From Ornithinimicrobium sp. F0845 (lineage in GTDB: Bacteria; Actinomycetota; Actinomycetes; Actinomycetales; Dermatophilaceae), in contig NZ_JALKAL010000015.1 in assembly GCF_023015765.1 (NCBI RefSeq), positions 1 through 64,000 of the forward strand: a DNA stretch of 64,000 nucleotides, read 5' to 3'. The position numbers were made by a program, and so were the translations under genes. Position 1 is the first letter of the stretch, and each line of letters opens with the position of its first letter. The notes below the pieces were generated by a model, which saw nothing but the letters and a program-made list of their open reading frames with translations, did no database searches and was not told the DNA's origin. Shown piece by piece: positions 1-64,000 of the stretch.

Positions 1-1905
1 GCCACCGGCGAGATCACCGACCTGGTGTCCCTGGCCACCGCCCCGGCCGCGGTGACCGGCCCGGTCGAGCGTGCGATGGCCGCCGGGGAAGCGGGCTGGA
101 CGCTGGTGCGCCGCTACCACCGCGCCTGCGCCGACCTGGACACCACCGACGCTGCCGCCCTGGCCAACGGCTTCTTCGGCCACGACCCGGGCGCCGCGGT
201 CACCGAACGCCTGGACTCCACCGGGCAGCTCACCGGCGGGCCCTGGCCCCACACCGAGTTCAACCGGGCCCTGGACCGGGAAGTGGGCAAGGTCAAGAGC
301 CGCGACCCCGAGCAGGCCGCCAAGGCCCGGGAACGGGCCGCGGCCAACGCCGACGTCCGGCTACGCCTGGACAAGGAAGGCACCGCCACCCTGTCCATCG
401 CCTGCACCCCCACCCAGGGCGCCCTGGTAGCCGACCGCATCGAACGTGCCGCTCGCGCGGCCCGCGCCGCCGGCGAGCCCCGCACCCTGCGACAACTACG
501 CACCGCCTTCGCCACCGCCCTGCTGCTGCACGGCACCCTGGACACCACCGACCTACCCGAAGACCCCGACCGGGTCAGCGTCGAACAGGCCGCGGAACTG
601 TCCAAGATCCTGGGCGCCCTACCCCCCGCCCAGCTCAACGTCATCGTCCCCCTGTCCACCCTGCTCGGCACCACCGGCCCCCACACCACCACCGGGCACG
701 GAGTGGAGGCCGACACCCAGCCCGGGACCATGGACGCCGCCGGTCACCCCCTACCCGCAGCCTTCGCACGCCCACCCGGCTGCACCTGCCCCTGTACCTG
801 TCCCGCCAACAACACCCCACCACCCGATCCCCCACCACCCGATGCCCCACCACCGGATGCCCCACCACCGGATGCCGCACCACCGGATGCCTCACCGCCT
901 GATGGCCCACCACCTGATGCCCGACCGCCGGATGCCCGACCGCCGGGTGGCGACCCGGGCGAGGCGGAGCCGGGACCGGACCCGGCCGGCGGGCAGGAGC
1001 CGGCCGGTGAGGACGGCGTCGCGGAGGTCATCGGCCGGCACAGCCTCTTCCTGTCCGGGCAGGAGGCCCGGATCCTGGCGCTGACCCCGGGCTCGACGCT
1101 GTACCGGTTGGTGACCGACCCGGCCACCGGGGCCCTCATCGAGCGCTCCACCACGGCCTACAAGTTCGACAAGGCGATGCGCGCCCACATCATCGCCGCC
1201 GACGTCTTCTGTCGCATGCCTGGCTGCCTGCGTCCGGCCTCCCGCGCCCAGATCGACCACGTCCAGGAACACGGCACCGCCGGCGGGCACACCTGCATCG
1301 GCAACGGCCAACCCCTGGACGAACCCCACCACGACCTGAAGACCAAGAAACACTGGGACGCGGTCATCCACGCCAACCGCGACGTCACCTGGACCACCCT
1401 GCTCGACCGCATCTACCGCACCAAGACCCACGACTACACCCAGTACACCAAGCTCCTGGCCGCCGCCACCACCGCCATCGACGACGCCATCGCCGGTGGA
1501 CAAGCCCGGGCCGAGGCCATCGACGACGCGATCTACCAGGCCCTGACCTACCGGCCACCCAACGCACCACTACGAGCCGAGGACGACAACCCCTGGAACG
1601 AAGACGCCTTCACCGCCTGGGACATCCTGGACACCACCCACCTCAACCCCACCACCGGACGACGCACCTACCACCCCCACCCCGACACCCTCCACAACGA
1701 GAAACAACGCCACCACCACACCAGCAACACCACACGCCGCAGCGGCGATGACACAGACCCTCGCAGCAGCCAGAACACCCGTCGCCAGAGCCAGAACACC
1801 GGTCGTCGCCGGAGCAAGAACACCGACCCAGACCAGACCAGGCCCAACAACACCACACCGACCACCCCCTGGACCAACGACCCCGACGCCCCACCACCCT
1901 TCTAA
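1..1905 (+). CDS. DUF222 / HNH endonuclease-domain protein (13E12 repeat family type), 5' end outside window
   Basis: The frame is open from base 1, so the N-terminus lies outside the window; an internal GTG at 25 is unlikely to be the real start. The first ~250 visible residues look like the helical DUF222 domain of actinobacterial HNH proteins (13E12 family). A Pro-Asp linker of repeated PPPDA units follows (about residues 270-315), then a domain with the HNH pattern: FCRMPGCLRPASRAQIDH, a GNGQPL segment, and EPHHDLKTKKHW near residues 400-450. The tail (~residues 540-635) is rich in Asn, Thr, Arg and His and looks disordered. These proteins occur in many copies in high-GC actinobacteria; a nuclease activity is inferred from the HNH residues and is not proven for most members. 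Confidence 0.88.
   Translation, partial: ATGEITDLVSLATAPAAVTGPVERAMAAGEAGWTLVRRYHRACADLDTTDAAALANGFFGHDPGAAVTERLDSTGQLTGGPWPHTEFNRALDREVGKVKSRDPEQAAKARERAAANADVRLRLDKEGTATLSIACTPTQGALVADRIERAARAARAAGEPRTLRQLRTAFATALLLHGTLDTTDLPEDPDRVSVEQAAELSKILGALPPAQLNVIVPLSTLLGTTGPHTTTGHGVEADTQPGTMDAAGHPLPAAFARPPGCTCPCTCPANNTPPPDPPPPDAPPPDAPPPDAAPPDASPPDGPPPDARPPDARPPGGDPGEAEPGPDPAGGQEPAGEDGVAEVIGRHSLFLSGQEARILALTPGSTLYRLVTDPATGALIERSTTAYKFDKAMRAHIIAADVFCRMPGCLRPASRAQIDHVQEHGTAGGHTCIGNGQPLDEPHHDLKTKKHWDAVIHANRDVTWTTLLDRIYRTKTHDYTQYTKLLAAATTAIDDAIAGGQARAEAIDDAIYQALTYRPPNAPLRAEDDNPWNEDAFTAWDILDTTHLNPTTGRRTYHPHPDTLHNEKQRHHHTSNTTRRSGDDTDPRSSQNTRRQSQNTGRRRSKNTDPDQTRPNNTTPTTPWTNDPDAPPPF
817..951 (+). repeat. 15-bp tandem repeat encoding the PPPDA linker
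   Basis: About nine imperfect copies of a 15-bp unit close to CCACCACCGGATGCC run in frame inside the DUF222/HNH gene. Each copy encodes Pro-Pro-Pro-Asp-Ala or a variant. The period is a multiple of three, so copy-number change by slippage would alter linker length without breaking the frame. Confidence 0.85.
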
Positions 1906-1971
1906 CAGCGGATCGCGCAGCACGGTCGCCGCCCAGGGTGAGGCCAAGGCGCACGAGCCAGGGGCGATTGA

Positions 1972-2280
1972 TTAGCCGATCGTGCGACGCAGGGCGGTCA
2001 GCTCCGCCGCAAGGGCCACCGGATCCAGGCCAGCCTCGCCGTAGTCGTAGACCATGACGCGCAACTGGTCCATCAGCACAGCCGGACCGAGGTCGGGGAC
2101 CGGAGCACACGGCATACTCTCGGCGGCGGCGACGCGGTCGGCGAGGTCCTGCACCACGTCGCGGACCCGCGGAGACACAGAGAGCGCGTGGTCCAGCGGC
2201 AGCTGCTGCCACCGGCGGACCACGCGCCCCAACTCTGTCCCGATCACCTCGCGCGCCGCGCGCGGGTCGGGGTCGGTCAT
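1972..2280 (-). CDS. conserved hypothetical protein, 102 aa
   Basis: Starts at ATG 2280, five bases after the stop of the Bax inhibitor-1 gene, so the two are probably co-transcribed and translationally coupled; no clear ribosome site precedes the ATG. The product is soluble, leucine- and alanine-rich and helical, acidic overall, with no signal peptide or membrane segment. I do not recognise a family. Extending the frame further upstream would run antisense-like through the neighbour in another phase and gives low-quality sequence, so the short form is preferred. Confidence 0.6.
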   Translation of the reverse strand: MTDPDPRAAREVIGTELGRVVRRWQQLPLDHALSVSPRVRDVVQDLADRVAAAESMPCAPVPDLGPAVLMDQLRVMVYDYGEAGLDPVALAAELTALRRTIG

Positions 2281-2285
2281 GTGCG

Positions 2286-3209
2286 TCAGTCGCTCTGCAG
2301 GATCGCGAACAGGCGCAGGAACTCGATGTAGAGCCACACCAGGCTGGCCACTAGGCCGTGACCCATCAGCCAGGAGTACTTCTCCGGGGCACCAGCCTGG
2401 ATGCCACGGTCCACGGAGTCGAAGTCGACAGCCAGCGAGTAGGACGCCAGCGCCACACCGAGCACGGAGATCAGGATCCCGAGCGGGCCCATGCCGAACA
2501 CGCCCCAGCCGTCGCCGAAGCCCATGAAGCTGGCACCGAGGTTGACCAGCAGGAACACGAGGTAACCCATGGCCATCATGCCGAAGATGCGACGCGACTT
2601 GCTGGTGACCTTGATGAAGCCGACCTTCCAGGCGATGAACATGCCCGCGAAGGTGCCCATCGTGGCGACGACGGCGGTGGTCACGACGCCCGGCCACATG
2701 GCGTTGAAGGTGACGCTCACGGCTCCGAGGAACATGCCCTGCAGCACCGCGTGAGCGACGATCAGCGGGACGTTGACCTTCTTCTGGAAGGCGATGGCAA
2801 AGCTGAGTCCGAGCGAGCCGAACATGCCCAGCAGCCAGACCGGCATCGCCACCTCAGGCTGAGCACCGACGAAGAACCACGCACCGGCGGCCACGACCAG
2901 CACGATCCCGAACAGGGCCAGGGACTTCATGACCACGTCATCGAGCGTCAGACGACCGGTCTCCGCCGGCCCGGCGGGGGCCTGGCGGTACATCTGCTCG
3001 AGCTGCTCGGGGCTCATGGACTCCGAGGCACCGGGGTAGCCCATCGGCATCTGCGGCTGGCCCTGCGGCGGACCATAGCCCTGCGGGGCCCCGTAGCCCT
3101 GCTGGGGGTGCCCCTGAGGGGCGGCCTGGCCCTGCTGCGGTGCCTGATTGAAGCCGGCGTACTGCTGGGCTTCCTTGTCGATACGGTTAAAAACAGGGTT
3201 GGTCGCCAT
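2286..3209 (-). CDS. Bax inhibitor-1/YccA family membrane protein
   Basis: 307 aa. The first ~90 residues are a Gln/Pro/Gly-rich cytoplasmic tail (repeats of QGYGAPQGYG type). A block of about seven hydrophobic segments follows (~residues 100-300) with the layout of the BI-1/YccA family, starting GRLTLDDVVMKSLALFGIVL. A strong Shine-Dalgarno GAGGAGG lies just upstream of ATG 3209. Bacterial BI-1 proteins are inner-membrane proteins linked to calcium/proton leak or FtsH control; the role here is unknown. The gene is divergent to a secreted carboxypeptidase and sits upstream of a 102-aa hypothetical gene. Confidence 0.9.
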   Translation of the reverse strand: MATNPVFNRIDKEAQQYAGFNQAPQQGQAAPQGHPQQGYGAPQGYGPPQGQPQMPMGYPGASESMSPEQLEQMYRQAPAGPAETGRLTLDDVVMKSLALFGIVLVVAAGAWFFVGAQPEVAMPVWLLGMFGSLGLSFAIAFQKKVNVPLIVAHAVLQGMFLGAVSVTFNAMWPGVVTTAVVATMGTFAGMFIAWKVGFIKVTSKSRRIFGMMAMGYLVFLLVNLGASFMGFGDGWGVFGMGPLGILISVLGVALASYSLAVDFDSVDRGIQAGAPEKYSWLMGHGLVASLVWLYIEFLRLFAILQSD

Positions 3210-3397
3210 CTCTGGCCCTCCTCGTTAGCGGCACGCGTGTGTCGTCACGTCACAGTTTAGAGCGAACAGATGGCCCTGGTTGTTCCCGCCCCACACACGG
3301 GCCTCATTGTCCACAGGATTCCTCGCTTCTGAGGGTGCCCAGGGGCTACCATGAACACTCCCCCGCACGGTTGTGCCATTCCAACGACGGAGTCTGG

Positions 3398-5872
3398 ATG
3401 TTGCGTTCTGCACCCGCGCGCCTGGCGTGCGTCACCGCCGCGGCAGCCCTTGCCGTGGCGGGAGCGGGCGTGCCCGGGGCCATGTCCGCCCCCGACGTCG
3501 CTGCGGTGGAGGTGTCCCTCGCACCCACCGAGGCCCCCCAGGGCTACCCCCGGCAGAACATCCTCGCCGAGCCGCCGGTGGACTCCTCGGACGCGGCGAT
3601 CCGGCTGGGCCTGACCCCCTACCACGACATCGCACCGCAGTTGAATGCTCTGCAGCGCAGCTCCCAGCGGGTCAGCGCCGAGGCGATCGGGCAGACCGTG
3701 ACCGGCCGGGAGGTCTACCTGGTCACGCTCACCGCCCCCGAGACCCGCGGCGAGACTCGACAGCAGGAGCGGATGCGTGAGCGCATCCTCACCCAGCCAC
3801 AGCAGGCCGCGAAGGACCGGGGCCTGGCGCGCAAGTACAAGACGCCGATCTTCATCAACGCCAACATCCACGGCAACGAGTGGGAAGGCACCGACGCGGC
3901 GCTGCGCCTCATCGAGGACTACGCGACCAGCGACGACCCCGAGGTCGTGGAGACACTCGAGCGGAGCCGCATCTATCTCGTCATCACGATGAACCCCGAC
4001 GGTCGCCACGACAACACGCGCGCCAACGCCTCGGGCTTCGACATGAACCGCGACTTCATCACGGCGACGCAGCCGGAGGTCGTCGCGGTCCGCGACGCGT
4101 TGATCCGCACGCAACCGCTGGTGATGCTCGACCTGCACGGCTACGTCAACGGCACGTTGATCGAGCCCACCACCCCGCCGCACGGCGAGAACTACGAGTA
4201 CGACCTGTTCATCAAGCACGCCTACCCCAACGGCCTGGGCATGGAGCAGGCAGTGCTCGAGCTCGGCTACACGCCGGAGGACGACGGCGTGAACCCGCCC
4301 CAGATCCCCTTCCGCGACTGGGACGAGGGGTGGGACGACTGGCCACCGATCTTCACGCCGCAGTACGCCGCCTACCACGGGGCCGTCGCGCACACCGTCG
4401 AGATCCCGCTGCGCGTCAACAACGCCAGCTACAACCTGCCCGAGGAGGAGCTGCACCGTCGCTCGGCGATCAACACCAACATCGCGCACGCGGCGATCAC
4501 GTCCTCGATCGGCTACGTGCAGGCCAACCGCGCGGAGCTGCTGGCGGACCAGATCGAGATCTTCCGCCGAGGGGTCACCGGGGCCGAGCCGGTCGAGGTC
4601 ACCGACGAGCTGTTCCCCGAGATCGGCCCCGAGGACGTCTACCTCACCGAGTACCCCCGCGCCTACATCATCCCCGTCGGGGACGAGCAGCGCTCCGCCC
4701 CTGCCGCGGCCCGCCTCGTCGACCACCTGATCGCCAATGGCGTCGAGGTCCGCACCACCCGCGTGCCGGTCACCGTCGACGGCCAGACCTACCCGGCCGG
4801 CAGCTACGTCGTCGACATGCACCAGGCCCGCCGTGGGCTGGCGAACACCATCCTCGGGCCAGGCACCGACATCAGCGACCGGGTCGACTCGATGTATGAC
4901 ATCTCCGGGTGGAGCCTGGGTCTGCTCTGGGGCGCGGACGTCGCGACCATCCCCCAGGACGGCAGTATGCCGAGGGCTGGCCGGCCGATCGCGTCCGCCG
5001 AGCCGACGGGTCAGGTCACGGGCGACGGCGATCTGCTCCTGCACCTGAACGACCCGGCCGACCTGGCCGCGCTGAACCACCTGGCCCGCTCCGACGCCGG
5101 TGCGGAGTGGCTGGCCGACGGGTCCGTCCTGGTCCCGGAGGAGTCGGCCGACCGGGCCCGCGCCACGGCCGACGCCTTCGGCGTCACCTTCTCCGCGGCC
5201 CCGGTGGGGGCGAGCGGTGAGCCCGTCGACGAGCTCGTCGTTGCGGCGGCCGCTACCCCGGAGGAGCGCTGGGCCCTGAACGAGATGGGCTTCGAGGTCC
5301 GGGAGATCAACGCGACCGTCCTCAACGACGGCTTCAACTACTCCGACGTCGACGCCCTCTACGTCTCGACCGCCGCCGTCTCGTGGTCCTCGCTGGAGGA
5401 CGAGGCCCGCAACGACATGGCCTCCTTCCTGCGCGACGGCGGTGGCCTCGTGGGGCGAGGCCTCCACGGTGTGCGCCTCAACGGCGAGCTCCAGCTGCTC
5501 GACGTGACGCTCGAGCTCGGCAATGGCGACGGCAACGGCGTGGTGGCGGTCGACAGCGCCGACACTGCCATCGGCAGCGGCGCGACACCACACTCCTTCG
5601 TCTACTCCCCCGCCTGGTTCACCGGCCTCGGCGAGGACATCACCGTCGACCAGCGCTACGCCAGCGAGGACGTCCTGGTCAGCGGCCACTGGGCGGGGAC
5701 CGCCGAAGAGGGTGGTCAGGACGCCGCGGCCGGAGCTCCCGTGATCGTCAGCGGCACCAACGACCACGGCTCCGCCGTGCTGTTCGGCAGCCAGCCGCTG
5801 TTCCGGGCCCACCCCAAGGGTCAGTACTCCCTCGTCGGCCGCGCCCTCTTCTGGTCCACCCTCCAGGACTGA
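3398..5872 (+). CDS. secreted M14 family zinc metallocarboxypeptidase
   Basis: 824 aa. An N-terminal signal peptide (basic residues, hydrophobic core ~10-28, small residues near 30) indicates export. The catalytic domain carries the M14 zinc ligands HGNE (His158, Glu161), a third ligand in LDLHGY (His247), a substrate-arginine-type segment MNPDGR and DMNRDF, and the catalytic Glu335 in HTVEIPL. The C-terminal ~350 residues look like a glutamine-amidotransferase-like/beta-rich extension often seen in actinobacterial M14 peptidases. ATG 3398 is chosen because it directly begins the signal peptide and has CGGAG upstream; the longer open frame lacks a plausible N-terminus. Expected role is extracellular peptide trimming. 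arfB starts 4 bases after its stop. Confidence 0.9.
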   Translation: MLRSAPARLACVTAAAALAVAGAGVPGAMSAPDVAAVEVSLAPTEAPQGYPRQNILAEPPVDSSDAAIRLGLTPYHDIAPQLNALQRSSQRVSAEAIGQTVTGREVYLVTLTAPETRGETRQQERMRERILTQPQQAAKDRGLARKYKTPIFINANIHGNEWEGTDAALRLIEDYATSDDPEVVETLERSRIYLVITMNPDGRHDNTRANASGFDMNRDFITATQPEVVAVRDALIRTQPLVMLDLHGYVNGTLIEPTTPPHGENYEYDLFIKHAYPNGLGMEQAVLELGYTPEDDGVNPPQIPFRDWDEGWDDWPPIFTPQYAAYHGAVAHTVEIPLRVNNASYNLPEEELHRRSAINTNIAHAAITSSIGYVQANRAELLADQIEIFRRGVTGAEPVEVTDELFPEIGPEDVYLTEYPRAYIIPVGDEQRSAPAAARLVDHLIANGVEVRTTRVPVTVDGQTYPAGSYVVDMHQARRGLANTILGPGTDISDRVDSMYDISGWSLGLLWGADVATIPQDGSMPRAGRPIASAEPTGQVTGDGDLLLHLNDPADLAALNHLARSDAGAEWLADGSVLVPEESADRARATADAFGVTFSAAPVGASGEPVDELVVAAAATPEERWALNEMGFEVREINATVLNDGFNYSDVDALYVSTAAVSWSSLEDEARNDMASFLRDGGGLVGRGLHGVRLNGELQLLDVTLELGNGDGNGVVAVDSADTAIGSGATPHSFVYSPAWFTGLGEDITVDQRYASEDVLVSGHWAGTAEEGGQDAAAGAPVIVSGTNDHGSAVLFGSQPLFRAHPKGQYSLVGRALFWSTLQD

Positions 5873-5876
5873 GCCG

Positions 5877-6356
5877 ATGGCCCGCTCGCCGCAGCCCGGC
5901 GCGGACCTGGTCGTCCCGGCGGGTCCGGGACTCCCCCAGGGCATGACCATCCCTGCGGGAGAACTGCTGGAGCACTTCTCCCGCGCCGCCGGCCCGGGCG
6001 GCCAGGGGGTCAACACCACGGACAGCCGGGTGCAACTGACCTACCGTCCGGCTTCGTCCATCGCGGTGGCCGAGCTGTCGGAGGCGACCCGCGACCGGCT
6101 GCTGCGCCAGCTCGAACCACGGCTGACCGGCGGGCAGTTGGTCGTCGTGGCCGCCGAGCACCGGGCCCAGCGCCAGAACCGTCAGGCCGCCCGCGAGCGC
6201 CTGATCGAGCTGCTGCGCAAGGCGGCCGCTCCGCCGCCTCCGCCCCGTCGGGCAACCCGGCCCACACGAGGCAGCCAGCGCCGGCGACTGGAGACCAAGC
6301 GCCAGCGTTCGCAGATCAAGGCCGGTCGCGGCCGGGTCACTGGAGAGGGACACTGA
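5877..6356 (+). CDS. arfB: alternative ribosome-rescue factor ArfB (YaeJ-type peptidyl-tRNA hydrolase)
   Basis: 159 aa. Contains the catalytic GGQ motif in FSRAAGPGGQGVNTTDSR (residues ~35-52), as in the release-factor domain, and lacks the codon-recognition domains of RF1/RF2. The C-terminal ~45 residues are Arg/Lys-rich (RRLETKRQRSQIKAGRG), matching the ArfB tail that inserts into the mRNA channel of stalled ribosomes. The family hydrolyses peptidyl-tRNA on non-stop ribosomes. It follows the M14 gene by 4 bases and is followed directly (TGA then GTG) by a PaiB-like gene, so the three may share a transcript. Confidence 0.92.
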   Translation: MARSPQPGADLVVPAGPGLPQGMTIPAGELLEHFSRAAGPGGQGVNTTDSRVQLTYRPASSIAVAELSEATRDRLLRQLEPRLTGGQLVVVAAEHRAQRQNRQAARERLIELLRKAAAPPPPPRRATRPTRGSQRRRLETKRQRSQIKAGRGRVTGEGH

Positions 6357-7001
6357 GTGAGGCACACACCGCACTACCTGATGACCGACCCCGACGAGGT
6401 CAGGCGGCTCATCGTCAACAACCCCTGGGCGACGATCGTCTCCCCGACCAGCAAGGGTCTGGTCGCCTCGCACTATCCGGTGCTGCTGGATGAGGATCCA
6501 CCCGCCACCACAGGTCAGGACTCACCCTCCGCCGCAGGCCAGGACTCACCACCGATCAGCATCGTCAGTCACGTCGGCCGCCCGGACGAGCAGCTGCACG
6601 AGCTCGGGCAGCACGAGGTGCTGGTGATCATCCAGGGACCGCACGACTACGTCTCGGCCAGCTGGTACGAGCCCGGCGACCTGGTCGCGACCTGGAACCA
6701 CGTCACCGCCCACCTCTACGGAGTGCCGGAGATCCTGTCCGAGGAGGAGAACTACGCCGTCCTGTCCCGGCTGACCGACCACTTCGAGCACGGCCGCCCC
6801 GGCGCTCGCAGCCTGTCCGAGGACGAGGCCGGCACCCGCCGGGCTGCCAAGGGCACCGTGGGCCTGCGGCTGCGCGTCACGCGCTTCGACGCCCGCGCCA
6901 AGCTCAGCCAGAACAAGCCGTCGGCCGTCCAGGACCGGATCGTGGAGGAGCTCGGGTCCACCAACCCCGCCCTCGCCGAGGAGATGCGACGGGTTCGGTG
7001 A
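6357..7001 (+). CDS. PaiB-like FMN-binding negative transcriptional regulator
   Basis: 214 aa; GTG start immediately after the arfB stop. The sequence follows the PaiB/FMN-binding split-barrel family: HTPHYLMTD at the start, WATIVSP, ASHYPVLLD, HVGRPDEQ, VLVIIQGPHDYVSASWYE, VATWNHVTAHLYG, and a C-terminal FDARAKLSQNKP segment. A Pro/Ser/Gln-rich insertion at ~45-65 replaces a loop. In Bacillus, PaiB is linked to protease/sporulation gene repression, but the family is mostly an FMN-binding flavoprotein of unclear role. Co-location with a secreted peptidase gene is suggestive only. Confidence 0.85.
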   Translation: MRHTPHYLMTDPDEVRRLIVNNPWATIVSPTSKGLVASHYPVLLDEDPPATTGQDSPSAAGQDSPPISIVSHVGRPDEQLHELGQHEVLVIIQGPHDYVSASWYEPGDLVATWNHVTAHLYGVPEILSEEENYAVLSRLTDHFEHGRPGARSLSEDEAGTRRAAKGTVGLRLRVTRFDARAKLSQNKPSAVQDRIVEELGSTNPALAEEMRRVR

Positions 7002-7022
7002 CCGCCGACGGGCGTCCCGGCG

Positions 7023-7086
7023 GTTTCCTGGGTGCCCCGAAAGTTTCCGGGTGTCCTGACGGTTTCCCGGGTGCCCCCGACACGGG
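7023..7086. repeat. degenerate copies of the tRNA 3'-terminal sequence
   Basis: Three imperfect copies of GGGTGCCCCCGAC (near 7030, 7058 and 7069) lie directly next to the same word at 7084-7096, which is the acceptor 3' end of the adjacent tRNA gene on the minus strand. They could be slippage products or remnants of recombination at the tRNA 3' end. No integrase or att core was found. Confidence 0.5.
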
Positions 7087-7160
7087 TGCCCCCGACGGGA
7101 TTCGAACCCGCACTGGACCCATTTTAAGTGGGCTGCCTCTGCCGGTTGGGCTACGGGGGC
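7087..7160 (-). tRNA. tRNA with anticodon UAA (reads UUA, Leu) but short class-I variable loop
   Basis: On the minus strand: acceptor GCCCCCG/CGGGGGC, T8-A9, D arm GCC...GGC, anticodon stem GCCCA/TGGGT with 7-base loop CTTAAAA (U33, anticodon UAA at 34-36), five-base variable loop CCAGT, T arm GCGGG-TTCGAAT-CCCGT, discriminator A73; no encoded CCA. The fold is complete. The anticodon reads the leucine codon UUA, yet bacterial tRNA-Leu normally has a long variable arm, which is absent. A possible -10 box TAGGCT (7167-7172 complement) is only 6 bases from the 5' end, so transcription may start at or near the mature end. Confidence 0.85.
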
Positions 7161-7211
7161 GCCGCCAGCCTACCCATCTCCTCCCGCCGGCTGAGCGACC
7201 CGGTGACGGTC

Positions 7212-7239
7212 TTGCCGACGCGGGGGGGCGTCGTAGGGT
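7212..7239 (+). promoter_or_regulatory. SigA-type promoter of the lipoprotein gene
   Basis: TTGCCG (7212-7217), 16-base spacer, TAGGGT (7234-7239). A start site near 7246 would give a ~20-base leader holding the strong ribosome site GGAGAGGAGGGG before ATG 7266. Confidence 0.5.
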
Positions 7240-7265
7240 GTGCCTCGACCAGGAGAGGAGGGGCG

Positions 7266-8048
7266 ATGACGACGAGCCGTTCACGACGCGCAGCCGTCCT
7301 CGTGACGGCGCTGCTGATCGGCACCGCCTGCTCCTCGGGGGACGGCGAGAACGCCCAGGATCCGCCCGGCGACGCCTCGCCCCCTGCGGCGCCAGCACCC
7401 GCAGAATCCGCACCCCCCGATCCGGCATCCCCCACCCCGACGGCCGGGTCCGGCCGGTGGGACCCGCAGGCCTGGGAGCCAACGGTCCAGGTCACCCTGG
7501 GCACGCTCTCGTCCGCCGACCGCGAGCAGTGGCGGGCCGACTACCTGGCCCAGCTCGGTGACCAGCTCGATGGCCCCGTCCCCGACGTGCCGCTGGAGCG
7601 CTGGGTCCACCCGAAGGCGGAGTGGGACGCGGCCATGTCCGCGTGCATGGGCGACTCCGGGTTCCCGGTCGAGGTCGAGGGCGGCGGCATCTCCTACCCC
7701 GGCGGTCCCCCACCGGCGGACCAGCTGTCAGCGTGGGACCTGGCCTGGTATCAGTGCAACGCCCGGTTCACCCCGGACCCCGACTACATGCGCGACTGGA
7801 CGGAGGAGCAGATCGGGCTGGTCTACGACTACTGGGACCAGTACTTCATCCCCTGCATGGAGGCGCACGGACACCCGATCAACACAGCGGTGCAGCCCAG
7901 CCGGGGCACCTACATCTCGACGTTCTTCACCCCCGAGCCCTCCTGGTGGCCCAACCGGTACATCGAGATGCTGCCGCCCGCGGAGAGGGAACGGCTGGCG
8001 CCGACCTGCGCGCCCTACCCGCCGGACGACGTCTTCTACGGGTTCTGA
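7266..8048 (+). CDS. putative secreted lipoprotein of unknown function
   Basis: 260 aa. Start at ATG 7266 preceded by GGAGAGGAGGGG. The N-terminus is a lipoprotein-like signal (RSRRAAVLVTALLIGTACSS); the cysteine is preceded by GTA, a slightly non-canonical lipobox. A Pro/Ala/Ser-rich linker (~30-65) follows, then a compact domain with many Trp/Tyr and four cysteines (in SACMG, YQCN, IPCME, PTCAP) that could form disulphides. No enzyme motif was recognised. A longer open frame upstream would cross the tRNA region and is rejected. Confidence 0.7.
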   Translation: MTTSRSRRAAVLVTALLIGTACSSGDGENAQDPPGDASPPAAPAPAESAPPDPASPTPTAGSGRWDPQAWEPTVQVTLGTLSSADREQWRADYLAQLGDQLDGPVPDVPLERWVHPKAEWDAAMSACMGDSGFPVEVEGGGISYPGGPPPADQLSAWDLAWYQCNARFTPDPDYMRDWTEEQIGLVYDYWDQYFIPCMEAHGHPINTAVQPSRGTYISTFFTPEPSWWPNRYIEMLPPAERERLAPTCAPYPPDDVFYGF

Positions 8049-8064
8049 GCGAGGCCCCGCACGA

Positions 8065-8892
8065 TCACAGCGACGCGATGACCTCGTCGAGCATCGCCTC
8101 GGTCAGCTTCCCGGTGAAGGTGTTCTGCTGGCTGACGTGATAGCTGCCCACCAGGCGCACCACCCGCCCGTCCGGCGTGCCCAGCTCGGCGGTGGCACCG
8201 TGACCGAACCTGGGCTTGGGCCTGGGCACGGTCCAGCCCAGCTCCCGCACGGTCCGCAGCGTGGCGTCCCAGCCGATGGAGCCCAGCGCCATGATCGAGC
8301 GCAGCGTCGGCAGCGCCAGCTCCAGCTCCCGGTGCAGCCACGGCGCACAGGTCGCCTTCTCCTGTGTCGTCGGCTTGTTCTGCGGCGGGGCGCACCGCAC
8401 CGCCGAGACGATGCGGATGCCGCGCAGCTCCAGCCCGTCGCCGGCGTGCTCGGCGGTGGGCTGGTTGGCGTAGCCAGCGCGGTGCAGCGCGGCATAGATC
8501 CAGTCCCCGGACCGGTCGCCGGTGAACATCCGCCCCGTGCGGTTCGCCCCGTTCGCGGCCGGCGCGAGGCCGACCACGAGCACCGGGGCACCGGCTGGGC
8601 CGAAGCCCGCGGCGGGCCGGCCCCAGTAGGGCTGGTCGGCGAAGGAGGCCCGTCGCCCCGTCGTGGCCACGGACTCGCGCCATCGCACCAGGCGCGGGCA
8701 GGCACGGCACACGGTCACTGCTGCGTCCAGCTCGTCGGTGGTGGTGGCGCGCCGGGCCAGCCGGGCCACCTGCGCCGGGGTCCGGGCCACCGGAGTGTCG
8801 GCGGTGGCGGGATCACCTGGCCACCCGGTCCCGGGCGGGACGGGTGAGGGGAACTCCTGGCCGGTGACCGGGTGCGAGTCGGTGGTGGACAT
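8065..8892 (-). CDS. uracil-DNA glycosylase, family 5 (UDGb) type
   Basis: 275 aa. Motif 1 [18 protein letters not shown] and motif 2 [16 protein letters not shown] are those of family-5 UDGb enzymes, which lack the polar catalytic residue of family 1 and act on uracil, hypoxanthine and related lesions. Cysteines in [17 protein letters not shown] and ATCAPW fit the 4Fe-4S cluster of family 4/5 enzymes. The first ~45 residues are Pro-rich and variable. ATG 8892 lies 24 bases after the ppx stop, without a clear Shine-Dalgarno site; a downstream gene in the ppx operon is likely. Role: base excision repair. Confidence 0.9.
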
Positions 8893-8916
8893 GGAGGGCA
8901 GGGAGTATGCCGTGGG

Positions 8917-9858
8917 TCAGGCCGGGCGCGCCTGTGACAGCGCGATCCCGTCCAGGATGTCGTGCTCGGAGGCGCGCACGGTGCTCAGCCCGGAGTCGTG
9001 CTGGACCCGCTGGATGATGCTGCGCCACACCAGTGCGCCGGCCCCGATCACGTCGACCCGGCCCTCGTGCATGTAGGGCAGGGCGGCGCGGTCCGCCCGG
9101 CTCATCTGGGCCAGCTCCGTGCACGCGGTGATCGCCTGGTCGACCGGGATCTCTGCCCCGTGGATGCGGGCGCTGTCGTAGGAGTCCAGCCGCAGCGCGT
9201 GCGCGGTTACGGTCGTCACCGAGCCCGCCACGCCGACGAGGGTCCCGACCCCCGTGAGGTCGACGTCCTCGGCGGCGCTGTTGACGGCCATCGTGATGTC
9301 CCCCAGGGCCGGCCAGATCTCGGCCTCGGACGGCGGGTCGCTCCTCAGGTGCCGCTCGGCCATCCGGACACAGCCGATGTCGACCGAGGCGGACTGCTCG
9401 ACCGCCCCGTCGCCCCGGACGAACTCGGTGGAGCCACCACCGATGTCGACGACCAGGTAAGGGGCCAGTCCTCCCGTCAGGCCCGTCGTCGCCCCCGCGA
9501 AGGAGAGCTCCGCCTCCTCCCGACCGGTGATCACCTCGGGGCTGGTGCCGAACGCCGCGAAGACCTCGGTGACCCCGGACACGAACTCGTCGGCGTTGGC
9601 GGCGTCGCGCGAGGCCGAGGTGGCCACGAAACGCACCGACTCACAGCCCGCCTGCTCGCACTGTGCCGCATAGTCGGCCGCTGCCGTCAACGTGCGGGCC
9701 ATCGGCTCCGCCCCGATCCGCCCCGTGGCGTCGACGCCGTGACCGAGCCGGACGATCCGCATCTCACGGTGCACCTCCTCGAGCCCGCCAGCGCCGACAT
9801 CGGCGATCAGCAGCCGGATCGAGTTGGTGCCGCAGTCGATCGCGCCGACACGAGTCAT
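8917..9858 (-). CDS. ppx: exopolyphosphatase / Ppx-GppA phosphatase family
   Basis: 313 aa. ASKHA-fold motifs of the Ppx/GppA family: VGAIDCGTNSIRLLIAD at the N-terminus, FVATSASRDA, and the phosphate-binding LVVDIGGGSTEFV. Members hydrolyse polyphosphate and/or pppGpp. Length equals the short actinobacterial form without the C-terminal HD extension. ATG 9858 overlaps the stop of the DUF501 gene by 4 bases (ATGA). The gene order ftsB-like, DUF501, ppx downstream of eno is conserved in actinobacteria. Confidence 0.92.
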   Translation of the reverse strand: MTRVGAIDCGTNSIRLLIADVGAGGLEEVHREMRIVRLGHGVDATGRIGAEPMARTLTAAADYAAQCEQAGCESVRFVATSASRDAANADEFVSGVTEVFAAFGTSPEVITGREEAELSFAGATTGLTGGLAPYLVVDIGGGSTEFVRGDGAVEQSASVDIGCVRMAERHLRSDPPSEAEIWPALGDITMAVNSAAEDVDLTGVGTLVGVAGSVTTVTAHALRLDSYDSARIHGAEIPVDQAITACTELAQMSRADRAALPYMHEGRVDVIGAGALVWRSIIQRVQHDSGLSTVRASEHDILDGIALSQARPA

Positions 9859-10391
9859 GAGGTCTCCTCGGTCTCCTGCGGTTCGGCACAGCACCCGTCG
9901 TGCCACCACTCCGGCAGTGCCGCCAGCGCCTCGTCGCCGAGCGGGTTGACACCCGGTCCGACCGCGAGTGAGTGGGCGACCAGCACGTGCAGGCACTTGA
10001 CCCGGGTCGGCATCCCACCGGCCGAGATGCCCTCGATCTCGGGCACCGACCCGAGCTCCGCCCGGCGGGCGAGATAGTCCTCGTGCGCCACGGCATACTG
10101 CCTGGCCAGCTCGGCATCCTGCCCGAGCCGCTCGGTCATCTCGCGCATCATCCCCTCGCTCTCCAGCGTGGAGATGGCACCGGTCAGGCGGGGGCAGGTG
10201 GCGTAGAACGAGGTCGGGAACGGGGTGCCGTCGGGCAGCCGCGGCTCGGTGCGCACCACCGTGGGGCAGCCGCAGGGGCAGCGGTGGGCGATGGCCACGA
10301 CGCCGCGCGCGGGGCGGCCCAACTGCCGCTGGATGGTCAGCAGGTCCTCGTCGGTGGGGACCTCGTGGTGGTCAGGGACGCTCGGCGACAT
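9855..10391 (-). CDS. DUF501 domain-containing protein
   Basis: 178 aa. Contains the conserved DUF501 features: GRPARGVVAIAHRCPCGCP, a YATCPRLTGAISTLES segment, and GGMPTRVKCLHVLVAHSL. Cysteines in CPCGCP and a C-terminal HDGCC suggest metal binding, which is inference. Function unknown. It overlaps the ftsB-like gene by 20 bases upstream and ppx by 4 bases downstream, so translation is coupled. Confidence 0.9.
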   Translation of the reverse strand: MSPSVPDHHEVPTDEDLLTIQRQLGRPARGVVAIAHRCPCGCPTVVRTEPRLPDGTPFPTSFYATCPRLTGAISTLESEGMMREMTERLGQDAELARQYAVAHEDYLARRAELGSVPEIEGISAGGMPTRVKCLHVLVAHSLAVGPGVNPLGDEALAALPEWWHDGCCAEPQETEETS

Positions 10392-10923
10392 CGGTCTCCG
10401 GGAGGCCCTCGTTGGCGGTGACGACCGACTCCCAGACCTGGCCGAACCAGGGGCGGTGGGCGTGCGTGTCCTCCGTGAGCGGTGTCATGCCCGGGAGCGG
10501 CTCGCTCAGCTGCTCACCGGTGTCGTCGAGCACCGTGAAGGCCACCTCACCGGGCTTGACGAAACGCAGCCGCTCGCGGGCCTGCTGCTCGACATAGGCG
10601 TCGTCCTCCCACCGCTCCAGCTCGCTCTCGATCCGGGCGATGTCCTCCTGCTCGGCGGCGATCTGCTGCTCCGCTTTGGAGATCGCGGCGCGCTGGTCGA
10701 GGTAGCCGCGCAGCGTAGGCGTCAGGAACAGCGCGAGGAACCCGATGAGCACGATGAGGGCGCCGAGCCGCCACAGGTGCGGCGGCGTCTGTCGTCGGGC
10801 GCTGCCGCTGGAGGAGGTGGAGCGGGCCGCGGTCCGGGGTGCGCTGGCCGCCTTCGCCCGCGGCGCGGGCCGTTTGGCGGCAGGACGGGACGAGCCGCGG
10901 CCGGGGCCTCGCGTGGTGGCCAT
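10372..10923 (-). CDS. ftsB: septum formation initiator family protein (FtsB/DivIC-like)
   Basis: 183 aa. A basic, Ser/Ala/Pro-rich cytoplasmic N-terminus (~1-65) precedes one transmembrane helix (LIVLIGFLALFLTPTL, ~70-90) and a coiled coil rich in Glu/Gln (AAISKAEQQIAAEQEDIARI). The conserved ERLRFVKPGE segment follows. FtsB/DivIC joins FtsL and FtsQ in the divisome. ATG 10923 is chosen because GGAGGACGAG lies upstream; the longer open frame would enter the eno downstream region. It is located directly downstream of eno, as is usual in actinobacteria. Confidence 0.88.
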   Translation of the reverse strand: MATTRGPGRGSSRPAAKRPAPRAKAASAPRTAARSTSSSGSARRQTPPHLWRLGALIVLIGFLALFLTPTLRGYLDQRAAISKAEQQIAAEQEDIARIESELERWEDDAYVEQQARERLRFVKPGEVAFTVLDDTGEQLSEPLPGMTPLTEDTHAHRPWFGQVWESVVTANEGLPETDVAERP

Positions 10924-11023
10924 CTGCTCGTCCTCCTCCGGGGAGTATGTCGTGTGCTGGGTCTGTGAGGTTCTGCGCGGTCTGTCCGGGTGGTGGGTCA
11001 GTGGGCCGCCGCCGGCCAGGTGG

Positions 11024-13235
<2,212 letters not shown>

Positions 13236-13239
<4 letters not shown>

Positions 13240-14246
13240 GACGAGCCGGCGGCCGGGTCGGTCGCCCCCAGGTCGCGCAGCAGCCCGCGCAGCGCGGACG
13301 ACGGGTCGACGCCGGCGGCCCGCGCGGCCAGCACCACGTCCATGAGCCGTGCGGCGATCACTCCGTCTGCGCCCGCACCGTCCGGGCCCACACCGACCGT
13401 GCCCGCGCCATCGTGCCCCCCGTCGTCTGAGCCCACAACAGCGAGCCGCCCATCGACCTCAGCGCGCAACCACGCGCGCAGACCGGCCCGCTCCAGGCGG
13501 GTGGCGACCTTGGTCGCGCGGGCGAGCGCCGACATACCGGCGGGGATGCCCTCGAGCGGATGCTCGCGGTGCGGCTTCTCGGTCGCCTTGAGCTGCTCCC
13601 AGTTGGCCTCGACGGCCGCCGCGTCCGCGGCCTCGACATCGGCGAAGACGTGCGGGTGGCGGTGCACGAGCTTGTCAACCAGCCGTCCGGCGATGTCGTC
13701 GATGTCGAAGCCATCCTCGCGCTCGGCGGCCACCCGCGCGTGGAAGACCACCTGCAGCAGCACGTCCCCGAGCTCCTCGGCGATGTGGCCGTCATCGCCG
13801 GACTCCAGCGCCTCGACCGCCTCGTGCGCCTCCTCGATCAGGTAGGGCACCAGGCTCTGATGGGTCTGCGCCGCGTCCCACGGGCAGCCGCCGGGCGACC
13901 GGAGCCGGTCCATGACGGCGACAACGTCGAGCAGCCGGGCACCGGGTTGGTCCCAGGACCCGACCAGGACCTCGAGCTCGGGGGCGTCGCGGCGGGTCGC
14001 CTCGGCGGCGAGTGCGTCGGTCAGGCCGGGGTCACCGTCGGGCGAGCCTACCCACGCGACGGCAGCGTCGGCAGCCCGGTCGAGCAGCTCCCGGGCCAGT
14101 GCGCGCACCTCACCGTCCGCGGCGGAGACCGCGATGCCGGCAGCGAGTATGGCGCGGGGCTGGGGATCGGTGAGGGTGCGGGCCAGCACGACGTCGGCCT
14201 CCTCGAGACTGCGCCACGCCTCGCGCGACAGCAGGCCGGGGGCCAA
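13236..14246 (-). CDS. mazG: nucleoside triphosphate pyrophosphohydrolase MazG
   Basis: 336 aa from TTG 14246. The MazG core is clear: LLDVVAVMDRLRSPGGCPWD, QTHQSLVPYLIEEAHEAVEAL and EELGDVLLQVVFHARVA give the EExxE/ExxD metal-binding helices. It hydrolyses (d)NTPs or (p)ppGpp-related nucleotides. An Asp/Gly-rich insertion (DDGGHDGAGTVGVGPDGAG) near residue 290 is unusual. The family N-terminal block continues upstream of the TTG in frame (GRLSLLLTSPR), so translation may start at a CTG at 14285 that overlaps the stop of the preceding gene; no ATG or GTG is available there. Confidence 0.9.
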
Positions 14247-14281
14247 CCGCGGTGAGGTCAGCAGCAGGCTGAGGCGACCGC

Positions 14282-14800
14282 TCAGTTCTGCACCTCGGCG
14301 GAGACCTCGGTGATCCAGCTCGGGGACTCCGCCATCACCTGGCGGGCCTCCGCGTCCCAGGTGCCGAAGCGCGGGTTGACCTCGATCTCGACGCCTTCGG
14401 TCGAGGGCACGTCGCCCGCCCCCTGGAGGTGGACGATCGTGCGATAGAGGTCAACCAGGTCCTGGCTGGGCTCCTCGATGCCCGCGCCCCGCAGCTGGGT
14501 GATCACCTGCGACTCGCTGATCGGTGGGTTGCCCGCGCCGGCGTAGGCCTCGGCCGCCGCGTCGCGGTAGATCAGCAGCGTGAGCACCTCGGTCGGCGCC
14601 ACCGGGGTCACCGGCAGCTGGTTGAAGTCCGCGGTGGCCGCCTGCAGCTGCTTGACGGTGATCACCTCGCCGTCAACGACGGCGGCGGTGCTGCCGGACA
14701 TGCCGCAACCGGTGAGCACGAGAGCCCCGACTGCCAGGGCAGTCACCGGACGGGCGGCGCGGGTCAGAGACGTTGTTGCGATCCTCACGGCGCCCATCAT
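14282..14800 (-). CDS. SurA N-terminal domain lipoprotein
   Basis: 172 aa. Lipoprotein signal with lipobox VLTGC (ALAVGALVLTGCGMSGS), then a short SurA-N-like helical domain (AAVVDGEVITVKQLQAA ... SESQVITQLR). There is no parvulin prolyl-isomerase domain, so it is the chaperone-like half only. The position directly upstream of mazG is typical of actinobacteria. ATG 14800 is chosen (a second ATG follows at 14797); longer starts add a charged stretch before the signal peptide. Expected location: outer face of the cell membrane. Confidence 0.8.
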   Translation of the reverse strand: MMGAVRIATTSLTRAARPVTALAVGALVLTGCGMSGSTAAVVDGEVITVKQLQAATADFNQLPVTPVAPTEVLTLLIYRDAAAEAYAGAGNPPISESQVITQLRGAGIEEPSQDLVDLYRTIVHLQGAGDVPSTEGVEIEVNPRFGTWDAEARQVMAESPSWITEVSAEVQN

Positions 14801-14987
14801 GTCACCCCGCCGTCGCGGCGACGGCATCCCTCGCGGACTCGACCGCTGGTCCCGCACCACTGGCGCTCACAAGTGAGCAACCTCAGTTGTCGGCACCCAA
14901 CAGGCATTGTCCCGGCGCCCACCCTCCCCGTTCCATGAAGGGGTTCGTTCCGCACCCACCGTTGCGTGGGGTACCCGAAGGAAGAAG

Positions 14988-17846
14988 ATGCGATCCACAG
15001 CACGCAAGCGCCGGGGGGTGGGCGGCGCCAGCCTGGCAGTCGCTGCCGTCTCCGGCCTGATCCTGTCCGCCCTGCCGGCCGCCAACGCCACGCCGGAGGA
15101 CCTGCCCGCGGCCCCGGGGGTGGCAGTGACCGGCGACCGCACCGACAACGCCGAGACCGACACGCCGTCGATGGTCACCGGACTGCAGGCCACGACCGAG
15201 CCGGGGCAGTCCGCCGCCCAGGCAGCACGCGGGTTCCTGGCTGCCCAGCAGGGACGCTTCCACATCGACAATCCCGCCCGCACCTTGACGGAGGTGGCCA
15301 CCCACCGGACGCCCGGCCAGGAGGTGGTGCGTTTCCAGCAGCAGTACCAGGGCGTCGATGTCCTGGGGGCTCAGTACGTCGTGCGCATGGAGACCACGCA
15401 GGATGCCCGCACCGTCACCGGCACCTCCGGGAAGTACTTCACCGACCTGAGCCTGGAGTCCGTTCAGCCGTCGGTGTCGGAGGAGGTGGCGGTCGAGCGC
15501 GCTGTCGCTGCTGTCGGCACTCAGTTCGGCCCCGCCCCCCTGCGGCGGGATGCCCTGACAGACGCGGCGGACACCCCACTGACCGGCACCGCCCAGGGTC
15601 TGACCATCCTGCCGCGGGGAGACGGCGTCCTCACCCGGCACGTCACCGTCACCGGGGTCAACTCAGCTGACGGCACGCCCGTCCGTCAGGAGGTGTACGT
15701 CGATGCGCAGGCGGGCTTCCCGGTGCTGAGCTACAGCTCGATCAAGTCCTTCGCCAGCGCCGACCAGGCCACCGCGAGGGGTGCAGCCGCCACCTCCGGG
15801 GCCGCCGCGACCGCCACCCCCACGAGCACCCAGTTGGTCACCGAGGGGACGGGTGTCCGCTACAACGGCTCGGAGGTGCCGCTCAACCTCTATCAGGCGG
15901 CCAACGGGTCCTACCAGATGTACGACTACGGCTTCCGCGATGATGCCACGCCCTTCGTGGGCACACTGCTCGGGACCTGGGATGCCCGCGGTGTCGACGC
16001 GACCCATGCCGCTGGCGGGTGGCCCAGCAGCGTCAAGATCTTCGCGTCCGACTCGACCCACCTCGAGGGAGAGTTCACCGAGTCGGGAGCGGTGGACGCC
16101 CACTGGGCGGCACACCAGGTCTACGACTACTACCGCACCCACTTCGGGCGGAAGGGTCTGGACGACAAGGACGGCTTCATCAACTCCCTGGTCGGCGTGA
16201 CGGCCAACGGGGGTCCCTACCTCAACGCCTTCTGGGACGGCACGAAGATGGTGTACGGCCAGGGAGCCGGGGAGTATCGCACCTTTTCCGCCGATACCGA
16301 CGTCGTCGGACACGAGATGACACACGGCGTCATCCAGCACAGCGCAAACCTGGTCTACGCCGGCCAGCCCGGGGCGGTCAGTGAGGCCATCGCAGACTAC
16401 TTCGGCAACGCCATCGACCTGGAGGCCGAGGGAATGTCGATGAGCGATCCCGACGCCGGACTGCTCGGGGAGGACCTGTGCCGCACGCTGAGCCCCCGCG
16501 AGTGCGCCCTGCGCGACCTGGACAACGACCTCACCACCTACGACGACCTCATCGGCACCACCTTTGCCGGTGACAACGGTGGGGTGCACCTGAACTCACC
16601 GATCTTCAGCGGCGCCCTGTGGGACATCCGCCATGGGCTCGGTGGCGAGCGCGCCGACCAGATCGTCTACCGCGCACTGACTGCCTACATGACGCCCCTG
16701 GACGGATTCACGGACAGTCGTGCCGCGGTCATCGGCGCGGCCGAGGAACTCGGTGCGACCAGCGCCGAGCTGCGCACCATCTCGGACTCCTTCGCCGACC
16801 ACGGCATCGTCCCGGGCTGGGAGACCGAGCTCGGCGTCGACACGACGACCCTGCTGCCCTACCTGAACATCGCCGGCACCGGAGTCGGTGCCGGCGGCGG
16901 CCACTACGCGGTGTCGCGCTCCAATGCCGACGGCAGCGAGCCGTACTCCATCTGGGTCGGTGACACCGACGGCAGGACCGAGCCACGGCTGATGAGCCCA
17001 AACAACGGCTCGTTCAACGTCTACGCCGACACCGATGGCGAGTCGGTGGTGTGGGCCGAGTACACCGGCACCGTCATCGACTTCTGGTCCCGCCCGCTGG
17101 GGCGCGGCGTGGCGACACCGATCGTGTTCAGTCACAACGGCCCCACGTCGTCCCTGGCCGTCGACGGTGATCTCGTCGTGAAGACCGTCACCGACTACAC
17201 CACCGGCGTCCAGCACGTCGCCTACACCAACACCCGCACCGGAGCGAAAGGCCTCGTCGACACCGGCACTCCGGCTGTGATCACCGCCCTGCCCTCGGTG
17301 AAGGACGGCCGGATCGCCTACGCGAAGATGTGGGCTGCCAGCGACGGCTACAAGCTGGGCGTCGAGGTGTTCGACACCGAGGCGGGCACCAAGACCCTGA
17401 TGCCTATCGACCCGGACGGCGTGATGGCCATCGGTCAGACCGCGCTCACCTCCGACGCCGTCTACTGGATCGAGGACAACGATGACACCGACCAGCGCAA
17501 GGCCGCGGTGCGTGGCGCCAGGCTCGACGGCACCGGCCTGAGGGAGTTGTCCGCAGAGACCGGTCCCGCCGCGCTCGCTGCATACTCGTTGACCGCGTCC
17601 GAGGACGCGGTCACCGTCACCAGCATCGCGCCGGCAACGGACTACGCCAACGAGACGCTGCCCAAGCTCTACCAGTTGTCCATCGACGGGAAGTCCAAGC
17701 GCAACCCGAGCCCGCTGCGGATGTCGTGCAACCGTGGCGAGCAGATATTCGCGGCTGCCGACGAGGGCAAGCGCGTGCTGTGGCTCGACGGCACGACCGG
17801 TGAGACGCACCTGGTGGTCCAGGATCGTCCCAAGCGTCACTGCTGA
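14988..17846 (+). CDS. secreted M4 (thermolysin-like) zinc metalloprotease
   Basis: 952 aa. Signal peptide (RKRRGVGGASLAVAAVSGLI, cleavage near ANA-TPE), then an FTP/PepSY-type propeptide (~60-280), and the M4 catalytic domain. Zinc site GHEMTH (His442, Glu443, His446) and the third ligand Glu466 in SEAIADYFGN give exactly the thermolysin spacing of 20 residues from the second histidine. The C-terminal ~330 residues contain repeating segments with SIWVGDTDG and VVWAEYTG and look like a beta-propeller. GAAGGAAG lies before ATG 14988. Expected role: extracellular proteolysis after autoprocessing. A strong terminator follows. Confidence 0.93.
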   Translation: MRSTARKRRGVGGASLAVAAVSGLILSALPAANATPEDLPAAPGVAVTGDRTDNAETDTPSMVTGLQATTEPGQSAAQAARGFLAAQQGRFHIDNPARTLTEVATHRTPGQEVVRFQQQYQGVDVLGAQYVVRMETTQDARTVTGTSGKYFTDLSLESVQPSVSEEVAVERAVAAVGTQFGPAPLRRDALTDAADTPLTGTAQGLTILPRGDGVLTRHVTVTGVNSADGTPVRQEVYVDAQAGFPVLSYSSIKSFASADQATARGAAATSGAAATATPTSTQLVTEGTGVRYNGSEVPLNLYQAANGSYQMYDYGFRDDATPFVGTLLGTWDARGVDATHAAGGWPSSVKIFASDSTHLEGEFTESGAVDAHWAAHQVYDYYRTHFGRKGLDDKDGFINSLVGVTANGGPYLNAFWDGTKMVYGQGAGEYRTFSADTDVVGHEMTHGVIQHSANLVYAGQPGAVSEAIADYFGNAIDLEAEGMSMSDPDAGLLGEDLCRTLSPRECALRDLDNDLTTYDDLIGTTFAGDNGGVHLNSPIFSGALWDIRHGLGGERADQIVYRALTAYMTPLDGFTDSRAAVIGAAEELGATSAELRTISDSFADHGIVPGWETELGVDTTTLLPYLNIAGTGVGAGGGHYAVSRSNADGSEPYSIWVGDTDGRTEPRLMSPNNGSFNVYADTDGESVVWAEYTGTVIDFWSRPLGRGVATPIVFSHNGPTSSLAVDGDLVVKTVTDYTTGVQHVAYTNTRTGAKGLVDTGTPAVITALPSVKDGRIAYAKMWAASDGYKLGVEVFDTEAGTKTLMPIDPDGVMAIGQTALTSDAVYWIEDNDDTDQRKAAVRGARLDGTGLRELSAETGPAALAAYSLTASEDAVTVTSIAPATDYANETLPKLYQLSIDGKSKRNPSPLRMSCNRGEQIFAAADEGKRVLWLDGTTGETHLVVQDRPKRHC

Positions 17847-17865
17847 CGCCAAAGCTGACATCAGC

Positions 17866-17900
17866 GGCTGGCTCCCCCGCCCTCCATGGGGGAGCCAGCC
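17866..17900 (+). terminator. rho-independent-type hairpin after the M4 protease gene
   Basis: Perfect 13-bp stem GGCTGGCTCCCCC / GGGGGAGCCAGCC with a 9-base loop, 20 bases after the protease stop codon. There is no T-run, as is common for high-GC actinobacterial terminators. Confidence 0.85.
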
Positions 17901-17942
17901 GCCCCTGTCTCGGGCCTGGGTCGGCGCGCCAAGGCCGCCCAA

Positions 17943-17948
17943 TAGACT
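17943..17948 (+). promoter_or_regulatory. -10 box TAGACT giving a leaderless transcript
   Basis: TAGACT ends 7 bases before ATG 17956. This spacing puts the transcription start at or within a base of the start codon, and no ribosome site is present. Confidence 0.55.
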
Positions 17949-17955
17949 CCGTCGC

Positions 17956-19032
17956 ATGCCTGAAGACGGCCCCGACGCGGGCGTGGCGGCAGTCCTCGCG
18001 GCAACGCCCTGGCTCGGTCTGAACCCCGAGGACGTGCACGTCTATCGCGCCATCCTGGACGCCGGAGACGCCACGGACCTCCCGGCGCTGGGCGCGACGA
18101 CCGATCTGGCGCAGGAGAACATCGAGTCAGCCATCGATCGGCTGGCGCAGCGCGGGTTCATCTCAGGTCGGGTGCCGACGTCGCCGGGCAACGCGGTGCG
18201 GGCGTTCCTCCACGCGCGGATGGCCGAGGTTCACGCCGAGACGTCCGAGCTCGAGCATGCCGCCGGGCGCATTGATGAGGTCGTCACCCGGCTGGTGGGT
18301 CAGCTCCCCGAGGCTGTGGGCGCTGACGGCGTCGAGCTGGTCAACGGGGCGCGAGCCGTAGGTGAGCGAGCCACCGCAGTGATGTCCTCGGCCCGCAGCG
18401 AGGTCCTGGTCCTCAACGCGCCGCCCTATGCCCAGCTCAGCACTCCGGAGTATGCGGACCAGGCCGAGGATGCCACACCCTCGGATGCCCCTGTGAGCCC
18501 GGACCACCCCCTCAAGTCAGCGGTGAACGACGTCGCGGGGCAGGCCCTCCTGCGCGGAGTGAAGGTCCGCCACGTGATTGCCCAGCAGGGCATCGACATC
18601 CCGCATCGGATGGCTGAGATGAACGAGTTGGCCGCACTGGGGCTCGAGGTGCGGGTCCGACCGACCCTGCCGACAAAAATGATCGTCGTGGATCGCGTCA
18701 CCGCCATGGTGCCGCCCTCCGCGCTGGCCGACCCAGGCTCAGCGGCCCTGGTGATCAGCAATGGTCTGCTGATGAACATCTTCTTGCCGCTGTTCGAGGA
18801 GATGTGGTCCAGCGCCCTGCCTCTGGGCACGGACGCGGAACGGGGACCGACCGAGGATGAGCGCGTGCTGCTCGGGCTCCTGGCAAGTGGGTCGAAGGAC
18901 GAGGCGATCGCCCGCCAGCTCGACGTCCACGTGCACACCGCACGCCGCCGCATCTCCGCCCTGCTGCAACGACTCGGCACCGCAACCCGATTTCAGGCAG
19001 GCCTGCAGGCCACCCGACGGGGTTGGCTGTGA
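17956..19032 (+). CDS. LuxR-type transcriptional regulator with TrmB-like N-terminal part
   Basis: 358 aa. The N-terminal ~60 residues resemble a winged-helix TrmB-type domain (LNPEDVHVYRAILDAGDATD ... IESAIDRLAQRGFISG). A helix follows and then a PLD-like sensing domain (~110-280). The C-terminal ~65 residues are a LuxR HTH (PTEDERVLLGLLASGSKDEA, ARQLDVHVHTARRRISALLQ). Signal and targets are unknown; neighbours are the M4 protease upstream and an ABC-2 transporter convergent downstream. Start ATG 17956 fits the leaderless -10 box. The coding 3' end is duplicated just downstream. Confidence 0.85.
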   Translation: MPEDGPDAGVAAVLAATPWLGLNPEDVHVYRAILDAGDATDLPALGATTDLAQENIESAIDRLAQRGFISGRVPTSPGNAVRAFLHARMAEVHAETSELEHAAGRIDEVVTRLVGQLPEAVGADGVELVNGARAVGERATAVMSSARSEVLVLNAPPYAQLSTPEYADQAEDATPSDAPVSPDHPLKSAVNDVAGQALLRGVKVRHVIAQQGIDIPHRMAEMNELAALGLEVRVRPTLPTKMIVVDRVTAMVPPSALADPGSAALVISNGLLMNIFLPLFEEMWSSALPLGTDAERGPTEDERVLLGLLASGSKDEAIARQLDVHVHTARRRISALLQRLGTATRFQAGLQATRRGWL

Positions 19033-19096
19033 CGGGCCGCGGCTGAGGGGGTCCAGGGGGTTGGCTGTGACTGGCCACGGCTCCGAACGGGTCCAC
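19019..19096 (+). repeat. tandem duplication spanning the stop codon of the LuxR-type gene
   Basis: About 38-40 bp beginning GGGGTTGGCTGTGAC, which holds the last codons and TGA of the regulator, is repeated in tandem right after the gene (copies at ~19019-19055 and ~19057-19096). The second copy is non-coding and diverged by a few bases. Confidence 0.7.
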
Positions 19097-19109
19097 GGCT
19101 GACCGCAGG

Positions 19110-20692
19110 TCACGCCACCCCAACGTCGCGTCGCCGGAAGCCCAGCACGGCCAGGGCCAGCAGCAGCCCTGCGAGCACACTGAGCGATAACGCCACACCC
19201 CAGTCCATCGACTCCAGCGGCATCCGCGGCGTCAGGTTGAACGGCGACAGGTTGCGCACCGCCTCCGGGATCTCGAGCAGGTCGCCGAGCCAGCCGACGA
19301 CGAAGCACCCGGCCAGGACGACCCAGACGAGGAGGCTGAGCCGGGGTGCCCACCCGTGCAGCGCCGCGGCGAGGCCACCGATGACGGCAATGGCAGGCAG
19401 GTAGGCCGCGGTCGCAGCCAGCAGCTCACCGAAGCGTTCGGCAGACCCGCTGACCAGCGTGTCCGCGACGGCGACACCGACCCCGGTGGCCAGCGTGACG
19501 AGCACCGTGCCGACCGCGGTCACGCCGAGCCAGCCGAGCTGCCAGGACGCCCGCGGCGTGCGTGTGGCCAGCACGAGCTCGGCCCTGGCGGCGGCCTCCT
19601 CGGAGCGTAGGCGCTGCACCGAGGACACGGTGAAGCAGGCAACGATGAGCACCAGGATCAGCAGGATCAGCCCGAAGTAGCCGGCCACCAGGTCGTCCCC
19701 GCCACCGCCCAGCAGCTCGCCGAGCTCCGGGTTGTCCTCCAGCATCGTGGTGACCTCCTCCCCGAACGACCCGAACGCAAGGCCAGCCAGGAAGAGGCCG
19801 ACCGACCACCACAGCAGCGACGACCGCTGCTGCCGGAGCGCCAGGCCCGGCACCGAGGAGAGCAGGTGGGAGGCCCGTGCGGGTCCCGGTCGTGGCGGCA
19901 CCAGTCCCGCGCCGACGTCGCGACGACGGGTCAGCTCGACCGCGACGGCGGTGAGGCCGACGGCGGTCGCGACCGGGAGCAGCAGGGGCCACCAGCGCTC
20001 GGCGCCGAACGCGTGCACCGCCTGGACCCACCCGACCGGCGAGGCCCAGGTCAGGGCCGACTCCCGGACGTCCCCGAGGGAGCGCAGCGCCCAGGCGACA
20101 CCGAGGACCGCCACGGACATCCCCAGCGCGGCGCGCGCGTGCTCGGTGAGCTGGGCGGCGACCGCGGTCACCGCACAGAAGACGACGCCCAGGCAGGCCA
20201 TCGACGACCCGAAGAGCATCGACCCGCTGGCCGGCAGCCCCAGTCCAGTCAGCGAAGCCGCGAGGAGCAGACCCACCAGCAGGCTCGCACCCCCGACCAC
20301 GATGAGAGCGGCGGCCAGCGGGGCGTGGCGGCCCAGCACCCCGGCCCGCAGCAGCTCGGTCCGCCCGGCCTCCTCCTCGGCGCGGGTGTGCCGCACGGTC
20401 AGGAAGATCGCCATCAGTGAGACACCGACCGCTGCGGTCAGGTTGATCTCGAACAGGGTGATGCCACCGACCGTGTCGAGCGCCTGCGGCGGCCCGCTCA
20501 TGGCGATCGCGGCGGGACTGTTGGTGACGGTCGCGGCATACCCCGCCCGCAGCTCCGGGGTCGTGTAGAGGCCCTGCACGGCCGATGCGGAGGCCGCGAC
20601 GATCCCGACGATGCCCACGATCCACAGCGGCAGGTGGACCCGGTCCAGCCGGAGGAAGAGCCGGACCAGCTGGCCCGTGCCGATCAGCCCGC

Positions 20693-20696
<4 letters not shown>
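19110..20696 (-). CDS. ABC-2 type transporter permease (exporter)
   Basis: 528 aa, about 12 predicted membrane helices in two similar halves, for example [20 protein letters not shown] and [19 protein letters not shown]. The two-halves layout matches the long ABC-2 permeases of the polyketide/tetronasin-exporter type. GTG 20696 overlaps the stop of the ATPase gene by 4 bases (GTGA), so the two form an operon. Substrate unknown; self-protection or drug export is a reasonable inference from family. Confidence 0.88.
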
Positions 20697-21715
<1,019 letters not shown>

Positions 21716-21717
21716 AC

Positions 21718-21751
21718 TGTAGAATCTACAGGAACTTCACGATTTTGTGAA
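21718..21751. promoter_or_regulatory. paired palindromic operators in the divergent promoter region
   Basis: TGTAGAATCTACA (21718-21730) is a perfect 13-bp palindrome and TTCACGATTTTGTGAA (21736-21751) has 5-bp arms. The stretch is much more AT-rich than its surroundings and lies between the ABC transporter gene (minus) and the small regulator gene (plus), 3 bases from the ATPase start. A likely binding site for the divergent regulator, controlling both promoters. Confidence 0.7.
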
Positions 21752-21774
21752 TCTAATTAACCGAGGAGGCCAGG

Positions 21775-22302
21775 GTGGCGGAGCAGAGTGTGCCGGAGGG
21801 CTTCACGCCCGAGCAGCTCGCCTACGTCGAGGAGCTCGCCGCGACGATCACGGCCTCCGGGGTGCAGCGGATGCCCTCCCGCGTCTACGCCGCGATCCTG
21901 GTCAGCGAGGGCGGCAGTATGACGGCGGCCGAGCTGGCCGCGACGCTGCAGGTCAGCCCGGCCGCGGTCTCGACGGCGGTCCGCTGGCTCACCCAGATCG
22001 GCATGGTGTCCCGACGCAGCGTGCCGGGAACCCGCCGCGAGCAGTATGTCGTGGACAGCGACTCCCTCATCCGCCTCATCGCGCACGACACCAGGGCCCT
22101 GCAGGCCTGGGTGGTCGGCTTCGGGCGCGGCCTGGCCGTCGTCGAGCCCGGAGGGTCCGCGGCCCGGCGCCTGACCGAGCTGCAGGAGTTCTTCGGCTTC
22201 CTCCTGGAGGAGATGGACGGGGTGATGCAGCGGTGGTACGCACGCAGCCGCGGCACCGACCCGAGTCAGTCCAGCCCGAGCCGCTCAGCCAGGAAGCGGT
22301 AG
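21775..22302 (+). CDS. MarR/GbsR-type transcriptional regulator
   Basis: 175 aa; GTG 21775 with GAGGAGG upstream. A winged-helix domain (PSRVYAAILVSEGGSMTAAE, LAATLQVSPAAVSTAVRWLT, RSVPGTRREQYVV) is followed by a helical C-terminal dimerisation part. This pattern is common for regulators divergent to ABC-2 drug exporters, whose transcription they repress; control of the exporter here is inferred from position and the palindromes. The 3' end overlaps the convergent peptidase gene by 37 bases. Confidence 0.88.
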   Translation: MAEQSVPEGFTPEQLAYVEELAATITASGVQRMPSRVYAAILVSEGGSMTAAELAATLQVSPAAVSTAVRWLTQIGMVSRRSVPGTRREQYVVDSDSLIRLIAHDTRALQAWVVGFGRGLAVVEPGGSAARRLTELQEFFGFLLEEMDGVMQRWYARSRGTDPSQSSPSRSARKR

Positions 22303-24440
22303 GCCAGCGCCTGCATGTGCGCGAGCTGGCCGTTGGTCGCCGCTCCCCCGTGGCCCCCCTCGATGTTCTCGTAGTAGGTCACGTCCTTGCCCGCCGCGAG
22401 CATCCGGGCCGCCATCTTCCGGGCGTGGCCGGGGTGCACCCGGTCGTCCCGGGTCGAGGTGGTGAACAGCACGGGCGGGTAGTCCCGGTCGGGGTCGAGC
22501 AGGTGGTAGGGGCTGAAGGTCGCGATGAACTTCCACTCCTCCGGCACGTCCGGGTCGCCGTACTCCGCCATCCACGACGCACCCGCGAGCAGGTGCGAGT
22601 AGCGCTGCATGTCCAGCAGCGGCACCTGGATCACGACCGCGCCGAACAGCTCGGGATACTGCGTGAGCATGTTGCCGGTGAGCAGACCGCCGTTCGAGCC
22701 GCCCTGCACGCCGAGCCGCTCGGGCGCGGTCACCCCGGTGTCCACGAGGTCGCGGGCCACGGCCGCCAGGTCCTCGTAGGCCCGGTGCCGATTGGCCTTC
22801 AGCGCGGCCTGGTGCCAGCCGGGGCCGTACTCCCCGCCGCCCCGGATGTTGGCCAGGGCGTAGGCCCCGCCGCGCTCCAGCCACGCCGCCCCCAGCCCGC
22901 CGGAGTATGTCGGGGTGAGGGAGACCTCGAACCCGCCGTAGCCGTAGAGCAGGGTCGGCGTGGTCCCGTCGGCGGGCAGGTCCGCCCGGTGGACCAGGAA
23001 GTAGGGCACCCGCGTGCCGTCGTCGGAGGTCACGAACCGCTGCTCGGCCACCAGCCCGTCGGCGTCGAAGAAGGTCGGCATCGCCTTGAGGGGCTCTGGC
23101 GCGGCAGCGCCGAGGTCCTCCGCCGCGGCAGCGCCGTAGTCCTCCAGGTCGGCCGCTGCGGCGACGTCCGCGAGTGACAGCGTGGTCGGGGTGAGGAAGT
23201 CGGTGGTGTAGAGCCAGACCAGGTCCGAATCGGTGCGGTCGACGGCCGCCACCACCGTCGTGCCGACCTCCGGGGCCCCCGCGAACGGCCGCCGGGTGAA
23301 GCCTGCCGACCCTTTGCCCTCCGCAGCGGGCGTGAGCACCTCGAGCCGGTTGGTGACGTCCTCGAGGATGTTGAGCACGAGGTGGTGCCGCGTCCAGGTG
23401 TGCCCCGCGAGCGAGCTGGTCGGGGTCGGGACGTAGAGCTCCTGCAGGTCCCGCGACCCGGCCAGGAACTCCTCCAGCGGTATGCCGAGGAGCGAGCCGG
23501 CGCGATAGGTCCGGCCCGCGGTGGTCTGGTCCCCCGTGTTCTGGTCCCCGGTGGTCTGGTCCGCAGCGTTCTGGCCTGCGGGAGTCCAGTCCTCCCGCAG
23601 CTCGACCGTGAGCCACTCGCGGGCCACGCCCGCCTCGGCCGAGTCCGGGACGTCGACCCGCACCGGCCTGCCCGCGCCGTCCAGGACGTGCAGCTCGCTG
23701 GTGTAGAAGGTGATCCCGCGGTGGATCACGTCCCGCTCGTGCCCCGGGGTGTCGTCGTGGAAGGCCCACACCCCGATGTCCGTGGACTGCCCCTCGAAGA
23801 CGACCGGCGCCTGCCCCAGCTCGGTGCCCCGCCGCCAGCGGCGAGCGATCCTGGGATAGCCGCTGTCCGTCATACTGCCCGGTCCGGTGTCGGTGGAGAC
23901 CAGGAGCGTGTCGGCGTCCACCCACGAGACCGAGCCCTTGGACTCCGGGCGGTGGAAGCCGCCGGTGACGAACGTCTTGGTGTGCAGGTCGAACTCGCGG
24001 GACACGTCGGCGTCGGCGCCCCCGCGGGACAGGTCGATCATGGCCAGGCGGTGGTCGTCGCTCTCGCTCCCGCTGCTGCGGCGCAGGACGGTCGCGCCGT
24101 GCCAGACCCAGTTCTCACCCTCCGCGCGGCCGAGCTCGTCCAGGTCCAGCACCGTCTCCCAGTCCGGGGCGTCGGTGCGGTAGGACTCCAGGCTGGTGCG
24201 CCGCCACAGGCCGCGCTCGTGGTCGGCGTCCTTCCAGAAGTTGTAGTAGTGCTCGCCGATCTTGGTGACGTCGGGGATCTTGGCGTCGGAGTCCAGCATC
24301 GCCAGGATCCGGTCCCGGGTCGCGACGAACTCCGGGCTGGCCGCGAGCCGCGCAGCCTCCCCGGCGTTGCGCTCCCGCACCCAGTCCAGCTGAGCCTCCC
24401 CCTCGACGTCCTCCAGCCAGGCATTCTCGTCCTCTGTCAT
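22266..24440 (-). CDS. prolyl oligopeptidase family serine peptidase (S9)
   Basis: 724 aa. N-terminal beta-propeller (~residues 60-430) and C-terminal alpha/beta-hydrolase. Catalytic triad: Ser in VQGGSNGGLLTGN, Asp in STRDDRVHPGHA, His in IEGGHGGAATN. A low-complexity insertion (QNAADQTTGDQNTGDQTTAG, about residue 295-315) is encoded by a 30-bp repeat at ~23521-23580. No signal peptide, so cytoplasmic cleavage of proline-containing or other small peptides is expected. ATG 24440 is chosen because it begins the family N-terminus MTEDENAWLE; an upstream in-frame extension is not conserved-looking. Confidence 0.92.
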   Translation of the reverse strand: MTEDENAWLEDVEGEAQLDWVRERNAGEAARLAASPEFVATRDRILAMLDSDAKIPDVTKIGEHYYNFWKDADHERGLWRRTSLESYRTDAPDWETVLDLDELGRAEGENWVWHGATVLRRSSGSESDDHRLAMIDLSRGGADADVSREFDLHTKTFVTGGFHRPESKGSVSWVDADTLLVSTDTGPGSMTDSGYPRIARRWRRGTELGQAPVVFEGQSTDIGVWAFHDDTPGHERDVIHRGITFYTSELHVLDGAGRPVRVDVPDSAEAGVAREWLTVELREDWTPAGQNAADQTTGDQNTGDQTTAGRTYRAGSLLGIPLEEFLAGSRDLQELYVPTPTSSLAGHTWTRHHLVLNILEDVTNRLEVLTPAAEGKGSAGFTRRPFAGAPEVGTTVVAAVDRTDSDLVWLYTTDFLTPTTLSLADVAAAADLEDYGAAAAEDLGAAAPEPLKAMPTFFDADGLVAEQRFVTSDDGTRVPYFLVHRADLPADGTTPTLLYGYGGFEVSLTPTYSGGLGAAWLERGGAYALANIRGGGEYGPGWHQAALKANRHRAYEDLAAVARDLVDTGVTAPERLGVQGGSNGGLLTGNMLTQYPELFGAVVIQVPLLDMQRYSHLLAGASWMAEYGDPDVPEEWKFIATFSPYHLLDPDRDYPPVLFTTSTRDDRVHPGHARKMAARMLAAGKDVTYYENIEGGHGGAATNGQLAHMQALAYRFLAERLGLD

Positions 24441-24533
24441 CACGCCCCACACCGTATGCCGTACCGCTGACTCTGCTGCCAACGGACCGGCAGGCACGGA
24501 AGCCGTGACACGGGAGGTCATGCCACACGAGGT

Positions 24534-24614
24534 CGGTGCGAGCAGATCGGTGCGAGCACATCGGGGGCGGTGCGAGCGCCGGGCCCTCGCACCGAGCCGT
24601 TTCTGCTCGCACCG
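24534..24614. repeat. nested inverted repeat in the 326-bp divergent intergenic region
   Basis: The 24441-24766 gap between the S9 peptidase (minus) and ABC exporter (plus) genes holds no gene. It contains CGGTGCGAGCAGA (24534-24546) inverted at 24602-24614, CGGTGCGAG (24568-24576) inverted at 24586-24594, and a third direct copy at ~24549. The nested arms could form a cruciform or RNA hairpin. Because both flanking genes point away, a terminator role is unlikely; a regulatory or REP-like role is possible. A possible -10 box TACCCT is at 24751-24756. Confidence 0.65.
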
Positions 24615-24766
24615 AAATCCCGGACCTGGGAGACGCGCCCCGTGCCAGGCTGCCCGGGACCGAGCCGCCTCGCCTAACCTGTGGGATCCACCGCCGAGGT
24701 TCGCGGCTCGGGCGTCGGTAATTCGGTGGTTGGTGCCCGCTGGACCGCCGTACCCTAGATCAAGCC

Positions 24767-26710
24767 ATGCAAGACTTTCCGCCCGAGATCCGGGCCTACT
24801 CAGCGCGCGACGGCGCCCAGCCGGACACCCGCAGCCCCAGGCACTTCCTGTGGTGGGTCGTCCGCCTCGAGGGCACCCTCGCGCTGGCTGGCGTGGCCAT
24901 CGCCCTGGTGTGGATGCTGCCCCAGGTGCTGGGCCCCTGGCTGGTCGGCCGGGCGATCGACGACGGGATCGTCGGCGGCGACTCCGGCGCGCTCCTGCAG
25001 TGGGTGCTCATCCTCCTGGCCGTGACCGTGATCGGTGGCCTGAGCGGCACCGTCTACCACACGGTCATCGTCCGGGAGTGGCTCGTGGCGCTCTACGGCA
25101 CCACCAAGCTGGTCACCCGCAAGACCCTGCAGCTGGGCCACGTCCTGCCGCGCCGCACGCCCACCGGTGAGGTCCTCTCGGTGTCCGGCAGCGACAGCGA
25201 CCAGTTCGGCGGGTTCATGGAGATCGTCACCCGCGCCTTCTCCGAGCTCGTCGCCTTCTTCTGCGTCGCGGCCATCGTGCTCTCGATCAACCCCTCCATG
25301 GGGCTGCTCGTGCTGCTGTCCGCCCCGCTGCTCGTGGTGTGCGGCATGCCGCTGCTGCGCCCGATGCAGCGCTGGCAGGGCATCGAGCGCTCCCGCAACT
25401 CCGAGCTCACGTCGATGGCCACCGACATCGTCGGCGGTCTGCGCATCCTGCGCGGCATCGGCGGTGAGGGCACCTTCGGCGGCAACTACGCCCGCCAGTC
25501 CCAGCGGGTCCGGAGCTCCGGCGTCGCGGCCGGCACCTGGCAGGCGGCCGTGGAGGCGGTGGGCGTGCTGCTCAGCGGCGCCTTCGTGGTCGCCCTCATG
25601 TGGGTCGGCGTCCGCGAGGTCGTCCAGGGGCGGCTCAGCGTTGGCCAGCTGGTCAGCGTCCTGGGCTACGGCCTGTTCCTCATCCAGCCGATGCGCACCT
25701 TCGTGGAGTTCGCCCAGAAGATGACGCGCTCGGTCGTGTCGGCCCGCAAGGCGATCGCCGTCCTGGAGCAGCGCCCGCCGTGGGTCGACCCCACGGCTCC
25801 CCGCAGCCTGCCGCACGGCGCGCCCGTGACCGACGACGCCTCCGGGCTTGTCGTCACCCCCGGCCGCCTCACCATGGTCGTCTCCGGCGTGCCCGACGAC
25901 TCGGCCGCGCTGGCCAACCGCCTCGGCCGCTACCTGCCCGAGGAGCCGGACGCCCAGATCAGCCTGGAGCTCCCCGAGGAACTCAAGGGCCGGGCGGCCC
26001 GCCGCGAGCGCGCCCGCCGGGTGATCGCCCGCGCCGAGCAGTCCGTCCGCGACGAGGAGCGCGCCCGCCGCGCCTGGGGCGTGCGCGTCGGCGACGTCGA
26101 CCTCGGTGAGGCGGACCTGGACGAGGTGCGCTCGCGCATCCTGGTCAGCGACACCAGCCCGCACGTCTTCGCCGGCACGCTGCGCTCGGCGATAGACCCG
26201 CACGGCCGGTTGAGCCGCGAGGCCGCCGAGTCCGCGTTGTGGGCCGCCTCGGCCGACGACGTCTTCGACGCCGTCCCGGGCGGCTGGGCGGGTGAGCTCG
26301 ACGAGCGCGGGCGCGGCCTGTCCGGCGGCCAGCGTCAGCGGCTGGTCCTCATGCGGGCTCTCGCCGCCGACCCCGAGGTGCTGGTCCTGGTCGAGCCGAC
26401 CTCGGCCGTGGACGCCCACACCGAGGCCCGGATCGCCGAGCGCCTGGGCAGCGCGCGCGAGGGACGGACGACGGTCGTCATGACCGCCTCCCCGCTGCTG
26501 CTGCACCACGCCGACGAGGTCGTCCTGCTGCAGGACGGCCTGGTGACCGCCCACGGGACGCACGCCGACCTGCTGGCCGGCAACCCGGCATACAGGTCGG
26601 TCGTGGTCCGTGGCGACGAGGCACCCACCATCGACCAGCCCGAGCCGGACGACACCCCGCCCCGGACCCACCGAACGATGACCCGACCAGCTCCCCAGGA
26701 GGTGTTGTGA
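24767..26710 (+). CDS. ABC exporter subunit with degenerate nucleotide-binding site
   Basis: 647 aa. Type-IV exporter membrane domain with six helices (~25-310), then an NBD. The Walker A region reads VVSGVPDDSAALANR and lacks the GKS/T lysine; the Q-loop glutamine is missing (ILVSDTSPHVF); Walker B is LVLVEPTSAVD with the aspartate replaced by Val; the switch His is absent (VVMTASPLLL). The signature LSGGQRQRL is intact. This is the classic layout of the degenerate half of a heterodimeric exporter. Its stop overlaps the next gene by 4 bases (GTGA), which encodes the partner. Substrate unknown. Confidence 0.92.
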   Translation: MQDFPPEIRAYSARDGAQPDTRSPRHFLWWVVRLEGTLALAGVAIALVWMLPQVLGPWLVGRAIDDGIVGGDSGALLQWVLILLAVTVIGGLSGTVYHTVIVREWLVALYGTTKLVTRKTLQLGHVLPRRTPTGEVLSVSGSDSDQFGGFMEIVTRAFSELVAFFCVAAIVLSINPSMGLLVLLSAPLLVVCGMPLLRPMQRWQGIERSRNSELTSMATDIVGGLRILRGIGGEGTFGGNYARQSQRVRSSGVAAGTWQAAVEAVGVLLSGAFVVALMWVGVREVVQGRLSVGQLVSVLGYGLFLIQPMRTFVEFAQKMTRSVVSARKAIAVLEQRPPWVDPTAPRSLPHGAPVTDDASGLVVTPGRLTMVVSGVPDDSAALANRLGRYLPEEPDAQISLELPEELKGRAARRERARRVIARAEQSVRDEERARRAWGVRVGDVDLGEADLDEVRSRILVSDTSPHVFAGTLRSAIDPHGRLSREAAESALWAASADDVFDAVPGGWAGELDERGRGLSGGQRQRLVLMRALAADPEVLVLVEPTSAVDAHTEARIAERLGSAREGRTTVVMTASPLLLHHADEVVLLQDGLVTAHGTHADLLAGNPAYRSVVVRGDEAPTIDQPEPDDTPPRTHRTMTRPAPQEVL

Positions 26711-28674
26711 CCACCACCCAGTCCCCGCTGCTGCCGCCGGACCTGGCGGCGGAGTCGGCACGCACCTGGGACGCCGCGGACCGCCACGGCCCCGCGATCC
26801 CCGAGGAGCTGGTGCCGCCCACGACCGCCACCGTGGCCGAGCGTGCCGCGGCGATGCGCCGACGTCATCTGCTGCGCGAGCGGCGCGCCTCGGAGTTCGT
26901 GGCCGACACGATGAGCTCGACCAAGGGGCTGCCGATCGCGCAGCCGCGCCAGGTCGTGCGCTTCATCGGTCGTCTCCTCGGCGAGCGCAAGCCCTGGGTG
27001 GTCGCCGTCGTCCTGGGCAACGCCCTCGCCGCCGTGGCGGGGCTGCTGGTGCCCTGGTGGCTGGGCCGGCTGGTGGACAGCACCGTCGCCGACGTCGAGG
27101 CCGGTCGCACCGACGCGGCCATGGCCACCGCTAACTCGGTGGCCCTGGTGGTCGCCGGCATCGTCGTGTTGCAGGCGCTGCTGACCCTCGCCGCCAAGAG
27201 CGCCTCCGCCGTGCTCGGGCAGGGCATCCTGGCCTCCGCACGGGAGTATGTCGTGCGCGCCATCCTCCGCCTGCCCCTCTCGCGGGTGGAGAGCGCCAGC
27301 TCCGGTGACCTGGTCACCCGTGTCACCCGCGACGTCGGGACAATGAGCGAGAGCGTGCGCTGGGCCCTGCCGCAGGTGATCGTGGCCGGCACGACGGTCG
27401 TCGCCACGCTGGTGGCGATGATCGCCAACAGCTGGCTGCTCGCGCTGCCGTCGCTGGTGCTGCTGGCGATCTCGCTGGTGCAGGTGCGCCGCTACCTCAA
27501 GCGCGCGCCGAACGGCTACCTGACCGAGGGCGGCACCTACTCGCGGATCAACACGCACCTGACCGAGACGGTCGAGGGTGCCCGGACCGTCGAGGCGCTG
27601 CGCATCGGATCGCAGCGGTTGGGCGTCGGTGACGACGACATCGAGGTGTCGGCGCAGGCTGAGCGCTACGGCCTGACGCTGCGCAACCTGCTGTTCCTGG
27701 TGATGGACCTCGCCTTCAGCCTGCCGCGCGTGCTGGTGCTGGCGGTCGGCGCGGTGGCCTACACCCAGGACTGGGCGACGATCGGCCAGATCACCACCGC
27801 GGTGCTCTACACCGAGGCGCTGTGGGGTCCGTTCGACATGCTCGTGCACACGATCGACAACGTGCAGGTCGGCATCGCCTCGACGACCCGCCTGCTCGGC
27901 ATCGCGACCGTGCCGCCGGACCGTGAGGCGGGGCAGGAGGAGCCGCTCGACTCGACGTTGGTGGGTGCGGACCTGCGCTACGCCTACCGTCCCGGGCACG
28001 ACGTGCTGCACGGCATAGACCTGTCCCTCGAGCCGGGCGAGCGCCTGGCCATCGTCGGCCCCAGCGGGTCGGGCAAGTCGACGCTGGGGCGGCTGCTTGC
28101 CGGCATCCACGGCCCGCGGACCGGCTCGGTGACCGTCGGCGGGGTCGAGCTGACCGCGCTGCCGCTGGACCACCTGCGCCGGGAGGTCGCTCTGGTCACC
28201 CAGGAGCACCACGTCTTCATCGGCACCGTGCGCGACAACATCGTGCTGGCGCGCGAGGGGTCCGACGACGCGTCGGTCGAGCGCGCCCTGCGGGCGGTCG
28301 ACGCCTGGGGCTGGGTCTCCCGGCTCCCGGACGGCCTGGACTCCCGGATCGGCTCCGGGGCGCAGGACCTTACTCCCGGCCAGGCCCAGCAGGTGGCCCT
28401 CGCGCGGCTGATCCTGGCCGACCCGCACACGATCGTGCTCGACGAGGCCACCTCGTTGATCGACCCGCGGACCGCGCGGAGCCTGGAGGGCTCGATGAAC
28501 GCCCTGCTCTCCGAGCGGACTGTCGTCGCCATCGCGCACCGGCTCCACACCGCCCACGACGCCGATCGGATCGCGGTCGTCATCGACGGCCGGGTGGCCG
28601 AGCTCGGCAGCCACGACGAGCTCGTCGCCCTCGACGGCGAGTACGCCGCGCTCTGGCGCGCCTGGACCACCTGA
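26707..28674 (+). CDS. ABC exporter subunit with intact ATPase site
   Basis: 655 aa. About 85 cytoplasmic residues, six membrane helices (~95-390), then an NBD with Walker A GPSGSGKSTLGRL, Q-loop VALVTQEHHVF, Walker B TIVLDEATSLIDP and switch His VVAIAHRLHTAHD. The signature motif is LTPGQAQQVALAR instead of LSGGQ. In the heterodimer this gives one composite site from good Walker motifs here plus the good signature of the partner, and one fully degenerate site. GTG 26707 overlaps the partner stop. Likely exports a lipid, peptide or drug-like substrate; not determinable. Confidence 0.93.
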   Translation: MTTTQSPLLPPDLAAESARTWDAADRHGPAIPEELVPPTTATVAERAAAMRRRHLLRERRASEFVADTMSSTKGLPIAQPRQVVRFIGRLLGERKPWVVAVVLGNALAAVAGLLVPWWLGRLVDSTVADVEAGRTDAAMATANSVALVVAGIVVLQALLTLAAKSASAVLGQGILASAREYVVRAILRLPLSRVESASSGDLVTRVTRDVGTMSESVRWALPQVIVAGTTVVATLVAMIANSWLLALPSLVLLAISLVQVRRYLKRAPNGYLTEGGTYSRINTHLTETVEGARTVEALRIGSQRLGVGDDDIEVSAQAERYGLTLRNLLFLVMDLAFSLPRVLVLAVGAVAYTQDWATIGQITTAVLYTEALWGPFDMLVHTIDNVQVGIASTTRLLGIATVPPDREAGQEEPLDSTLVGADLRYAYRPGHDVLHGIDLSLEPGERLAIVGPSGSGKSTLGRLLAGIHGPRTGSVTVGGVELTALPLDHLRREVALVTQEHHVFIGTVRDNIVLAREGSDDASVERALRAVDAWGWVSRLPDGLDSRIGSGAQDLTPGQAQQVALARLILADPHTIVLDEATSLIDPRTARSLEGSMNALLSERTVVAIAHRLHTAHDADRIAVVIDGRVAELGSHDELVALDGEYAALWRAWTT

Positions 28675-28693
28675 CCCCTCGGCGACCGGGGTC
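28673..28693 (+). terminator. weak hairpin after the ABC exporter genes
   Basis: GACCCC / GGGGTC with a 9-base loop directly at the exporter stop codon, in the short convergent gap before the SdpI-like gene. Only a 6-bp stem. Confidence 0.3.
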
Positions 28694-28731
28694 CACCCGC
28701 CGGACCTACTATCTGGCTTCCTGACGCACCT

Positions 28732-29091
28732 TCATTGCGCCGCTACGCTTTCTGCCGCCCGTTCTGCTCGACGGAAAGCGATCAGGAACGTCACGAGCAT
28801 GACGACAGTCACCGCACCCAGTGCGAGGGAGCCGATCTCCCACTGGCTGAGCCCGGACGAGGCGATGGCGAAGATTGCCGCTGCGATGAGGAGTGCGATC
28901 GCCAGAATGCACCCGGTCCGCGCCGTGGGCCAAGCAGCCCGATGCGCCGCGGCCCACGCCTCACGTGAGGCGACCGTGGCTGGGCTTCGCATGCCAACCC
29001 ACGCATTAGGCCCCTTGCGCACCATACGGTCAGGCTGCAGCTGCCACATCGACCACAGCACCAGGAGAGCCATACCAACAATGAGCAGCAT
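28732..29091 (-). CDS. SdpI family membrane protein
   Basis: 119 aa with about three membrane helices (LLIVGMALLVLWSMW, ILAIALLIAAAIFAIAS, LALGAVTVVMLVTFLI). Between helices 1 and 2 the conserved SdpI cytoplasmic motif is present: KGPNAWVGMRSPATVASREA followed by W..AHR. Strong GAGGAGGG lies before ATG 29091. In Bacillus, SdpI is the immunity/signalling protein for the SDP toxin; short actinobacterial SdpI-family proteins have no defined role. No toxin gene was seen nearby. Confidence 0.85.
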   Translation of the reverse strand: MLLIVGMALLVLWSMWQLQPDRMVRKGPNAWVGMRSPATVASREAWAAAHRAAWPTARTGCILAIALLIAAAIFAIASSGLSQWEIGSLALGAVTVVMLVTFLIAFRRAERAAESVAAQ

Positions 29092-29136
29092 CTTCCCTCC
29101 TCAAGAACTCGCAGTCACAGGGGCCCCGGCGTGGGC

Positions 29137-29679
29137 TCATTCGCACTCGATTCGGCTGTACATATACATGTCCCTGCGTTCGTCGCCGACCTGCTGCCAG
29201 GACCGCAGCAGGCCCTCCCTCGTGTATCCGCAGGCCTCGGCAGCGCGCCACGATCCATCGTTCCACGGCTCGACGTACAGCTCAAGGCGGTGCACGTCGT
29301 CGAGACGAAGGGCCCAGTCGGTCAAGGCATGCAGCGCAGCCGTGACGTAACCGCGGCGGCGACGCTGGGGAGCGACCCAGTATCCGGTGCTGGCGCGACC
29401 CTCGTCGATCTTTGCCAACCACAGTCCGATCTGGCCGACAGCCTCGTCCGTCCCTGCTTCCGCGATGGCAAACGAGTAGCCCGCGCCCGTGCGGAGCCGT
29501 TCGCGCTGTCGCTGGATATAGGCGATGGCATCGTCCGAGGTACCCGAGGTCGGCACGGTCGTGATCAGGGGGATCAGGGGATCAGTCGCGACCGACTGCA
29601 CGAGGGCGGCGTCCTCGTCCCGAAACGCGCGCAGGACGATGGGATCGTGGCCGAGGGTCGGCACGGTGTCGGGCAGCAT
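29137..29679 (-). CDS. GNAT family N-acetyltransferase (RimJ/RimL-like)
   Basis: 180 aa from ATG 29679. The N-terminus IVLRAFRDEDAALVQSVATD and the acetyl-CoA motif WVAPQRRRRGYVTAALHALT are typical of the RimJ-type branch, as is LELYVEPWNDGSWRAAEACG and YTREGLLRSW near the C-terminus. The substrate is not predictable; members acetylate ribosomal proteins, antibiotics or small amines. A GTG at 29733 would add 18 residues that do not look conserved. Confidence 0.88.
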   Translation of the reverse strand: MLPDTVPTLGHDPIVLRAFRDEDAALVQSVATDPLIPLITTVPTSGTSDDAIAYIQRQRERLRTGAGYSFAIAEAGTDEAVGQIGLWLAKIDEGRASTGYWVAPQRRRRGYVTAALHALTDWALRLDDVHRLELYVEPWNDGSWRAAEACGYTREGLLRSWQQVGDERRDMYMYSRIECE

Positions 29680-29725
29680 CACGTCATTCAGCCCGACGCA
29701 TGCACGGGACTGCAAGCGGATAGAC

Positions 29726-30039
29726 GTGGTCACCTACCCGCACGGCCACGGCCGGCAGAGTTCGCGGAGGTCAACCAACGGCTGACGATGGAAGGGTGCG
29801 TCGTGATCAGCCTCGGGATGTTCAGCCTCCCCGACCTGCCGGACTACGACTGGACGGCCGACAGCTCAGGGCTGAGGAGGCGGCTCAGCGGTGTGCACCT
29901 CCAGAAGATTCGTATGGCGGACGAGGTGTTCATCGTGGACCCGGGGGGCTACCTCGGTGAGTTGACCAGGCAGGAGATCGCCTATGCGGAGTCGCTCCGC
30001 ACACCGGTGCGCTATCTGAGTCGCGAGCACCACGGGTGA
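29726..30039 (+). pseudogene. decayed nucleoside 2-deoxyribosyltransferase-like gene
   Basis: The reading frame ending at 30039 encodes EFAEVNQRLTMEGCVVISLG and later IRMADEVFIVDPGGYLGELT with RQEIAYAESLRTPVRYLSRE. This matches the second half of a ~110-120 aa family of nucleoside 2-deoxyribosyltransferase-like proteins. The expected N-terminal glycine-rich strand (CGS-type) is missing: a plausible GTG-GTC-ACC start at 29726 is in a different frame, implying a frameshift/deletion around 29735-29757. An 83-aa product could still be made from ATG 29788. Family assignment is from memory of the pattern. Confidence 0.5.
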
Positions 30040-30101
30040 GAGCAGACCTGCTCGAGCGTCGTGTTGGCCCGCCCGACCGGAGGTGCGGGCGACGGGCAAT
30101 T

Positions 30102-30107
30102 TAGGCT
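30102..30107 (+). promoter_or_regulatory. -10 box TAGGCT for a leaderless transcript
   Basis: TAGGCT ends 6 bases before ATG 30114, with no ribosome site between, matching the leaderless arrangement seen at several genes in the window. Confidence 0.5.
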
Positions 30108-30113
30108 GTCGCC

Positions 30114-30548
30114 ATGAGTCCCCTGTCGCAGACCCTGCTCGATCCTGCCCGCCGCCCCGCCGTCGTGGAGAGCCTGGTGCGCGTCGTGGACGCCGAGGTG
30201 GCCGCCAAGTCGGGCATCGGCGGCAAGATCATCAAGACCGGGTATGCCGCGGTCACCAAGATCTCGGACGGCTTCACCGCCAAGGCCGTCAACCGGCTCC
30301 TGCCAGGTTTCGCACAGGCGCTGGACCCGTTCTGGGCCGAGCGCGGGACCGCCCCCTTCGCGGACACCCTGGTGGCCCGCCAGGACGAGGCGGCCGAGGC
30401 GCTGCTGGCGGTGACCGACGGGCAGGTCGCCGGCACCTCCAACGCGGTGGTGCGCAAGGTCTACGGGTCGCTGCGCAGCAAGGCGAGGGAGAACGTGGTC
30501 GCCGCCCTGCCACGCGTGGGCGCCGCCATCGAGGAGCAGGCCTCCTGA
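30114..30548 (+). CDS. DUF6918 family protein
   Basis: 144 aa, soluble, helical, with no signal peptide. The sequence PLSQTLLDPARRPAVVESLV, VDAEVAAKSGIGGKIIKTGY and VVRKVYGSLRSKARENVVAA matches an actinobacterial family of unknown function (DUF6918). The conserved Lys-rich helices suggest nucleic-acid or membrane contact, which is speculation. It is a single-gene unit between a decayed gene and a convergent ABC-2 transporter. Confidence 0.8.
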   Translation: MSPLSQTLLDPARRPAVVESLVRVVDAEVAAKSGIGGKIIKTGYAAVTKISDGFTAKAVNRLLPGFAQALDPFWAERGTAPFADTLVARQDEAAEALLAVTDGQVAGTSNAVVRKVYGSLRSKARENVVAALPRVGAAIEEQAS

Positions 30549-30596
30549 CCGGAGGGTCACGCCGGTTCGGGCGGGACCAGGACGTGCACGTCGGGC

Positions 30597-31343
30597 TCAG
30601 TCGGTCCGCCGACTGAGGGTCAGCGTGCCGAGCGCCAGCACCACCACCGCGATCGCCACGACGACCAGCAGGTGGGTCCACGTGCCGTCGGCCACCGCCC
30701 CGTCGACGCCGGCCTGCACGCCCTGCATCGCCTCCACGGCATAGGTCAGGGGCAGGAAGTCGGAGATCACCTCAGCGGCCCGGGGCATCTGGTCCCGCGG
30801 GAGGAAGAGCCCGCACAGCAGCAGCTGGGGGAAGACCAGCGCCGGCATGAACTGCACCGCCTGGAACTCGGTGCGGGCGAATGCCGAGACCGCCAGACCC
30901 AGGGCTGTCCCCAGGAACGAGTCGGCCAGCGCGACCACCAGCAGCGCCCAGATGGGGCCACCGACCTCCATGCCCAGCACCCACACCGCCAGGGCGATCA
31001 CGAGCGTGGCCTGCACCAGGCAGATCGCCACCAGCGCCAGGGCATAGCCCACCAGGATGTCCCCGCGGCCGGTCGGCATCGCCAGCATCCGCTCCAACGT
31101 CCCCGCCGTGCGCTCCCGCAGCATCGTGACCGAGGTGACGATGAACATCACCGTGAAGGGCATGAACGCGATGATCGCCGGGCCGAACCGGTCCAGCATG
31201 CCCCCGGGGACCTCCGAGAACACCCACCACAGCAGCAGTATGACGACGCACGGGAGGAGCAGCATCAGCGCCACGGTGCGGGGGTCACCCCGGAGCTGGT
31301 GCAGGACCCTGCGCGCCACCGCCAGGGTGATCCGCGGAGTCAT
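30597..31343 (-). CDS. ABC-2 type transporter permease
   Basis: 248 aa, six predicted membrane helices. The conserved ABC-2 segment is present (MLRERTAGTLERMLAMPTGR between helices 2 and 3; FPQLLLCGLFLPRDQMP; ISDFLPLTYAVEAMQG before the last helix), as in YadH/DrrB-type exporters. ATG 31343 overlaps the ATPase stop by 4 bases. Substrate unknown. Confidence 0.92.
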   Translation of the reverse strand: MTPRITLAVARRVLHQLRGDPRTVALMLLLPCVVILLLWWVFSEVPGGMLDRFGPAIIAFMPFTVMFIVTSVTMLRERTAGTLERMLAMPTGRGDILVGYALALVAICLVQATLVIALAVWVLGMEVGGPIWALLVVALADSFLGTALGLAVSAFARTEFQAVQFMPALVFPQLLLCGLFLPRDQMPRAAEVISDFLPLTYAVEAMQGVQAGVDGAVADGTWTHLLVVVAIAVVVLALGTLTLSRRTD

Positions 31344-32059
31344 GCCGCCGCCTCATCGATGAGCGCGAGGAAGGCCGCCTCGACGGTGTCGGCTCCCGTG
31401 CGCTCACGCAGTTGCGCGGGGGACCCGGTCGCCAGGACACGACCCTCCCGGAGCAGGGCGATCCGGTCGCACCGCTCCGCCTCGTCCATCACGTGCGTGG
31501 AGACCAGCACCGCAGCACCGGCCGCCGCAAGGTCCCGGAAGGTCGACCACAGCGACCGCCTCAGCACCGGGTCCAGACCGACGGTGGGCTCGTCGAGGAC
31601 CAGCAGGGAGGGGTCACCGAGCAGCGCCGTGGCCAGAGAGACCCGCGACTGCTGACCACCCGACATCGCGCCCACCACCTGGTCCGCCGCACCGGCCAGG
31701 TCAACCGTGGTCAGCGCCGCCTCCACCTGACGCCGCCCGACCCCCTGGATCGCGGCGAAGAACTGCAGGTTCTGCCGTGCCGTGAGGTCGTCGTAGATCG
31801 ACGGCGACTGGGTGACATAGCCGATCCGTCCCCTCACCGAGGGGGACCCCGCCTCCTCCCCGAGCACCCGGACCGTCCCCGCGACGTTGGCCTGCACCCC
31901 GACGATCGCCCGCATCAGCGTGGACTTCCCGCCTCCAGACGGCCCGACGATCCCCACCAACTCACCGCCCTCGACGGTGAGGTCCACCCCGTGCAGGACC
32001 TCGACACCGCCCCGGATCACGCTGAGGTCAGCCACCTGCACCACGGGACCGGACGTCAT
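31340..32059 (-). CDS. ABC transporter ATP-binding protein
   Basis: 239 aa. Walker A GPSGGGKSTLMRA, Q-loop GYVTQSPSIYDDLTA, signature MSGGQQSRVSLATAL, Walker B LLVLDEPTVGLDP and switch His VSTHVMDEAERCD. It has the short DrrA-like length and forms an operon with the overlapping permease. No regulator gene is directly adjacent, unlike the other ABC-2 system near 21 kb. Confidence 0.95.
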   Translation of the reverse strand: MTSGPVVQVADLSVIRGGVEVLHGVDLTVEGGELVGIVGPSGGGKSTLMRAIVGVQANVAGTVRVLGEEAGSPSVRGRIGYVTQSPSIYDDLTARQNLQFFAAIQGVGRRQVEAALTTVDLAGAADQVVGAMSGGQQSRVSLATALLGDPSLLVLDEPTVGLDPVLRRSLWSTFRDLAAAGAAVLVSTHVMDEAERCDRIALLREGRVLATGSPAQLRERTGADTVEAAFLALIDEAAA

Positions 32060-32092
32060 ACTGCCTCCTCGGGGACCACCTGGGTGTTCACG

Positions 32093-32773
32093 CTAGACCC
32101 GGCCGGGCTCTCCGCTGCTCGACCGTCCCTGCCAGGTGCAGATGCAGATCTCGTTGCCGTCGGCGTCGGCGAGCACCCACCACGCGGGCGCGCGCTCGTC
32201 CGAGACCAGCCGCCCGCCGGCAGCGAGTGCCGCGGCGACGCGCGCCTCGGCGACGTCGTGCGGGAGGGTGAGGTCGAAATGGATCCGGTTGCGGTCGGTC
32301 CGCGGCGGGTCCATGTCCTGGAACCAGAGGTCGGGGAGCTGCCCAGCCGGGTCACGCAGGTCCCCGCGGGCGTCCGGCTCCAGGCCCAGGACCGCGATCC
32401 AGAAGGGCCGGATGGCGTCCGCGTCCACCGTGTCGATGGCCAGTTCGAGGGACCCGACGCGCCCCGGAGCCGACGCGGCACCGGCACCGTCGGCCAGGTC
32501 GCTGATCGCCCGAGCCAGGTCCACGTCATACTGCGTGAGGCCGTCCGCGGCCACGGTGCGGGTGCGCACGACCAGGTGGTCCGGGCGCAGGTCGATCTCC
32601 GGGTGGTGGTGCAGCCGGTCCGCCGCCTGGGTGATCGCGACGGCGAGCGCGGCGCCCTCCGCGGGGCTGCCGGTCTCGAACCTGGCCACCAGCTCCCCCA
32701 GCAGGTAGCGCCAGTCGCCCAGCCCCTCGACGTGCGTGGCGTCATAGGGGGTCACGGCGTCCGGAGAGGTCAT
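32093..32773 (-). CDS. fusion of pterin-4a-carbinolamine dehydratase-like and VOC domains
   Basis: 226 aa. The N-terminal ~100 residues carry the PCD pattern: WRYLLGELVARFETG, AITQAADRLHHHPEIDLRPD and a VVRTRT strand, with the paired histidines of the dehydratase site. Residues ~105-220 are a VOC/glyoxalase-like domain (LELAIDTVDADAIRPFWIAV, NRIHFDLTLP, WWVLADADGNEICICTW). This two-domain layout exists in other actinobacteria. The dehydratase recycles hydroxylated pterin cofactor, but no aromatic hydroxylase gene is nearby, so the real substrate is open. Confidence 0.85.
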   Translation of the reverse strand: MTSPDAVTPYDATHVEGLGDWRYLLGELVARFETGSPAEGAALAVAITQAADRLHHHPEIDLRPDHLVVRTRTVAADGLTQYDVDLARAISDLADGAGAASAPGRVGSLELAIDTVDADAIRPFWIAVLGLEPDARGDLRDPAGQLPDLWFQDMDPPRTDRNRIHFDLTLPHDVAEARVAAALAAGGRLVSDERAPAWWVLADADGNEICICTWQGRSSSGEPGRV

Positions 32774-32800
32774 GCCGACAGCGTCCCACCTCAGCGGGGA

Positions 32801-32995
32801 TCACACCATCGACCGGCGCCAGCACATCCACCAGGCTCCACCGGTCGGCTCATCGGCGCGGATCGCCCCACCGCACCGGGTGTGGCACTCGGTGATGTGG
32901 CAGCACGTCCCCGCGACCACCGTGTGGTGACCGTCTCGTAGGTCCAGCCCGTCCACCGGACAGGACGCGCGCGCCCGCTCCGCCGGCTGCCACAT
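32801..32995 (-). CDS. small cysteine-rich hypothetical protein
   Basis: 64 aa. The frame has strong GC at third positions. The product has seven cysteines in SCPVDG, GTCCHITECHTRCGG and WWMCWRR, which suggests a zinc or disulphide site. No Shine-Dalgarno site precedes ATG 32995, and it abuts the truncated DUF2332 fragment in a different frame, so it may itself be the tail of a broken gene. I do not recognise a family. Confidence 0.4.
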   Translation of the reverse strand: MWQPAERARASCPVDGLDLRDGHHTVVAGTCCHITECHTRCGGAIRADEPTGGAWWMCWRRSMV

Positions 32996-33006
32996 CGTCG
33001 GTGCCC

Positions 33007-33117
33007 GAGGAGGGTCTCGTAGAACGGCGAGCCCAGCTCACGGCACGCCCCGGCCTGCTGCCTGGTCAGGTCGACCTGCCGACCGAGACCCGGCGCCACG
33101 TCCTGTGCTTCGACCAC
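33007..33117 (-). pseudogene. 5' remnant of a DUF2332-like gene
   Basis: A strong ribosome site AGGAGGTGG sits seven bases before GTG 33117. The first 37 codons read like the start of DUF2332 proteins (DLTRQQAGACRELGSPFYET), then family similarity stops abruptly near 33007, although the frame stays open with low-quality Arg-rich sequence to 32791. The rest of the ~330-residue gene is missing. Assignment is from the N-terminal pattern only. Confidence 0.45.
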
Positions 33118-33160
33118 GCGCCCACCTCCTGACGGGTCAGCGTATGGCCCGCGCGTCCGT

Positions 33161-36100
33161 TCAGGTCGCGGGGACGGCCGCCAGGTCGTCCAGCAGGACG
33201 TGCCGGATGAGCGCGGACGCCCAGTCGAGGATCTCCTTGTCCCGCAGCACCTTGCCGCCGATCCTCGCGGTCTTGGGGGCCGGCACGAGGATGGTGCGGG
33301 TGGCGGCCTTGAGGATCGTCCCGGGGAAGAGCCGGTTGAGCCGGAGCTGCTGGCTCTCACGGAGCTCGACCGGGCCGAACCGGATGGTCTGCCCCTGGGT
33401 GGAGATGTCGCTGATGCCGGCTCTGCGGGCCAGGGTGCGCAGGCGCGCCACCTCCAGGAGCGTCTGCACCGGCACCGGCGGGGCGCCGTAGCGGTCGACC
33501 AGCTCCGCCTCGATCTCGGCGAGCTCTGCCTCGTCGGTCACCTTGGCCAGCTTGGTGTAGGCCTCGAGCCGGAGCCGCTCGCCGGGGATGTACTCGTGTG
33601 GCAGGTGCGCGTCGACCGGCAGCTCGATCTTGATCTCGGCGGGGGCCTCGTCCAGCTCACCCTTGAAGCCGGCGACGGCCTCGCCGACGAGGCGGACGTA
33701 CAGGTCGAAGCCGACGCCCGCGATGTGGCCGGACTGCTCGCCGCCGAGCAGGTTGCCGGCGCCGCGGATCTCCAGGTCCTTCATCGCCACGGCCATGCCG
33801 GCCCCGAGGTCGGTGTTGGCCGCGATCGTCTGCAGCCGGTCGACCGCGGTCTCGGTGAGGGGCTTCTCCGGCGGGTAGAGGAAGTAGGCGTAGGCCCGCT
33901 CCCGGCCGCGGCCGACGCGGCCCCGCAGCTGGTGCAGCTGGGACAGCCCGAACTGGTCGGCCCGGTCGACGATGAGGGTGTTGGCGTTGGAGATGTCCAG
34001 GCCGGTCTCGACGATCGTGGTGCAGACCATCACGTCGAAGTTGCGCTCCCAGAAGTCGACGACGACCTTCTCCAGCTGGTGCTCCCCCATCTGTCCGTGG
34101 GCGGTCGCGACCCGGGCCTCCGGGACGAGCTCACGGATCCGGCTGGCGACCCGCTCGATCGAGGTCACCTTGTTGTGCACGAAGAAGACCTGCCCGTCCC
34201 GCAGCAGCTCGCGCCGGATCGCCGCCGCGATCTGCTTCTCGTCGTAGCCGCCCACGAAGGTCAGCACCGGGTGCCGCTCCTCCGGCGGGGTCGCCAGGGT
34301 CGACATCTCCCGGATGCCGGTCACCGCCATCTCCAGCGTCCGCGGGATCGGGGTCGCGGACATGGCCAGCACGTCGACGTTGGTGCGCAGCGCCTTGAGC
34401 TGCTCCTTGTGCTCGACGCCGAAGCGCTGCTCCTCGTCGATGACGACCAGCCCCAGGTCCTTGAAGGTCACCGAGGTGGACAACAGACGGTGGGTGCCGA
34501 TGACCAGGTCGACGCTCCCGTCGGCCAGGCCCTTGATGACCTCGGCCGCCTCCCGGTCGGACTGGAAGCGGGAGAGCGCCCTGACGATCACGGGGTACTG
34601 CGAGTAGCGGTCGGAGAAGGTCTGGAAGTGCTGCTGCACCAGCAGCGTGGTCGGCACCAGCACGGCCACCTGCTTGCCGTCCTGGATCGCCTTGAAGGCC
34701 GCGCGGACCGCGATCTCGGTCTTGCCGTAGCCGACGTCCCCGCAGATCAGCCGGTCCATCGGGACGGTCTTCTCCATGTCGGCCTTGACCTCCTCGATGC
34801 TGGAGAGCTGGTCGGCCGTCTCGACGAAGGCGAAGGCGTCCTCGAGCTCCCGCTGCCACGGGGTGTCCGGGCCGAACGCGTGGCCCTGCGTGGCCATCCG
34901 GGCGCTGTAGAGCCGGATCAGCTCCGCGGCGATCTGCCGCACGTGCTTCTTGGCCCGGGACTTGGTCTTCTGCCAGTCGGCGCCGCCCAGCCGGTTCAGC
35001 GTCGGGGCCTCGCCGCCGACATACTTCGTGATCTGGTCCAGCTGGTCGGTCGGGACGTACAGCCGGTCGGCGGGCTGGCCCCGCTTGGCCGAGGCGTACT
35101 CCAGCACGAGGTACTCACGCACCGCCCCCTGCACCTGCCGCTGCGCCATCTCCACGAACCGGCCGACACCGTGCTGCTCGTGCACCACGAAGTCACCCGG
35201 CCGCAGCTGCAGCGGGTCGACCTGCGCGCGCCGGCGTGACGGCATCCGGCGCATGTCCTTGGTCGAGCCGCCGGTGCCGGCCTGACCGGTCAGATCGGTC
35301 TCGCCGACCACCACGAGCTTGGCGCCCGGCAGCACGAAGCCACGGCCCACCGACCCGGTCGTGACCTGCACGACCTCGTGCTCCAGGCGCTCGAGCGAGG
35401 TCACCAGCCGGTGCGGGACGTCGTGCTCGGCCAGCACCTCGCTGACTCGGCGCGCCAGGCCCGGCCCCTCCAGGGAGAGCACCACCTGCTGCCCGTCCGC
35501 GAGCCAGGCACGCAGGGCCTTCGCGATCGCCTCCGCATCACTCCGGAAGGCCTCGACGGCACGGGAGTCGACGGTGATCTGCCGCGCGACCGGCCCGTCG
35601 GTCGCGGTGTCGCGGCCGTCAGCGTCGGTGCCCGCGTCGCCCACCTCGGCGAAGGCGGCGAGCTCCTCGTCCCCCGCGAAGGCCGTCAGCGTCCACCAGT
35701 CGCGGCCCAGCTCCAGGGCTCGGGCGCGCATGTCGGCCACCGACCAGTAGGACGCGGTGCCGAGCACGTCCTGCAGGTCCACCGGCACGGAGTTGCCCGC
35801 GACGGCGTTGGCCCAGCTGGCCTCGAGGAACTCCAGGCTGGTCGAGACCAGGTCGTGGGCTCGGGTGCGGATCCGCTCGGGATCCAGCAGTATGACGCGG
35901 CTCCCGTCCGCGAGCACGTCCAGGATCGTCTCCATCGAGTCGACCAGGGCGGGGGTGAGGGACTCCATGCCCTCGGCGGCGATCCCCTCGGAGACCCTGC
36001 CGAGGATGTCGGCGACGCCGGGGAGCTGCTCGGCGAGCGCGGCCGCCCGCTCCCGCACCTCGGCGGTGAGCAGCAGCTCGCGGCACGGCGGTGCCCAGAG

Positions 36101-36796
36101 ACCGCCGTCGGCGATCTCCAGGGAGCGCTGGTCGGCGACCTTGAACCAGCGGACCTCCTCGACCGTGTCGCCCCAGAACTCCACGCGCAGCGGGTGCTCC
36201 TCGGTCGGCGGGAAGACATCGAGGATGCCGCCGCGCACCGAGAACTCGCCGCGCCGCTCCACGAGGTCGGTGCGGGTGTAGGCCGCGGCGGCCAACGCCT
36301 CGACGACCTCCTCGAAGACGTGGGTCTCCCCCGCGCGGAGCTGGACCGGGACGAGCTCGCCGAGACCGGCGACGAACGGCTGGAGCAGGGCCCGGGCCGA
36401 GGCGACCACGACCTGCACCGGTCCGTAGGCGCCGCCGCCGACCGGGGAGTCAGGGGGCTCGGGGTGGGTGAGCCGGCGCAGCACCGCCAGCCGCTGACCG
36501 ACGGTGTCCGAGCGCGGGCTGAGCCGCTCGTGGGGCAGCGTCTCCCAGCTCGGGAAGCTCGCGATCTGCTCCTGCGGCAGGAACTCGGCCAGGGCGGCGG
36601 CCAGGTCGTCGGCCTCGCGGCCGGTCGCGGTGACCGCCAGGACCGGTGACTTCGCGGCCAGGGAGGCGACCAGGGCCGGACGGGCCCCTGCGGCGACCGC
36701 GACGTCGACCAGCGGCTCGCGGTCGTCGGCGGCCGCGAGGACGGCGGCGGCACCGGGGTCGGTGACCAACCCGGCCAGCACGGGGGTGAGGCTCAC
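33161..36796 (-). CDS. mfd: transcription-repair coupling factor Mfd
   Basis: 1211 aa, usual length. UvrB-like N-terminal module (LPQEQIASFPSWETLPHERL), RNA polymerase interaction domain (LRPGDFVVHEQHGVGRFVEM), then RecG-like translocase with Walker A DRLICGDVGYGKTEIA, Walker B LVVIDEEQRFG, SATPIPRTLEMA and VCTTIVETGLDISNANTLIV, and the TRCF C-terminal domain. It removes stalled RNA polymerase and recruits UvrA. GTG 36796 is chosen because GAAGGG lies upstream and it opens the family N-terminus; in-frame ATGs at 36823 and 36817 are possible. A small acidic insertion occurs near residue 400. Confidence 0.96.
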   Translation of the reverse strand: MSLTPVLAGLVTDPGAAAVLAAADDREPLVDVAVAAGARPALVASLAAKSPVLAVTATGREADDLAAALAEFLPQEQIASFPSWETLPHERLSPRSDTVGQRLAVLRRLTHPEPPDSPVGGGAYGPVQVVVASARALLQPFVAGLGELVPVQLRAGETHVFEEVVEALAAAAYTRTDLVERRGEFSVRGGILDVFPPTEEHPLRVEFWGDTVEEVRWFKVADQRSLEIADGGLWAPPCRELLLTAEVRERAAALAEQLPGVADILGRVSEGIAAEGMESLTPALVDSMETILDVLADGSRVILLDPERIRTRAHDLVSTSLEFLEASWANAVAGNSVPVDLQDVLGTASYWSVADMRARALELGRDWWTLTAFAGDEELAAFAEVGDAGTDADGRDTATDGPVARQITVDSRAVEAFRSDAEAIAKALRAWLADGQQVVLSLEGPGLARRVSEVLAEHDVPHRLVTSLERLEHEVVQVTTGSVGRGFVLPGAKLVVVGETDLTGQAGTGGSTKDMRRMPSRRRAQVDPLQLRPGDFVVHEQHGVGRFVEMAQRQVQGAVREYLVLEYASAKRGQPADRLYVPTDQLDQITKYVGGEAPTLNRLGGADWQKTKSRAKKHVRQIAAELIRLYSARMATQGHAFGPDTPWQRELEDAFAFVETADQLSSIEEVKADMEKTVPMDRLICGDVGYGKTEIAVRAAFKAIQDGKQVAVLVPTTLLVQQHFQTFSDRYSQYPVIVRALSRFQSDREAAEVIKGLADGSVDLVIGTHRLLSTSVTFKDLGLVVIDEEQRFGVEHKEQLKALRTNVDVLAMSATPIPRTLEMAVTGIREMSTLATPPEERHPVLTFVGGYDEKQIAAAIRRELLRDGQVFFVHNKVTSIERVASRIRELVPEARVATAHGQMGEHQLEKVVVDFWERNFDVMVCTTIVETGLDISNANTLIVDRADQFGLSQLHQLRGRVGRGRERAYAYFLYPPEKPLTETAVDRLQTIAANTDLGAGMAVAMKDLEIRGAGNLLGGEQSGHIAGVGFDLYVRLVGEAVAGFKGELDEAPAEIKIELPVDAHLPHEYIPGERLRLEAYTKLAKVTDEAELAEIEAELVDRYGAPPVPVQTLLEVARLRTLARRAGISDISTQGQTIRFGPVELRESQQLRLNRLFPGTILKAATRTILVPAPKTARIGGKVLRDKEILDWASALIRHVLLDDLAAVPAT

Positions 36797-36878
36797 GCGG
36801 GACCCTTCTCTCGGCATACTCATGAAGCGCACAGACAGCACAAAAGACCCGATCGAGGAACTCGTCGGGGTCTCTGCC

Positions 36879-36884
36879 AGTCTA
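36879..36884 (-). promoter_or_regulatory. -10 box TAGACT for mfd
   Basis: TAGACT on the minus strand, about 80 bases upstream of GTG 36796, within the 209-bp divergent gap to the TPM gene. No convincing -35 was found. Confidence 0.35.
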
Positions 36885-37005
36885 AGGGCCAGGACCGACA
36901 AGGACGTTTTCACGGCCATGGTCCAGGGCCAGACCGACAGGGAAACCACCGATGCGGCCCGGGGGTGTGGTTGCGCGCTCGGGTCGGGGACAGGAAGATC
37001 ACACC

Positions 37006-39087
37006 GTGACCCACAACGCCGAGCAGAGCCCGAGCACGACCAGGTCCTGGGGGGCCACGCTGCTCGTGGGGGCCGCGCTCGCCGTGCCCCTCACGCTCAC
37101 CGCACAGGTTGCGGTGGCGGAGGAGGAGCCGCTCGAGTTGGTGGAACAGATCACCGACCCGGTGGGTGCGCTCTCCGGGAGCGAGGGCGAGGTCGAGGCG
37201 GCGATCCAGGACCTGCGGGACGACACGGGACTGCAGCTGTTCGTCGTGTATGTCGATGCGTTCGACCGGGCCAGCGGTGCCGAGTGGTCGGACGAGACCT
37301 ACAACCTCAACGGCTTCGGCGGGGACGACATCCTGCTGTCCGTCGCGATCGACCAGCGTGCCTACGGCCTCTCGGGCAGCTCGGCGATCCCGGAGAACCA
37401 GCTGCAGATCGTGGCCAGTGAGTATGTCGAGCCCCGGCTCGCCGACGACGACTGGGTCGGTGCGTCGGTCGCCGCCACGCGAGGCCTGGCAGAGGTCTTC
37501 CCCGACGGCGTGAACACTCCAGGCGAGGACACCGCGACGCCGGTCCCGGGCGGGTCGTCCCATCAGGGTGAGGGCAGCGGCTTCGGCAGTGCCTTCCCGT
37601 GGTTCTTCGCCGTCCCCGTCGTGGCGGTCGCGGGGTCGAGGCTGATCTCCTCCCTGGGCAACAAGTCCGCGCGCCGGAGCCAGGAGCGGGCGGGTCAGCT
37701 GCCGGCCGAGCCCGGCCAGATCGCCCAGGTGCCCACCCAGGAGCTGCAGCGCCAGGCGGCGGCAGCCCTCGTCGGGCTGGACAACGCCCTGCGGAGCGCC
37801 GAGGAGGAGCTGAGCTTCGCCGAGGCGCAGTTCGGCCAGCAGCGCACGGAGCAGTTCCGCGACGTGCTGACCCAGGCCCGGGCCAGGTCCCAGGAGGCCT
37901 TCCAGATCCGCCAGCAGCTGGACGACGCGGACCACGAGGCCGAGCCCGTCGAGCGCAGCATGCTCGGCCAGATCATCAGCCTGTGCACCGCGGCCCAGAC
38001 CAGCCTGGACGCGCACAGCGCGGAGTTCGCGCAGATGCGGTCGCTGCAGGACACCGTGCCGCAGTTCCTCGAGGAGCTCGCCGGGCGGACGCAGGAGGTG
38101 AGGGGACGGTTGCCCGTCGCCGACCAGCAGATCAACGGCCTCGCCGCGCGCTACCCCGCCCAGGCCCTGGTCACCGTGCGCTCGCACCGCGCGCAGGCGG
38201 AGCGGCTACTGGACAGCGCCCTCGGGTTCGTGGACGCCGGACGGCAGTCGGTCTCCGGCGGGGACCGCCCCTCCGCGGTGGCCGCCGCGCGCGCCGCCGA
38301 GGAGGCTCTCGGACAGGCCGTGCGGTTGCTCGACGCCGTCGGCACGGCAGACAACGACCTCGCCAACGCCAAGGAGGTGCTGGCCCGGGCGATCGCGTCC
38401 CTGACCTCCGACATCCACGACGCCGAGCGCCTGGCCCCGAAGGACACGGTGATCCAGCCGGTCGTCGAGAAGGCCCGGCAGGCGATCGCCCGCGGGCAGA
38501 CCGCGGACACCTCCGGCGACCCGCTGGCCGCCCTCGCCGAGCTCGACGCCACCGAGCACGACCTGGACACCCTGCTGGACCCCCTGCGCGATGCGGAGAG
38601 CGCCCGCGCCAAGACACGCGAGGACTTCCAGTCTCGGGTGAGTCGCGTCGGGGCCCGGTTGCGCAGCATCGACGAGACCATCGCCACCCGGCGCGGTGCC
38701 GTCAACAGCGGTGCCCGCACCAGGATCTCCGAGGCGCTGCGGCTGTTCGACGAGGCCCAGCGCGTCGTGCAGGACAACCCGCGTGAGGCCGCCGGCCTGC
38801 TCACCCGCGCCGAGCAGCTGGGCGAGCAGGCTCTCAGCGAGGCCCAGCAGGACCTCGACCGGTGGGACGGACCGACGGGTGGCGGCACGCGGCGGGGTGG
38901 CATCGACCCCATGTCGGTGATCCTCGGCGGCATCCTCCTCGGCGGCGGCAACCGGCACGGCGGCGGCTGGGGTGGCGGCGGCAGTTGGGGAGGCGGGGGC
39001 GGCGGCTTCGGCGGGGGCGGAGGCTTCGGTGGCGGGGGCGGCTTCGGCGGCGGGGGCGGCTCCACGTCAGTGGGGGGCCGCTTCTGA
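37006..39087 (+). CDS. TPM domain membrane protein with long coiled coil and Gly-rich tail (first of pair)
   Basis: 693 aa; GTG 37006 with AGGAAG upstream. Order: signal/anchor helix (~14-38), extracytoplasmic TPM domain (~40-170; AAIQDLRDDTGLQLFVVYVD, FGGDDILLSVAIDQRAYGLS), a Gly/Ser linker, second membrane helix (~195-215, FPWFFAVPVVAVAGS), then ~420 residues of heptad-rich coiled coil with internal similarity (EEELSFAEAQFGQQRTEQFR), and a Gly/Phe tail (GGGGFGGGGGFGG, ~645-693). The TPM fold occurs in phosphatase-like and photosystem-repair proteins. The layout, TPM outside and a long cytoplasmic coiled coil, and the adjacent pspA gene suggest an envelope-stress role; the mechanism is unknown. 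Confidence 0.85.
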   Translation: MTHNAEQSPSTTRSWGATLLVGAALAVPLTLTAQVAVAEEEPLELVEQITDPVGALSGSEGEVEAAIQDLRDDTGLQLFVVYVDAFDRASGAEWSDETYNLNGFGGDDILLSVAIDQRAYGLSGSSAIPENQLQIVASEYVEPRLADDDWVGASVAATRGLAEVFPDGVNTPGEDTATPVPGGSSHQGEGSGFGSAFPWFFAVPVVAVAGSRLISSLGNKSARRSQERAGQLPAEPGQIAQVPTQELQRQAAAALVGLDNALRSAEEELSFAEAQFGQQRTEQFRDVLTQARARSQEAFQIRQQLDDADHEAEPVERSMLGQIISLCTAAQTSLDAHSAEFAQMRSLQDTVPQFLEELAGRTQEVRGRLPVADQQINGLAARYPAQALVTVRSHRAQAERLLDSALGFVDAGRQSVSGGDRPSAVAAARAAEEALGQAVRLLDAVGTADNDLANAKEVLARAIASLTSDIHDAERLAPKDTVIQPVVEKARQAIARGQTADTSGDPLAALAELDATEHDLDTLLDPLRDAESARAKTREDFQSRVSRVGARLRSIDETIATRRGAVNSGARTRISEALRLFDEAQRVVQDNPREAAGLLTRAEQLGEQALSEAQQDLDRWDGPTGGGTRRGGIDPMSVILGGILLGGGNRHGGGWGGGGSWGGGGGGFGGGGGFGGGGGFGGGGGSTSVGGRF

Positions 39088-39233
39088 GACGCCGACACCC
39101 CTGACGTGCAGAACACCGCGCAAGCACACGGAACCAACGGGCGGCTCCGGCCGTCCATACGTAGGACCCGACACCACGACATACTGTCTAAGGGCCTGTT
39201 GCACACCGGTCCCGATGAAAGGACACTCAGACC

Positions 39234-39950
39234 ATGACGCAGAAGCAGACCATCCTGGGCCGGATCAGCCAGCTCGCCAAGGCCAACATCAACTCCCTCC
39301 TGGACCGTGCCGAGGACCCGGAGAAGATGCTCGACCAGCTCGTGCGCGACTACACCAACTCGATCGCCGAGGCCGAGGAGGCCGTGGCGCAGACCATCGC
39401 CAACGTGCGGATGGCCGAGGCCGACCTGCGCAGCGACGAGGAGGCCGCGCAGGAGTGGGGCCGCAAGGCCGCCGCCGCCTCGCGCAAGGCCGAGGAGCTG
39501 CGCGCCGGTGGGGACGCCGCCGGCGCCGACAAGTTCGACAACCTGGCCAAGATCGCGCTGGGCCGCCAGATCCAGCACGAGGGCGACGTCAGCGCCGCCC
39601 GCCCCGCGATCGAGCAGCAGAACGTCACCGTCGACAAGCTCAAGGAGGGCCTGGTCAGCATGAAGACCAAGCTCGAGGAGCTGAAGTCCAAGCGCGGCAC
39701 CCTCGTGGCGCGCGCCCGCTCGGTGGAGGCGCAGTCCAAGGTCAACGACGCCATGCGCTCCATCGACGTGATGGACCCGACCAGCGAGCTGGGCCGCTTC
39801 GAGGACAAGATCCGCCGCGAGGAGGCCCTCGTGGCCGGCCGCGCGGAGGCCCACGCCACCACCCTCGAGGACCAGTTCGACCAGCTCGAGGACCACAGCC
39901 ACGACGCCGAGATCGAGGCCCGCCTCGCGGCGCTGAAGAACCAGGGCTGA
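39234..39950 (+). CDS. pspA: PspA/IM30 family protein
   Basis: 238 aa, almost entirely helical. The N-terminal amphipathic region TILGRISQLAKANINSLLDR and EDPEKMLDQLVRDYTNSIAE are the PspA/Vipp1 signature, followed by coiled coils. These proteins are bacterial ESCRT-III homologues that polymerise on membranes and protect against proton leakage. AAAGGA precedes ATG 39234. The gene lies between two TPM genes on the same strand, ~146 bp from each, with a terminator hairpin downstream. Confidence 0.95.
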   Translation: MTQKQTILGRISQLAKANINSLLDRAEDPEKMLDQLVRDYTNSIAEAEEAVAQTIANVRMAEADLRSDEEAAQEWGRKAAAASRKAEELRAGGDAAGADKFDNLAKIALGRQIQHEGDVSAARPAIEQQNVTVDKLKEGLVSMKTKLEELKSKRGTLVARARSVEAQSKVNDAMRSIDVMDPTSELGRFEDKIRREEALVAGRAEAHATTLEDQFDQLEDHSHDAEIEARLAALKNQG

Positions 39951-39991
39951 CCCGACGTCAGCCGGGCCGGCACCGCCGGCCAGCAGCATCC

Positions 39992-40023
39992 GCGGACCCG
40001 CCGGACACGTCCGGCGGGTCCGC
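39992..40023 (+). terminator. hairpin downstream of pspA
   Basis: GCGGACCCGCCGGA / TCCGGCGGGTCCGC, a perfect 14-bp stem with loop CACG, 41 bases after the pspA stop. No T-run. It may separate or attenuate transcription into the second TPM gene. Confidence 0.75.
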
Positions 40024-40096
40024 CGCTGCGAGGTGGTCCGCCACGGGCGCTCGCGGCACAGGGGACCGACACCACCCTCGGGGGAAGGACCACACC

Positions 40097-42097
40097 ATGC
40101 GCACCTCCTCGCACCACCACGCCACGCCCCGCTCGAGCCACCGTTCTGACTCGACCTCGGGGGTCAGCGCGTCGGTCGCCGCGCCCGGCTGGCCGCTCGC
40201 CCGGTGGGGAGCCCTGCTCGCCGCGGTCGCGGTGACCTTCCTGCTCACCCTCGCCCCGGCCTACGGGTCCGACCCGTTCAACCTGCCGGGCGAGCTGGTC
40301 GACGAGGTGGGGGCGATCGACGACGAGACCGCTGTCCGCGACGCGCAGGAGCGGCTGCACGAGGAGACCGGGCTGCAGCTCTACGTGGTCTTCGTCGACG
40401 ACTTCGGCGGGCTCAGCGGCTGGGACTGGGCGGAGCAGACGGCCGACGCGTCGCACCTGGGCGACGAGGACCTGCTCCTGGCCGTGGCCACCGGTGAGCG
40501 TTCCTGGGGCCTGTCGGTGTCCGAGGCCGCCGGCATCTCGGTGGACCAGGAGGACCGGGTCGTCGAGCGCATCGAGACCGAGCTGCGCGACAGCGACTGG
40601 GACGGGGCCGCGATGGCTGCGGCGAACGGGTTCATCGACGTCAGGGCCGAGGGGGCGAACGCCGGCCGCAACGCCATCGGGATCGGTCTGGGCGTCGCGG
40701 CCATCGGGGGCGCCGTCATCACCGTGCCACGGGTGAGGCGGCGCCTGGCCGACCGCCGGCGCAGGGAGGATGAGGCCGAGGAGCTCGCGGCCACCTCCGA
40801 GCAGATCGGTGGCCAGCTGGTCGCCCTCGACAACGCCCTGGCCTCCTCGGAGACCGAGCTGCAGTATGCCGAGGCAGAGTTCGCGCCAGAGCTCACCCGC
40901 CCCTTCCGCGAGGCGGTGGAGGCCTCGCGGGCCGAGGCGGTGGAGGCCTACCGGGTGCGTGAGCAGATCGGGGAGGTCTCCGAGGTGACCGCCTACAACA
41001 GCACGATGGACCGGTTCCGGGCGCTGCAGGAGCTCATCGCCCGCGCCGACACGCGCCTGGACGAGCACACGGAGGCGTTCAACGACCTGCGGCGCCTGTC
41101 CGACCGCGCTCCTGAGCGCATCGAGGAGCTCGCCGCCGGGATCGCCGCGGCGACCCGCACCCTGGACGACACCGAGCCGTTGCTGGCCGCCCGCACAGAT
41201 CTGCGCGGTGGGCAGCGGGAGCAGTTCGGCGACGTCATCGCCGGCTGCCGGGCACTCCTCGGGCAGGGCGCAGCGTCGGTGGAGCTCGCGCGGGAGCGGT
41301 TGCGGACCGAGGGTCCGGAGGACGCGGTCCTGCCGATCAAGGCGGCCGAGCAGGCGCTGTCCGAGGTCACCGCTCAGACCGACCTGCTCGCCGACGTCGA
41401 CGGGCTCGTGGCGAGCTGGAACCAGTTGCTGGAGGAGGCCGGCGCCTCCCTGATGGGGGACCTGGCCGATGCCGAGCGCCTCGCGCCGCAGGATGCAGCC
41501 GTCGGTGCCCTCGTGACGACGGCGCGCACCGCACTGGGCCGGGTCCCGGACGCTGCGGAGGACCCGGTCGACCTGGCCGCCGAGCTCGGGGAGATCGAGC
41601 GGGCCTTGGACGCGGCGCTGGCCGGCTACCGCGCCGAGGAGGAGAAGCACCTCAAGGCGGTCGGCCGCGCCGAGAGCCAGCAGCGGGTCGCAGAGGCCCG
41701 GGTCAAGTTCATGGACAGCGACCTGCAGCGGGTCTGGTCGTTGACTCCGGAGTCGCAGCGTCGCAGCGCCCAGGCGGCACGCGACCTGCTGGCCCAGGGT
41801 GTCGCGCTCGTGCAGTCCGACCCCGAGACCGCCGAGCGCACCCTGCAGCAGGCCGCCAGCCGAGCTGACGCAGTGGCCCGCGCGCTGCCCACCGTCAGCG
41901 TGCAGACCGGCGGCGGGTCGGGTTGGGGTGGCTCGGGCTGGGGTGGCTCCGGCAGTTCCCGCAGCAGCTTCAGCAGCTCACGGAGCTCGTCGCGCTCGCG
42001 CAGCTCCTCTCGGCGGTCGAGCTCGCGTCGATCGAGTTCCCGTCGGTCGAGCTCCCGCCGCTCGAGCTCACGTCGTTCCCGCGGCGGCCGCTTCTGA
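40097..42097 (+). CDS. TPM domain membrane protein with long coiled coil and Ser/Arg-repeat tail (second of pair)
   Basis: 666 aa; ATG 40097 with GGGGAAGGA upstream. Layout parallels the first TPM protein: N-terminal hydrophobic segment (~33-55), TPM domain (~58-185; RLHEETGLQLYVVFVDDFGG, LGDEDLLLAVATGERSWGLS), second membrane helix (~195-215), and ~400 residues of coiled coil (LVALDNALASSETELQYAEA). The tail differs: Gly/Trp-Gly-Ser then RSSSR repeats ending RGGRF, strongly basic. The two TPM proteins are clearly paralogues (matching LVALDNAL/LVGLDNAL and DLADAERLAPQD/DIHDAERLAPKD blocks). Role is inferred to be linked to PspA. Confidence 0.85.
   Translation: MRTSSHHHATPRSSHRSDSTSGVSASVAAPGWPLARWGALLAAVAVTFLLTLAPAYGSDPFNLPGELVDEVGAIDDETAVRDAQERLHEETGLQLYVVFVDDFGGLSGWDWAEQTADASHLGDEDLLLAVATGERSWGLSVSEAAGISVDQEDRVVERIETELRDSDWDGAAMAAANGFIDVRAEGANAGRNAIGIGLGVAAIGGAVITVPRVRRRLADRRRREDEAEELAATSEQIGGQLVALDNALASSETELQYAEAEFAPELTRPFREAVEASRAEAVEAYRVREQIGEVSEVTAYNSTMDRFRALQELIARADTRLDEHTEAFNDLRRLSDRAPERIEELAAGIAAATRTLDDTEPLLAARTDLRGGQREQFGDVIAGCRALLGQGAASVELARERLRTEGPEDAVLPIKAAEQALSEVTAQTDLLADVDGLVASWNQLLEEAGASLMGDLADAERLAPQDAAVGALVTTARTALGRVPDAAEDPVDLAAELGEIERALDAALAGYRAEEEKHLKAVGRAESQQRVAEARVKFMDSDLQRVWSLTPESQRRSAQAARDLLAQGVALVQSDPETAERTLQQAASRADAVARALPTVSVQTGGGSGWGGSGWGGSGSSRSSFSSSRSSSRSRSSSRRSSSRRSSSRRSSSRRSSSRRSRGGRF
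41999..42073 (+). repeat. 15-bp repeats encoding RSSSR units
   Basis: Five in-frame 15-bp units of the type CGGTCGAGCTCCCGC each encode Arg-Ser-Ser-Ser-Arg at the C-terminus of the second TPM protein. Third-position differences between units show they have been kept as protein repeats and not only as DNA copies. Confidence 0.8.
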
Positions 42098-42160
42098 ACC
42101 TGCCGGACGGAGGTCTGGAGCCCACAGCAGGTCCTGGCGCAGCCGTCCACGCCGGCAGTT

Positions 42161-42232
42161 CGTCTTCGAGCGCCTCCCGTCTCATCGGGCCGACTGCAAC
42201 CGGCTCGAGGATGAGCTAGGGGCTCGAAGACG
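42161..42232. repeat. inverted repeat in gene-free DNA between TPM gene and pth remnant
   Basis: CGTCTTCGAGC (42161-42171) is inverted at 42222-42232, with an inner CTCATC/GATGAG pair. The 190-bp stretch 42098-42287 has no gene; this structure could be a terminator for the TPM cluster or a boundary feature of the island that follows. Confidence 0.5.
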
Positions 42233-42287
42233 AGCCACTGCCGTCGCAAAGCGCCCTCAGACGACAGCCGCCCGCGGCGCCCTCAGC

Positions 42288-42642
42288 TCAGCGACCGTGG
42301 AACCGGCCCTGTGTCGCTTCAAGCCCCGTGTGCACCAGTTCGGTCACCGCGTCGGCGCCGTCACCGATGAGCAGCTCGACGTCGACCCGGTCCCGGGAGG
42401 GGAAGTCGGAGTGCACATAATCCGCGGGGTCCTGGCGCCCCGGCGGACGCCCGATGCCCAGCCACACCCGCAGGTAGTCCTTGGTCCCCAGGGAACCCGT
42501 TGCGGCCACCCCTCACCCCCACCACGCTTGAGCTTGATCGCACCGAAGTCGATGTCCAGCTCGTCATGCACCACCACGACCTGCTCCAACGGCACCTAGT
42601 AGAACCGCACCAGCGCAGCCACCGGGCCACCGGAGACGTTCA
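42288..42642 (-). pseudogene. decayed duplicate of the pth 3' two-thirds
   Basis: This segment aligns along its length with codons ~75-196 of the intact pth at 43762-44352, including the gene end and TGA. Defects: a TAG replaces the AAG lysine codon in FYKVPLEQ (near 42598), a deletion/frameshift removes the GGHNGLRSI catalytic region around 42490-42515, and the N-terminal ~75 codons are missing. By eye ~90% of the shared bases match. It cannot be functional. Similarity stops at 42642, a few tens of bases before the toxin-antitoxin genes. Confidence 0.9.
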
Positions 42643-42668
42643 GGGTGCATCAGCACGTTTCTGCATCC

Positions 42669-42686
42669 GATAACTCATGAGTTATC
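42669..42686. promoter_or_regulatory. 18-bp perfect palindrome, likely autoregulatory operator of the TA pair
   Basis: GATAACTCATGAGTTATC is a perfect palindrome in otherwise GC-rich DNA. It overlaps the -10-like TATCAT (42683-42688), which ends 6 bases before GTG 42695. An XRE repressor encoded right there could bind it and shut its own promoter. Confidence 0.75.
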
Positions 42687-42694
42687 ATCGACGT

Positions 42695-43150
42695 GTGCCC
42701 GACTACGGCGACATCGTGAGGACGAGGCGCGAGTTGCTCGGGCTGTCGCAGCGCGCACTCGCCGGGCGGGTCGGCGTGACACAGCCGATGATCAGCGCGA
42801 TCGAGGCCGGTACGCGGACCCCGACGGAGCCGGTTCGGGCAGCGATCGATGCCACCCTTGCGATCCGACCGTCAACAGCACTGCACGCCCGTCTCGGTGA
42901 GGTCCGAGCCATGGTTCGGCGGCACGGCGGCCTGCACGCCACGTTGATCGGCTCGGCCGCCCGCGGCCAGGACACGATCGGTTCAGACCTCGACCTCTTG
43001 GTCGAGTTCGAGTCCGACCGCGACATCGTTGACCTGCTGGCACTCGAGGCCGACCTGGCCGAGCTCCTGACCGTCCCGGTGGATATCGTCTCGGCCGGCT
43101 CCACCGGTCCGGTCGTCGAGGACCTGCAACGAGGGGCCGTCCCGCTGTGA
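42695..43150 (+). CDS. XRE helix-turn-helix fused to MntA-like nucleotidyltransferase (antitoxin)
   Basis: 151 aa from GTG 42695. The N-terminal ~60 residues are an XRE HTH (LGLSQRALAGRVGVTQPMIS, AIEAGTRTPTEPVR). Residues ~80-151 are a minimal nucleotidyltransferase with LIGSAARGQDTIGSDLDLLV, the GSx10DxD metal site. In MntA-HepT systems this enzyme AMPylates and neutralises the HEPN toxin. ATG 42677 lies inside the palindromic operator and would require a start upstream of the likely transcript start, so GTG 42695 (leaderless) is preferred. It overlaps hepT by 4 bases (GTGA). Confidence 0.85.
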   Translation: MPDYGDIVRTRRELLGLSQRALAGRVGVTQPMISAIEAGTRTPTEPVRAAIDATLAIRPSTALHARLGEVRAMVRRHGGLHATLIGSAARGQDTIGSDLDLLVEFESDRDIVDLLALEADLAELLTVPVDIVSAGSTGPVVEDLQRGAVPL

Positions 43151-43491
43151 CCGATGCCCGGCTCGCTCGCCGACTTTCCGATCTGACCGCGTTCGCGAGG
43201 GAGGCAGAGCACGTCGTTGCGCAGGGGCGGGACAGGTACCTCGCTGACGATGCTGATGGCGCGCTGCTCCGCAACGCGGGCGAGCGGGTCCTGATCAAGG
43301 TGGCAACAGTCGTCGAGAAGCTGCCGGACTCGTTCCGGCAATCGCACCCGAACGTGCCATGGGTCGCGATCATGCGGATGCGCAACCTCGTGGCCCACCA
43401 CTACGACAAGGTGAATGCCGACCTCATGTGGACCGCGCTCACCACACGAATCCCTGGTCTCGCCCGTGAGCTCGGGCTGACCGAGGACTGA
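43147..43491 (+). CDS. hepT: HepT-like HEPN ribonuclease toxin (DUF86)
   Basis: 114 aa, all-helical. It carries the HEPN motif RNLVAHHY, matching Rx4HxY, in which the arginine and histidine form the RNase site and the tyrosine is the residue AMPylated in known HepT proteins. The context MRMRNLVAHHYDKVNADLMW is typical of DUF86. GTG 43147 overlaps the antitoxin stop by 4 bases. Expected action: cleavage of tRNA or mRNA when not neutralised. No other genes accompany the pair. Confidence 0.85.
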   Translation: MTDARLARRLSDLTAFAREAEHVVAQGRDRYLADDADGALLRNAGERVLIKVATVVEKLPDSFRQSHPNVPWVAIMRMRNLVAHHYDKVNADLMWTALTTRIPGLARELGLTED

Positions 43492-43555
43492 TCGGCGGTA
43501 CCTCTTCGACGGACGGCAGCCGCACCGCATCCGGCGCCGCGCGATACTAGGCAGA

Positions 43556-43618
43556 TGATCTCCGACGCTCTCGCTCGGGCCCTCCGCGAGGCCGGCGTGC
43601 GCTGGGAGACCGCCTCGT
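43556..43618 (+). pseudogene. short gene fragment in the island (20 codons)
   Basis: ATG 43556 begins MISDALARALREAGVRWETA and ends at TGA 43618. A -10-like TACTAG is just upstream. The start looks like the N-terminus of a longer actinobacterial protein cut off by a stop. The rest of the 270-bp gap 43492-43761 has no recognisable gene; it contains one copy of the window's recurrent GGCATAC word and looks like debris. Confidence 0.25.
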
Positions 43619-43761
43619 GACCGACCCCACGGCATACATCGAGGCAGGCCCCCCGGCTAAGCGAAGTGCATCCCGATACCGCTAGAGGCGCTGCACCCAC
43701 CCCGTGAGAAGCCGCCAACGCCAAACCCCGACGAGGCCAGCGCCGGTGGCCGGAGCAACAG

Positions 43762-44352
43762 TCAGCGGCTGTGGAACCGGCCCTGCGTCGTCTCGAGGCC
43801 CGTGTGCACCAGGTCGGTCACCGCGTCGGCGCCGTCGCCGATGAGCAGCTCGACGTCGACCCGGTCGCGGGAGGGGAAGTCGGAGAGCACATAGTCGGCC
43901 GGGTCCTGGCGCCCCGGCGGACGCCCGATGCCCAGCCGCACCCGCAGGTAGTCCTTGGTGCCCAGGGACTGGCTGATCGAGCGCAGCCCGTTGTGGCCGC
44001 CCTCGCCGCCACCGCGCTTGAGCTTGATCGCACCGAAGTCGATGTCCAGCTCGTCGTGCACGACGATGACCTGCTCCAACGGCACCTTGTAGAACCGCAC
44101 CAGGGCTGCGACCGGACCACCAGAGACGTTCATGTAGGTCATCGGCTGGGCCAGGATCGCGCGCGGACCGGGGGCGCCCCCGGGCATCGTGCCGAGGCGG
44201 ACCTCACTGACCCACGCCCGGCCCTTGTGCTCCTTGGCCGAGGCTCCCGCCTGCTCAGCAAGCTCCGCGATCACCATCGCGCCGATGTTGTGCCGGTGCC
44301 CGGCATACTTCGGCCCGGGGTTGCCCAGGCCCACCACCAACCAGGGGTCCAT
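43762..44352 (-). CDS. pth: peptidyl-tRNA hydrolase
   Basis: 196 aa, normal length. Active-site features: [20 protein letters not shown] (Asn and catalytic His), [30 protein letters not shown] and [14 protein letters not shown]. It releases peptides from prematurely dropped peptidyl-tRNA and is usually essential. GAGGAGC lies before ATG 44352. rplY is upstream on the same strand, 186 bases away with a terminator between. The 3' two-thirds are duplicated as a dead copy at 42288-42642. Confidence 0.97.
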
Positions 44353-44394
44353 CGTTGCTCCTCGGGTCGCGAACTACGGGCAGGGAACGGCAGC

Positions 44395-44429
44395 GGGGTT
44401 GCCCCGGACGCGTGGTCCGGGACAACCCC
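44395..44429 (-). terminator. hairpin between rplY and pth
   Basis: GGGGTTGCCCCGGAC / GTCCGGGACAACCCC, a 15-bp stem with one mismatch and a 5-base loop, about 110 bases after the rplY stop. It probably ends the rplY transcript, leaving pth its own promoter. Confidence 0.75.
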
Positions 44430-44538
44430 GAGAGTATGCCGTGCGCCGCGGTCTCGCACGGACGTTTCAGGCGCGTGCGGCGAGAGTGCGCGCCGCGATC
44501 AGGGGCGCGCTCGTGCGTGCGGCGGTCGTGCGGAAGGC

Positions 44539-45204
44539 TCAGGCGTCCTCGGCCGGGGCCTCGGCGGCGGCCTCCTCGTCGGCAGCAGCCTCGGTCTCCG
44601 GCTCGTCCGCTTCGATGCCGGCCTCGCTCTCGGCCTCGGCCAGCTCGGCCTCCAGCGCCTCCTCGGAGATCTGCTGGGTGACGTTGACCAGCAGGGCCTC
44701 CGGGTCGGTGACGAGCGTGACGCCCTCGGGCAGCTCAACCTGGCCGGCCAGGATCTGGCTGCCGGCCTCCAGGCCCTCGACGGAGACGGTGAAGGACTCC
44801 GGGATGCTCGTGGCGTCGGTCTCGACGGCGACCTCGGTGTAGTCGGTCGTGACGACCGTGTCCGGGGCAGCCTGGCCCTCGACGTGGATCGAGATGTCGA
44901 CGACGACCTTCTCACCCTTGCGGATGATGACCAGGTCGACGTGCTCAATGGTGCGCTTGATCGGGTCGCGCTGCACGTCCTTGGCCAGCGCCAGGTGCTG
45001 CTCTCCATCGACGTCCAGGGTGAGGACCGCGTTGGTGTGCTTCAGCGCCATCATCGTGGCGTGGCCCGGGAGGGTCAGGTGCAGCGGCGGGTTGCCGTGT
45101 TCGTAGAGGACCGCGGGGATCTTGTCGGCGCGGCGGACGCGACGGGCCGCGCCCTTGCCGAACTCGGTGCGCTTCTCGGCGGAGATGGAAAGGTAGTCAG
45201 CCAT
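44539..45204 (-). CDS. rplY: 50S ribosomal protein L25 / general stress protein Ctc
   Basis: 221 aa. The N-terminal L25 domain (EKRTEFGKGAARRVRRADKI, PAVLYEHGNPPLHLTLPG) binds 5S rRNA; the beta-domain of the long Ctc/TL5 form follows, and the last ~40 residues are a Glu/Ala-rich acidic tail. ACGGAGG lies before ATG 45204. It has its own promoter at 45373-45402 with a ~165-base leader. The order rplY-pth is conserved in actinobacteria. Confidence 0.96.
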   Translation of the reverse strand: MADYLSISAEKRTEFGKGAARRVRRADKIPAVLYEHGNPPLHLTLPGHATMMALKHTNAVLTLDVDGEQHLALAKDVQRDPIKRTIEHVDLVIIRKGEKVVVDISIHVEGQAAPDTVVTTDYTEVAVETDATSIPESFTVSVEGLEAGSQILAGQVELPEGVTLVTDPEALLVNVTQQISEEALEAELAEAESEAGIEADEPETEAAADEEAAAEAPAEDA

Positions 45205-45372
45205 GTCTGGGCCTCCGTGGGGTCAGGTCCGTGGGGTCGGAATCAGCGGTGGGGCCTCGACGCGGGGCGCGGCACGACACGGCAGCGGGCCGCGTGGAAC
45301 GGCTCAACCGCGTCGATTCACGGACGCGGCCACTCCTTCGTGCAGCGTCCCTCGCCGAGGCAACAGTGGATC

Positions 45373-45402
45373 AGTCTAGGTCAGCCGGTCCCCACCGGCC
45401 AA
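45373..45402 (-). promoter_or_regulatory. promoter of rplY
   Basis: On the minus strand: TTGGCC (45402-45397), 18-base spacer, TAGACT (45378-45373). A 6-bp inverted repeat GCCGGT/ACCGGC with loop CCCC (45384-45399) lies mostly in the spacer and could be a regulator site or the terminator of the upstream gene, which ends at 45408. Confidence 0.6.
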
Positions 45403-45407
45403 CTCGG

Positions 45408-45947
45408 TCAGCACCAGCGGCGGGAGACCTCGGCCAGCACCTTGGCGGTGCGTGCGCTCGACAGCCCCAGCGCGCCGGCCAGCGAGGTCCCGAGCGGGTC
45501 GACGTCGCCCGGTGTCGCGTGGCTCCACATCATGTTGACGCTGCGCCCGTGCACCACGATCCGGGTCTGGTCGGTGGACCGTTCCTCCACCGCGGCCATC
45601 ACCTTCCGCGACGGCGCCTCCCGCAGCAGGCTGATGTAGTGCCGCTGGAGGGGACCGGACCGCTCCCCCAGCCCTACGGCATACTCGCTCAGCTCGGAGA
45701 GCTCCGCCTGGCCGAAGACGATGGTGGGCACCTCGAAGCCGCGGTCGGCCAGGAAGGCCGACTCCAGGGCGTCCTCGACCCGGGCGAGCGATCGCATCCG
45801 GGTGGTCACGCAGAGGTTTCCGGTGTTGAGGTAGGTCTCGACGTCGGTGAAGCCGGCTGCCTCCGCGCTCGCCCGGACCGCGTCCTTGGGGAACTTGCGG
45901 GTGGACCCGAGGTTGATCGCCCGCAGGAAGCCGACGTAGGTGGGCAT
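45408..45947 (-). CDS. DUF1697 domain-containing protein
   Basis: 179 aa. Family hallmarks: MPTYVGFLRAINLGSTRKFP, FTDVETYLNTGNLCV (usually ...YIxSGNVvF), and RSVNMMWSHATPGDVDPLGT. Function unknown; the structure is ferredoxin-like. It starts 7 bases after the prs stop and is probably the last gene of the glmU-prs transcript. Confidence 0.88.
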   Translation of the reverse strand: MPTYVGFLRAINLGSTRKFPKDAVRASAEAAGFTDVETYLNTGNLCVTTRMRSLARVEDALESAFLADRGFEVPTIVFGQAELSELSEYAVGLGERSGPLQRHYISLLREAPSRKVMAAVEERSTDQTRIVVHGRSVNMMWSHATPGDVDPLGTSLAGALGLSSARTAKVLAEVSRRWC

Positions 45948-45954
45948 CGGCCGC

Positions 45955-46938
45955 TCAGGCGTGTCCGTCGAACATGCTCGTGACCGACCCGTCCTCGAAG
46001 ACCGCGCGGATCGCCTGGCTGATCAGCGGCGCGATGGACAGCTCGGTGATCTTGTCCAGCGCCCGGGCCTCGGCGCTGATCGGCAGCGTGTTGGTGACGA
46101 CCACCTCGCGGGCCACCGAGTTGGCCAGCCGCTCGACGGCCGGACCGCTGAAGATCGCGTGCGTCGCGGCGATCACGACGCTGGCGGCCCCGTCCTTCAT
46201 CAGCGCGTCGGCCGCCTGGCAGATGGTGCCGCCGGAGTCGATCATGTCGTCAACCAGGATGCAGGTGCGGCCGGCGACCTCACCGACGACCCGGTTGGCG
46301 ACGCTCTCGTTGGGGCGGGTGATGTCGCGGGTCTTGTGGATGAAGGCCAGCGGGGCACCGCCCAGGCGCTGGCTCCACTGCTCGGCGACCTTGATGCGGC
46401 CGGCGTCCGGGGAGACGATCGCCAGGTCCTCCTTGCCGTAGTTCTTGCGCACGTAGGAGGCCAGGATCGGCAGCGCCATCAGGTGGTCGACGGGGCCGTC
46501 GAAGAAGCCCTGGATCTGTGAGGTGTGCAGGTCGACGGCCATCAGCCGGTCGGCTCCGGCGGTCTTGAACAGGTCGGCCATCAGGCGGGCCGAGATGGGC
46601 TCGCGGCCCCGGTGCTTCTTGTCCTGGCGGGCGTAGCCGTAGAACGGCAGCACCACCGTGATCCGCTTGGCCGAGGCGCGCTTGAGCGCGTCAACCATGA
46701 TCAGGTGCTCCATGATCCACTCGTTGACCGGCGCGGTGTGGCTCTGGATCACGAAGGCGTCGCAGCCGCGGACCGACTCGTTGAACCGGACGTAGATCTC
46801 GCTGTTGGCGAAGCTGTAGGCGTCGGTCGGCACCAGCTCGGTGCCCAGCGTGGTGGTCACCTCCTCGGCCAGGCTGGGGTGCGCCCGGCCGCTGAAGACC
46901 ATGAGGTTCTTCTGGGTGGCCTTCTGGATGCCGGTCAC
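45955..46938 (-). CDS. prs: ribose-phosphate pyrophosphokinase
   Basis: 327 aa. Motifs: AYSFANSEIYVRFNESVRG, PFYGYARQDKKHRGREPISA, AVDLHTSQIQGFFDGPVDHL and the PRPP loop CILVDDMIDSGGTICQA. It makes PRPP from ribose 5-phosphate and ATP for nucleotide, His and Trp synthesis. GTG 46938 with GAAGGGAG upstream overlaps the glmU stop by 4 bases (GTGA). The glmU-prs pair is the standard actinobacterial order. Confidence 0.97.
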   Translation of the reverse strand: MTGIQKATQKNLMVFSGRAHPSLAEEVTTTLGTELVPTDAYSFANSEIYVRFNESVRGCDAFVIQSHTAPVNEWIMEHLIMVDALKRASAKRITVVLPFYGYARQDKKHRGREPISARLMADLFKTAGADRLMAVDLHTSQIQGFFDGPVDHLMALPILASYVRKNYGKEDLAIVSPDAGRIKVAEQWSQRLGGAPLAFIHKTRDITRPNESVANRVVGEVAGRTCILVDDMIDSGGTICQAADALMKDGAASVVIAATHAIFSGPAVERLANSVAREVVVTNTLPISAEARALDKITELSIAPLISQAIRAVFEDGSVTSMFDGHA

Positions 46939-48521
46939 GCCTGGCTCCCTTCGTCCTGGGAGTGAGTATGCCGTGCGCCCGGCTCGGTCTGCCCGGTCGC
47001 CTCCGTCTCGTCCCCGGACGGTGAGCTCTCCGCGGGTGCGGCCGTGGCGCCGGCGGGTGCCGGTGCTGCCGCGGCTGCTGCCTCCGCCGCGGCCGCGGTC
47101 CGGGTGCCGGCGCGCTTGCGGGCCACCCACCCGTCGATGTTGCGCTGGCGGGCCCGGGAGACGGCGATCTGCCCGGGCTCGACGTCGCCCGTCAGGGCCG
47201 ACCCGGCACCGACGTAGGCCCCGTCGGCGACGTTGACCGGGGCGACGAGCACGGTGTCGGAGCCGACGAAGGAGTGGCGCCCGATCGTGGTGTGGTGCTT
47301 GTCGACGCCGTCGTAGTTGGCGAAGATCGTGCCCGCCCCGATGTTGGCGCCCTCCTTGATCGTGGCGTCCCCGGCGTAGGTCAGGTGCGGGACCTTGGCC
47401 CCCTCGCCGATCACGGCGTTCTTCGTCTCCACGAAGGCACCGATCTTGCCCGCGGCACCGAGCTCGGTGCCGGGCCGCAGATAGCTGAACGGGCCGACGG
47501 TGGCTTTCGGTCCGATGACGGCCAGCTCGGCCTGGGTCCGGACCACGCTGGCGCCGTCCCCGACCTCCACGCTGGTCAGCGTCGTGTCCGGCCCGATCAC
47601 GGCGTCCGCCCCGATGGTGGTGGCCCCCAGCAGCTGGGTGCCGGGCCGGATCACCGTGTCGCGACCGATCGTGACGTCCACGTCGATCCAGGTGGTCGCC
47701 GGGTCGACGACGGTGACCCCTTCCCTCATCCAGCGGGTGACCGTGCGCTCGTTGAGGATCCGGCCCAGCTGGGCGAGCTGGACCCGGTCGTTGACGCCCT
47801 CGGACTGCCAGCGGTCCTCGACCACGTGCGCCCGCACGGGTCGGCCCGCCGCCCGGGCCAGGCCGAGCACGTCGGTGAGGTACTTCTCGCCCTGGGCGTT
47901 GTCGGTGCCCACCTGCGCCAGGCAGTCCCGGAGCACCTGGGCGTCGAAGGCGTAGATCCCCGAGTTGATCTCGCGGATGTCCAGGGCATCAGCGTCCTCG
48001 CCGCCCTCGTCGCGGGCCTTCTGGGCGTCCTTCTGCTCGACGATGCGCAGGACCTGGCCGTCCGCGTCACGCACCACCCGGCCGTAGCCGGTGGGGTCCT
48101 CCAGCACGGAGGTGATCACCGTGACGGCGTTGCCGCCCGCCTCGTGGGCGGCGGTCAGGGCCTGCAGTGTCTCGGTCGTCAGGAGCGGCACGTCGCCGTA
48201 GGTCACCAGGACGGTCCCGGACAGGTCGGGCGGCAGGACGTCCAGGCCGCACTCCACCGCGCGACCGGTGCCCTTCACCTCGTCCTGGTCGGCGATGCGC
48301 GCCTGCGGGTCGACCTCGGTCACGTGCGGCGCCACGAGCTCGCGCCGGTGCCGGACGACGACCGCCAGGTGCTCGGGCGCGGTGCCTCGGGCGGCGTGGA
48401 TGGCGTGGCCCACCAGGGTGCGCCCCGCGATCGGGTGCAGCACCTTGGGGGTCTCGGACTTCATCCTGGTGCCCTCGCCAGCGGCGAGGATGATCACGGC
48501 AACCGGGCGGTTCTCGCTCAC
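46935..48521 (-). CDS. glmU: bifunctional N-acetylglucosamine-1-phosphate uridyltransferase / glucosamine-1-phosphate acetyltransferase
   Basis: 528 aa. The N-terminal uridyltransferase domain has VIILAAGEGTRMKSETPKVL and TYGDVPLL; the C-terminal left-handed beta-helix with hexapeptide repeats has GPFSYLRPGTELGAAGKIGA and AGTIFANYDGVDKHHTTIG for acetyltransfer. The last ~65 residues are an Ala/Pro/Glu-rich tail (TAAAAEAAAAAAPAPAG) absent from E. coli GlmU but seen in actinobacteria. It makes UDP-GlcNAc for peptidoglycan. GTG 48521; a TAGCAT -10-like box lies ~65 bases upstream. Confidence 0.97.
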   Translation of the reverse strand: MSENRPVAVIILAAGEGTRMKSETPKVLHPIAGRTLVGHAIHAARGTAPEHLAVVVRHRRELVAPHVTEVDPQARIADQDEVKGTGRAVECGLDVLPPDLSGTVLVTYGDVPLLTTETLQALTAAHEAGGNAVTVITSVLEDPTGYGRVVRDADGQVLRIVEQKDAQKARDEGGEDADALDIREINSGIYAFDAQVLRDCLAQVGTDNAQGEKYLTDVLGLARAAGRPVRAHVVEDRWQSEGVNDRVQLAQLGRILNERTVTRWMREGVTVVDPATTWIDVDVTIGRDTVIRPGTQLLGATTIGADAVIGPDTTLTSVEVGDGASVVRTQAELAVIGPKATVGPFSYLRPGTELGAAGKIGAFVETKNAVIGEGAKVPHLTYAGDATIKEGANIGAGTIFANYDGVDKHHTTIGRHSFVGSDTVLVAPVNVADGAYVGAGSALTGDVEPGQIAVSRARQRNIDGWVARKRAGTRTAAAAEAAAAAAPAPAGATAAPAESSPSGDETEATGQTEPGARHTHSQDEGSQA

Positions 48522-48599
48522 GCGGAGTCGCTCCCAAGGTCTCGGGGATATGGCACGGTGGCGGCCCTCGGGGTCACCCCACTGGATGCTACCTGTCCG

Positions 48600-49550
48600 T
48601 CAGGACCGGTGCCTCTCGCGGGCCTGACGCCAGGCGGCGAAGGCTTCCCGGCTGGTCAGCCGGGGGACGTAGCCGAACTCGGTCTTGAGCCGGGTGTTGT
48701 CCAGCACGGGGCGGTAACGCAGGAAGTCGGTCTGCTCCGGGCCGTAGGGCGTGGCCCGCAGCCGCTTGGCCACCGCGAGCGCGGCGCGCAGCACCGGCTC
48801 GGGCACCGTGACCGTGCGCTTGCCGAGCGCCGCGGCGATCTCGTCGACGGTCACCACGCCGTCGCCGGCGACGTTGACCGGCCCGGTGACGGGGGAGTCG
48901 ACGGCCCGACGGATGATCGCCACGACGTCGGTGTCCCAGATGAAGACGAAGGGCGACTCCGAGCCGCGGATCTTCAGCAGGCGCGGCCAGTCCCACAGCG
49001 CGGTGATCTGGTTGTCCACCCGCTCCCCCAGGATCGTCCCGATCCGCAGAACGACCTGCTCGAGCTGCGGCGCGCTGTCCCGCAGCGCCGCGAGCAGCTC
49101 CTCGACCTGCCGCTTGTGGTCGCTGTAGGCGAAGGCGGTGTTCCCGCGGACCTGGTGCTCCTCGGTCAGCCACTCCGGGTTGTCCGCGTGATAGCCGTAG
49201 GCCGCGCCGCTGCTGGACACCACGACCCTGCGGACCCCGTGGTCCAGGCACGCCCGGAGCACGTGGCGCGTGCCCAGCACGTCCACGGCATACTCCTGCG
49301 TCCGGGTGGTGCCTGGCCCGGGCGTGACGATCGAGGCCAGGTGCACGACCACCTCGGGCCGGTGCTCCCCGACCACCTGGTCCACCGCGGCCTCGTCGGT
49401 GACATCCATCAGGACGTGCGTGGCCCCCGCGACGGGAGCGGACGGCATACGGAGGTCGGTGCTGACCACCCGGTGACCGTCGGCCACCAGACCGGGCACG
49501 ACCGAGGACCCCAGGAAGCCCGAGCCGCCGGTGACCAGCACGGTGCTCAC
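48600..49550 (-). CDS. NAD-dependent epimerase/dehydratase family protein
   Basis: 316 aa. Extended SDR: VLVTGGSGFLGSSVVPGLVA (dinucleotide motif), VVVHLASIVTPGPG, catalytic region SSSGAAYGYHADNP with a YSDHKRQVE YxxxK-type motif, and ALWDWPRLLKIRG. Substrate may be a nucleotide sugar or other small molecule; not determinable. GTG 49550 overlaps the symporter stop by 4 bases, so it belongs to the cluster starting at the monooxygenase gene at 51786. Confidence 0.88.
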   Translation of the reverse strand: MSTVLVTGGSGFLGSSVVPGLVADGHRVVSTDLRMPSAPVAGATHVLMDVTDEAAVDQVVGEHRPEVVVHLASIVTPGPGTTRTQEYAVDVLGTRHVLRACLDHGVRRVVVSSSGAAYGYHADNPEWLTEEHQVRGNTAFAYSDHKRQVEELLAALRDSAPQLEQVVLRIGTILGERVDNQITALWDWPRLLKIRGSESPFVFIWDTDVVAIIRRAVDSPVTGPVNVAGDGVVTVDEIAAALGKRTVTVPEPVLRAALAVAKRLRATPYGPEQTDFLRYRPVLDNTRLKTEFGYVPRLTSREAFAAWRQARERHRS

Positions 49551-50470
49551 GCTGCCACCTCGACCCGCGGGCGGTCCGCCGAGCGGCGCCGCCAGACGGT
49601 GGCCACGGCCAGGCCCGCGATGATGTCCCAGATGCCCCACCATGCGGCGACCAGCGCCATCCCGCCGAGACCGTCGAAGTAGGTGAAGACCAGCAGCAGA
49701 CCCAGCCCGGCGTTGCGGATGCCCACCTCGAAGGTCATCGCCTTGGTGCTGTCCTCCGGCAGCCGGGTGGCCCGGCCGATGCCGTAGCCCAGGGCCAGCG
49801 CGAGCGCGTCGTGCAGGAAGACGGCCACGACCACCAGGCCGATGTACGTGACGAAGATGTCCCAGTTGTTGGTGACCCCGACGACGATGATCCCGGTGAG
49901 GCCGAGAAACGCCAGCGGGCTGACGATGCGCTTGCCCACCTCGGCGACGCGGGGCAGCCACCGCACGATCGCCAGCCCCACGACGAACGGGACGCCGATG
50001 ACCAGGCCGACCTCGGCGAGCATGTCCATCGGCTCGAGGGCGATGCCGCGCAGCACCTCCCGGCCGGTGGGGTGCAGGCTTCCCCAGAGCGCCAGGTTGA
50101 CCGGCATCAGGAAGATCGAGAGCACGTTGCCCACCGCGGTCATCGACACCGACAGGGCGACGTCGCCGCCGGCCCGGTGGGTCAGGATGTTGGAGACGTT
50201 TCCTGGCGGGCAGCAGGCCACCAGGATCAGTCCCAGCGCGAGGGAGGCGCGCAGGTCCAGGACGAGGGTGAGCACGAAGGTGATGGCAGGCAGCAGCAGG
50301 AACTGGGCGGCGATGCCGATCGCGATGGTCCCGGGCCGGCGCAGCGCCCGGGCGAAGTCCTCCAGCCGGGTGTCCAGCGCGACGCCGAACAGGATCGCGG
50401 CGATCACGATGCGCAGTGTGGTCAGCGACGCCTCGTCGAAGGCGATCCGGATGCTGTCGACGTCGTTCAC
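49547..50470 (-). CDS. bile acid:sodium symporter (BASS) family transporter
   Basis: 307 aa with about nine to ten membrane helices. Family motif region LVACCPPGNVSNILTHRAGG and GNVLSIFLMPVNLAL near sodium-site helices, plus FEVGIRNAGLGLLLVF (the second, ENxG-like motif). BASS proteins import bile acids, pantoate or other organic acids with sodium. GTG 50470 overlaps the monooxygenase stop by 4 bases. Substrate here is unknown. Confidence 0.88.
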   Translation of the reverse strand: MNDVDSIRIAFDEASLTTLRIVIAAILFGVALDTRLEDFARALRRPGTIAIGIAAQFLLLPAITFVLTLVLDLRASLALGLILVACCPPGNVSNILTHRAGGDVALSVSMTAVGNVLSIFLMPVNLALWGSLHPTGREVLRGIALEPMDMLAEVGLVIGVPFVVGLAIVRWLPRVAEVGKRIVSPLAFLGLTGIIVVGVTNNWDIFVTYIGLVVVAVFLHDALALALGYGIGRATRLPEDSTKAMTFEVGIRNAGLGLLLVFTYFDGLGGMALVAAWWGIWDIIAGLAVATVWRRRSADRPRVEVAA

Positions 50471-51786
50471 GGCCGCTCCCGCAGGGTCTCGATCTCCCGC
50501 CGCACGGCACGTCGGTAGGCGTCCTTGTTGACGTAGTAGGCCATCCGCTCCAGCCCCAGGTAGTGGTAGCCGCCAGAGGTGTCCGGCGGCGGTCCGGCGA
50601 CGCGCTCGTCGAACGCGGCGGCCACGGCCGGCGCCTCCCGCCGCGCCGTCAGGTAGGCCGCGACCATCTCGCCCTGCTCGTAGCGCCCCTGCCAGCCGAT
50701 GCCCGAGGCCTCGATCATGCCGACGACGAACAGTCCGGGCGCCGTGGGGCTCACCACGTTGAGGTAGAGGTCGGGCGCCATCCCGGTCCAGTTCAGGTGC
50801 TCCCGCGCGACGAACGGGTAGTGCAGCCGGTAGCCCGTCGCCAGCACCACCATGTCGTAGGCGTGCCGGGAGCCGTCCCGGAAGACCACGCCGTCGCCGT
50901 CCAGCCGCTCCACGTCCGGCCGGACCCGCACGTCGCCGTGCCCCACGTGGTGCAGGATCAGGCTGTTCACGATCGGGTGCGACTCGTAGAGCTTGTGGTC
51001 CGGCTCGGGGAAGCCGAAGGCCGTGGGGTCGCCGGTGAACAGCTTGAGCAGCCGCGAGTCGATTGCCTGCTTGAGCCGGGCCGGCAGCGGACGCCCCTGG
51101 TTGAGGGTGTCGGCGGGCCTGCCGAGGAGGTACTTGGGCACGAAGTGGTAGCCCCGTCGCACGCTGATGTCCACCGAGGCCGCGTGGTGCACCGCGTCGA
51201 CCACGATGTCGCAGCCGGAGTTGCCCGCCCCCACGACCAGCACCCTCTTGCCGGCGAAGACCTGCGGCCGCTTGTAGGCGCTGGTGTGGATGATCTCGCC
51301 GTCGAACTGGCCGGGCAGGGTGGGGACGTTGGGTTCGCTGAGGGTGCCGTTGGCGACGATGACGGCAGTATGCCGGGCGCTCACCTCCTGCTCCCCGTCC
51401 CGGTAGGTGACGGTCCAGCCGGCGCCGTCGTGCGTGCTGCCCGACCCGTCGTGCCCGTCCGGCTCCACGCGGATCACCTCGGTGCCGAAGCGGTAGTGCT
51501 CACGCAGCCCGAACCGGTCGGCGAAGGAGCGGAAGTAGTCGAGCAGCTCCGCGTGCGAGGGGTAGTCTGCGGTGCCTGGCGGCATCGGGTGCTCGGTGAA
51601 CTCGGTCGTCGTCCGGGAGGAGATCAGGTGGGCCGACTCATAGACCGTGCTCCGTGGGGCCTGGATGTCCCACAGCCCTCCGACATCGCTGTGCAGCTCG
51701 TAGCCCTGCCAGGGCAGCCCCGCCCGCTGCAGGCTGCGGGCGGCGGCCAGGCCGGACGGCCCGGCTCCGATGATCGCGGTCGTCAT
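50467..51786 (-). CDS. flavin-containing monooxygenase
   Basis: 439 aa. FAD Rossmann motif AIIGAGPSGLAAARSLQRAG, NADP motif VLVVGAGNSGCDIVVDAVHH and the FMO fingerprint FDGEIIHTSAYKRP (FxGxxxHxxxY) between them, plus MVVLATGYRLHYPF (ATGY). These enzymes oxygenate soft nucleophiles or ketones with NADPH and O2. It is the first gene of a three-gene coupled cluster with the BASS transporter and an epimerase; together these may take up and process one small molecule, which is inference. No good ribosome site before ATG 51786. Confidence 0.93.
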   Translation of the reverse strand: MTTAIIGAGPSGLAAARSLQRAGLPWQGYELHSDVGGLWDIQAPRSTVYESAHLISSRTTTEFTEHPMPPGTADYPSHAELLDYFRSFADRFGLREHYRFGTEVIRVEPDGHDGSGSTHDGAGWTVTYRDGEQEVSARHTAVIVANGTLSEPNVPTLPGQFDGEIIHTSAYKRPQVFAGKRVLVVGAGNSGCDIVVDAVHHAASVDISVRRGYHFVPKYLLGRPADTLNQGRPLPARLKQAIDSRLLKLFTGDPTAFGFPEPDHKLYESHPIVNSLILHHVGHGDVRVRPDVERLDGDGVVFRDGSRHAYDMVVLATGYRLHYPFVAREHLNWTGMAPDLYLNVVSPTAPGLFVVGMIEASGIGWQGRYEQGEMVAAYLTARREAPAVAAAFDERVAGPPPDTSGGYHYLGLERMAYYVNKDAYRRAVRREIETLRERP

Positions 51787-51943
51787 GAGCGCCGATTCTG
51801 ACAGGTGACGGGGTCAGGACCGCACGTCGCCCGGAATCTTCTGGCCCCGACCAGCGTTGACCATGGTGTCGGCCTGCGGCTCCGCCTGCCCCCGCCGTGA
51901 GCCCTCCGGGTCCGACTCGCACGCGACAGAAGGACACCACCAC

Positions 51944-52483
51944 ATGCCGTTCTCCCAGGGCCAGCTCGTCGTCCACCCCCACCACGGTCCCGCCACCGTG
52001 CAGGAAGTCATGACCCGCGTCGTCGGCGGGGTGGAGCGCACCTATCTCTCGATGCTGGTCCACCGGAGCAACCTCACCGTGTCCGTGCCCGAGGACTCGG
52101 CCGAGGAGATCGGCCTGCGCAAGGTGCTCTCCCCCGAGGAGCTCCAGGAGGTGCTGGACGTCCTGCAGGCTCCGAGCGAGCCGTTCGACAAGCAGTGGTC
52201 GCGCCGGATGAAGGACCAGCGCGAGCGGCTGCTGCTCGGCGAGCTCCCGGTGACCGCCGGCGTCGTGCGCGACCTGCTGCGGCGCGACCTGGAGGACGGC
52301 CTGTCCCCCGCGGAGAAGGACCTGCTCAAGACCGCGTCCCGGCCGCTGCTCGGCGAGTTCGTCGAGGCGCTCGGGGTGAGCGATGAGCGGGCCGAGGAGC
52401 TGCTCGTGGCCGCCGTGACCGGGCAGGACGTCCCGACGCCCACGGAGCTGGCCGAGGCCGGCGCCCTCACCAGCACGACCTGA
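51944..52483 (+). CDS. CarD family transcriptional regulator (divergent paralogue)
   Basis: 179 aa; ATG 51944 with GAAGGA upstream. N-terminal RNA polymerase interaction domain: FSQGQLVVHPHHGPATVQEV and NLTVSVPEDSAEEIGLR. The helical DNA-binding domain includes the KQWSRRMKDQ segment with the conserved tryptophan and VRDLLRRDLEDGLSPAEKDL. CarD stabilises the RNA polymerase open complex. The sequence departs from the canonical CarD N-terminus and the usual ispD/ispF neighbours are absent, so it may be a second copy. The 3' end is 12 bases from the convergent acyl-CoA synthetase gene. Confidence 0.88.
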   Translation: MPFSQGQLVVHPHHGPATVQEVMTRVVGGVERTYLSMLVHRSNLTVSVPEDSAEEIGLRKVLSPEELQEVLDVLQAPSEPFDKQWSRRMKDQRERLLLGELPVTAGVVRDLLRRDLEDGLSPAEKDLLKTASRPLLGEFVEALGVSDERAEELLVAAVTGQDVPTPTELAEAGALTSTT

Positions 52484-52495
52484 CGGCCCGCACGG

Positions 52496-54232
52496 CTAGC
52501 TCGAGCGCAGCTCCGGGAAGTCGCTGTCCCGCCACTCCCGCGTCTCCTGGCCGATGGTGCCCGGCATCGCGGCCTCGCTCGCCAGCTCCTGCTCGCGGCT
52601 GCGCAGCTCGACGCGGCGGATCTTGCCGGAGATCGTCTTCGGCAGCTCGTAGAACTCGATGCGTCGCACCCGCTGCCAGGGCGCGAGGTTCTCCCGCGCG
52701 TGCCGCAGGATCGACAGTGCGGTCTCCCGGGTGGGCTCGTGTCCCGGCGCCAGCGCGATGTAGGCCTTGGGGATGGCCAGCCGCACCTCGTCCGGCGCCG
52801 GCACGACCGCGGCCTCCGCGACCGCGGGGTGCTCGATCAGCACCGACTCCAGCTCGAAGGGGCTGATCTTGTAGTCGCTGGCCTTGAACACGTCGTCGGT
52901 CCGGCCGACGTAGGTGATCATGCCGTTCGCGTCCCGCTCGGCCACGTCACCCGTGTGGTAGAAACCGCCCGCCATCGCCTCGGCGTTGCGGGCATCGTCG
53001 CCCTGGTAGCCGGTCATCAGCGCGACCGGCGCCGCGGACAGGTCCAGGCACAGCTCCCCCTCGCCCGGCCCCTCGACCACCTGACCGGACTCGACATCGA
53101 CCAGGACTGACGGCATACCGGGCAGTGGTCGGCCCATGGAGCCCGGCTTGACCCGCTCGCCCGGCATGTTGCCCACCTGCGCGGTGGTCTCGGTCTGGCC
53201 GTAGCCGTCCCGCAACGTCAGGCCCCACTGCCGGCTCACCTGGGAGATGACCTCGGGGTTGAGCGGCTCACCGGCGCCGATGATCTCGCGGAGCGCCCCG
53301 GGGCCGCCGGACAGGTCGGCGTTGATCAACATCCGCCAGACGGTCGGCGGCGCGCAGAAGGTGCTCACCCGGTAGGCCCGGAGCACCTTGAGCAGGGCCG
53401 CCGCGTCGAACCGGACGTAGTTGTAGACCATGATCGTGGCCTCGGCGATCCACGGCGCGAAGAAGCAGGACCAGGCGTGCTTGGCCCAGCCGGGGCTGGA
53501 GATGTTCAGGTGCACGTCGCCGGGGCGGACGCCCAGCCAGGCCATGGTCGACAGGTGCCCGACCGGGTAGGACGCCTGGGTGTGCTCGACCAGCTTGGGA
53601 CGGCTGGTGGTCCCCGAGGTGAAGTAGAGCAGCAGCCGGTCCGTCGGCGCCGTGCCCGGATGGTCGCTCGGGGGCACCGACCGGGAGTATGCCGTCAGCA
53701 GGTCGGCCCAGCCGCTCACCTCCCCGATGCTCACCCGGGCGTAGTCACCGGGAACCTCCTCGAACTTGCCGGCGTCGGCGGGGTTCACCACGACACAGCG
53801 GGCGTCGCCCCGGGTGATCCGATCCCTCAGGTCCGCGGGGCCGACTGCGGTGGTGGTCGGCATGATGACCGCGCCGAGCTTCATGATGGCCAGCATCGTG
53901 TCCCACAGCTCGACCTGGTTGCCGAGCATCACGATGACGCTGTCGCCCTTCCTGACCCCCTGCTCCGCCAAGAAGGCCGCGACCTGGTCGGACCGGGTGG
54001 CGATCTGGTCGAAGGTGAGCCGCTGGTCGGTGCCGTCCTCCTCGACGACGATCAGACCGGGTGTGTCGTTGCCCCGGGCGAACGCGTCGAACCAGTCGAT
54101 CGCCCAGTTCCAGAGCGGACCCACGTCCGGGTAGCGGAACTCCGCCCTGGCCCGCTCGGCGTCTCCGGCCAGGTCCAGCAACTGGTCTCGGGCAGCGCGG
54201 TAGGCCGTCGTCGGGTTGGTGTGCTCGCTCAT
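52496..54232 (-). CDS. AMP-binding (acyl-CoA synthetase) family enzyme
   Basis: 578 aa. ANL superfamily motifs: LLLYFTSGTTSRPKLVEHTQ (P-loop, A3), GYGQTETTAQ (A5), GGFYHTGDVAERDANG (A7), YVGRTDDVFKASDYKISPFE (A8) and the C-terminal lysine in LPKTISGKIRR (A10). The closest known pattern is medium-chain or acetyl-like acyl-CoA synthetases. It activates a carboxylic acid via acyl-AMP to the CoA thioester; the chain length is not predictable. ATG 54232 is used although a GTG lies one codon upstream. Isolated transcription unit. Confidence 0.92.
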   Translation of the reverse strand: MSEHTNPTTAYRAARDQLLDLAGDAERARAEFRYPDVGPLWNWAIDWFDAFARGNDTPGLIVVEEDGTDQRLTFDQIATRSDQVAAFLAEQGVRKGDSVIVMLGNQVELWDTMLAIMKLGAVIMPTTTAVGPADLRDRITRGDARCVVVNPADAGKFEEVPGDYARVSIGEVSGWADLLTAYSRSVPPSDHPGTAPTDRLLLYFTSGTTSRPKLVEHTQASYPVGHLSTMAWLGVRPGDVHLNISSPGWAKHAWSCFFAPWIAEATIMVYNYVRFDAAALLKVLRAYRVSTFCAPPTVWRMLINADLSGGPGALREIIGAGEPLNPEVISQVSRQWGLTLRDGYGQTETTAQVGNMPGERVKPGSMGRPLPGMPSVLVDVESGQVVEGPGEGELCLDLSAAPVALMTGYQGDDARNAEAMAGGFYHTGDVAERDANGMITYVGRTDDVFKASDYKISPFELESVLIEHPAVAEAAVVPAPDEVRLAIPKAYIALAPGHEPTRETALSILRHARENLAPWQRVRRIEFYELPKTISGKIRRVELRSREQELASEAAMPGTIGQETREWRDSDFPELRSS

Positions 54233-54280
54233 CACCGCAGTCTCGCACCGCTCTCGGCCTCTGGCCAGGGTCGGCCGGGA

Positions 54281-54703
54281 TCACCGGTCAGTGCGGTCGT
54301 CCAGCTCACGCACCAGGGTGGCCGGTGCGGTGAGCCGGTAGGACATCTCCACCAGCTCCCCCACCTCCTGCCAGTCCACGTCGTCGACCCCGCCGACCAG
54401 GTGGAAGCTCAGCCCCAGCCATCCCGACGGCCCGAGGTAGGCGGGCACGAAGAACCGCTCGTCCCCGATGAGGGCCTCCCGCTCGGAGTCGTCCGGCAGG
54501 AAGAGCAGCGCGTTGCGCGCCACCGGCGCGTAGTGATCCCCCTTGAGCGAGCCGCCGAAGACGGCGAAGACCTTGCGGGTGAAGAAGGTCGGGCTCCCGT
54601 GCGACCGCTTCTCCTCCGCGCGGGGCAGGGCCAGGGCGATCTTGCGCACCGCCTCAAGGTGGGGATGGTCGTCGGGGATCCTGGCCGGGTGCGGTTCCGC
54701 CAT
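54281..54703 (-). CDS. MmcQ/YjbR family DNA-binding-like protein
   Basis: 140 aa. Family features: HLEAVRKIALALPRAEEKRS, SPTFFTRKVFAVFGG, a FLPDDSEREALIG helix region and FFVPAYLGPSGWLGLSFHL. The fold resembles the CyaY/double-wing group; biochemical role unknown. ATG 54703 is chosen. CATACT on the minus strand (54715-54710), six bases before the ATG, can act as a -10 of a leaderless transcript and is part of the recurrent GAGTATGCCGTG word. Confidence 0.85.
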   Translation of the reverse strand: MAEPHPARIPDDHPHLEAVRKIALALPRAEEKRSHGSPTFFTRKVFAVFGGSLKGDHYAPVARNALLFLPDDSEREALIGDERFFVPAYLGPSGWLGLSFHLVGGVDDVDWQEVGELVEMSYRLTAPATLVRELDDRTDR

Positions 54704-54730
54704 GGGTCGAGTATGCCGTGCGGCCACCCG

Positions 54731-54802
54731 GTCGTGTGTCGGTCGGTCGGCACGGTCGTCTGTCGGTCGGTCGGCATGGCCGTGTGCCGGTCGGTCGGCA
54801 CT
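54731..54802. repeat. three tandem 24-bp repeats
   Basis: Three 24-bp units (54731, 54755, 54779), each containing GTCGGTCGGTCGGCA or a near variant. Part of the 329-bp gene-free stretch 54704-55032. Confidence 0.8.
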
Positions 54803-55022
54803 GCCTCCTCCTCAGCCGGCGTGCGGGCGGGGCGCATCTCCCTACCGTCGAGCCCCTGGGGTGCTGTGGGGTTTTGGCCATCAGAGCGCACGAATCCCAC
54901 AGTGCCTGCCCGGCAGTGCGGTCGGCGCGGGCCCGCACGCTGCCCTGAACTCCGTCGCCGCCTCCTCCTCAGCCCGCGAGCGGGCGGGGCGCATCTCCCT
55001 ACCGTCAAGCCCTTGGGTGCTG
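54803..55022. repeat. 64-bp direct repeat pair beside tRNA-Gln
   Basis: Copies at 54803-54866 and 54960-55022 match with about four mismatches and one indel; both contain GGCGCATCTCCCTACCGTC. They are 93 bp apart, and the second ends 10 bases from the tRNA-Gln gene. No open frame with coding character spans them. Origin unknown; a short duplication or a non-autonomous element remnant next to a tRNA is possible. Confidence 0.75.
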
Positions 55023-55032
55023 GCTCGGTCGG

Positions 55033-55111
55033 CTCCCCGGGAAGGAATCGAACCTTCGTCGCTAATCCTGATTCAAAGTCAGGCGGCCCCTACCAGCAGA
55101 GCAACCGGGGA
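55033..55111 (-). tRNA. tRNA-Gln (anticodon UUG)
   Basis: Minus strand: acceptor TCCCCGG/CCGGGGA with G73, D arm GCTC...GGGC, anticodon stem CCTGA/TCAGG with loop CTTTGAA (UUG at 34-36, reads CAA), T arm GAAGG-TTCGATT-CCTTC. The variable loop looks long for class I (about nine bases, ATTAGCGAC). Encoded 3' end is GCC, no full CCA. A tRNA-Gln near glmU/prs/pth is usual in actinobacteria. Confidence 0.85.
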
Positions 55112-55114
55112 ACG

Positions 55115-55130
55115 CCGGTGCGCGCACCGG
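55115..55130. promoter_or_regulatory. 16-bp perfect palindrome between tRNA-Gln and tetR
   Basis: CCGGTGCGCGCACCGG, perfectly symmetric, 4 bases upstream of the tRNA-Gln 5' end and 73 bases upstream of the TetR start. It could be a TetR-type operator or a hairpin; function not shown. Confidence 0.5.
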
Positions 55131-55202
55131 ACGGGTCAAGGTTAGGACAGTTCCGGGCCGGGACGTGCAGCGCTCCCACGGGCGCAGGGCACAATGGGGG
55201 CC

Positions 55203-55862
55203 GTGAGCCGTCCAGACCCGAAGTTGACCGTGCCTGCCGCCCGCCACCGGATGACCGGACCACAACGGCGTGAGCAGCTGGTCTCCATCGGTCGGACGCT
55301 GTTCTCCGAGAAGGGCTTCGAGGGAACGACCGTCGAGGAGATCGCCGTCAAGGCCGAGGTCTCCAAGCCGGTGATCTATGAGCACTTCGGCGGCAAGGAG
55401 GGGCTGTATGCCGTCGTCGTTGACCGCGAGATCCAGCGGCTGCTGAACGCCATCACCGACGCCCTGTCCGAGCCGGGACACCCGCGGGCGCTGCTGGAGC
55501 GGGCGGCGCTGGCGCTGCTGGACTACATCGAGAACTCCACCGACGGCTTCCGCATCCTGGTCCGGGACAGCCCGCCCGGGCAGTCCACCGGTTCGTTCGC
55601 CTCGCTCATCAGTGATGTCGCCAGCCAGGTCGAGCACATCCTGGCAGCCGAGTTCAAGCGACAGAAGCTGGACCCGAAGATGGCCCCGCTCTATGCCCAG
55701 ATGCTGGTCGGGATGGTGGCCACGCCGGGAGGCTGGTGGCTGGACTCGCGCAAGATCAAGAAGGAGGACGTGGCCGCCCACGTCGTCAACCTCGCCTGGA
55801 ACGGGCTCTCCGGCCTGGAGTCCAAGCCGGCCCTGCGCCTGGTGCACCCCAAGGGCAGGTAG
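55203..55862 (+). CDS. TetR/AcrR family transcriptional regulator
   Basis: 219 aa. N-terminal HTH: GPQRREQLVSIGRTLFSEKG, VEEIAVKAEVSKPVIYEHFG, followed by a helical ligand/dimer domain. GTG 55203 is chosen because homologues in this family start SRPxPKLTVPAARHRMT and a -10-like CACAAT ends 7 bases upstream; ATG 55194 is the alternative. This TetR gene adjacent to glmU-region genes is typical in actinobacteria. Ligand unknown. Confidence 0.9.
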   Translation: MSRPDPKLTVPAARHRMTGPQRREQLVSIGRTLFSEKGFEGTTVEEIAVKAEVSKPVIYEHFGGKEGLYAVVVDREIQRLLNAITDALSEPGHPRALLERAALALLDYIENSTDGFRILVRDSPPGQSTGSFASLISDVASQVEHILAAEFKRQKLDPKMAPLYAQMLVGMVATPGGWWLDSRKIKKEDVAAHVVNLAWNGLSGLESKPALRLVHPKGR

Positions 55863-55869
55863 GCAGGGC

Positions 55870-55960
55870 TACCACCCCTCCAACGGCACCACCGACTCCC
55901 CTACCTCTCCTCGAACGCCACTACCAACTCCCTACCCCTCTTCGAACGGCACGACCAACC
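55870..55960. repeat. ~31-bp tandem repeats spanning the 3' end of the marR-type gene
   Basis: Three imperfect units, each with a CTACC...TCGAACGGCACGACCAAC-like core. The last unit is the actual 3' end and stop codon of the marR-type gene (LVVPFEEG-stop, minus strand); the two others lie in the gap to the convergent tetR gene. Confidence 0.7.
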
Positions 55961-56435
55961 GGCGCAACAGGTCGGTCAGGACGTCGCGTTCTCGCCCGGA
56001 CAGGCCGGCGAGAAGGCTCCGCTCGTCAGCCACCAGGTCGGCGAGGGCTCCGTCCACCGCCTCACGCCCGGTCGCGGTCAGTGAGATGAGCACGGTGCGG
56101 CGGTCGCTGGTCGAGTGCGCCCGCGAGACCATGCCGCGGGACACCAGCCGGTCGATGCGGTTGGTCATCGTGCCACTGGTGACCAGGGTCTGCCGGACCA
56201 GCTCACCGGCCGACAGCTCGTAGGGCTCCCCGGACCGGCGCAACGCCGAGAGCACGTCGAACTCCCAGGCCACGAGCCCCCACTGGTCGAACGCGTGCCG
56301 CCGCGCCAGATCCAGGTGACGGGCGAGCCGGCTGACCCGCGAGAGGATCTCCAGCGGTGAGACGTCAAGGTCGGGCCGCTCCCGCTGCCACGCCGCGACG
56401 ATGCGATCGACCTCGTCTGTCGTCCGGTCCGCCAT
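55932..56435 (-). CDS. MarR family transcriptional regulator
   Basis: 167 aa. Winged helix with LARRHAFDQWGLVAWEFDVL, SAGELVRQTLVTSGTMTNRI, DRLVSRGMVSRAHSTSDRRT and VLISLTATGREAVDGAL. MarR proteins repress stress or efflux genes until a phenolic or similar ligand binds. ATG 56435: TACCCT on the minus strand (56447-56442) lies six bases upstream, with GAGGAC in between, giving a nearly leaderless start. Target unknown; the PadR-type gene lies 103 bp upstream on the same strand. Confidence 0.92.
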   Translation of the reverse strand: MADRTTDEVDRIVAAWQRERPDLDVSPLEILSRVSRLARHLDLARRHAFDQWGLVAWEFDVLSALRRSGEPYELSAGELVRQTLVTSGTMTNRIDRLVSRGMVSRAHSTSDRRTVLISLTATGREAVDGALADLVADERSLLAGLSGRERDVLTDLLRRLVVPFEEG

Positions 56436-56538
56436 GTCCTCAGGGTAGACCGGCTGCACGATCGGTCAAGATGTTCGACGTCGAGAGATCGTGGAGCACC
56501 CGAAGAGGTGTGGATCCGAGTGCGGCCGCCTGCAGCCG

Positions 56539-57108
56539 TCAGTGCCCCGACCGCACTTCGACGTCCCGCAGCCCGAAGTCCGGGTCTGCCTCGACCTGGG
56601 CGATCGCCCACCTGGCCCACTCGGCGGTGGCCCGGTAGCTGTGGATGCCGTACTGAGCGGTCAGTCCCAGTGGCCCGCCCGAGTCGCTGCCGGTGCCCTC
56701 CTGCAACCGCGCGAACTGCTCGGTGAGGTGCTCCAACTGGGTGGTCGCGCCCTCCTCCGTCCGACGGAGCACGACGAGGGCCTCCTCACGCCCCAGCGCC
56801 CCGAGGAGGAAGAGCCGCAGCACGTGCTCGTTCCGCACGCCCCCGGGCCGCGCGGGCGGGGCCATCAACCAGGCGCGCAGCGCGGCCAGCCCCTCGGAGG
56901 TGCACCGGTAGGTCGTGCGTCCCCGCGCCCCACGCTCCGCGACCTCGATCAGGCCCTCGCCCTCCAGCTGGCGGAGCTCGGGGTAGATCTGGCTGTGCCT
57001 GGCGTCCCAGGCATAGGCACCGACCACCTCCTCGAACCGGCGCGCGAGGTCGTAGCCGCTGCCCGGACGGTCCAGCAGGAGACCGATGAGCGCATACCGC
57101 AGAGCCAT
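56539..57108 (-). CDS. PadR family transcriptional regulator
   Basis: 189 aa. N-terminal PadR winged helix: ALRYALIGLLLDRPGSGYDL, YAWDARHSQIYPELRQLEGE, GLIEVAERGARGRTTYRC; C-terminal Vir-like helical dimer domain. ATG 57108 is preceded at six bases by TATTAT (57120-57115 complement), an excellent -10. Two palindromes lie in the divergent region to the VC0807-like membrane protein gene, so PadR probably controls both. Confidence 0.92.
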   Translation of the reverse strand: MALRYALIGLLLDRPGSGYDLARRFEEVVGAYAWDARHSQIYPELRQLEGEGLIEVAERGARGRTTYRCTSEGLAALRAWLMAPPARPGGVRNEHVLRLFLLGALGREEALVVLRRTEEGATTQLEHLTEQFARLQEGTGSDSGGPLGLTAQYGIHSYRATAEWARWAIAQVEADPDFGLRDVEVRSGH

Positions 57109-57114
57109 GTCCCC

Positions 57115-57166
57115 ATAATACGACAATCTCGACATGTCGAGTTTGATATGTCACACTCGGCGAGTG
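57115..57166. promoter_or_regulatory. divergent promoter/operator between padR-type gene and membrane protein gene
   Basis: TATTAT -10 of the padR-type gene (57120-57115, minus); perfect 14-bp palindrome CTCGACATGTCGAG (57128-57141); second palindrome CACTCGGCGAGTG (57154-57166) ending at the GTG start of the membrane protein gene. The two sites lie 26 bp apart centre to centre. Likely PadR operators. Confidence 0.7.
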
Positions 57167-57826
57167 ACCGCGTGGATGGGTGCCCTCGTCGTCGAGCTCG
57201 TCCTCGACGTCGGCCTCGGGCTGCTCGCGTACTGGGTCGTGGTGTCCGCGGGCTGGGGGGTGACCACAGCGCTGGTCGTGGCTGGCGCGGTCGCCGTCCT
57301 GCGCGCCGCGTGGGCGACGGTGCGCCGAGGCACCCTGGACCCCACCCTGGCGCTGATCGTCCTCACCTTCCTCCTGACGCTCGCGCTCAGCCTGGTCAGC
57401 GGGGACGCCCGCGTCCTCCTGCTCAAGGGATCGGCCGGGCTCGCCCTGTTCGGGCTCGTCGCGGCGGGCAGCCTCGTGTGGGGCCGGCCGCTGCTGTTCT
57501 CCATCGTCCGCCGCTTCGTCGCCCCCGGCGAGTCCGGACGCCGCGAGTGGGAGGAGCTGTGGCAGGGCAGCTCACCGTTCCGGTGGCTCTACCACCGGCT
57601 GACCCTCGTCTGGGCTGTGACCTACCTGCTCGCGGCCGGGGCGCACGCCGCCGCCGTGCTGGCGCTGCCCGTGGAGGTCACCGCTCCGCTCCTGCGCACA
57701 GCCACCCCGGCTCTGTGGCTCCTGATGGTGGGGTGGACGATCTGGTTCACCCGGCGGGCCGAGCGCAGCCTCGACCGACCGCTGCTGGACGCGGCGGCCG
57801 ACCTGGCAGCACCCACCCGGCCCTGA
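57164..57826 (+). CDS. VC0807-like / intracellular-septation-type membrane protein
   Basis: 220 aa, six predicted membrane helices (for example VVELVLDVGLGLLAYWVVV, TLALIVLTFLLTLALSLVS, SAGLALFGLVAAGSLVWG). A short loop GRPLLFSIVRRFVAPG between helices is typical of the VC0807/YciC-like group. Function unknown. GTG 57164 is chosen because it directly follows the divergent operator; an ATG at 57134 would put the start inside the palindromes. Probably repressed by the divergent PadR protein. Confidence 0.75.
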   Translation: MTAWMGALVVELVLDVGLGLLAYWVVVSAGWGVTTALVVAGAVAVLRAAWATVRRGTLDPTLALIVLTFLLTLALSLVSGDARVLLLKGSAGLALFGLVAAGSLVWGRPLLFSIVRRFVAPGESGRREWEELWQGSSPFRWLYHRLTLVWAVTYLLAAGAHAAAVLALPVEVTAPLLRTATPALWLLMVGWTIWFTRRAERSLDRPLLDAAADLAAPTRP

Positions 57827-57845
57827 GCGACAGGCTCATGCCCGC

Positions 57846-59726
57846 TCAGGACTCCGCGATCTCGGCAGCCTCCAGCCACTCCAGCTCCAGGCCCTCGCGC
57901 TCGGCGTGGATCTCGTCGAGCTCGGCGCTGAGCCGCATCATCGCTCCGGCGTCGGTGGCACTGGCGACCATCTGCTCGTGCACCCGGGTCTCGCGCTCCC
58001 CCAACCGCGTCAGCGACTTCTCGACCCGGGCGATCGTCTTGCGCGCCTCGCGGAGCTCGGCCGCGCGGGGAGCGGCGCCGGCGGCAGGCGCAGTTCCACC
58101 GACGGCAGCGGTGCCGGCGGCGGGTGCGGCAGCCGAGCCGGCGGACGCCCGACCGGACCGCGTCGCCCGGTCCTGCCGCTCAGCGCGGTCACGCCGCTCA
58201 GCGAGGTCACGCCGCAGCTGCAGGTACTCGTCCACCCCGCCGGGCAGGTCGCGCAGACCACCGTCACCGAGCAGGGCGACCTGGCGGTCCGTCATACGCT
58301 CCAGCAGGTAGCGGTCGTGCGAGACGACCAGGAGGGTGCCCGCCCACCCGTCGAGCACGTCCTCCATCGAGGTGAGCGTGTCGATGTCGAGGTCGTTGGT
58401 CGGCTCGTCGAGCAGGAGCACGTTGGGCTCGTCCATGAGCAAGCGCACGAACTGCAGCCGGCGCCGCTCGCCGCCGGAGAGGTCACCGACCCGCGACTGC
58501 TGCCGACCTCCTGTGAAGCCGAGCCGGGTCGCCAGCTGACTGGCCGAGATCTCCTTGCCGCCCAGCACGGTGAACGAGCGAACCTGCGTGATCGCGTCGA
58601 TCACCGTGCGCCCTTCCACCTGCTCGAGCTCGCGCAGGTCCTGGCTCAGACAGGCAAGCCGCACCGTCTTGCCGGTCTTCAGCGTGCCGGTCTCGAGGGG
58701 CACCTGCCCCATGAGTGCGCGCAGCAGGGTGGACTTGCCGGCACCGTTGACGCCGACGATCCCGAACCGGTCGCCAGGTCCGATGCGCCAGGTCACGTCG
58801 TCGAGCAGCACCCGGTCACCGAGCCGGACGGTGGCGTCGAGCAGGTCGAGGACGTCCTTGCCCAACCGGGTGGTGGCGAACCGGACCAGCTCGACGGTGT
58901 CCCGTGGTGGTGGCTCGCCGGCGATGAGCGCCTCGGCCGCATCGATGCGGAAACGCGGCTTGCTGGTCCGTGCCGGGGCGCCGCGCTGCAGCCAGGCCAG
59001 CTCCTTGCGGAGCAGGTTGCTGCGCCGCTCCTCGGTGACGGCGGCGACCCGGGCCCGCTCGGCACGGGCGAGCACATACGCCGCATAGCCCCCGTCGTAG
59101 CTGTGCACCTGACCGGCGGTGACCTCCCAGGTGCGGGTCGCCACGGCGTCCAGGAACCAGCGGTCGTGGGTTACGAAGGCCAGGCCGCTGCCGGGTCGCG
59201 GACGGCGCGTGGACAGGTATGACGCGAGCCAGGCGACGCCTTCGACGTCCAGGTGGTTGGTGGGCTCGTCGAGCAGGATCAGGTCGGGGTCGCGCACCAG
59301 GAGCGCCGCCAGCGCCAGTCTGCGCAGCTCACCTCCGGACTTGGCACCGACGGTCGAGTCGAGGCCGCCGAGCGCGCTGGCCTCCAGGTCCCCCAGCAAC
59401 CCGGTCAGGATCTCGCGCACCCGGGGGTCACCGGCCCACTCGTGCTCGACCAGGTCGCCCAGCACGACCTGGCGCACGGTCGCCTCCGGGTCGAGCACGT
59501 CCGCCTGAGCGAGCATCCCGACGGTCACGCCTGCCGGCCGCATCACCCGCCCGGAGTCGACGGGACGGTCGCCGGTCAGCACCCGCAGCAGCGAGGTCTT
59601 GCCTCCGCCGTTGCGACCCAGGACGCCGATCCGCTCCCCGTCGAGCACGCCGAGGGAGACCTCGTCCAGGAGCACCTGCGTGCCGGCGATCAGCCGCGCG
59701 CGGTCGGTCGCGATGAGGTTGGCCAT
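57846..59726 (-). CDS. ABC-F family ATPase (Uup/EttA type)
   Basis: 626 aa, two ABC domains without membrane segments. Domain 1: GRNGGGKTSLLRV, KSGGELRRLALA, LILLDEPTNHLD. Domain 2: GVNGAGKSTLLRA, LSGGERRRLQFV, VLLLDEPTNDLD. The inter-domain linker (~240-320) and a C-terminal Arg-rich then coiled-coil region (~520-626; AELREARKTIARVEKSLTRL) resemble Uup. ABC-F proteins act on the ribosomal E site or in replication repair. ATG 59726 is 4 bases after the ispE stop; the actinobacterial order rsmA-ispE-abcF is conserved. Confidence 0.93.
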   Translation of the reverse strand: MANLIATDRARLIAGTQVLLDEVSLGVLDGERIGVLGRNGGGKTSLLRVLTGDRPVDSGRVMRPAGVTVGMLAQADVLDPEATVRQVVLGDLVEHEWAGDPRVREILTGLLGDLEASALGGLDSTVGAKSGGELRRLALAALLVRDPDLILLDEPTNHLDVEGVAWLASYLSTRRPRPGSGLAFVTHDRWFLDAVATRTWEVTAGQVHSYDGGYAAYVLARAERARVAAVTEERRSNLLRKELAWLQRGAPARTSKPRFRIDAAEALIAGEPPPRDTVELVRFATTRLGKDVLDLLDATVRLGDRVLLDDVTWRIGPGDRFGIVGVNGAGKSTLLRALMGQVPLETGTLKTGKTVRLACLSQDLRELEQVEGRTVIDAITQVRSFTVLGGKEISASQLATRLGFTGGRQQSRVGDLSGGERRRLQFVRLLMDEPNVLLLDEPTNDLDIDTLTSMEDVLDGWAGTLLVVSHDRYLLERMTDRQVALLGDGGLRDLPGGVDEYLQLRRDLAERRDRAERQDRATRSGRASAGSAAAPAAGTAAVGGTAPAAGAAPRAAELREARKTIARVEKSLTRLGERETRVHEQMVASATDAGAMMRLSAELDEIHAEREGLELEWLEAAEIAES

Positions 59727-59730
59727 GGAC

Positions 59731-60693
59731 TCAGCCGGTGAAGGTGGGCGGGCCGGCGGGCGCCACGGACTGCACCACCTGCGCGCCGGCGACCGGACCG
59801 GTGGCGCGGCGGATGTCCCCGGCGGGCCCCCGGGCGGCCAGCCCCACGGACAGGTCGATCGCCTGCGCCTGGGTGCCGACCAGGAAGGCGACCGTCGGGC
59901 CGGAGCCCGACACGATCGCGCCCTGGGCACCCAGCGAGGTCCCGGCCTCCAGGACGTCCTCCAGCACCGGGTAGAGCGAGCAGGCGGCCTCCTGCAGGTC
60001 GTTGCGCAGCGCGGCACCGACCGCCGAGGTGTCCATGGTGCGCAGCGCCGCGATCAGCTCACCCGAGGGCGCCGGGTCGGGCACCGGCTCACCGGCGGCC
60101 TCGCGCAGACGGTCGCACTCGGCATACACCTCCGGGGTGGACAGGCCCGAGCCGGTGCTCACCCAGAGCACCCAGTGCAGCTCCCCGCGGGCCAGGACCG
60201 GGGCGAGGCGCTCTCCCCGGCCGGAGCCGATCGCGGTGCCCCCGTGCAGCAGGAAGGGCACGTCCGAGCCGAGGCGGGCGGCGAGTGGCTCCAACTCGTC
60301 GCGGGAGACCTGCAGCTCCCAGAGCGCCTCGCAGGCCACCAGGGCTGCGGCCGCGTCGGCCGAACCCCCCGCCATGCCCCCCGCCACCGGGATGTTCTTG
60401 TCGATCGAGAGCGCCGCGGCCTCCTCGACGCCGTAGCGGCGGGCCAGGGACTTGGCGGCCTTGAGCGCCAGGTTGTCGGCTCCGGTCGGCACCCCCTCCG
60501 CCGTCTGACCGGAGACCTGCACGGACCAGGTCGCCGCCGGGGTGGCCGTGACGTGGTCGTAGATGCCGACGGTGTGGAAGACCGTGGCCAGCTCGTGGAA
60601 GCCGTCCTCGCGGAGTGGCCCCACCACCAGCTCCAGATTGATCTTCCCCGGCACGCGCACGGTGACGCCACGGGACTCGACGGCCTGACTCAT
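59731..60693 (-). CDS. ispE: 4-diphosphocytidyl-2-C-methyl-D-erythritol kinase
   Basis: 320 aa. GHMP kinase: N-terminal VRVPGKINLELVVGPLREDG, ATP loop PVAGGMAGGSADAAAALVA, GSDVPFLLHGGTAIGSGRGE and IVSGSGPTVAFLV near the end. Catalyses the ATP-dependent step of the MEP isoprenoid pathway. ATG 60693 is 9 bases after the rsmA stop; the gene is translationally grouped with rsmA and the ABC-F gene. Confidence 0.95.
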   Translation of the reverse strand: MSQAVESRGVTVRVPGKINLELVVGPLREDGFHELATVFHTVGIYDHVTATPAATWSVQVSGQTAEGVPTGADNLALKAAKSLARRYGVEEAAALSIDKNIPVAGGMAGGSADAAAALVACEALWELQVSRDELEPLAARLGSDVPFLLHGGTAIGSGRGERLAPVLARGELHWVLWVSTGSGLSTPEVYAECDRLREAAGEPVPDPAPSGELIAALRTMDTSAVGAALRNDLQEAACSLYPVLEDVLEAGTSLGAQGAIVSGSGPTVAFLVGTQAQAIDLSVGLAARGPAGDIRRATGPVAGAQVVQSVAPAGPPTFTG

Positions 60694-60702
60694 GCGGCCA
60701 CC

Positions 60703-61599
60703 CTATGCGTCAGAGCGGTCCGGGTGACCAGCCCCGGCCTCGGCGATGGCGGCAAACTGCTCCACCGTCAGCCGTTCGCCGCGCGCACTCGGGTCCACGC
60801 CGGCCCGGCGGAGGGCCTCCTCCGCCGCGGGGGCCGAGCCCGCCCAGCTCGCCAGGGCCGCCCTCAGCGTCTTGCGCCGCTGGGCGAAGGCAGCGTCGAT
60901 CACCGCGAAGACCTCGCGCCGGCCGGCCGTGGTGACCGGCGGCTCGCGGCGCACCATCCGCACCAGCCCGGAGTCGACATTGGGGGCCGGCCAGAAGACG
61001 TTGCGACCGATCCGCCCCGCGGGTGACACCTCGGCATACCAGGCGGCCTTGACGCTGGGCACGCCGTAGACCCGGCCCCCCGGAGCTGCGGCGAGCCGCT
61101 CGGCGACCTCGAGCTGGACCATCACCAGGACCTTCTCGAGCGTGGGCAGCGACTCCAGCAGGTGCAGCACCACCGGGACCGCCACGTTGTAGGGCAGGTT
61201 CGCCACCAGGGCGGTCGGCTGCGGGTCGGGCAGCTCGGTGACCCGCAACGCGTCCTGCTGGAGCACGGTCAGCCGGCCTGCTCGTTCCGGCGCGTGCTCG
61301 GCCACGGTCCGCGGCAGCTGCTCGGCCAGCGCGGGGTCGATCTCGATGGCGGTGACCCGGTCGACGACCTGCAGCAGCGCCAGGGTCAGCGAGCCCAGAC
61401 CCGGCCCCACCTCGACCACCACGTCCTGCGGGCCGACGCCAGCCTGACGGACGATCTTGCGGACCGTGTTGGGGTCGATGACGAAGTTCTGCCCCCACGA
61501 CTTGGTCGGCCGCACGCCGAGCCGGGCCGCCAGGTCCCGGATCTCTACGGGCCCGAGCAGGGCGGCTCGCGCGAGCGTCTCCTCCTCGGGTGGCTCCAT
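60703..61599 (-). CDS. rsmA: 16S rRNA (adenine1518-N6/adenine1519-N6)-dimethyltransferase
   Basis: 298 aa. Features: [23 protein letters not shown] motif [29 protein letters not shown], catalytic [15 protein letters not shown] (NLPY) and [14 protein letters not shown]. Dimethylates two adenosines in the 3' helix of 16S rRNA (KsgA). A -10-like TACGCT (61613-61608 complement) ends 8 bases before ATG 61599. First gene of rsmA-ispE-abcF. Confidence 0.96.
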
Positions 61600-61644
61600 G
61601 GCAGGTCAGCGTACTGGTCGCACACCCGCCCGCTGCGCGACCCA

Positions 61645-61673
61645 TTGCCACCCGCCGCGCCGGTCAGTAGGGT
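61645..61673 (+). promoter_or_regulatory. SigA-type promoter of the DUF4282 gene
   Basis: TTGCCA (61645-61650), 17-base spacer, TAGGGT (61668-61673). Predicted start near 61680 gives a ~30-base leader with GAGGGAG before ATG 61711. The best sigma-70-type match in the window. Confidence 0.65.
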
Positions 61674-61710
61674 CCGGTCCACACACCGCACGACGACCGA
61701 GGGAGTTCAC

Positions 61711-62205
61711 ATGACCACCCCGCCGCAGGATCCGGGCGACCAGCACCCGCAGCAGCCCGGCACGCCCGGTCCGCAGCAGCCACCGCCATACCAGTCGCCC
61801 CAGTCTCAGTCGCCCCAGCCCCCGTCGCCCCAGTACGGCACGCCGCAGCAACAGCCGCCCGGCGGCCAGTGGCAGAGCAACCAGCAGGGCAGCGGCGGCG
61901 CGGAGGCCATCGATGCCAAGGGCTTCTTCTCCGCGCTGCTCGACTGGCGCTTCCACACCCTCATCACGCCGAAGATCGTGAGCATCGTCTACCTCATCGG
62001 CATGGTCCTCATCGGGCTGATGTGGCTCGTGTCGCTCATCAGCGGCTTCACGACCGAGCCCCTCGTCGGCCTCTTCGTCCTGATCATCGGCCCAGTCATA
62101 GGCCTCATCTACCTGGCGTTCTGGCGGATGACCCTGGAGTTCTACTTCGCCGTCGTGCGGATGTCCGACGACATCCACCGGAGCAGCAACGCACCCCGGC
62201 TCTGA
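61711..62205 (+). CDS. DUF4282 domain membrane protein
   Basis: 164 aa. The N-terminal ~65 residues are a Pro/Gln/Ser-rich disordered stretch (QQPPPYQSPQSQSPQPPSPQ). A DUF4282 core follows: KGFFSALLDWRFHTLITPKI then two membrane helices (VYLIGMVLIGLMWLVSLI and LVGLFVLIIGPVIGLIYLAF) and RMTLEFYFAVVRMSDDI. Function unknown. GAGGGAG precedes ATG 61711. A strong terminator follows. Confidence 0.9.
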   Translation: MTTPPQDPGDQHPQQPGTPGPQQPPPYQSPQSQSPQPPSPQYGTPQQQPPGGQWQSNQQGSGGAEAIDAKGFFSALLDWRFHTLITPKIVSIVYLIGMVLIGLMWLVSLISGFTTEPLVGLFVLIIGPVIGLIYLAFWRMTLEFYFAVVRMSDDIHRSSNAPRL

Positions 62206-62215
62206 CGGCATACTG

Positions 62216-62253
62216 CCGGCCTGCGGGGATCACCACAGATCCCCGCAGGCCGG
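62216..62253 (+). terminator. hairpin after the DUF4282 gene
   Basis: CCGGCCTGCGGGGATC / GATCCCCGCAGGCCGG, a perfect 16-bp stem with loop ACCACA, 10 bases after the stop. No T-run. Confidence 0.85.
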
Positions 62254-62356
62254 CCCTCGTCCCATCCCCCGCAGCTCGGCCCTCGTCCCCCCGGACCACT
62301 ATGCGCCACCCCCACCCCGAACCGCCGTGAGCGGTTGCGGCTAAGTTGGCTGTAGG

Positions 62357-62373
62357 ACAGGCTCGAAGCCTGT
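62357..62373. promoter_or_regulatory. 17-bp palindrome upstream of sodA
   Basis: ACAGGCTCGAAGCCTGT (7-bp arms, CGA centre) lies 30 bases before the sodA start, between a TAAGTT/TAGGAC promoter-like stretch (62342-62358) and the ribosome site. Possible metalloregulator or oxidative-stress operator, or a leader hairpin. Confidence 0.5.
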
Positions 62374-62402
62374 GGACGTCTACGACTGAGGAGCTGTTTG
62401 CT

Positions 62403-63032
62403 GTGGCTGACTACGCACTTCCCGACCTTCCCTACGACTACGGTGCCCTCGCCCCGCACATCTCCGGCGAGATCATGGAGCTGCACCACTCCAAGCACCA
62501 CAACGCCTACGTCACCGGCGCCAACACCGCGCTCGAGCAGCTCGCGGAGGCCCGCGACAAGGACTCGCTCGGCAGCGTCAACATGTTGTCCAAGAACCTC
62601 GCGTTCAACCTGGCCGGCCATGTGAACCACTCGGTGTTCTGGCCGAACATGTCCCCCGACGGCGGCGACAAGCCGACCGGCGAGCTGGGTGCCGCGATCG
62701 ATGACACCTTCGGCAGCTTCGACGCCTTCCGCGCCCACTTCACGGCCAACGCGCTGGGCATCCAGGGCTCCGGTTGGTCGATCCTGGCCTGGGACACCCT
62801 CGGGCAGAAGCTGATCCTGTGCCAGCTCTACGACCACCAGGGCAACCTCTCCGTCGGCCTGGTGCCGCTGCTGATGCTGGACATGTGGGAGCACGCCTTC
62901 TACCTGCAGTACAAGAACGTCAAGGCCGACTACGTCACCGCGTGGTGGAACGTCGCCAACTGGGCCGACGTGCAGGCGCGGTTCGAGGCCGCCCGGTCCA
63001 CGACCGGCGGGCTGATCGTCCCCAACGCCTGA
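62403..63032 (+). CDS. sodA: superoxide dismutase (Mn/Fe type)
   Basis: 209 aa; GTG 62403 with GAGGAG upstream gives the usual N-terminus [20 protein letters not shown]. Metal ligands and signatures: [16 protein letters not shown] (first His), [14 protein letters not shown] (second His), [14 protein letters not shown] (Asp and His, the DMWEHAYY motif). A GSIQ/MnFe specificity cannot be fixed by eye. Dismutates superoxide in the cytosol. Convergent with tatD, with a long hairpin between. Confidence 0.96.
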
Positions 63033-63153
63033 CCCTGCTCCGCCTCAAGGGCCTCGGCGCACCGCGCCGGGGCCCTCGTGCGTGCGGGTGAAGCTTCCCG
63101 CCTGCGAGACGTTTCCCCGCCCGCGACACGTTGGCCCCGCCTGCGACACCGCG

Positions 63154-63201
63154 TTGTGTCCTGCATCTGCAGGGTTCTGACCCTGTAGGTGCAGGACACA
63201 A
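63154..63201. terminator. long 22-bp hairpin between convergent sodA and tatD
   Basis: Two 22-base arms (63154-63175 and 63180-63201) around loop TCTG. They begin TTGTGTCCTGCA and end TGCAGGACACAA. The two DNA mismatches are G-T pairs, so the RNA helix is uninterrupted. Probably terminates transcription from both sides. Degenerate CCCGCCTGCGAGAC-like direct repeats precede it (63099-63150). Confidence 0.75.
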
Positions 63202-63234
63202 GCGGCGCAGGGGAGGACCGGCGCCACGGCTTGC

Positions 63235-64000
63235 TCACCAGGGGCCGTAGACCGCCTCGGAGTTCGCCGACAGCGCCTCGCACAGGGTGGGCACGGCGAC
63301 GTTCAGGGTGGCCGCCATCGCGCGCACGGTGTGCGGCACCAGGTAGGGCGCGTTGGTCTGCCCCCGGTGCGGGCTGGGCGTGAGGTAGGGCGCGTCGGTC
63401 TCCACCAGCAGGTGCTCCAGCGGGGTCACGGCGAGCGCGTTGCGCAGGTCGCGGGCGTTCTTGAAGGTCACGGTGCCGGCGAAGGACAGGTAGTAGCCGC
63501 GTCGCACGCACTCGCGGGCCATCTCCATGTCGCCGGAGAAGCAGTGCAGGACGACCCGCTCGGGAGGGCCCTCCTCGGCCAGGATCCGCAGCACGTCCTC
63601 ATGCGCGTCGCGGTCGTGGATCTGCAGCGCCAGGCCGGTCCGTTTGGCGATCTCGATGTGCGCCCGGAACGACTCGTGCTGGGCCCCGACCCCGTCCGGG
63701 CCGGTGCGGTAGTAGTCCAGGCCGCTCTCCCCGATGACCCTGACGCGAGCGTGGGCAGCAAGCTGCTCGATCTCGGTGAGCGCCTCCTCGAGCTCCCCCG
63801 CCGCGGCGTGCCTGGGTGCCTCGTTGGGATGGATCGCCACCCCTCCCAGGAGGGCGGGGTGATCATCGAGTATGCCGACAGTCCAGCGGGCGCTCTCGCG
63901 GTCACACCCGATCTGCACCAGTCTGTTGACGCCCACCCTCGTGGCGGCCGAGACCTGGTCGGCGACCTCGGCAGCCGGGCCGTCCCGGCCGATGTCCAGG
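63235..64000 (-). CDS. tatD: TatD family metal-dependent hydrolase, N-terminus outside window
   Basis: Reads from beyond base 64000 to the stop at 63235; ~255 residues visible. TatD motifs: AIHPNEAPRHA, VIGESGLDYYRTGP, FRAHIEIAKRTGLALQIHDR (metal His), VLHCFSGDMEMA and LLVETDAPYLTPSPHRGQTN (metal Asp). TatD proteins are DNases/exonucleases of the amidohydrolase fold. The internal GTG 63936 is not the real start because conserved family sequence continues upstream to the window edge. Confidence 0.95.
   Translation of the reverse strand, partial: LDIGRDGPAAEVADQVSAATRVGVNRLVQIGCDRESARWTVGILDDHPALLGGVAIHPNEAPRHAAAGELEEALTEIEQLAAHARVRVIGESGLDYYRTGPDGVGAQHESFRAHIEIAKRTGLALQIHDRDAHEDVLRILAEEGPPERVVLHCFSGDMEMARECVRRGYYLSFAGTVTFKNARDLRNALAVTPLEHLLVETDAPYLTPSPHRGQTNAPYLVPHTVRAMAATLNVAVPTLCEALSANSEAVYGPW

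Follow-up and report, generated by a model that had tools for sequence, protein, structure and literature searches.

How PspA is delivered to the right membrane site is an open question in most phyla. In a 64,000-nucleotide stretch of Ornithinimicrobium sp. F0845 (contig NZ_JALKAL010000015.1; hereafter the window), the pspA gene lies between two genes for long membrane proteins that carry a TPM domain, TPM1 upstream and TPM2 downstream (Table 1). The original prediction, made from the sequence alone, was that such TPM proteins could serve as membrane anchors or nucleators for PspA. We therefore asked which parts of this arrangement are conserved and what they suggest about function. Our main reading, to which we assign a probability of about 0.6, is that TPM1 is the membrane anchor or receptor of a two-gene actinobacterial PspA system, in a role like that of YdjH in Bacillus subtilis.

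Table 1. Features of the TPM1–pspA–TPM2 locus; positions are those of the window
Feature	Position	Strand	Description	Evidence
TPM1	37006..39087	+	693 aa, GTG start; signal/anchor and outside TPM domain, then TM helix, inside helical rod and Gly-rich tail with GGRF end	ORF, Pfam, AF2
TPM1, TPM domain (PF04536)	37150..37494	+		Profile match, 59.7 bits
TPM1, second membrane helix	37612..37686	+	Residues about 203–227, then basic residues	Hydropathy, AF2, charge
TPM1, cytoplasmic helical rod	37735..38868	+	Residues 244–621	AF2, pLDDT mostly >90
TPM1, C-terminal GGRF	39073..39084	+	Predicted beta strand, residues 687–692	
pspA	39234..39950	+	238 aa, PspA/IM30, bacterial ESCRT-III relative	PF04012
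Inverted repeat 3' of pspA	39992..40023	+	15 bp	−35.8 kcal/mol, 45-nt folding window
TPM2	40097..42097	+	666 aa, ATG start, Ser/Arg-rich tail, RGGRF end, type B	ORF, Pfam, AF2, tree
TPM2, TPM domain	40301..40639	+		Profile match, 57.3 bits
TPM2, helical rod	40706..41884	+	Residues 204–596, part of membrane helix included	AF2
TPM2, C-terminal RGGRF	42080..42094	+	Predicted beta strand, residues 659–665	

In this genome of about 71% GC, the three genes are bordered by the divergent mfd on one side and by pth on the other. A partial second copy of pth (42284–42642, minus strand; 86.7% identity over 376 columns to the intact copy at 43759–44132) sits between TPM2 and a toxin–antitoxin-like pair encoding an HTH-nucleotidyltransferase and HepT (42677–43491, plus strand), with the intact pth on the far side of that pair. 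The arrangement resembles a small mobile module with part of pth duplicated on its two sides.

Both long frames matched the TPM profile PF04536, TPM1 with an E-value of 7e-15 (55.6–59.7 bits) and TPM2 with 4e-14 (53.2–57.3 bits; curated cut-off, 22.1), and the two proteins are 29% identical. PspA matched PF04012 (PspA_IM30) over residues 7–236 (E 7e-38) as well as Vipp1/PspA chains in the PDB (best E 5e-21), and its 79 bits fell under the 243-bit cut-off of the NCBIfam PspA equivalog. Profile searches of the whole genome returned two TPM proteins (TPM1 and TPM2 themselves), one PspA, four Band_7 (SPFH) genes on other contigs (C1 and C12), none of them beside pspA, and zero matches to LemA, and hence no LemA–TPM pairing.

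We obtained AF2 models for TPM1 and TPM2 (mean pLDDT 81.7 and 85.0; pTM 0.55 and 0.58), and in both a single TPM domain is followed by a rod of about 380 residues, mostly at pLDDT >90, and by a low-confidence tail. Foldseek matched the TPM fold of both models to 2kpt, 5anp and 3pvh/3ptj with a probability of 1.00, and the closest solved match in both sequence and structure was 2kpt, the TPM domain of C. glutamicum cg2496. The fold also matched a subunit of the mycobacterial III2-IV2 respiratory supercomplex (6adq_J, 8hcr_J, 8ovc_a and 6hwh_O) with probabilities of 0.99–1.00 and weak E-values. Frames, Pfam matches, models and charge distribution thus agree with the original prediction that pspA is flanked by paralogous proteins, each with an anchor, an outside TPM domain, a second helix and an inside coil. 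The tails had been described as unrelated; their composition indeed differs, but they are not wholly unrelated, because both terminate in GGRF. In TPM1 and its relatives, the Gly-rich tail is preceded by a short conserved hydrophobic stretch, LGGIL (TPM1 residues about 637–650), of which L640, G641 and G642 are conserved at ≥90% in the TPM1 family, and which is not visible in TPM2.

We examined membrane topology by charge in 131 long TPM proteins chosen for a terminal F. In 130 of them, the coil-side flank of the second hydrophobic helix had more Lys and Arg than the other flank; the rod was accordingly taken to lie inside, and therefore in the same compartment as PspA. A third membrane helix that would carry the tail back outside was not supported, as a hydropathy of 1.6 beyond position TPM+300 was reached by 5 of the 131 proteins.

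Comparison of gene order among genomes, proposed as a check in the original prediction, revealed that Actinomycetes, along with some other classes of their phylum, conserve the TPM1–pspA arrangement. TPM1 is followed by pspA in 24/24 genomes of the window's genus, four of which contain broken-looking frames: TPM1 in L064 and L066 and its tail in L070 and L082, with pspA affected as well in L070. Among 80 named loci, which are the best 80 of 553 relatives and therefore biased toward near relatives, and which come partly from the same 24 genomes, pspA was located downstream of TPM1 in 71 (that of L188 is cut by the contig end); of the other nine, seven end at a contig edge and two (L185 and L200) lack pspA. 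The intergenic gap is short, with a median of 85 bp and ≤150 bp in 107 of the 111 distinct loci with a gap under 1500 bp. On these grounds, TPM1–pspA is a real, conserved, operon-like pair.

We also surveyed a class sample of 236 genomes, in which a TPM was counted as long when its frame spanned 450 aa or more and the Trp-ending G069 was left out. Outside family f18, a same-strand pspA was found no more than about 2.5 kb downstream in 27 of the 35 long-TPM genomes among the matches listed. Also among the matches listed, G217, G137 and G259 carried a lower-scoring pspA 3–5 kb downstream of the long TPM (two of these TPMs, whose sequences were fetched, end in SSRR rather than Phe); in G110, G148 and G238, TPM and pspA were on separate contigs, with the TPM near a contig end or start; G051 had its PspA on another contig, and no PspA was found in G050. 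Family f18, which we infer to be Mycobacteriaceae-like, had a linked pspA in 0 of 17 long-TPM genomes, the gene being located elsewhere (among the matches listed). Conversely, G229, G139 and G261 carried a pspA scoring like the window's type and no TPM match among the matches listed.

In other classes, five of the six Phe-ending loci detected by the TPM profile combined the pair with the Phe end (L232, L233, L235, L236 and L237), and the sixth (L231) had no pspA nearby. Three distant long TPMs missed by the profiles (L239, L241 and L242) end in Phe, and three further long TPMs (L234, L238 and L240) end in Trp; no pspA was found nearby in either set. Two large plasmids of Pseudarthrobacter and Arthrobacter (L251 and L255) encode a PspA about 58–61% identical to that of the window, with no TPM gene annotated within 4 kb and a gene for a TM2-domain protein nearby.

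We considered gene fusion as proof of contact between TPM and PspA. In one Sporichthyaceae MAG, an in-frame read-through from TPM into PspA (L173/L103, same contig, 102–3011) yields a 969-aa frame with TTA at the would-be TPM stop; as a single MAG is involved, it was given little weight. A second candidate (L136) was discarded, its frame bridging a run of Ns.

The second TPM gene is conserved less widely. A downstream TPM was present in 10/24 genomes of the genus and is thus optional even there, and among the 80 named loci (the best 80 of 553 relatives) it occurred in L122 and L124 only. A tree of 52 rows placed all 37 TPM1 sequences in one clade (99/99), with the downstream TPMs outside it, divided into two types (A and B) and a short form without a rod next to B. 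TPM2 is a member of an older paralogue set seen in the genus only. Since G013 carries both A and B, the simplest reading would be an ancestral TPM1–pspA–A–B cluster with later losses, of which the window retains B; the root of the tree is unsure because of long branches. TPM2 is also the fastest-changing of the three proteins, at 76% identity to L122, compared with 83% for TPM1 and 97% for PspA.

The two TPM genes of the window may also be transcribed separately. The structure following pspA in the window was compared with shuffled sequences (110 nt after pspA; mean −27.0, lowest −40.0 kcal/mol), and its energy is therefore not beyond every shuffle; the strongest structure in the TPM1–pspA gap reached just −18.1 kcal/mol. 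The hairpin after pspA was stronger than all 30 shuffles in 12 of 16 loci, the exceptions being the window, L068, L147 and L152, and it was present in the type B loci L067, L069, L071, L084 and G013. The type A TPM of L063, L068, L072 and L082 begins at or beside the pspA stop, so the stretch tested for hairpins overlaps the TPM gene there, and this TPM is probably on the same transcript as pspA. The hairpin thus suggests transcription separate from TPM1–pspA for the window's TPM2 alone. A scan for a sigma-70-like promoter found no site and is uninformative at about 71% GC. A conserved TPM–PspA–TPM sandwich is not supported, given a second TPM that was seen in only part of one genus, lies outside the TPM1 clade and follows a hairpin in the window; the symmetry is a genus-level elaboration.

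We further analyzed the C-terminal residues. Among 127 PspA-linked, rod-bearing, closed TPM frames, assembled without selection on the terminal residue, 120 end in Phe, mostly as GGRF; Arg precedes the Phe in 103 and Gly occupies position −3 in 117 of these. The seven exceptions comprise shifted-looking tails (L070 and L082), the read-through L103, the N-gap artefact L136, L166, whose end is altered, and the divergent L119 and L120. When frames with 60–300 residues after the TPM domain were added, Phe was terminal in 120/132, the extra non-Phe frames being four rod-less downstream TPMs ending in LPR or LPA and L066, which is cut short. Of the 120 Phe-ending frames, 99 carry a Gly-rich tail and 21 a Ser/Arg-rich one; the end is therefore kept while the tail changes. 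Four complete f18 frames end in GGGGRF (L116–L118) or GGRH (L054). Primers printed in the accessible part of PMC8581546 indicate that B. subtilis YdjH ends in SRGSF and YdjG in MGGGF.

TPMs linked to LemA, counted where 60 or more residues follow the TPM domain, ended in Trp in 26 of 29 cases, with one Phe (L230) and two other residues; E. coli YgcG ends in GRW. Where neither pspA nor LemA was found, there were 11 Phe, 8 Trp and 4 other ends (n = 23). The presence of PspA in the genome was rejected as the reason for Phe versus Trp, as Trp-ending long TPMs occur in the PspA-bearing genomes G416, G436 and G309; these ends, together with the LemA-linked Phe of L230, indicate that the choice follows gene family and neighbour, not genome content.

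In the AF2 models, the terminal strand stands out from its surroundings: mean pLDDT was 92 for the last three residues of TPM1 and 70 for the preceding ten, and 88 for the last six of TPM2 and 52 for the preceding ten, after 50–60 residues mostly at pLDDT <50 in both models. The only strands that could pair with it belong to the TPM domain or its immediate surroundings, and the charge rule places that domain across the membrane from the tail. Docking of the end strand on the TPM domain of TPM1 itself would therefore conflict with a topology of TPM outside and tail inside. A speculative proposal, which we regard as doubtful, is that the last residues of TPM proteins form a partner-specific docking tag, in which a short beta strand closing in Phe (PspA-type) or Trp (LemA-type), with its carboxylate free and borne on a fast-changing flexible tail, would couple membrane TPMs to a helical-bundle partner or to each other and thereby nucleate PspA assembly, across Actinomycetota and Bacillota.

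These observations are consistent with an anchor function for TPM1. Its TPM domain would face outward and sense membrane stress, one helix would cross the membrane, and the rod of about 380 residues with its flexible tail would reach into the cytoplasm, where it would bind PspA and recruit or nucleate its polymers on the stressed membrane, in the way that YdjH works with YdjG and YdjI in B. subtilis. TPM2 would be a lineage-specific extra copy, possibly on its own transcript in the window, that may vary the sensing side. In favor of the anchor function are the adjacency and tight gap of TPM1 and pspA, the position of the hairpin after pspA rather than between the two genes, the inside rod (130/131) and the B. 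subtilis precedent, including the terminal Phe common to YdjH and YdjG. According to the text available of PMC8581546, YdjH binds PspA and YdjI in two-hybrid assays, and neither PspA nor YdjI forms foci once ydjG or ydjH is deleted; in the available text of Ravi et al. 2024 (PMC11237479), YdjH, a TPM protein with a low-complexity region or long coiled coil, is the conserved PspA partner in Firmicutes. Against it stand Phe-ending long TPMs with no pspA nearby, pspA genes with no TPM, and f18, in which pspA is never linked (0/17 among the matches listed) and yet three of four ends are GGRF; TPM may therefore act without PspA or in trans. In addition, the operon has no YdjI-like SPFH gene, and the predicted contact between TPM1 and PspA would thus be direct or made via another protein.

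The separation of TPM from pspA in f18 (among the matches listed) would also fit a different role, in which TPM1 serves membrane complexes as a chaperone or assembly factor and PspA is co-transcribed through a shared envelope-stress response with no direct contact. TPM folds are present in photosystem assembly factors, the fold resembles the mycobacterial III2-IV2 supercomplex subunit (with weak E-values), and a chaperone-like role was proposed by Ravi et al. in the accessible part of PMC11237479. Such a role leaves unexplained both the long inside rod and, from the available text of PMC8581546, the two-hybrid contact between YdjH and PspA, and we consider it unlikely. A scaffold for cell division appears less probable still: the available text of PMC3989709 lists rv2345/cg2496 under zipA, as possible orthologues stated to be not validated, and EzrA (4uxv) was the best-ranked natural Foldseek match of the TPM1 coil, with a probability of 0.69 and a non-significant E-value of 0.58. 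However, EzrA was absent among the 50 matches listed for TPM2, and the conserved neighbour is pspA and no division gene. That the TPM domain is an active phosphatase or ATPase working extracellularly, the inside part being no more than a regulator, is suggested by the Pfam family name and by a report, known from a cited title, of ATPase/ADPase activity for a TPM domain. We judge it very improbable; by eye, GLEEKVTDA of E. coli YgcG corresponds to GLSGSSAIPEN in TPM1 and GLSVSEAAGIS in TPM2.

Of the arrangement first proposed, a link between TPM1 and PspA is thus supported by the median gap of 85 bp, the conservation and the YdjH precedent, and a conserved sandwich is not. The accompanying view that a membrane scaffold for PspA is not well described was mistaken for Firmicutes, where the YdjH–PspA partnership is published, as the accessible parts of PMC8581546 and PMC11237479 attest. 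As far as we have seen, the actinobacterial two-gene version lacking an SPFH gene and its C-terminal signature are new: in the open-licence literature searched, we found no description of either the actinobacterial TPM–pspA pair or the terminal motif, the supplements or web application of PMC11237479 may list the pair, and the term 'TPM' does not occur in the accessible text of the survey PMC9239133. A minimal anchor–PspA unit, widespread in Actinomycetes and with a nearly invariant terminal residue to mutate, would make the question of PspA targeting directly testable, and the Corynebacteriales homologues listed as possible ZipA gain a different candidate function.

Several known systems share features with this pair. 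Rv2345/cg2496 of Corynebacteriales provides the best match to the window's TPM domain, and the f18 loci, taken as Mycobacteriaceae-like, encode proteins of the same length as TPM1, most of them with its GGRF end (3/4), with pspA not adjacent. The mycobacterial clgR–pspA–pspM–pspN operon and the actinobacterial PspA–PspAA–two-component operons likewise give PspA a membrane or signalling partner, and have no TPM protein as described in the available text of PMC11237479. LemA–TPM (YgcG) proteins resemble TPM1 in their outside TPM domain, membrane helix or helices, Gly-rich tail and aromatic last residue, but differ in having LemA as partner, no long rod and mostly a Trp end. The B. subtilis system is arranged as pspA–ydjG–ydjH–ydjI and includes YdjI, an SPFH protein, and YdjG, a zinc-ribbon protein (described without a TPM domain in the accessible part of the PSP survey PMC11237479), whereas the actinobacterial unit consists of two genes, with TPM first and no SPFH gene. 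Both nevertheless co-encode PspA with a membrane-integral TPM protein, and YdjH, like TPM1, has Phe at its C-terminus.
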